DNA of 22,129 nucleotides from positions 1-22,129 of the IMG/VR virus record IMGVR_UViG_3300045993_000158; one strand, given 5' to 3'. Shown one piece after another: positions 1 through 22,129 of the stretch (positions are counted from its first letter, which is position 1; each line of letters starts with the position of its first letter). This DNA comes from a virus. The position numbers and the translations under genes were made by a program. The notes below the pieces were generated by a model that saw only the letters and a list, made by a program, of their open reading frames with translations, had not been told where the DNA came from and searched no databases.

Positions 1-1016
1 TCATACTGTTTAGCGAACTTTTCGTAAATGCTAATCTTATCCTTTAGCTTCTTTTTTAATTCCTCATCAAGTCTTTTCTTTTCAGCTTCATTAGCTGCTG
101 CCCTTGATGCTGCACCTTGATCTCCAGCCTGTCCGGGTATGAATCCAGGGGCCATTGTAATACCCGCACCGAATTTACCAGACTTTCCAAATTCTTGTGA
201 TTTCTTTAATTGAAGTTCTGCAATCTCTAATTCTAATTTAGAGGCATCTGCTAAAGCTAAATTTGCTGCTGCTTTAGCAAGTTGCATCTTAATATAATCG
301 GGAGCGTTATTCTTTAATTGAGTTTCGGCTTCGTTTAAATCGTTTACTAATCCAGTAGTTTTACCTATTGTTTCATTATAGTGATTTATTACACCGTCTT
401 TACTTATTATTCCTTTTTTCGCTAACTCTATTTCTGTGCTTAATTCTCTAACACTTGAAACCGCTTTTAATACACCGCTATCAGTAAATTCAGTAACAGC
501 ATCTTTTGCTTCTTGTGTCTTTTTATTGAACCCCATTATACCATTCTGATAAATCAGAAAAGCAGATGATGCTAATGATAAAGCAAGACCTAAACCACCC
601 GCGCCAATTAAAGAACTACCTAATGCTTTAAGTGCAGCAGTTCCACTTCCTGTTTCAGCTTTTAATCGTTGGAAAGATTCTAAGAGTGGGTTTAAGTTAT
701 TCTGAATACCCATGAAACCAAAAGGCAAATCTTGAGCCACACGACCTACGTTTGTAAGTGCCTGTGCTGCTTGATTGCCGCCTACTGCTAAATTCTTAGT
801 ATTATTTGTGAGTGGATTTAAGGAAGCGTTTAGAACTTCCATCTTAGCCTTAGTCTCAGTAATACCTTTATTAAAAGCTAATAGATCAGATCCATTTGTA
901 GCATCTTTAACCCCTTTCTCAAATCTCTTTAAATCAGTAGCTAATTGATTAAGACTGGCAACCGCTTCTGCATTGTCTGCTGAAATAACTATTTTGAGTT
1001 TTTCTTCGGTTGCCAT
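1..1016 (-). CDS. Tail tape measure protein, N-terminal part (gene runs off the left edge)
   Basis: Translation from the ATG at 1016 is open to the window edge, giving about 338 residues with no stop. The N-terminus (MATEEKLKIVISADNAEAV) and the repeated Leu/Lys-rich helices resemble tape measure proteins of Bacteroidota siphophages. A Gly/Ala-rich hydrophobic stretch lies at about residues 131-157, and a Lys/Glu-rich coiled-coil-like stretch begins near residue 300. Position supports the call: it directly follows the tail assembly chaperone pair, with 5 nt between the TAG at 1022-1024 and this ATG. Such proteins set tail length and are wound inside the tail tube. The C-terminus, where any lytic domain would lie, is outside the window. 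Confidence 0.85.
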   Translation of the reverse strand, partial: MATEEKLKIVISADNAEAVASLNQLATDLKRFEKGVKDATNGSDLLAFNKGITETKAKMEVLNASLNPLTNNTKNLAVGGNQAAQALTNVGRVAQDLPFGFMGIQNNLNPLLESFQRLKAETGSGTAALKALGSSLIGAGGLGLALSLASSAFLIYQNGIMGFNKKTQEAKDAVTEFTDSGVLKAVSSVRELSTEIELAKKGIISKDGVINHYNETIGKTTGLVNDLNEAETQLKNNAPDYIKMQLAKAAANLALADASKLELEIAELQLKKSQEFGKSGKFGAGITMAPGFIPGQAGDQGAASRAAANEAEKKRLDEELKKKLKDKISIYEKFAKQY

Positions 1017-1021
1017 TAATG

Positions 1022-1315
1022 CTAATTTCTATATATGCTAAATATTTTTTTCCGCTCTTCCTCTGTTAGAGGGATTCTCTTTTCTACTTCATCGCCTGGT
1101 AGTGGCCAGTATTGATTTATATTTCTCGCTTCGCCTACCGTACGCTCTATTGAATATGCTAAACTTCTCGTCCTTCTCCATTCGTTCAACTCAATTCGTT
1201 CTTGTGCCAAATGACAGATTTGATATTCCTTCCATGTCAAAGTCCAGAACTCTTTAGGTCTTATCCCGCATTCGGCTGCTCTGATCAGAATATCATCCCA
1301 GGTTATCCTTGACTT
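1022..1315 (-). CDS. Tail assembly chaperone, downstream (gpT-like) segment made by -1 frameshift
   Basis: This frame has no ATG of its own near its start; the nearest candidate is a TTG at 1240. Read from the slip site it is open for 97 codons without a stop, beginning KSRITWDDILIRAAECGIRP followed by KEFWTLTWKEYQ. The WDD...AA..GI.P.EFW.LT pattern is typical of phage tail chaperone C-terminal segments. It is therefore best read as the extension of the gene ending at 1303, made by a -1 slip at the A run (1314-1322). The fused product would be 110 + 97 = 207 residues. This matches lambda gpG/gpGT-type chaperones that recruit the tape measure protein to tail tube protein. Frameshifting itself is inferred from sequence. 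Confidence 0.8.
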   Translation of the reverse strand, partial: KSRITWDDILIRAAECGIRPKEFWTLTWKEYQICHLAQERIELNEWRRTRSLAYSIERTVGEARNINQYWPLPGDEVEKRIPLTEEERKKIFSIYRN

Positions 1316-1644
1316 TTTTTTTCTTCGTCAATCTCACTTTCAATAGGGTTAGATTGATTAACTACTGTGTTTTTTACTACATAGTTTACAAAATCAACTA
1401 ACTCTCCATCCTTCGCAAATACACCTCCGTTTTCGTCAACCCATTGAGCGATTCCCTTTGCTTCCCATTCGGTGTTATTAGCCGATTGGTGAGCAGCTTG
1501 AACCATTTGGATAAGTACCTTCAAATTGAATTGAAGTGATGCTAATTGCTCTAGCAAGCCAGATAAATCGCACTTGTTAGATTCACAATAAAGGAACATT
1601 GCAAAGGTTCCCCAATGCAATGCCCTTCCGTTTTTTAGAGTCAT
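1303..1644 (-). CDS. Tail assembly chaperone, zero-frame (gpG-like) product
   Basis: 113 codons from an ATG at 1644, only 3 nt after the tail tube gene. The protein is small and mostly helical, with an acidic, Lys-ending tail (EIDEEKKSQG). It carries no recognisable catalytic motif. It is called from position, between tail tube and tape measure, and from the A9 run a few codons before the stop that would shift a fraction of ribosomes into the -1 frame. In lambda-like tails the short form (G) and fused form (GT) together coat the tape measure protein during assembly and are absent from the virion. Primary sequence of this family is poorly conserved, so the call rests on gene order and frameshift architecture. 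Confidence 0.75.
   Translation of the reverse strand: MTLKNGRALHWGTFAMFLYCESNKCDLSGLLEQLASLQFNLKVLIQMVQAAHQSANNTEWEAKGIAQWVDENGGVFAKDGELVDFVNYVVKNTVVNQSNPIESEIDEEKKSQG
1314..1322 (-). promoter_or_regulatory. Probable -1 programmed ribosomal frameshift site (A9 slippery run)
   Basis: On the coding strand the zero frame reads GAA AAA AAA AGT CAA GGA TAA. The heptamer A AAA AAA (1321-1315) allows both tRNAs to re-pair after a one-base slip. The next codon in the -1 frame is AAG at 1315-1313, and that frame is open to 1022. The zero-frame stop lies only three codons after the slip. I could not identify a convincing downstream pseudoknot by eye. Confidence 0.75.
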
Positions 1645-1647
1645 ATA

Positions 1648-2088
1648 TTAAACTGTTTCAGTCTGTGTTGCTGGTGGTACGCTTACTACGAATGTTGCAG
1701 AGAATTTTACTAATTCTTTATCATCCGCCTTTACATCAAAATCACTGATGAAAACAGTAGCTGAATAAGTAATATCCCCAGCGGCTGGAACTGCCTTACC
1801 CATTTTCATAGGAAAGCTAGTCTTAGCTATGTGTGCTGCGTAAAGTTGTTGGTAAGAATCCTTTGAAGGAGTACCACTTTCATCAATCGCAAATCCTTCA
1901 CACTTGAAAGACTGATCTAGTGTAATACCTTGTTCAAAAGCGTTTCCGCATTTACTCGTAGCATCTATGGTTGATGCTTTAGAAGTAAAACTGTTTGTAG
2001 TGATACAAGCAACGGGAATAAATGTACCCGATGTTGCAATATCAGCGGTTAAGATATAATCCCTGCCCGCTACTTTAGTCTCTGCCAT
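1648..2088 (-). CDS. Major tail (tube) protein
   Basis: 146 residues, starting MAETKVAGRDYIL, rich in Thr/Ser/Ala/Val, with a beta-strand-like pattern and no catalytic motif. It contains two Cys residues in the middle (around CITT and SKCG) and ends in a flexible Thr/Pro-rich tail (VPPATQTETV). Size, composition and place between the tail completion gene and the chaperone pair fit a siphophage tail tube subunit of the lambda gpV/TP901-1 type, which polymerises as hexamers round the tape measure protein. The product is normally abundant. No antisense ORF here looks real. Confidence 0.75.
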   Translation of the reverse strand: MAETKVAGRDYILTADIATSGTFIPVACITTNSFTSKASTIDATSKCGNAFEQGITLDQSFKCEGFAIDESGTPSKDSYQQLYAAHIAKTSFPMKMGKAVPAAGDITYSATVFISDFDVKADDKELVKFSATFVVSVPPATQTETV

Positions 2089-2104
2089 TTTATTTAAGTT
2101 TTAT

Positions 2105-2509
2105 TTATGATTGACTAATTGAATGTTCAAATCGAATTAAACGCCTGAATACTGGTTCAGTATTATTTAATCCTGTTAGTCTGTTTGTAGATAAAACTTG
2201 GGTAGTGATGATCTGAAAGTCGGGTGCTAATGAAGGCTGATTGTCGGAGTTGATTAACCCAAATATTTGCTCTGCGTAATTGTCTGCTTCTTTAAAACCA
2301 AATTTACCATTTTTTATTACAATATCAATTAGAATATTTGCGGTAAACAAATACCCATTTTTATTCTGATCCTGGTTAGAGAAAAACTCTCCAATTAAAA
2401 TATAGCTTCCGTTCTCTGAATATGGCGACATACCATCATAAACAGGCAATCCCAACGTATTAAGAATTGTATAGTATGCAGGTATAAGATATTTTGATAT
2501 GTCTTTCAT
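2105..2509 (-). CDS. Tail terminator/completion protein (DUF3168/gpU-like)
   Basis: 134 residues. The pattern is of DUF3168-like proteins: an N-terminal helix (ISKYLIPAYYTILNTL), then a short domain with ILIGEFF, a Leu/Ile-rich strand (ANILIDIVIKNG) and a helix around EADNYAEQIFGLINS, ending in a strand that includes RRLIRFEHSI. Proteins of this fold cap the tail tube and join it to the head. The start overlaps the stop of the upstream gp10-like gene by 4 nt, so the two are translationally linked. It comes directly before the tail tube gene, the usual place for a tail terminator. Family call from pattern and order. Confidence 0.65.
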   Translation of the reverse strand: MKDISKYLIPAYYTILNTLGLPVYDGMSPYSENGSYILIGEFFSNQDQNKNGYLFTANILIDIVIKNGKFGFKEADNYAEQIFGLINSDNQPSLAPDFQIITTQVLSTNRLTGLNNTEPVFRRLIRFEHSISQS

Positions 2510-2928
2510 TTAGTCAGAATCTTTTTAATATTATCAAGTAATTCACCTTTTTTCTCATAGAATGCACGAAAGAAGAATGGTCGTGCCGGTAAGTTCACTT
2601 TCTTTATCCCTTTGCCCTTAAATTGCCCCGCCACATCTTCTAACCCTGCCGGTACATTAACCATCCCGCCTGTCCCAAACTCCACATAGGGTGCATACTT
2701 TACATCATTCCAGAGCTGCTTTGATAAAGGGATATTTGTCGTAAATCTATTCCCCTGTCTAAGAACTCCGTTATCAACTGGACAATAAGACTTTTGAAGA
2801 TTATTGATCTCAACTATTGTCGAAGTCATTTGCTTATCAATCTCAATTGTCATATTCTTACTCTTCTCATCAAGTTTTCCAATCAATGATTTGAGGCCTT
2901 CCACTTCAAAGTTTATACCCTTGCTCAT
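2506..2928 (-). CDS. HK97 gp10-like minor tail/neck protein
   Basis: 140 residues. The family signature is clear: an N-terminal helical part (GLKSLIGKLDEKSKNM), then PVDNGVLRQG, a segment reading YAPYVEFGTG, and a C-terminal ARPFFFRAFYEKKGELLDNIKKIL. The 'P.D.G.LR' and 'YA.YVE.GT' motifs followed by 'RPF...A' are the hallmark of the HK97 gp10 / SPP1 gp16.1-like group, which acts at the head-tail interface. Start and stop both overlap neighbouring genes by 4 nt (ATGA-type), showing a tightly coupled operon. A structural role is well supported; the exact position in the virion is inferred. Confidence 0.82.
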   Translation of the reverse strand: MSKGINFEVEGLKSLIGKLDEKSKNMTIEIDKQMTSTIVEINNLQKSYCPVDNGVLRQGNRFTTNIPLSKQLWNDVKYAPYVEFGTGGMVNVPAGLEDVAGQFKGKGIKKVNLPARPFFFRAFYEKKGELLDNIKKILTK

Positions 2929-3269
2929 TGTTTTGTATAAGCTACTATTTGAGTAAATCTACTTACCGCATCTACATTCTCCACTCCGTGAATAGTATAT
3001 TCATCACCAGCATATTTTATTTTCCATGTTTCTGTAACATCACTATTGAAACGAATAAAGAAAGTTCCCATCTTATCGAATGTTAACTGCGCCTCTTGTA
3101 ATTGCCTTAGATTCTTACCAGGGATAAAAAAAGTAAATACATCCGTTTCCGTGTAAGTTATTGTCTGTCCACCTCTCCCATCCAAAATAATAGTAGGCTG
3201 CATTAATGATGCTATGTCACGCATCTTTGCAACATCAATAGAACTGATATTTCGTTTAGTGAATTTCAT
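2925..3269 (-). CDS. Head closure / head-tail joining protein (phage_H_T_join type)
   Basis: 114 residues with a small beta-barrel-like pattern. Strands around TYTETDVFTFFIP, the central helix KNLRQLQEAQLTFDKMGTFFIRF and the YAGDEYTIHGVENVD segment match head-tail adaptors of the SPP1 gp16 / HK97 gp7 type, including the '.W.I.Y.G..Y.I..V...D' motif. These form a ring beneath the portal connector that closes the head after packaging. The gene overlaps the next by 4 nt and its start abuts the stop of the connector gene (TAATG), so translation is coupled. Confidence 0.75.
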   Translation of the reverse strand: MKFTKRNISSIDVAKMRDIASLMQPTIILDGRGGQTITYTETDVFTFFIPGKNLRQLQEAQLTFDKMGTFFIRFNSDVTETWKIKYAGDEYTIHGVENVDAVSRFTQIVAYTKQ

Positions 3270-3805
3270 TAGTTAAAGAATGCTATTCGTGAATAACGTT
3301 GACATACCTTTTGTGCTTTTGAACATACAGTCGAACTATCTGAATTATCTCCTCTATTCTCATACAAGAAAACAACCTGATCTAAGATAGCAACCTTTAA
3401 TTCCTCTGGTATTGTTGTATAACCTGTAGAATATTCAGCAGTATTAACTCCATTCAAATCATCCTCAATTACCGGGAAATCATACCCCAATACTGTTGGA
3501 GTAATAACCGTTGCCTGGCTATTTTTATACACTGGAGGTGGAGCGTCCTTCACTGGCCCGTATGGTAGCGAAAACATTCCTACCGGTGATTCAAATGTGA
3601 GCTTTACCGTTTTTGCAATTAATGATAAGCCCGTAAGCTTCTCTATGGCCATTCTAGCAGAAGTAATGAATAAATTAAATAGATCATCTTCAGTGGATCC
3701 TGTTTGAACTCTTGCATATAATTTTGCAGTTGCAAGTGTCACAGGTTCCACGACTGTTCCATCGTTCGTTAATTTTACATCAATTACCCTATTATAATTG
3801 CTCAT
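3269..3805 (-). CDS. Head-tail connector protein (HK97 gp6-like)
   Basis: 178 residues. The N-terminal half has the gp6-like pattern: EPVTLATAKLYARV, an acidic 'TEDDLFNLFITSARMAIEKLTG' amphipathic helix pair (split here by the usual 'D..F...I..AR..IE..TG' motif), then beta strands. The C-terminal helix IPEELKVAILDQVVFLYENRGD is also typical. Proteins of this family form a ring that docks onto the portal and provides the surface for tail attachment. The sequence GDNSDSSTVCSKAQKVCQRYSRI is the conserved C-terminal end, carrying a Cys pair. It sits exactly where expected, after capsid and before the closure protein. Confidence 0.8.
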   Translation of the reverse strand: MSNYNRVIDVKLTNDGTVVEPVTLATAKLYARVQTGSTEDDLFNLFITSARMAIEKLTGLSLIAKTVKLTFESPVGMFSLPYGPVKDAPPPVYKNSQATVITPTVLGYDFPVIEDDLNGVNTAEYSTGYTTIPEELKVAILDQVVFLYENRGDNSDSSTVCSKAQKVCQRYSRIAFFN

Positions 3806-4006
3806 TTACTTCTTTTTTGTAGCCTTAGAAATATGTGTTACCTCGGCTTTGGGTGTATATGTAGGTTCATCAATGATTACTGCAAATCTTCTAGCAAGAA
3901 TCTTTGATGCTCTTTCACTTGAACACTCAAATACTTCACCAACTTTTCTTCTTTTGAAGTCATTCTCCGAATCGGTGAACTCTTCTGTTACTTTAATCTT
4001 AACCAT
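3806..4006 (-). CDS. Small structural-operon protein, unknown
   Basis: 66 residues from an ATG at 4006, running straight into the connector gene at 3805. A short folded part (MVKIKVTEEFTDSENDFKRR and the 'GEVFECSSERASKILARRFAVII' stretch) is followed by a basic tail ending KATKKK. The segment VGEVFEC..ERA..LL resembles small proteins encoded between capsid and connector genes in many siphophages, whose role is unsettled. A longer plus-strand ORF over the same bases (3798-4067) is a shadow. The gene is real by position and tight packing; function unknown. Confidence 0.6.
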   Translation of the reverse strand: MVKIKVTEEFTDSENDFKRRKVGEVFECSSERASKILARRFAVIIDEPTYTPKAEVTHISKATKKK

Positions 4007-4019
4007 ACAAATATTTTTG

Positions 4020-4065
4020 AAGGATAGAGGGGAGTCGAACCCCTCTAAATACTCCCATTATCCTT
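4020..4065 (-). other. tRNA-like minihelix between the capsid gene and the next gene
   Basis: On the minus strand AAGGATA (4065-4059) pairs perfectly with TATCCTT (4026-4020), and an inner hairpin AGAGGGG-TTCGACT-CCCCTCT (4046-4026) has a seven-base loop matching the tRNA T-loop (TTCGA). The two helices compete for one base at 4026. Together they look like a tRNA acceptor stem plus T-arm with no D-arm and no anticodon arm: only 12 bases lie where about 40 would be. The capsid stop codon is inside the 5' strand. No U-run follows, so it is not an ordinary terminator. Confidence 0.55.
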
Positions 4066-5218
4066 AAACTAATGCTAAGTCAACTTTTAAGAAAGCGCTT
4101 GCATTATCCAAAGCCAAAGACTGACGGCTGGAGATTTTCACCCCAACTAAGCCCTTCTTAGCCAATTCAAAATCTTGCTCATAGAACTTGATTGTGATCG
4201 GCGCAGCTTGAACGATTTTTGCATACTCCCAAGCACCTACGATTGCAAGGTTGGTAGTAATACCGCTCCAGTTTGCTTTGAATAAATCAATGCCCTCTAA
4301 CTGCAATCCACCTTGTGGAGTTGAAGTCATTACAGAAGGCAAAGTGTACAAACCATTCGAATCTTTTGTCTTGTACATACGAGCAAAGTTTGCTGGTTTA
4401 GCAACAATCGCATTTGGTGCGAAATCTGCTAATTCCAACTCTGCAATTGCATCGATCAATTGCTCAACATCCACTGTGGCAACCCCAGAAGCAGCTGTAA
4501 TAGCAGCAACTAAAGCAGCAGAGAAAGTTGCATTCTGTACTTTCTTAAAGTCCCGGATTAACATCTGTGGAAGTACAGATCTTACAAAATCAACGTCTTG
4601 CAAGAATTCTTCAGAAACTGCTGTAATACCAGAAATTGTTGCTACGTTGTTCACTGTCTTAGTGATATCGTAATCAATCTGGCTTGCAGTAGCACCTTCA
4701 GTTTTTGCACTGATAGATCCTTCACTTGCAGTTTCTTTGTAAATCCAGTACAATCCAGTTGCACTAGGTACAGTTTGAACCATGTCAGTAAAGCTGCGAG
4801 CTTGACCCGGCTTCAATACAACACCTGGTTGAATTGTTGGAATAGCAGAACTTGCACCATCAGGCAATAAGTTATTACTCATTGTCATGTCAGCAACTGC
4901 TTTGATCTCCATCTTAAATGGATTCCCTTTCTTGAATAAATCAACATTCTCAGCTGCTTTCTCTTGGAATTCACCGATAAAGTTGTTACTCAAGGATGGT
5001 TGGCTCTTTTTGGTTTTTGTAGCCAATTCATCAAATTGCTTTTGCATTTCTGCCTTCCACTCAGTCAAGTGAGACTCAGTTGTAACGTTTGCGAACTTGG
5101 CTTCAAGTTCTGCTAATGCTTTTTTACCTTCAGCAGCTTCTGCGCCAAAAGCTTCCAGCTTTGCTTTGATTGCGGCAACATTATCGGCTGCGGCTTTCAG
5201 TTGTAATTCTAATTCCAT
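4064..5218 (-). CDS. Major capsid protein, HK97 fold
   Basis: 384 residues. Residues 1 to about 95 are a charged, Lys/Glu/Ala-rich coiled coil (AAADNVAAIKAKLEAFGAE and on), as in the delta/scaffold domain of HK97-type capsid precursors, which the protease cuts away. The rest has the family pattern: a Pro/Gly-rich N-arm (LLPDGASSAIPTIQPGVV), 'SATGLYWIYKETASEGSISAKTEG' (E-loop region), the spine helix FLQDVDFVRSVLPQMLIRDF and a P-domain region with ANFARMYKTKD. The protease gene lies directly upstream with 2 nt between, the usual pair. The stop codon forms part of the following RNA hairpin. Confidence 0.9.
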   Translation of the reverse strand: MELELQLKAAADNVAAIKAKLEAFGAEAAEGKKALAELEAKFANVTTESHLTEWKAEMQKQFDELATKTKKSQPSLSNNFIGEFQEKAAENVDLFKKGNPFKMEIKAVADMTMSNNLLPDGASSAIPTIQPGVVLKPGQARSFTDMVQTVPSATGLYWIYKETASEGSISAKTEGATASQIDYDITKTVNNVATISGITAVSEEFLQDVDFVRSVLPQMLIRDFKKVQNATFSAALVAAITAASGVATVDVEQLIDAIAELELADFAPNAIVAKPANFARMYKTKDSNGLYTLPSVMTSTPQGGLQLEGIDLFKANWSGITTNLAIVGAWEYAKIVQAAPITIKFYEQDFELAKKGLVGVKISSRQSLALDNASAFLKVDLALV

Positions 5219-5220
5219 GA

Positions 5221-5925
5221 TTAAATAAATTGATTGTTAAAGTTTTTAATTGCCTTCAACATAGCTTCCTCATTCGGCTCAACTGTTTTCACGGGTGGAG
5301 TGAGTTTTTCGATTGCCTGTTGAATCTGTTTTATCTCAATCTCAATAAGAGAAAAAGTTTCATCTGTAAATGTTCCATGCTTGAAAGAAACCATCAATGA
5401 TTCTAAACGATCAGATAATTTTTTCGCATTTGGTACATAACCTTTTAAGTCGATCATTGGTGTATCAGGATTTGCAGCCCATAGAACTACACTTCCCTCA
5501 TACAGTTTTAATTCTTTGATTACTCGAACAGTTTGCTTTTGGTCCTGCCAATCGCTTTTGATTGTACTAAAACCTATAGAGTGCTGATTAATTAAACCGG
5601 CATTATATAGTTTAATCACATCTTCCCCCATTTCTGTTTCAATCATTTTTGTTACAGCAATAAGCTGATCACCTTGTACATAAAGCTCACTTGGCTTACC
5701 TATCACATTCTCCATGCAGGATCTATGGTCAACCAAGGACCAGATCAGATTCTTCCCTTTCGGCCCCCTCTCTTTTATAGTTTTAGTAACTGCTTCTGGA
5801 ATAATAATATCATTATCAAGATCAACATTGCCAAATCTTGCCCATACTGCTTTTACTGTACGTTTATCCATATCTACATCAAGAATGTCTTGCTGATCGG
5901 CTCCTTTAAACTCAATTTGTTTCAT
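5221..5925 (-). CDS. Prohead maturation protease, HK97 (S78) family
   Basis: 234 residues. The N-terminal part reads KRTVKAVWARFGNVDLDNDI, followed by LVDHRS with the candidate catalytic His67, and QHSIGF with the candidate catalytic Ser116. The 'His ... Q-H-S-I-G-F' arrangement is the signature of the S78 prohead proteases. A segment near ELKLYEGSVVLWAANPDTPMID is the conserved 'E.S.V..PAN..A' block in a slightly divergent form. The enzyme removes the capsid delta domain during maturation. Its start overlaps the MuF gene stop by 14 nt, and the capsid gene follows at once. Confidence 0.88.
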   Translation of the reverse strand: MKQIEFKGADQQDILDVDMDKRTVKAVWARFGNVDLDNDIIIPEAVTKTIKERGPKGKNLIWSLVDHRSCMENVIGKPSELYVQGDQLIAVTKMIETEMGEDVIKLYNAGLINQHSIGFSTIKSDWQDQKQTVRVIKELKLYEGSVVLWAANPDTPMIDLKGYVPNAKKLSDRLESLMVSFKHGTFTDETFSLIEIEIKQIQQAIEKLTPPVKTVEPNEEAMLKAIKNFNNQFI

Positions 5926-6877
5926 CTGTCAGAATATTATTAATTATAAATTTTGTTATCTCTATGCTTGCTACTTGTCTTAGTAGCTCGCTGAATATGT
6001 TCGTCCTTGTTCTGTTCATTACCGCTACACCACCTCCGTTACTCACTAACTCATTTGAACCGCCAAATCTTCCAGGTTCTCCCGCATCCATTGAAACCAC
6101 TCGCCCTTGTGTGTCTTTAATCGGAACAAAAACAACCGTACACCTGCAGTTAACTATATTTCCCACACTCGCGTTCGGATCACCAGGCTGTAACATCGCA
6201 TCAATTGTCTTTGTACTTGGCACCACAAACTTTTCATCAAAACCTACTTGAATACCGTTCATGTGTAAATGATCATAATCATCTCTAGGTATTCTCCTGG
6301 TCCTATTGTCTGTCGCGCTCATCCATTCCTTATTCACTTGAATATTCAAATCAGCCGCCGCAACCATTGCTCCGATATTAGTTGCCTTATTCATCTCTGT
6401 TCGTACAATTCTTGCTGCCATCCACTTAGGGAAATCAGCTTGCTTTAAATTCCGAACAATCTGGTCAGTACCAAGCCCCTCAGCATGTCCTTTAAGCAAC
6501 TCTTGCCTAATCTTCTCTTTTAAAGTATCCGTAATGTCAATACTGATCTGATTTAACCCATTAGACTTGAGATATTCAGCAATAACCCAAGTCCATTTAT
6601 CATCCCTTGTTACACCCTTTATTTGCCCCTTGATTGACCTAAATACTTTAGAAGCATTTGTCAACCCTGAAATGATATAAAGACGCTTTAAAGCATTCTT
6701 CATAATTACTGCAGGTATTAAATCCACTCCTACTACCTGATGTAATTCATAAAAATCTATAAAGAACTTTATTTGCTCCCTCATGGCAGCTTCAACCTTT
6801 GGTGTAAACTCTTTTACAAGCCTTTTATATAGGTTATGGTATGAGTTATAATATTTTCTTTTATCCTGTTCATTCAC
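5912..6877 (-). CDS. Phage Mu gpF-like (MuF) head morphogenesis protein
   Basis: 321 residues starting at a GTG (6877-6875) placed right after the TAA of a tiny upstream gene. The C-terminal half carries the MuF pattern: RIVRTEMNKATNIGA, then KEWMSATDNRTR, DDYDHLHMNG, PGDPNASVGNIVNCRCTVV. These are the conserved R.TE, W....D.R.R..H..M.G and PGDP.A....NCRC motifs. Proteins of this kind sit inside the procapsid with the portal and may be carried into the cell. No toxin domain is fused at the C-terminus, only about 70 further residues (from KDTQGRVV on). The N-terminal part is helical. Confidence 0.88.
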   Translation of the reverse strand: MNEQDKRKYYNSYHNLYKRLVKEFTPKVEAAMREQIKFFIDFYELHQVVGVDLIPAVIMKNALKRLYIISGLTNASKVFRSIKGQIKGVTRDDKWTWVIAEYLKSNGLNQISIDITDTLKEKIRQELLKGHAEGLGTDQIVRNLKQADFPKWMAARIVRTEMNKATNIGAMVAAADLNIQVNKEWMSATDNRTRRIPRDDYDHLHMNGIQVGFDEKFVVPSTKTIDAMLQPGDPNASVGNIVNCRCTVVFVPIKDTQGRVVSMDAGEPGRFGGSNELVSNGGGVAVMNRTRTNIFSELLRQVASIEITKFIINNILTDETN

Positions 6878-6994
6878 TTAAATAGTATTTATATCTTTTC
6901 TCCCATGATTTTTATCAATACTTGCACCTGTTTCAATATCCCTTCTCCAACCACTTGCCTCTTTAGTAAAACCTAAATCTGTATCTTTTTTCAT
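6878..6994 (-). CDS. Very small protein between portal and MuF genes, unknown
   Basis: 38 residues from an ATG at 6994, two bases after the portal stop, ending in a TAA that abuts the GTG of the MuF gene (TAAGTG). The protein (MKKDTDLGFTKEASGWRRDI and on) is charged and shows no membrane segment. The exact fit in the gap with both neighbours argues that it is translated. I recognise no family, though the GWRRDI motif looks like a folded or interacting element. Confidence 0.5.
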   Translation of the reverse strand: MKKDTDLGFTKEASGWRRDIETGASIDKNHGRKDINTI

Positions 6995-6996
6995 GT

Positions 6997-8391
6997 TTAG
7001 TTATTTGTCTTATATGGATCAATCAATGGATCAACTGATAAATTAAGATCTCCTAATGCTTGCCCATTTACATAAATGCTATTCAATACTTCTTCACTTA
7101 AATACTCTGGTATTGACTCTCCAAGGATCTCGTATCTACGTCTAAGGGGAAGCATAGATATCTCAAGCCATTTAGCTTGGTTTGCTTTATCTTCTTGTAA
7201 TTCTGGGTAAACACTCAAATCAAAATCAACTACAATTCCTTTCCCTTTATACCCCCAATCGGTTGCTAATTTTCTATTGATATTATCTCTGATAGAGATT
7301 AGTAATGGTATAGCCGCACGAACTGTTAATGCTTTTTCTCCAGAGGCGCTATTCGCCTGAATCTTATTCTCAGGATCATTCATTAGCTGAGAAGGAACCC
7401 CGTAAATATTACACAGCGAACGCATATCCCACATTTCTTGCTTGATGATATCAAGATCAACGTTAGATAGTCCGATTGCCTGCCACTGGACTGGATATCC
7501 ACTTGTAGCAATTTTATTTTTATTTCTAACTCCTGACGTTCCCGCTACCGATTCTTTTAATGCGTTAGCCTGTGCTACTGCATTATCGCCATCAAAACGA
7601 GGATCGTTTACAGATAAAATACCTGCAGGACCTCCATTATCCAAGTTAGCAACTGATGCGTCTTTTGATTTATTAGAACGTGTAACGTTTTTTGCTGCTG
7701 CTTGTAATGGACTCATACCATACAGCTGCCCTCCAGATGCGTTCCACTTAGGATTGAACATCTTATCGTGTAGTACCTCGGCAATAGAGAAATTCGTAAC
7801 ATTTCCCATACTTAACTGATATCCGAGCCTCGTTGCAGGTATTGTTTCTACATCGGCTTTTATTGCCATGTATTGAGATGGTAAAACATTTAATGATAAT
7901 GGCTTGCCTATATTAAATCCAGCCTCAATCAACTCAGCATAGACATAAGCATTGCCGGTAATCAACTTAAATCCACACCATGCCTCCACAAGATCAGAAA
8001 ATGTATCTTCTGCATTTGGATACCTCAATAGTTCATTGAGTCTATCATCTTGCTTATATTCTTTAAGGGATTGCTTTTTAAGTTCTTCTATTTCCTTCCA
8101 ATCTTTAATAGATTGTGGATTAGATAGTAACCCTTTTAATTTTAAATATTTCTTTTCATCTACGATTGTATAAGCTGACCAGGGAGCAATCTTTGCTTTG
8201 TTAGTGATAACATTGATCACTGAGTAAACAATATCATTTGCACAGAAACCATCATCAACAAAACTTTGAGAGTTCTGAAGCTGCCAGGTAACAATACCTC
8301 GCTTCATATCTAATGAATATGTTGGACCGCCTAATGACCCATTAAGCAATTTAGATGCTGCATATAATTTAACTCGCTGGATGAGATTCAA
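6997..8391 (-). CDS. Portal protein, HK97 family
   Basis: 464 residues. The HK97-portal pattern is clear: an N-terminal wing beginning QLQNSQSFVDDGFCANDIVY, 'ITGNAYVYAEL' (the family's L..GNAY), 'LNVLPSQYM', 'EVLHDKMFNPKWNASGGQLYGMSPLQAA' (H-I...... G-SPL), 'LSNVDLDIIKQEMWDMRSLCNIYGVP' and the C-terminal FDLSVYPELQEDKANQAKW. The protein forms the dodecameric DNA entry channel. The only in-frame start before conserved sequence is a TTG at 8391; the first ATG is at residue 29. A 124-bp leader precedes it. Confidence 0.9.
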   Translation of the reverse strand: MNLIQRVKLYAASKLLNGSLGGPTYSLDMKRGIVTWQLQNSQSFVDDGFCANDIVYSVINVITNKAKIAPWSAYTIVDEKKYLKLKGLLSNPQSIKDWKEIEELKKQSLKEYKQDDRLNELLRYPNAEDTFSDLVEAWCGFKLITGNAYVYAELIEAGFNIGKPLSLNVLPSQYMAIKADVETIPATRLGYQLSMGNVTNFSIAEVLHDKMFNPKWNASGGQLYGMSPLQAAAKNVTRSNKSKDASVANLDNGGPAGILSVNDPRFDGDNAVAQANALKESVAGTSGVRNKNKIATSGYPVQWQAIGLSNVDLDIIKQEMWDMRSLCNIYGVPSQLMNDPENKIQANSASGEKALTVRAAIPLLISIRDNINRKLATDWGYKGKGIVVDFDLSVYPELQEDKANQAKWLEISMLPLRRRYEILGESIPEYLSEEVLNSIYVNGQALGDLNLSVDPLIDPYKTNN

Positions 8392-8492
8392 TGCGAAACA
8401 ATTAGGATGTTAAATCGTCTAATTGTCTATGAGTCTTTGTGAAGGATAGTCTATTGGCTTGTTTTGTGAAATTACGAAATACTTAGTAATTC

Positions 8493-8500
8493 CAAATTTA
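8493..8500 (-). promoter_or_regulatory. Candidate promoter -7 box ahead of the portal gene
   Basis: The minus strand reads TAAATTTG, an exact match to the Bacteroidota -7 consensus TAnnTTTG, inside the 124-bp non-coding gap 8392-8515. No good TTTG -33 box is visible at the usual distance. The same octamer occurs before the gene starting at 10383. The rest of the gap shows only AT-rich sequence with short GTCTAATT/GTCTATGA-like repeats. Confidence 0.3.
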
Positions 8501-8515
8501 TTTTCTTTTAACCTA

Positions 8516-8662
8516 CTATTCTTTTAGTGTATTAAAGTATGCAACCAATGCTTCTAACAACTGTTCCCGCCTTACTGCTAATTTCATTTCATCGAAACGG
8601 CAAGTCCTATTAACAGGGAAATACTGTAAGATTAACGCCTTTAGCTTTTCTTGGTCTATCAT
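8516..8662 (-). CDS. Small protein downstream of large terminase, unknown
   Basis: 48 residues (MIDQEKLKALILQYFPVNRT and on, ending AYFNTLKE). The ATG at 8662 overlaps the terminase stop in an ATGA arrangement, a strong sign of coupled translation. The sequence is a pair of amphipathic helices with no Cys cluster and no membrane segment. I do not recognise the family. Confidence 0.6.
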   Translation of the reverse strand: MIDQEKLKALILQYFPVNRTCRFDEMKLAVRREQLLEALVAYFNTLKE

Positions 8663-9822
8663 CCTACTGCTATTTTAAACGTTGGTTTGTCGAAGTGGGA
8701 ATAGATAGCGTAACGCATAGCATCCATCGCATCATCATTCGCCTTTACTGGTTCTTCAATGATATTATCATTCTTGTCTTTCTTCCACTTATACGAAGAT
8801 AATTCTTTATGAATGTTTTTACTTCTACTATCCACGACAAGAGGATAACTTTTAACCTTTAAAACGCCAGCCCAAACATCCTTACTCGCTGCTTTAATGT
8901 TTATTCCAGCCCTGTATATTTCTTCAATACTCTTAGGTTCAGCTGCATCTGCGTAAATCGGGGATCTATCTTTAACGTATTCTTTAATCTTCTGAATCAA
9001 ATCACTTAACGTTAGATTAGACTGATAAATACATTCCTGAACGTAGTTCGTTCCCTCGTAGTGTTCCACCTTTACTAAAGCTGCGGGGTGATTGAATCCA
9101 AAATCTAACCCGTAGAATATATCGCCCTTACCCGGTAGTTCCCCGTATTTCCATTGGGTGTAAATGATTTCTTTTGCCGCACCTCTTAACCCTAATCCGT
9201 AGACTTTCCACATGAAGTCATCGGGTAAATCCTTGAACGCTTCTATTGCGTTAATTTGATTCTCACTAAGGTTCGTTAGGTTGTTCTTATACGTTGACCT
9301 TATGCTTTTGTTCTTAGGGTTATCCGCTATCTCATACACCCATGAAACGAAGTCGGCTGGATTCCAGTCCAAGAATATCTGACCAGTAGTACGCATTGCT
9401 AGCTGATCATACAAAGTCTTCTTGATTAGGTTAGCTTCATTTACGAATAAAATATCCCTTCCTGGTCCCCGGGCCTTACCCTCATCCTCTAACCCGAATA
9501 ATTCAATATATGACCCATTCGGGTAAGTGTAGATAAAATCAGAATAACTAAACTCTTTATCATCCCAAATACCTAAACTATCCATGATAGTTTTAAAGTC
9601 TCTATAAACACCTCTTTTTATATGCGGAAGAGAGTGTGAAACAATAGATATTCTCAATGGATTTTTAAGTGCTAACCCAATGAGTAACTGGATTACTGAA
9701 TAAGATTTAGAAGAACGAGATCCACCTTCATTGCAGATAACAGGATAACCAGATTCATATGCTGCTAGATTCTCCCAGAATACCCAGGTTGTTGATTGAC
9801 TAGATCTGCGTAATTCGCTCAT
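8659..9822 (-). CDS. terL: Terminase large subunit
   Basis: 387 residues. The ATPase half has Walker A GGSRSSKS (residues 33-40) and Walker B ILFVNEA (124-130, with the catalytic Glu129). The nuclease half has the RNase H-like pattern YGLDFGFNHP (Asp240), IYADAAEPKS (Asp292) and ANDDAMDAMRYAIY (Asp363/364/367). The order and the Gly-Ser-Arg-Ser-Ser-Lys Walker A are typical of PBSX-type large terminases (Terminase_6/3). The enzyme cuts the concatemer and pumps it through the portal. It overlaps the small terminase by 23 nt. No break or missing motif is seen. Confidence 0.95.
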   Translation of the reverse strand: MSELRRSSQSTTWVFWENLAAYESGYPVICNEGGSRSSKSYSVIQLLIGLALKNPLRISIVSHSLPHIKRGVYRDFKTIMDSLGIWDDKEFSYSDFIYTYPNGSYIELFGLEDEGKARGPGRDILFVNEANLIKKTLYDQLAMRTTGQIFLDWNPADFVSWVYEIADNPKNKSIRSTYKNNLTNLSENQINAIEAFKDLPDDFMWKVYGLGLRGAAKEIIYTQWKYGELPGKGDIFYGLDFGFNHPAALVKVEHYEGTNYVQECIYQSNLTLSDLIQKIKEYVKDRSPIYADAAEPKSIEEIYRAGINIKAASKDVWAGVLKVKSYPLVVDSRSKNIHKELSSYKWKKDKNDNIIEEPVKANDDAMDAMRYAIYSHFDKPTFKIAVG

Positions 9823-10174
9823 TTAGTTCGCTTGGTTTCTCGAATACAACAATAGCACCCATACTACCTGTAACTTGTATCTTTTGAATATCATCTTCAA
9901 TAGCTTTATTTACAGTATCTATTGCTTTAGCATTTCCTTCTTTGGCTAGTTTAATTAAAGAATTGGTATATTCCTTTAACTTATCTGTGCCATCACTCTG
10001 CTTACCAGTAATAGCTTCTAATATTGATTGAGTTAGTAACCGCTGTTTTCTGCGCTCTTCCCATCCTAACTTCTTAGCCTCTGGAGTTGGTTGATTTTTG
10101 GAATCGAATGTTTTACCCTCTACGCCTGTGAATGGTTTATGAGGTCGTTTATTGCTCGTTTTTTCATCTTTCAT
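9800..10174 (-). CDS. terS: Probable terminase small subunit
   Basis: 124 residues. A basic N-terminal segment (KTSNKRPHKPFTGVEGKTFD) leads into a helical region (WEERRKQRLLTQSILEAITG, EYTNSLIKLAKEGNAKAIDTVNK) and a C-terminal strand GSMGAIVVFEKPSELNERI. No classic HTH is obvious. The call rests on position: directly before terL, overlapping it by 23 nt, the near-universal place of terS. A helical N-terminus and short C-terminal beta barrel fit the small terminase fold, which binds the packaging site. Start uses ATGA overlap with the gene before it. A DNA-binding role is inferred. Confidence 0.6.
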   Translation of the reverse strand: MKDEKTSNKRPHKPFTGVEGKTFDSKNQPTPEAKKLGWEERRKQRLLTQSILEAITGKQSDGTDKLKEYTNSLIKLAKEGNAKAIDTVNKAIEDDIQKIQVTGSMGAIVVFEKPSELNERITQI

Positions 10175-10383
10175 AAAGACGATATTAATACTGGATCTAC
10201 TTGAATAGCAACATGTGTTACCCCTTTATCCGATTTCTGCTTTAGTCGAATGAGTTTACCATCAATAAAACCCCTATGGTTTTTTCTCTTTTTTAATTCT
10301 TCTATTAAGACATCTGCTTTAATAGTAAATTCTACTACATTTTCGCTTACTTGTTTTAAACAAAAACCTTCAATTCTACTCAT
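10171..10383 (-). CDS. Small protein at the head of the packaging operon, unknown
   Basis: 70 residues from the ATG at 10383 (MSRIEGFCLKQVSENVVEFT); an upstream in-frame TTG exists at 10401 but lies inside the candidate promoter box. The sequence looks like a small alpha/beta protein with a basic helix (ELKKRKNHRG). It ends in an ATGA overlap with the small terminase, so it belongs to that operon. I recognise no family. Confidence 0.55.
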   Translation of the reverse strand: MSRIEGFCLKQVSENVVEFTIKADVLIEELKKRKNHRGFIDGKLIRLKQKSDKGVTHVAIQVDPVLISSL

Positions 10384-10398
10384 TAGATAGTCTTTTAT

Positions 10399-10406
10399 CA
10401 AATTTA
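10399..10406 (-). promoter_or_regulatory. Candidate late promoter -7 box
   Basis: Minus strand TAAATTTG, an exact match to Bacteroidota TAnnTTTG, sits 16 bases before the ATG at 10383. About 21 bases upstream is TTTAG, a partial -33 (TTTG) match that overlaps the stop of the DnaA-like gene. Position suggests it drives the packaging and head genes. The leader would be short. Confidence 0.35.
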
Positions 10407-10427
10407 CAATTAGGATAATTATTTATA

Positions 10428-10808
10428 CTAAATCATTTTTAACAGTGAATCCACATCAGTTTGTATTTGAGGATCAGTGTCTAACAAATCTTGCAGTTTA
10501 TTTTTATTATGAAGAATAGCAGAATGATCAAATCCTATACGACCATAGTATCTATTTCCAAATAGTGAAGCGATAGTAATCAGTGGCATGGTTGGCATCT
10601 TCTTTCTAATGATCCAGCAAGCAACTTGACAAACTGTAACGATATCACGATGTCTATCTTTTTTACAAATTGTCTCATAAGATATGCTATAGTAAATACA
10701 AGTTGACTTGATGATATCCATAGACCATCTCATTTGTTCAGATTCAGTCATTTTAAATGGATGAATTGTATGTCTTTCTTTTATTCCTGGTATGACGTAG
10801 AAGTTCAT
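10428..10808 (-). CDS. Stand-alone DnaA domain IV-like DNA-binding protein
   Basis: 126 residues. Residues 46-115 match the pattern of the DnaA C-terminal domain: a basic-loop-like KDRHRDIVTVCQVACWIIRK, then PLITIASLFGNRY and FDHSAILHNKNKLQDLL. The last is close to the DnaA signature 'R.DHST(V/I)xHA..K' that reads the DnaA box. There is no AAA+ ATPase and no DnaB-binding domain, so it can bind DNA but not load a helicase alone. It lies two genes after the repeat-rich origin-like region, so it may recognise those repeats; that is inference. It could instead be a regulator with the same HTH fold. Confidence 0.65.
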   Translation of the reverse strand: MNFYVIPGIKERHTIHPFKMTESEQMRWSMDIIKSTCIYYSISYETICKKDRHRDIVTVCQVACWIIRKKMPTMPLITIASLFGNRYYGRIGFDHSAILHNKNKLQDLLDTDPQIQTDVDSLLKMI

Positions 10809-10811
10809 TTG

Positions 10812-11267
10812 TTATTTATTTTCAAGTGAAACCATTATTGAGATACCGTAATGCTGTGTTCTTCCAATGAAAGCACCTACATAAGCACTATTCAAAATAT
10901 ACCATCCTGCTCTTATTCCTATGTCTTGATAATTATTACTTCCAACAGAGAAGTAAGGAGATATTTGTAATTTATCATCGATGAAATTATATCTACCATA
11001 CATAGTGAAAACAAGATCTCGTCTAGCTTCTGATTTATCATTAATTTTTGATTCTACACCACCAACGGTGAAACCTAACCAATCGATCCATACTCCGGTA
11101 TGAACACCGAACCCACTGAATCCAGAAGGATAGTATTTCATGGACTTGTCAATAATTAATGAAGCAGTTATCTTTGGACCGACACTGGCCTTCCTTGGAG
11201 AACCTTTCCAACATTGTGCGTTGCTTTGTATTGCTAAAAGCATAAATGCGAATAATAGGTTTTTCAT
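10812..11267 (-). CDS. Secreted, outer-membrane beta-barrel-like protein
   Basis: 151 residues from the ATG at 11267. The first 18 residues (MKNLLFAFMLLAIQSNAQ) are a clear type I signal peptide of Bacteroidota style; the following Cys lacks a lipobox. The rest alternates polar and hydrophobic residues, with aromatic girdle-like strands (GFGVHTGVWIDWLGFTVGG, LVFTMYGRYNF, AGWYILNSAYVGAFIGRTQH) and ends YGISIMVSLENK, like a small beta barrel of 8 strands. It has no structural phage match I recognise. In this position, among replication and packaging genes, it could be a lysogenic conversion or superinfection exclusion gene. A G10 tract lies 88 bp before the start. Confidence 0.6.
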   Translation of the reverse strand: MKNLLFAFMLLAIQSNAQCWKGSPRKASVGPKITASLIIDKSMKYYPSGFSGFGVHTGVWIDWLGFTVGGVESKINDKSEARRDLVFTMYGRYNFIDDKLQISPYFSVGSNNYQDIGIRAGWYILNSAYVGAFIGRTQHYGISIMVSLENK

Positions 11268-11289
11268 GATAATTGTTGTTTTTAGTTTC

Positions 11290-11557
11290 CGAAGGGATGA
11301 AGGCATTTAATGCCATTTATTACTTCTTACCCCCCTTTTTTATTTTTCACTGTACCCCCCCCCCGTATATATTTATAAAAAATCCCTTCGATAGCTTCGA
11401 AGTATTGATTTTATTAGGTTTTGATGCCTTCACTCAATGCCTTCGTTTTTTAAATAATGCCTTCGAAATGGTAAAATCCCTTCGTTTTTTTGTCGTTTGT
11501 TATTAAATAATAATTATATAAATAATATTATTAATCTATTTTTTTAGAATGCCTTCG
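11290..11557. repeat. Origin-like region: eight ATSCCTTCR repeats with an A/T-only stretch
   Basis: Plus-strand copies of ATGCCTTCG/ATCCCTTCG occur at 11382-11390, 11424-11432 (last base A), 11437-11445, 11457-11465, 11476-11484 and 11549-11557. Two inverted copies abut at 11290-11298 and 11298-11306. The middle copies are 20 and 19 bp apart, about two helical turns. Bases 11501-11545 are A or T except for a single C. Iterons next to an easily melted stretch, beside a primase-helicase and a DnaA-like gene, are the layout of a phage origin. The last copy lies inside the 3' end of the primase gene. Confidence 0.6.
11355..11364 (-). repeat. G10 homopolymer upstream of the outer-membrane protein gene
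   Basis: The minus strand has ten G in a row (C10 on the plus strand), with a second G6 run at 11335-11330 inside the same AT-rich 276-bp gap. The G10 lies 88 bp before the ATG at 11267. Such tracts are prone to slippage and could change promoter spacing. They may instead take part in origin function or be G-quadruplex halves. Confidence 0.7.
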
Positions 11558-14108
11558 GGCTTTCAGCAGTGATTTTAGAACCTTCAATATGATAGGTTGC
11601 AGAATCTTTTTTCATCCTTATCTCTGCTTGACGGCTCTGAGAGTTCTTTCCATTTTCTACAATCCATCCTAATTTTTCTGCTGTTTCTTCCACTCCTTTC
11701 TTAAATCTCTTCACCGAATAATCCTTTTTATCATATTGATTTTCGGCACAAAAAGTTGTGTAAAGTCCAGTGAAGTTTTTCCACTCACCACATCCATTAG
11801 AAGCATACTCATCGAACCAATCCATAAACTCTGAACCAAAGCCTAAGCGAATAGATTTACGTTGAATAGTTGTACTATTTTTTAACTCCACAACTCCAGT
11901 AGTCAGGAAGAATTGAATACACCAGATCATCAGGTTGTAGTAACGGTTCCACTCATCACGGTCCCAGTCATCAAACAACCGGTGTTTGAATTCATCGATA
12001 GGTGTATGGTTCGGATGGTAGTGATTGGAGAACTCAATTACTTTCTGCCTGCGCTTGGCGTGGTTTCCAGTGCTGGGTAAAGTGTAGTTCGTAGTGAATA
12101 GGATCTTAGGTGAATCTTTGTATGGGATATACAGCTCATCCTTATTCTTTTTCTCAACGGTGATACCCTCAGTGATGATGGAATAGAATCCTTCAAAATC
12201 AACCATCTTGCGAACGTCTTCGATAGCAATTACTTTAGTATCGAGATCCACGCGTTGGAAAGCGAAGGTCTTATCAATCTTAAAGTTCTTTCCATCGATG
12301 GTCTGAGTATTGATGATCTCCTTAATGCCACGGACAAAGATTCCTTTACCAGTTCCTCCGCCTTTTTTCTCATCTTCATTCTCTTCTGCAAGAACAACAG
12401 CGAAAGGCTTTGTTGCGTCTTTAAATCCATGGAGTAAGTAACCGATCAACGAGAAGGCCTGCGCTGTTTTCTCTTCATCATTATTGCAAACTCTTTGTAC
12501 GAACTGGCAGAACTCAGATGATTCGGTATCCATGTTCTTCAGTAGCTCGATATCGAAGTTAATCACCTGGCTCTTCCACACACATTTCTTCAGCTCACCA
12601 TAACTCTTCACGGTCATGCCTTGCTTTGTAACAACAGCTACACCATTCTTGAAAGGAAGATAAGCGGTGTCGGATGTATCTTTTAAGAAGTCAAGGTCTT
12701 TGCGTTGAATAAACTCAAAGAATGATTTCGAGAAATAAGCCTCAGATCCTTTGTAAATCACTTCCAACAATTCCTGCTGCGTTACGCCACCATCAAAAAC
12801 ATCTGGCAGACTAAGCACATAATCTTTGATGAACTTCTTGATCTGCTCGGTGCTGGTCTCTTCGATCAGGCCGGAGTTATCGCGGATCACTTTGAAGATG
12901 GTGGAAGCCTTATCATAGAAGTACAGATAAAATCCACCCACATCGCTCAGGAAGACCTCCAGCTTACGGCGGTTAATACTTACTTGCTTTTTATTATTTA
13001 CCTCCCAGAACATACCAATCTCTGGGCCCCATTGTGATTCTAAAGTCTCCACTACTGTGCCGACTTCATTGATATCCACATTCATCTTCTTTACGAGGAA
13101 TGTTTTGATCTCTTCTTTTGTCTGGCCATCAGCTTTGCGCTTGAATACTTCGCGTTCGATGGCTCCGTATTCTACTTTCTTCAATCCATAATTATGCTCA
13201 ATGAGTGTCTCATAACATTTCTTCCAATCATTGTTTGCTTCGAGCATGCAGAATACTGCTGCAGGGTTATAAGCTTTGCCAGCTTCAAACTGTGATGAGG
13301 TAGTGAATACAGAGAACCATTTTTTCTCTACCCAATAATCTCCAGAGATTCCTTCTGTCTTTCCTGGTCTTCTGTAATATCTTTTTCCGGCACGTTCATA
13401 GATGAAGGTCCATCCATTATTCAGTAGAATCATCTCAGCATCACCACGGGCGTTGAAGTCCTCGAATGGGGAAGTGGAGTATTTACTTTGCTCACCAATG
13501 GGTTGAGATTGGCGCTGAGGTTCTGCGAATACTTGATTGAAGGACCGTGCTAATTCAAGCAACATCTCACGTTCATCGAGACTGATCACTGGGATGTTCT
13601 TTCCTTGAATGGTCTTATACCCTTCTGTGGGTGGCGCTACGACATAACCTCCTTCTCCACGCGTTTCGATGAGGACCTGCACTTTTACATTTGGGTTTGA
13701 CTTTTTCTCTTCATCAGTGCAATGGCGTTGTGCGAGCTTTTGATTTCCTTCGATAGACTCGCAACGGAAGTAAAAGTGATATCCACCTGACTTTGTTCGT
13801 ATGATCAGCAACTTATCCAGGAGAGCTGCATCATGTTCTGCAATAGCTGCAGTATATTCTTTGTATAAAGTGCCAGTGATATCATATTTGGTATCGATAT
13901 CAATCACTTCAAGATTACCAGATACCTGACCGCAAATAACGGCGATACCTTTTGCTTTAGGATCATTGTAGTGTTGATCAATTTCTGTATCACTGGCAAG
14001 TTCTGATTGGTATTTTTTCCATGGAACGATGGATCGTTTGTTATCATCAGTCGGAACGATGGATATTCCTGATTTGATGTATCGTTTAGCTGGCGTTAGT
14101 AAATTCAT
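11544..14108 (-). CDS. Primase-helicase: PrimPol N-terminus with D5-like SF3 helicase
   Basis: About 854 residues. The N-terminal PrimPol domain has VIDIDT (Asp70 and Asp72, numbered from the ATG at 14108) and SGGYHFYF (His111), the catalytic D-x-D and His of bifunctional primase-polymerases. A middle linker follows. The C-terminal SF3-type helicase has Walker A GGGTGKG (583-589), Walker B KVIAIED (625-631) and motif C ILFTTN (669-674). The protein should prime and unwind at the phage origin, which lies directly beyond its 3' end. The VRR-NUC gene overlaps its start by 23 nt. An ATG at 14114 or TTG at 14129 are other possible starts. Confidence 0.88.
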   Translation of the reverse strand: MNLLTPAKRYIKSGISIVPTDDNKRSIVPWKKYQSELASDTEIDQHYNDPKAKGIAVICGQVSGNLEVIDIDTKYDITGTLYKEYTAAIAEHDAALLDKLLIIRTKSGGYHFYFRCESIEGNQKLAQRHCTDEEKKSNPNVKVQVLIETRGEGGYVVAPPTEGYKTIQGKNIPVISLDEREMLLELARSFNQVFAEPQRQSQPIGEQSKYSTSPFEDFNARGDAEMILLNNGWTFIYERAGKRYYRRPGKTEGISGDYWVEKKWFSVFTTSSQFEAGKAYNPAAVFCMLEANNDWKKCYETLIEHNYGLKKVEYGAIEREVFKRKADGQTKEEIKTFLVKKMNVDINEVGTVVETLESQWGPEIGMFWEVNNKKQVSINRRKLEVFLSDVGGFYLYFYDKASTIFKVIRDNSGLIEETSTEQIKKFIKDYVLSLPDVFDGGVTQQELLEVIYKGSEAYFSKSFFEFIQRKDLDFLKDTSDTAYLPFKNGVAVVTKQGMTVKSYGELKKCVWKSQVINFDIELLKNMDTESSEFCQFVQRVCNNDEEKTAQAFSLIGYLLHGFKDATKPFAVVLAEENEDEKKGGGTGKGIFVRGIKEIINTQTIDGKNFKIDKTFAFQRVDLDTKVIAIEDVRKMVDFEGFYSIITEGITVEKKNKDELYIPYKDSPKILFTTNYTLPSTGNHAKRRQKVIEFSNHYHPNHTPIDEFKHRLFDDWDRDEWNRYYNLMIWCIQFFLTTGVVELKNSTTIQRKSIRLGFGSEFMDWFDEYASNGCGEWKNFTGLYTTFCAENQYDKKDYSVKRFKKGVEETAEKLGWIVENGKNSQSRQAEIRMKKDSATYHIEGSKITAESPKAF

Positions 14109-14355
14109 AAACATCTTCAATTTTGTCAATTACTTTGGCGTTGAATCCTTGTTTCGTTAGTTGGTTGATACGGAACTCTTGAAGCGGTCTGGCTTTCTTT
14201 CCTAATGCTTTTACCTCGATGAAGATGGCGGTCCCGTTTCTTAGGGCCATCAGATCAGGGATACCGTTAGCCGATGTCTGTATCAATTTCACTACCAACC
14301 AACCGGCTGCTTCCAGCTTCTTTTTTATCTTGGCCTGTAAGTCTGCCTCTCTCAT
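14086..14355 (-). CDS. VRR-NUC domain nuclease
   Basis: 89 residues from the ATG at 14355 (MREADLQAKIKKKLEAAGWL). The whole protein is one VRR-NUC domain: E3 in the first helix, GIPDLMAL (Asp34), IFIEVKALG (Glu47, Lys49) and Gln59 in RPLQ. These are the PD-(D/E)XK catalytic residues. Stand-alone VRR-NUC proteins next to a helicase are common in phages and are structure-specific endonucleases. The start lies inside the 3' end of the helicase gene (89-nt overlap), and its end overlaps the primase gene, so all three are coupled. A longer reading from 14436 would add 27 poorly fitting residues. Confidence 0.85.
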   Translation of the reverse strand: MREADLQAKIKKKLEAAGWLVVKLIQTSANGIPDLMALRNGTAIFIEVKALGKKARPLQEFRINQLTKQGFNAKVIDKIEDVYEFTNAS

Positions 14356-15580
14356 ATTTGAAATCCTTTTTGAAGTACGATAAAGTGTAATCCTTTTTAT
14401 TTGATACTGCCTGATAGATGCGATGCTCGATGCCACCTTCAGAGAACAGCCAATGGATGATAGCAGGCTTCGTTCTTTCTTTACTCTGCATCCTTGCGCG
14501 AGCTTGCCAATAACTCACTGCTGAGTGATCAATATTGAACATGATGATGTAGTCTGCAGTGGAGAGGTTGATACCTTCACGACCAGATTGGATCTGAGAA
14601 ACGAAAATCTTATCATGTGAGTCACGGAACTCTTCAGGATCAGTTGTCAATTGACCTGCGAAGACAAAAAGCAGCATCGCATATTCTGCTTGGAATTTGT
14701 AGAAGATGGCAATCTTTTTACCCTCGTAATGATCACGGATATAATTTGCTTTTGAATCATCGAAGACACAAGCGGTTTTATCTTCTGCGATCACGGAGCC
14801 AGAGAAAATCTGATGGAGTTTATTCATCAACTTCACCTCAGTATCTGCGAGGATCTCTTCCCCTTTTTTGCCGATGTGCACACGGTCCTTCTTCATCTTC
14901 TCAGCAAGCCAGTAAGTACCAGACTTCATCTTGATGGTGATGAACTTCTCATCTACCATTTGCTCAAAGCCTGCATCTTCCTGAGAGTAACTGATGAACA
15001 GATGTTTGGTTTGGTCATCGATCTTTTGCTTGAGTGCATTGGAGTAGTCATTGATCTCACGGTTATACAAGTATTTCTTTTTGAGAATCACAAACTCGCG
15101 GGCCCAAGCATAGAATGTTTTGTATTCTTTAAACGGCGAGAACGATGAGATAAAGAACTGATGAAACAACTGAGAATATGATTCTGGTGTTGGGGTTCCC
15201 GATAAGAATATAATCGGTAGCCCCTCACAGATCCGCTTCAAATCCTTCACCCTTTCAGAAGGGATAGGATATTGTCCGAGTGAGTGCGCCTCATCCACGA
15301 TCACTAAGTCTGGCTTAAAAGTTACGTTATGCAACTGCTCAAAATTGGTGATGTGGATATCGAAAGAAGGTTGGAACAACTGATAGTCAGCTTCGATGCT
15401 GCCAATGGCTTTCTTCTTAGTCACGAAGAGTACGGCTTTGGCTCCATGCTTCTGAGCTATTGCTAGAGAAGTTAATGTCTTGCCGGTTCGAACCTGCATG
15501 GATAAGTAAGTAATATTTAACCACTGGAGCATCTTAGCTGCATCAGTTGAGATATCTTCTTGATATTGGCGTAACTGCAT
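14267..15580 (-). CDS. SF2 helicase/ATPase, SNF2/DEAD-like
   Basis: 437 residues. Motif I QVRTGKT (29-35), motif II DEAH (96-99), motif III IFLSGTPTPES (125-135), and in the second RecA-like domain VSQIQSGREGINLSTADY with MFNIDHSAVSYWQARARMQSKER (motifs V and VI, with Q..AR..R). It is a phage-type SNF2-like helicase, found beside VRR-NUC genes in many phages. The pair likely remodels or unwinds branched DNA during replication. The C-terminal 36 residues, which follow the last helicase motif, overlap the VRR-NUC gene and may not be conserved. Start at 15580 follows an upstream stop by only 4 nt. Confidence 0.85.
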   Translation of the reverse strand: MQLRQYQEDISTDAAKMLQWLNITYLSMQVRTGKTLTSLAIAQKHGAKAVLFVTKKKAIGSIEADYQLFQPSFDIHITNFEQLHNVTFKPDLVIVDEAHSLGQYPIPSERVKDLKRICEGLPIIFLSGTPTPESYSQLFHQFFISSFSPFKEYKTFYAWAREFVILKKKYLYNREINDYSNALKQKIDDQTKHLFISYSQEDAGFEQMVDEKFITIKMKSGTYWLAEKMKKDRVHIGKKGEEILADTEVKLMNKLHQIFSGSVIAEDKTACVFDDSKANYIRDHYEGKKIAIFYKFQAEYAMLLFVFAGQLTTDPEEFRDSHDKIFVSQIQSGREGINLSTADYIIMFNIDHSAVSYWQARARMQSKERTKPAIIHWLFSEGGIEHRIYQAVSNKKDYTLSYFKKDFKYERGRLTGQDKKEAGSSRLVGSEIDTDIG

Positions 15581-15584
15581 TGGA

Positions 15585-15986
15585 TTAGTTATTGGATGTT
15601 ACTAGGATTCCCCAGCATTTATGTTTCTCGATGATAGTAGGTTGGCCACTGATCAGGAAAGTGTAAGAAGCATTCTGATCAAATTCAAATGAATCAACAA
15701 ACGATATAAAAAGCGTTTTGTGATTGAAGGTTAAAGAGCCAATTTTATCGAAGTCTTTACCTCTTAATTCATATCCGTCTGGATGTTTGAAGATGTACCA
15801 ATTAGCAAGATCATCTTCATCCTGCGCCAAAGCGATTTTATCTCCAGGGTTTAATTCAAGAATCTGGCAGGCTGCTTTGTTAAAAGAGATAATTCCTGCT
15901 TTTCCAAAAGATATTTTTGGAAGTTTTACTGTTGCGCCGCCCCATTGTTTAGGGAGTGTTTGCGCATTGAACATGTTTAGTTTCAT
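15585..15986 (-). CDS. Unknown protein in replication operon; AbrB-like segment
   Basis: 133 residues. The segment ISFNKAACQILELNPGDKIA followed by AQDEDDLANWYIFK resembles a swapped-hairpin AbrB-type DNA-binding fold ('I..K....L.L.PGDKI...'). The C-terminal half is beta-rich (TLFISFVDSFEFDQNASYTF) without known motifs. It sits between the ParB-like and helicase genes, with 4 nt before the helicase and 19 nt after ParB. A regulatory or DNA-binding role is a guess. Not recognised as any enzyme. Confidence 0.5.
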   Translation of the reverse strand: MKLNMFNAQTLPKQWGGATVKLPKISFGKAGIISFNKAACQILELNPGDKIALAQDEDDLANWYIFKHPDGYELRGKDFDKIGSLTFNHKTLFISFVDSFEFDQNASYTFLISGQPTIIEKHKCWGILVTSNN

Positions 15987-16005
15987 GGTTGTTTTGATTT
16001 ATTGA

Positions 16006-17568
16006 TTAGGATTGGGTTTCTTCTAATGGGAGGGTAAGAACTTCTTCGCCAACTGATTTATTTACTTGGCTGATGATTGCTTCAAAATCAATTCCAGGTA
16101 CTTTATCTTGAAAGTCTTTGATGAATTCATAATCATCCATGCTGATATAACCATCAACATAATCATCAACTAGATCAGCCAAGTAAAGAAGCTTTGCAAC
16201 TTTGCTTAAATCAATTGCAGTGAATTTTTCTTCCATGATATTTAGGAAGTATTCTTCATGATCATTTACATCTACAGGAATTAGATCCCAATCGATCAGC
16301 TTTAAGAACCACTCCAAATGATCTTCATCAAATCGAGTAATAACATTGACAAATAATTTGCAGATGAATTTAAAAATGGACTGAGCATAAACACCTTTTG
16401 TAAACGTCTGTTCAATTACAAGCTTTGAGAAAGTTATTGCATGGTTTACTCTAGGAACATATTGAGTATTAGTCATACGTTGAGGAGAGTTTGAGTTTGG
16501 AGTTTTATCTTGTACTTCCTCTTCACGATCATCATTCAAATGAATAACCTGGCCTAATTGATAACCTGTAGTATATTTTCCAAGTTCAACAATGACTCCA
16601 TACAAATTGCTAAGCTCAACTTCACCTTCTTCTTGATCAGCATATGACTCATCCCAATCACTCATTGCTAGTACATCAGGAAATTTAGTTTGATATTCAG
16701 TGCTAATTTTTACAACTTCCTTCCCCTCACCTTTCAATTTCTCAATAATGAACTCAATATTCGCCTCTGCTTTATTATTCCAGCATTCAGCATCAAAGCA
16801 GATATCATCATCTTTTATATCTTCAAATAGGACCAGATTGCATCCACTTCTTTTAGAACATGATGTACATGCACCGGCTTTCTTAACTAATGATTTAGAA
16901 GTGATATCAAAGACAGCCTTATCAAGTTTTAAGTTGAAAGTGCGAGAAATCGCATAGCGTAGATCAGCGACAGTTCCTTCCTCTATATCAAAATGTTCAA
17001 TGATTTTTGCCTGCTCAAAAAATGGGAGCCTAGCGAATTGCTTTCCATGAGTGATGGTGAGTTTCCCTTCACGAATTGCATCCTGTACTTCTGGAACAAC
17101 CTTTTGAAGAATGATCCGATCGTAAACATACTTTGTACTCTTTCCTAATTTATCTGCAATCACTTCAGCAGTGGCCATGCCCATTGTGATCAGCTGCTGA
17201 AATGCATCGCTCTCTTCCATTGGATTAATATCCTGGCGTTGAAGATTCTCAGTGATCTGCATTTCGAGAACAATCTCATCAGAGAGTTTATCATAGCACA
17301 TACATGGAATAGAAGTTAATCCTGCAATCTTTGCAGCTCTGAATCTTCTTTCGCCAGAGATTAATCCATACTTGTATTCTTCTGCAGCTTTATGAAGGAC
17401 CAGTGGTTGCATTAAACCAACTGATTTGATGCTTGCTGCTAAATCATTTAAAGCATCTTCTTTGAATTCTTTGCGTGGATTTGTCTTCGATGGAACAATG
17501 ATATTCAAATCAATATCCATGAGTAACCACTTTGGAAGCTCTTGCTTCGTTAGTTTAGTTTTTGCCAT
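16006..17568 (-). CDS. ParB/Spo0J-like protein with a cysteine cluster
   Basis: 520 residues. The N-terminal ParB/Srx domain has NPRKEF, LVLHKAAEEYKYGLISGERRFRAA (GERRFRAA at 72-79) and EMQITENLQRQDINPME. The KorB/ParB HTH follows (MATAEVIADKLGKSTKYVYDRI). A Cys cluster then appears: C234, C237, C243, C257 and C262, like a zinc-binding site, as found in some phage ParB-like proteins. The C-terminal 240 residues are acidic and unrecognised. No ParA-like gene is seen, so partition is unproven; regulation, or the CTPase sliding clamp activity of ParB, are alternatives. The start overlaps the RT gene by 19 nt. Confidence 0.8.
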   Translation of the reverse strand: MAKTKLTKQELPKWLLMDIDLNIIVPSKTNPRKEFKEDALNDLAASIKSVGLMQPLVLHKAAEEYKYGLISGERRFRAAKIAGLTSIPCMCYDKLSDEIVLEMQITENLQRQDINPMEESDAFQQLITMGMATAEVIADKLGKSTKYVYDRIILQKVVPEVQDAIREGKLTITHGKQFARLPFFEQAKIIEHFDIEEGTVADLRYAISRTFNLKLDKAVFDITSKSLVKKAGACTSCSKRSGCNLVLFEDIKDDDICFDAECWNNKAEANIEFIIEKLKGEGKEVVKISTEYQTKFPDVLAMSDWDESYADQEEGEVELSNLYGVIVELGKYTTGYQLGQVIHLNDDREEEVQDKTPNSNSPQRMTNTQYVPRVNHAITFSKLVIEQTFTKGVYAQSIFKFICKLFVNVITRFDEDHLEWFLKLIDWDLIPVDVNDHEEYFLNIMEEKFTAIDLSKVAKLLYLADLVDDYVDGYISMDDYEFIKDFQDKVPGIDFEAIISQVNKSVGEEVLTLPLEETQS

Positions 17569-18512
17569 AATAATTTTTTAAGTAAGTGTGATGAATTGCA
17601 ATGCTTCGCCCATCCGTAATAAGAGACTATAGACTCCATGCGTGGTTCTTTAGCCATCTTACGGGCGAATGATTGCTTGATACTTTTGCGTAGTCTTGTA
17701 TGGGTATGGAATGAAACGTAACCGATAAAATCTATTCCTCTGGCCGCAACTGGGAATACCTGATAATTGCCTTTTACTTCTAAGTTCAATTGTGATGATA
17801 AATAGGTGGTAATCTCAGAAAGTAATTGATGAAGTTGTTCTTTATTGTCAGATAGAATTACGATGTCATCAGCATATCTGAAATAATGCTTTACTGCTTT
17901 TTCTTCCTTGATCCAGTGATCAAAATAAGTCAGGTAGAAATTAGCAAAGTATTGACTGAGGTAGTTACCAATCGGAACACCAGGAGCGCTATCAATAATC
18001 TCATAAAGCAGCCTAAGAAGATCCTGATCCTTTATTTTCCTGCGCAATAATTCTTTGAGTACTGCATGATCAACTGATGGATAGAACTTCTTAATGTCAA
18101 GCTTCAAGCAATATTTAGTACCAGCTTCATCACGAAGAGAAGTACGAAGATCTCTCAGCGCTGCATGAATGCCTTTCCCTTTGATGCAACTGTAAGTATT
18201 ACAAGTGAACATCGATAAGAAAATAGGCTCCAAAATATTCATGATAGCATGATGTGCAATGCGATCAGGGAAGTAAGGAAGTCGATAAACTTCACGCTCT
18301 TTAGGTTCATATATTTTGAACATCGTGTAGGCGGAAGTATGGTATGTTTTATTGATGAGGATCTGTTGCAACTGGAGAAGATTATCTTCTGGAGCTTTGT
18401 CGAAGTCTCTCACGCCTGCTTGTGATTTTTTACCCTTGCGAGCTTTGTGATCAGCGAGGCGAAGATTCTCCATGCAATAGATTTGTGAGTATAGGTTGTT
18501 AATTCGTTTCAT
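17550..18512 (-). CDS. DGR reverse transcriptase
   Basis: 320 residues. It begins with the DGR-type N-terminus (ENLRLADHKARKGKKSQAGV). RT motifs: RLPYFPDRIAHHAI (motif 2 region), YCLKLDIKKFYPSVDH (Asp139), GVPIGNYLSQYFANFYL (residues 178-194, the DGR-type SQ motif 4), YFRYADDIVIL (YADD, catalytic Asp215/216) and GIDFIGY (motif 7). The size fits DGR RTs, with no maturase or nuclease domain. The template repeat lies 106-178 bp upstream. It copies TR RNA and makes errors at template adenines. Its last 19 nt overlap the ParB-like gene. Confidence 0.95.
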   Translation of the reverse strand: MKRINNLYSQIYCMENLRLADHKARKGKKSQAGVRDFDKAPEDNLLQLQQILINKTYHTSAYTMFKIYEPKEREVYRLPYFPDRIAHHAIMNILEPIFLSMFTCNTYSCIKGKGIHAALRDLRTSLRDEAGTKYCLKLDIKKFYPSVDHAVLKELLRRKIKDQDLLRLLYEIIDSAPGVPIGNYLSQYFANFYLTYFDHWIKEEKAVKHYFRYADDIVILSDNKEQLHQLLSEITTYLSSQLNLEVKGNYQVFPVAARGIDFIGYVSFHTHTRLRKSIKQSFARKMAKEPRMESIVSYYGWAKHCNSSHLLKKLLWQKLN

Positions 18513-18617
18513 AGCCTTTGCACCCTAGTCGTGTTCACCTTTCGGTTACCAACGCCTATTTTTTTAGAGGTAATTTTTTGCAACTGATGGCAAGGTTTGC
18601 AGTAGTAAACTGATAAA

Positions 18618-18690
18618 CAAAAGTGGGAACCGACGTTCGTGTTAGTATTCGAGTTATTGTAATTCGAGTTCGAAAACCCAGAGCCGGAAC
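18618..18690 (-). ncRNA. DGR template repeat (TR)
   Basis: The 65-nt core is 18625-18689. It matches VR1 and VR2 closely, with 19 identical bases at the coding-strand 5' end (TTCCGGCTCTGGGTTTTCG). The mutable core between TTTTCG and GTCGG contains 17 adenines, most in AAY codons. All 20 core differences in the two VRs except one (a G-to-T change in VR1) are at these adenines. The 3' edge reads CACTTTTGT where both VRs have CGCCTTTGC, the expected IMH* versus IMH difference. It lies 26 nt past the stop of target 1. The 105-nt spacer to the RT start has a GAAA tetraloop-like hairpin. Confidence 0.93.
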
Positions 18691-18716
18691 TGATGCTACA
18701 TGCACAACCTAAATTT

Positions 18717-19100
18717 TTATAACAGCAGATAGTCTTTATACAGATCTGCGAACTGTTCGCCTAAGTAAATCGCTTTCACTGAAGAGTCAACGCAAAGGCG
18801 GGAACAGACGTACGTGCGAGTATTCGAGAGATTGTAACACGAGCGCGAAAACCCAGAGCCGGAAGGGTTCTTTTTACTTGCTTTCACACCGAACCAAGCA
18901 TAATACTTCCACTGATTACTATCACTCCAATCAGGTTGCCATCCATTATTGATGGCTTCGATGATGGTAACTAACTTATAAAAAGCCGTGATTGACTTTT
19001 GATGCTTCTCTGGTAGCATGGATACTTCTGGAATATTCTCTTCTGAGATTCCTAGTGTTTTGCAAGCATCGGAGAATGACTTAATATCTTTGTAATTCAT
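18717..19100 (-). CDS. DGR target protein 1 (127 aa)
   Basis: Paralogue of the next gene upstream. Residues 48-82 (IEAINNGWQPDWSDSNQWKY and YYAWFGV...) align with target 2, then comes the variable stretch, residues about 80-102 (GSGFSRSCYNLSNTRTYVCS), then a conserved C-terminal helix ending EQFADLYKDYLLL. Changed codons give R86, C88, L91, R95 and Y97. The VR is thus internal, with 25 further residues after it. Aromatic, Ser/Gly-rich layout is common in Bacteroidota DGR targets; a C-type lectin-like fold is possible but unproven. No signal peptide or membrane segment. It follows target 2 by 9 nt. Biological partner unknown. Confidence 0.85.
   Translation of the reverse strand: MNYKDIKSFSDACKTLGISEENIPEVSMLPEKHQKSITAFYKLVTIIEAINNGWQPDWSDSNQWKYYAWFGVKASKKNPSGSGFSRSCYNLSNTRTYVCSRLCVDSSVKAIYLGEQFADLYKDYLLL
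18800..18864 (-). repeat. DGR variable repeat 1 (VR1)
   Basis: 65 nt, same length as the TR core. Nine of the 17 core template adenines are changed, three of them to G and the rest to C or T. One non-adenine core change is seen (coding G to T, plus-strand base 18806). The last part (CGCCTTTGC) matches VR2, not TR. Lies inside target 1. Confidence 0.93.
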
Positions 19101-19109
19101 TGTAAAAAA

Positions 19110-19589
19110 TTAAAGGGTGAATAATTGTTTGTACACTTCTTCGAACTGCTTTGCAGCATATTCACATAACTCTCTTGACTTGAAGCAAAGGCGGGAACCG
19201 ACGCCCGTGTTAGAATGCGAGCCATGGTAAGCCGAGCCCGAAAACCCAGAGCCGGAACCGTCTCTCATGTCGAACCAGGGATAGTATTTGTACTCGTTGG
19301 AGTCATCCCAATTAGGCCACCATCCTTCATTCAATGCTTTTGCAATGAGTGATACTTTTACGAAAGCATTGGTTGCAATTTTATCTGCAGATAAGCTATA
19401 CAAATCACCTTCTTTTGGTTCTTTGTAAGGAAGTGCTCCATCTGTATCGATGCCCAATTCTTCGCATACATCTTCAAATGTTTTTACTCTCTCGATAACC
19501 GTTCCTGTTTTACCAAGAAGGATTTTACGAAGCACAGCAGCTTCTGATTCCAGAGTATCGAGTCTCTGTGTTAATTCTTTTTTGTTCAT
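19110..19589 (-). CDS. DGR target protein 2 (159 aa)
   Basis: Starts with a coiled-coil-like helix (KELTQRLDTLESEAAVLRKI), then a helical region and the shared domain IAKALNEGWWPNWDDSNEYK, YYPWFDMRDGSG. The variable stretch is about residues 112-135 (SGFSGSAYHGSHSNTGVGSR), with G118, A120, H122, G123, H125, S126 and G129 changed from the template. A conserved end follows (LCFKSRELCEYAAKQFEEVYKQ). No signal peptide. It is the first gene of the DGR cassette and follows two hairpins after the SSB gene. The coiled coil is absent from target 1 and may allow assembly. Confidence 0.85.
   Translation of the reverse strand: MNKKELTQRLDTLESEAAVLRKILLGKTGTVIERVKTFEDVCEELGIDTDGALPYKEPKEGDLYSLSADKIATNAFVKVSLIAKALNEGWWPNWDDSNEYKYYPWFDMRDGSGSGFSGSAYHGSHSNTGVGSRLCFKSRELCEYAAKQFEEVYKQLFTL
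19193..19257 (-). repeat. DGR variable repeat 2 (VR2)
   Basis: 65 nt, same length as TR core and VR1. Eleven of 17 core template adenines are changed, and no non-adenine core base is changed. 3' edge reads CGCCTTTGC as in VR1. Fewer background changes than VR1 suggest more recent retrohoming or less drift. Confidence 0.93.
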
Positions 19590-19606
19590 CGTATAAGGTT
19601 TTGATT

Positions 19607-19661
19607 AAAAAGCCGTAACGGCTCTTGCCCAAAATGCCCCGCACCATTTACGATGCGAGGC
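19607..19661 (-). terminator. Tandem hairpins between the SSB gene and the DGR cassette
   Basis: First hairpin on the minus strand: GCCTCGCA (19661-19654) with TGCGGGGC (19643-19636), 8 bp with one G-T wobble. Second: AGCCG-TTA-CGGCT (19623-19611) followed by TTTTT, a rho-independent pattern with a weak stem. Together they separate SSB from the DGR genes; the T run ends 18 bases before the target 2 ATG. It may terminate or attenuate early transcription. Confidence 0.6.
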
Positions 19662-19688
19662 TTTGGTTTTTCGGGGGAGAAAATGATT

Positions 19689-20291
19689 TTAGAACGGAGG
19701 CTCTTCATCCAATCCATCTGCGTTCACTGGAGCTGCAACTGATTGCTTAGTTAACTTTGGAAGGATGGTATTCTTCACCATATCTTCTAAGAACTCCATC
19801 ACATCTGAATCATCCCAAGTAAGCTTTCCTTTCACTTTCACTTGCTTCAACTCAGGTAATCCATTTGGATTATCTTTTGTGAAGTACCATTTGCAAGCCT
19901 GACCACCTTGATTGATGAATACAGTTGTTTTCTTCTTGTCTCCTTCGATGGTAAGCTTTGGAGTGATCTTCACTTTCTTACTCAAATCAACATTTGGAAG
20001 TGCTTTCAAAAATGCTGCTGCATAACCTGATGAGTAATTGAATTGAAGCGATTGAGTTTGCCCTGTCTCCTGGTCAAGTAGACTCACTACCCACTGCTTA
20101 CCAAACTCATTCTCACGAGTCTCAATGCCAGTGATCAGCCCATCGATGAAGTCGTAGAACTTCTCAAATACGATCTTCCCAGTTTGTGTTGTGCGTTCTG
20201 TCGCACCTTCAACCATTGCTTTGAATGATTGGCAAATCTTACCGTTACTGATATTGTAGTAAGCGGCGTTTGTAGAATTACCCGTTGCCAT
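19689..20291 (-). CDS. SSB-like single-stranded DNA-binding protein
   Basis: 200 residues. An alpha/beta core (GKICQSFKAMVEGATERT, KQWVVSLLDQETGQTQSL, KVKITPKLTIEGDKKKTTVF) resembles an OB-fold, with a Trp and several aromatics. A disordered linker (VAAPVNADG) leads to the acidic tip LDEEPPF, like the partner-binding tails of SSBs (DDxPF type). Placement next to a RecB-like nuclease and before replication genes fits a phage SSB. It starts 2 nt after the nuclease gene stop. Sequence similarity to bacterial SSB is not visible, so the call is by architecture. Confidence 0.6.
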   Translation of the reverse strand: MATGNSTNAAYYNISNGKICQSFKAMVEGATERTTQTGKIVFEKFYDFIDGLITGIETRENEFGKQWVVSLLDQETGQTQSLQFNYSSGYAAAFLKALPNVDLSKKVKITPKLTIEGDKKKTTVFINQGGQACKWYFTKDNPNGLPELKQVKVKGKLTWDDSDVMEFLEDMVKNTILPKLTKQSVAAPVNADGLDEEPPF

Positions 20292-20292
20292 G

Positions 20293-21069
20293 TTATTGTG
20301 GTTTAAATTGGTGACTTAATTGGTAGCTATTCATTCTTGGAGCTAGTGTACCATATTCCGCTTTCCATAACTCATGCACATTTTTGAAGATGTTCAAAGA
20401 ATAATCAGCAGGATTAGGATCAAAAAGCAATTGCCATCCGATACCTTGAATCGCATCTCCTTTACCATCAGTTTTTGTTTTAGCATTCAACCAAAGGATA
20501 GCGCGTTGATCAATTAGATTTTGTCCTTGTGCTTCTGCAAGCAATTGCTCGTAAGCTGCAAGCTGTAACCAGTAGTGAGGATAAACTGCGCCTGATGTTT
20601 TAATATCAAACAAGATGGTTTTGCCGTTGAGTTCAATGATCCGGTCCAGTGTGCCGGCATAACCTAATTTTGAAGAGACCATGATCAGCTCGATACTGCT
20701 GATGTTAGGTTGAAAGCGATCTCTGAAAGAAACATACTTCTCGAACATGTTCCACTCATTCAGATTCATGGAGATATCTCCATTCTCTGTAAGCAGTGAT
20801 ACTTCTTCACCAAGATCATATCGCTCAGTCATATCGTGAACGCGTGATCCTTTGCGGCCAGCTTCGTCTCTGATCTCATCAGAGTCCTGGCCATTCTTTT
20901 TCAACCACTCGAAGAATGCTGCTCCTTTCGGATAGCAGTCGAGAATTGTTGTAACTGATGGAACTGGAGTTCCTGTCTCATCGAAATAAAAACGGGAGTC
21001 TAGGAAAGTGATACGCTTACCCGTAAGGTCGAGGGCGTAATTCCTATTGTTATGTGTGATGATGTTCAT
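20293..21069 (-). CDS. PD-(D/E)XK nuclease (RecB/Cas4-like exonuclease family)
   Basis: 258 residues. Motifs in order: GSRVH (74-78, the leading His motif), GYAGTLDRI (Asp142), TILFDIKTSG (Asp155, Lys157: D-x-K), and WLQLAAYEQLL (Gln169 and Tyr173, the QxxxY motif). This is the RecB-like nuclease pattern. It likely resects phage DNA for recombination or degrades host DNA; SSB follows directly. No Cys cluster for a Cas4-type iron-sulphur centre is visible. Start overlaps the stop of a 26-residue gene (ATGA). Confidence 0.87.
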   Translation of the reverse strand: MNIITHNNRNYALDLTGKRITFLDSRFYFDETGTPVPSVTTILDCYPKGAAFFEWLKKNGQDSDEIRDEAGRKGSRVHDMTERYDLGEEVSLLTENGDISMNLNEWNMFEKYVSFRDRFQPNISSIELIMVSSKLGYAGTLDRIIELNGKTILFDIKTSGAVYPHYWLQLAAYEQLLAEAQGQNLIDQRAILWLNAKTKTDGKGDAIQGIGWQLLFDPNPADYSLNIFKNVHELWKAEYGTLAPRMNSYQLSHQFKPQ

Positions 21070-21146
21070 CTTAAAAGTCTTTTGATTTGATTGATGGAGT
21101 AACCTTTTGCAGCGAGTTCAATCGCCAGGAGAAGTTTATTAGACAT
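21066..21146 (-). CDS. Tiny protein upstream of the nuclease gene, unknown
   Basis: 26 residues (MSNKLLLAIELAAKGYSINQ and on) forming a short helix pair like half an HTH (AAKGYSINQIKRLL). The ATG lies within the end of the preceding gene (8-nt overlap), and the TGA overlaps the nuclease ATG (ATGA), suggesting coupled translation. It could also be only a leader peptide that passes ribosomes to the nuclease gene. Confidence 0.4.
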   Translation of the reverse strand: MSNKLLLAIELAAKGYSINQIKRLLR

Positions 21147-21414
21147 TTTCACCGGTTATATGGAAGGCAAAAAATCCGCTCATGGTATTGTCGTAATACT
21201 GTTCCAGTCGTTGAGCGACATTCATCCAATGGATTCTATTTTCAGACAGCTCCTCGCGAGTATTCCAAAGACGGATTGGAGCTAGATAATCTTTCGTATT
21301 ATCAAAAGTGTGAAGTTTGATTCGTGCTTCTTCAGCGTTGATGTAAGCACGTTGTAAGAGTTCAACAATTTTAGTTGCTTTCTCTAGTTTTTTAAGTCTT
21401 GAAATGGTTCGCAT
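21139..21414 (-). CDS. Small helical early protein, unknown
   Basis: 91 residues from the ATG at 21414 (MRTISRLKKLEKATKIVELL and on). It is mostly helical, with LWNTREELSENRIHWMNVAQ and a C-terminal tail TMSGFFAFHITG. A longer reading from 21495 would start in a TAATG junction but would run through a terminator-like hairpin, so the inner ATG is preferred. I recognise no family. Confidence 0.5.
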   Translation of the reverse strand: MRTISRLKKLEKATKIVELLQRAYINAEEARIKLHTFDNTKDYLAPIRLWNTREELSENRIHWMNVAQRLEQYYDNTMSGFFAFHITGENV

Positions 21415-21448
21415 ATTTGAGGTTTTTAATTTGGCGAAATTGATTTTG

Positions 21449-21477
21449 AAAAAGGAGGCGATAAGACTAAAGCCTCC
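21449..21477 (-). terminator. Terminator-like hairpin after the small membrane-protein gene
   Basis: Minus strand GGAGGC (21477-21472), 12-base loop, GCCTCC (21459-21454), then TTTTT. The stem is short and the loop large, so efficiency may be partial. It lies between two early genes and would lower expression of those beyond it. Confidence 0.5.
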
Positions 21478-21494
21478 GCTTTGATTGCTTGTCA

Positions 21495-21605
21495 TTATGA
21501 AAAAAATTCTTCTTCTGATTCTTTCTTGGCTGTTTTATAAGCCCAGAATAAAAGGCTTGCATAAGCAATAAAAAATATTCCGGTGAACAGATACTCGTTA
21601 TTCAT
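21495..21605 (-). CDS. Small single-span membrane protein, unknown
   Basis: 36 residues: MNNEYL, then a hydrophobic segment (FTGIFFIAYASLLFWAY, about 17 residues), then a charged tail KTAKKESEEEFFS. Lys after the segment suggests an N-out, C-in orientation. Placed in the early operon with no stop-to-start gap problem: 3 nt from the previous gene. Function unknown; superinfection exclusion is a guess. Confidence 0.55.
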   Translation of the reverse strand: MNNEYLFTGIFFIAYASLLFWAYKTAKKESEEEFFS

Positions 21606-21608
21606 ATA

Positions 21609-21782
21609 CTATGATTTAAAGTTTTTACCGAATGATTTGAAAGCATCATTAACACAGGATTTTGCTTCTTCTATTGTTTCAAAATGCTCTTTGAAAACAA
21701 TGAATCCATCACTCACTCTCTCGATAGTTACTCCACGATAAACTTGGAAGCTGTTGGCGATTATGGTTGCTAATGCTGTCAT
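21609..21782 (-). CDS. Small early protein, unknown
   Basis: 57 residues (MTALATIIANSFQVYRGVTI and on, ending SFGKNFKS). It reads as a strand-rich first half followed by one helix, FETIEEAKSCVNDAFKSFG, a pattern like small phage proteins of the DUF-type with a beta-beta-alpha layout. The ATG lies 2 nt after the HTH gene stop, so it is in the same operon. Function not recognised. Confidence 0.5.
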   Translation of the reverse strand: MTALATIIANSFQVYRGVTIERVSDGFIVFKEHFETIEEAKSCVNDAFKSFGKNFKS

Positions 21783-21784
21783 GA

Positions 21785-21982
21785 TTAATTCTGATTTAAC
21801 CCCATGAGTGATGGAACGTGATAGAATTTGTTATTTCGAATACCTCTGGAGATCATACTCTCTGGTATGCGGCCTGTGTACACGTAATTCTGAATAGTGA
21901 TTTTTTTAATACCAAGAAGTTTGCAGGCCTCTTCTTCTGATACCCATTCGTTGTGGTTTCTCTTATCTGTTGCTTTTGCCAT
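21785..21982 (-). CDS. Excisionase/MerR-like helix-turn-helix protein
   Basis: 65 residues. The segment WVSEEEACKLLGIKKITIQN then YVYTGRIPESMI matches the HTH_17 (excisionase/MerR-like) pattern, with a winged end (GIRNNKFYHVPSLM). It is the first gene of the leftward early operon, behind the TACATTTG promoter. Such proteins act as excisionases or Cro-like switch regulators; no integrase in the window allows a choice. Confidence 0.7.
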   Translation of the reverse strand: MAKATDKRNHNEWVSEEEACKLLGIKKITIQNYVYTGRIPESMISRGIRNNKFYHVPSLMGLNQN

Positions 21983-22001
21983 TTTTATTCTATATTTTTA
22001 C

Positions 22002-22096
22002 TTGACAAGTCAAATGTATATAGCATTTTTCAATAAATAAAGCATTTTGCAACATTTATTGAAAATTTCGAAATTATCTAATATAGCATAATGCAA
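22002..22096. promoter_or_regulatory. Divergent lysogeny control region with operator-like repeats and promoter
   Basis: A minus-strand TACATTTG (22018-22011) matches the Bacteroidota -7 consensus; an inverted repeat TTGAC-AA-GTCAA (22002-22013) overlaps it. Three direct 12-mers AGCATWWTKCAA occur at 22022-22033, 22041-22052 and 22085-22096. A 12-bp perfect inverted repeat (22027-22038 and 22054-22065) spans the first two. This is a typical layout for a repressor-controlled divergent switch. Confidence 0.6.
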
Positions 22097-22097
22097 T

Positions 22098-22129
22098 ATG
22101 GAAAATATTAAACAAAACATGGAAAATGC
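22098..22129 (+). CDS. Start of a divergent gene, possibly the phage repressor (partial)
   Basis: The only plus-strand gene start that looks real: ATG at 22098, open to the right edge (MENIKQNMEN), directly behind the third operator-like repeat. A second in-frame ATG is at 22119. Its divergent position from the HTH gene fits a CI-type repressor, but only 10 residues are visible, so its identity is inference from position. Confidence 0.45.
   Translation, partial: MENIKQNMEN

Follow-up and report, generated by a model that had tools for sequence, protein, structure and literature searches.

Phage diversity-generating retroelements (DGRs) are regarded as host-range devices that work on tail proteins, and an Avd accessory gene is usual among DGRs but not universal. 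In the BPP-1 DGR, the spacer RNA folds, recruits the complex of reverse transcriptase (RT) and Avd, and primes cDNA synthesis from an internal adenine (PMC12875486). Two targets served by one template repeat (TR) have been described in Bacteroidota phages, the Bacuni phages of Bacteroides uniformis (PMC8143477). The second DGR target of Quimbyvirus is encoded apart from the structural module, with methyltransferases, a nuclease and a tRNA ligase nearby, and was linked to defence by its authors (Benler 2021, PMC8008677). The locus studied here is a DGR of a known kind. It is unusual in that its targets lie among DNA-replication genes and not among tail genes; new are the paired small targets in an early region, an RNA element of its own and the absence of any Avd gene that we could find.

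The window is an entire virus record of 22,129 bases from a phage of Bacteroidota bacteria. It is near certain that it carries a DGR, the parts of which follow one another on the minus strand in the order target 2 (19589-19110), target 1 (19100-18717), TR (18689-18625) and RT (18512-17550). The repeats, the RT and the gene downstream of it are as follows.

18625 to 18689, minus strand: core of the template repeat, 65 nt, with 17 adenines and seven AAY codons
18800 to 18864, minus strand: variable repeat 1 (VR1), 9 of 17 adenines changed and one other base
19193 to 19257, minus strand: variable repeat 2 (VR2), 11 of 17 adenines changed and no other base
18616 to 18632, minus strand: IMH* at the 3' end of the TR, with three fixed differences from the VRs, from comparison with relatives
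18791 to 18807, minus strand: IMH of target 1, from the TR/VR comparison
19184 to 19200, minus strand: IMH of target 2, from the TR/VR comparison
17550 to 18512, minus strand: DGR reverse transcriptase, 320 aa (PHROG_1423, 1.5e-123; RVT_1, 9.7e-22; PDB 8ub7, 6e-50)
16006 to 17568, minus strand: ParB-like protein (ParB_N, 1.4e-24; HTH_ParB, 5.4e-14)

All three repeats were recovered independently at the positions given in a preliminary description of this DNA, and its counts of changed template adenines, with one non-adenine change in the core, proved exact. The ten sites at which the TR and VR1 cores differ comprise nine adenines and one G-to-T change (hypergeometric P 6.6e-6), and the 11 sites that separate TR and VR2 are all adenines (P 1.4e-8); 20 of the 21 core differences between the TR and both VRs thus fall at template adenines. 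We also confirmed that each of the seven AAY codons can reach 15 residues and never a stop, and put the number of possible proteins at about 1.1e10 for each target. Scanned from end to end, the window has no copy of the repeat other than the TR, VR1 and VR2. The record is a single metagenome contig, and the repeats might in principle reflect chance or an assembly artefact. We regard this as exceedingly improbable: the best chance match in 50 shuffled windows, none of them near such quality, had mismatches at 19 of 48 non-A positions, against 0 and 1 in the VRs, and the same structure recurs on an independent contig, L004.

Homology between the repeats extends about 10 nt beyond the core, where positions 18624, 18622 and 18617 are fixed differences between TR and VRs. 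These three differences 3' of the core are the expected IMH*/IMH pair, and relatives commonly have A in the TR and G in the VR at this place. Within the window, the VRs lie inside coding target genes and the TR is intergenic. We do not claim a stem-loop like that of BPP-1 downstream of the IMH, the best stems being only slightly longer (4.85 bp) than those in codon-shuffled sequence (4.32 bp).

The RT open reading frame is intact and contains both GNYLSQ and YADD, in agreement with the motifs (SQ and YADD) first noted, and its sequence is consistent with membership in the DGR clade. It is 36% identical to the BPP-1 RT, which we take to be the protein in PDB chain 8ub7, and 58% identical to the RT of the crAss-like phage cr52_1. 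Its stop codon overlaps the start of the ParB-like gene. The element had been called complete; this holds for the TR, the VRs and the RT but not for accessory genes, as neither an Avd-type gene nor the small RT-linked gene of its relatives was found.

Evidence on activity comes from L004, a contig of another metagenome with an RT 93% identical to that of the window. Its TR core equals that of the window at all 65 positions. VR1 differs between the two at 12 positions, 11 of them on template adenines (P 1.5e-7), and the VR1 gene outside the repeat is identical at 284 of 316 positions. In this relative, VR1 variation is neither absent nor scattered at random, outcomes that had been named beforehand as evidence against adenine-specific diversification; with a single exception the changes are confined to template adenines. 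Because L004 shares the TR exactly and has an adenine-diverged VR1, we suggest that the element was active recently.

Relatives were collected through the RT, since a sequence search with the target 2 protein (VP2) gave one viral relative; they were drawn from 80 viral contigs and 80 bacterial genomes, the latter nearly all of Bacteroidota. Counted over 290 TR-VR pairs of relatives, changes affect 4448 of 6259 template adenines (71%), against 67 of 4568 C, 155 of 3430 G and 175 of 4616 T (1.5-4.5%). The adenine rate is inflated, since pairs were selected by their adenine changes and cut back to the outermost of these. This pattern resembles the trace expected of mutagenic retrohoming. Adenine-specific variation at two targets is supported by the window counts, by L004 and by these pairs.

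Comparison of the TR-RT spacers of relatives revealed a further part of the element.

18504 to 18604, minus strand: conserved structured RNA element with three helices (consensus fold), ending at the RT start codon

Across 99 aligned spacers, changes on both sides occur at 11 of the 12 pairs of the three helices. Paired cells make up 95.0% in the spacer consensus against 73.7% after shuffling, with a covariation score of 0.635, compared with 0.214 for shuffled and at most 0.113 for slid alignments. The spacer is 98% identical between the window and L004, the third codon positions of the RT only 77%. The structure is visible by comparison only, because the folding energy of the window spacer alone is ordinary (z 0.89). 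The RNA model matches the window with 72.3 bits, the window being part of the training set. Among held-out sequences, the model recovers the element just ahead of the RT in gut DGRs with one target, in the crAss-like phages cr52_1, cr50_1 and LMMB (E 3e-8 to 9e-7) and in an archaeal virus, vir525 (4e-5). The model does not match BPP-1, and Rfam has no family at the window's element. In ten Bacteroidota genomes, whose loci belong to the training set or lie near it, the element occurs once per genome, at the DGR. By analogy with the BPP-1 spacer, which has both roles, we infer that the RT is probably recruited, and cDNA synthesis primed, at this RNA.

No Avd gene (PF05635) was detected in the window or on 19 contigs related to it, a search of limited sensitivity in which the control BalMu-1 matches and the BPP-1 Avd does not; phmmer with the BPP-1 Avd likewise found none beside the RTs. 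A different small RT-linked gene, PHROG_19665, of about 100 aa, is present in 147 of 161 relatives and also in vir525. It directly follows the RT in 55 of 74 genome loci and lies between target and TR in nine, one of which is a long open frame from the RT. Three examples are listed here.

L174, 11389 to 11700: RT-linked PHROG_19665 gene
L175, 9357 to 9716: RT-linked PHROG_19665 gene
L022, 2590 to 2886: RT-linked PHROG_19665 gene

The order of strands and helices in the protein model (pLDDT 89.6) is that of an OB barrel, but there is no significant match in the PDB; kinship with the window's SSB-like protein was considered and rejected (hhalign probability 0.3%). We suggest that it may be a candidate substitute for Avd. 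One published survey refers, from earlier work, to a single DGR-associated protein without a Pfam entry (PMC10053308). The PHROG_19665 gene is absent from the window and from L004, and in the window the ParB-like gene occupies the place it has in most relatives. A missing factor is therefore possible, neither Avd nor the small gene having been found here, and the loss of such a gene could have inactivated the RT and left the VRs as fossils. We consider decay of this kind improbable, given the intact RT frame with its motifs, the unchanged TR core beside a VR1 diverged at adenines, and a spacer far better conserved towards L004 than the third codon positions of the RT. L004 itself lacks both kinds of gene and has divergent VRs.

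The two targets are small paralogous proteins.

18717 to 19100, minus strand: target 1 (VP1), 127 aa, TR-proximal paralogue (PHROG_11581, 5.5e-27)
19110 to 19589, minus strand: target 2 (VP2), 159 aa, TR-distal paralogue with an N-terminal helix (PHROG_11581, 1.5e-25)

Target 1 matches no Pfam family, and for 114 members of the target family Pfam lists none, C-Lec families included; the uncharacterised PHROG_11581 matches 113 of the 114 aligned targets. Small targets of this type are about 125-160 aa long. The AlphaFold2 model of VP2 (pLDDT 85.8) is mainly helical around a poorly predicted VR loop (about 51) and has no fold match in the PDB; in structure comparison only uncharacterised phage proteins resemble it. 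The VR module can be aligned with its counterpart in the large gut targets over just 30 columns (hhalign 93.9%, E 1.6e-7), and the fold may be a derived C-Lec or a different one. When the VR is removed from the sequences, the upstream and the downstream targets fall into two clusters (7 label changes against 19 when shuffled), a result that uses label clustering alone, the tree having some unsure long branches. Their sequences suggest two old paralogue lineages kept side by side, in keeping with a two-part or divided function; the two proteins perhaps act as a pair.

More than 130 related loci, in phages and prophages of Bacteroidota, have the layout target-target-TR-RT. In nearly all relatives the TR lies about 100 nt before the RT and the VRs about 190 and 570 nt before the TR; some have three VRs. 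Of 149 VRs at bacterial genome loci, 128 belong to small proteins of the target family; the remaining 21 are in other proteins, mostly of 430-880 aa and mostly from gut Bacteroidales. Gut Bacteroidales loci with the same RT family (L156, L164, L174-L183) have one large target of about 440-480 aa with conserved ENPFGHxWxWTDG and GSRLCF motifs and no Pfam family. In L158, two VRs lie far from the RT, about 8.2 and 8.6 kb before it, and one near, which looks like a split target array. Third targets were identified on two contigs, 6-14 kb from the cassette.

L115, 10559 to 10942, minus strand: third target, PHROG_11581-type family, adjoining a DnaB helicase gene
L033, 7924 to 8406: third target, PHROG_11581-type family

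In the window, the exonuclease and SSB-like genes precede the cassette, and the ParB, helicase and primase genes follow it. Its upstream neighbours are listed below.

19689 to 20291, minus strand: conserved protein with an acidic ...DEEPPF tail, by its sequence probably a single-strand DNA-binding protein
20293 to 21069, minus strand: phage exonuclease (PHROG_298, 1.9e-39)

The cassette is probably an insertion, because no DGR occupies this place on 40 phage contigs that encode relatives of the SSB-like protein; the exonuclease adjoins it on all of them, and the helicase is in range on most. On ten phage contigs, a context that rests on the 25 commonest families, DNA polymerase, exonuclease, RecT, Gp2.5-like SSB, SbcC, ParB and methyltransferases lie within 6 kb of the cassette, and head, tail and endolysin (lysis) families lie farther away. 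Elsewhere in the window (10812-11306, minus strand), a 164-aa ORF lies between the terminase and primase genes. From an in-frame ATG it reads MKNLLFAFMLLAIQSNAQ, which is signal-peptide-like, and the remainder resembles a small outer-membrane barrel; the product is possibly a superinfection-exclusion protein.

Judging from this location, the targets are probably intracellular or otherwise non-tail proteins, and gene location makes intracellular binding our first choice, with receptor binding as its main rival. Under the latter, the targets would be virion or secreted adhesins and their early-gene position incidental. Tail proteins are indeed the targets of most phage DGRs (Roux 2021, PMC8144416); in cr52_1 and LMMB an RT of this family diversifies a tail protein encoded beside it, and the VR module resembles, in its 30 aligned columns, that of the large gut targets. 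An early-gene location may also be compatible with a virion protein, and a third, tail target is possible because most tail genes are missing from this 22 kb fragment. Against adhesins, no tail or head family occurs near the cassette in the ten phages, among the 25 commonest families, and the extra targets too lie in non-tail places. In Versailles, a PHROG_11581-type member lies between NinB, a recombination mediator, and the replisome organizer, 44 kb from the RT. Moreover, a hydrophobicity scan found a secretion-type N-terminus in 1 of 267 targets and no signal peptide pattern in the other 266. We therefore consider adhesins unlikely.

The reading that we prefer, and think likely, is that of a functional DGR within a replication/recombination block, the targets of which are most likely soluble, variable intracellular binders. 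Inserted into such a block of a Bacteroidota phage, the DGR would have its TR RNA transcribed together with the RT. The folded RNA just 3' of the TR would recruit the RT and may prime cDNA near IMH*, the RT would misread template adenines, and the mutated cDNA would replace VR1 or VR2, presumably by retrohoming. The difference between IMH and IMH* would make the transfer one-way. Two small paralogues could thereby each gain up to about 1e10 variants in one loop and act as variable binders, presumably inside the infected or lysogenic cell. More tentatively, and with appreciable doubt, we propose that this phage DGR lineage diversifies paired cytoplasmic binders against host defence or rival phages, using an Avd-independent RT, its own RNA and mostly an OB-like accessory protein. 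If the preferred reading is true, directed hypermutation is also used after entry, by a class common across Bacteroidota phages. This class of DGR is also compact; its RNA element is delimited and backed by covariation, and the accessory protein is a candidate replacement for Avd, features that would be useful in tools for protein diversification.

Compared with the BPP-1 DGR (Mtd-Avd-TR-bRT), the window has a homologous RT, a TR 5' of the RT with a spacer between them, adenine-specific change and an IMH/IMH* pair, and the BPP-1 spacer, too, is a folded RNA, there with a role in recruiting the RT and priming cDNA (PMC12875486). BPP-1 differs in having one tail-fibre target and Avd, where the window has two small targets and no detected Avd, in a spacer RNA of another family, and in the stem-loop 3' of the IMH, which is not clear in the window. 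The crAss-like DGRs of cr52_1, cr50_1 and LMMB have RTs 48-58% identical to that of the window and the same RNA element before the RT, but cr52_1 and LMMB have a tail protein as their target. The Bacuni phages resemble the window in one TR serving two targets and differ in their tropism-linked DUF1566/Fib_succ_major targets and in the presence of Avd (PMC8143477). In Bacteroides phage BI-TP1 (L088:7881-8462), a PHROG_11581-type protein is encoded among methyltransferases and a tRNA ligase, the neighbourhood of the second Quimbyvirus target, and from these matching neighbours we infer that the two are the same. The Quimbyvirus target is a lone one far from its RT, whereas in the window a pair of targets is joined to the TR and RT in the replication block.
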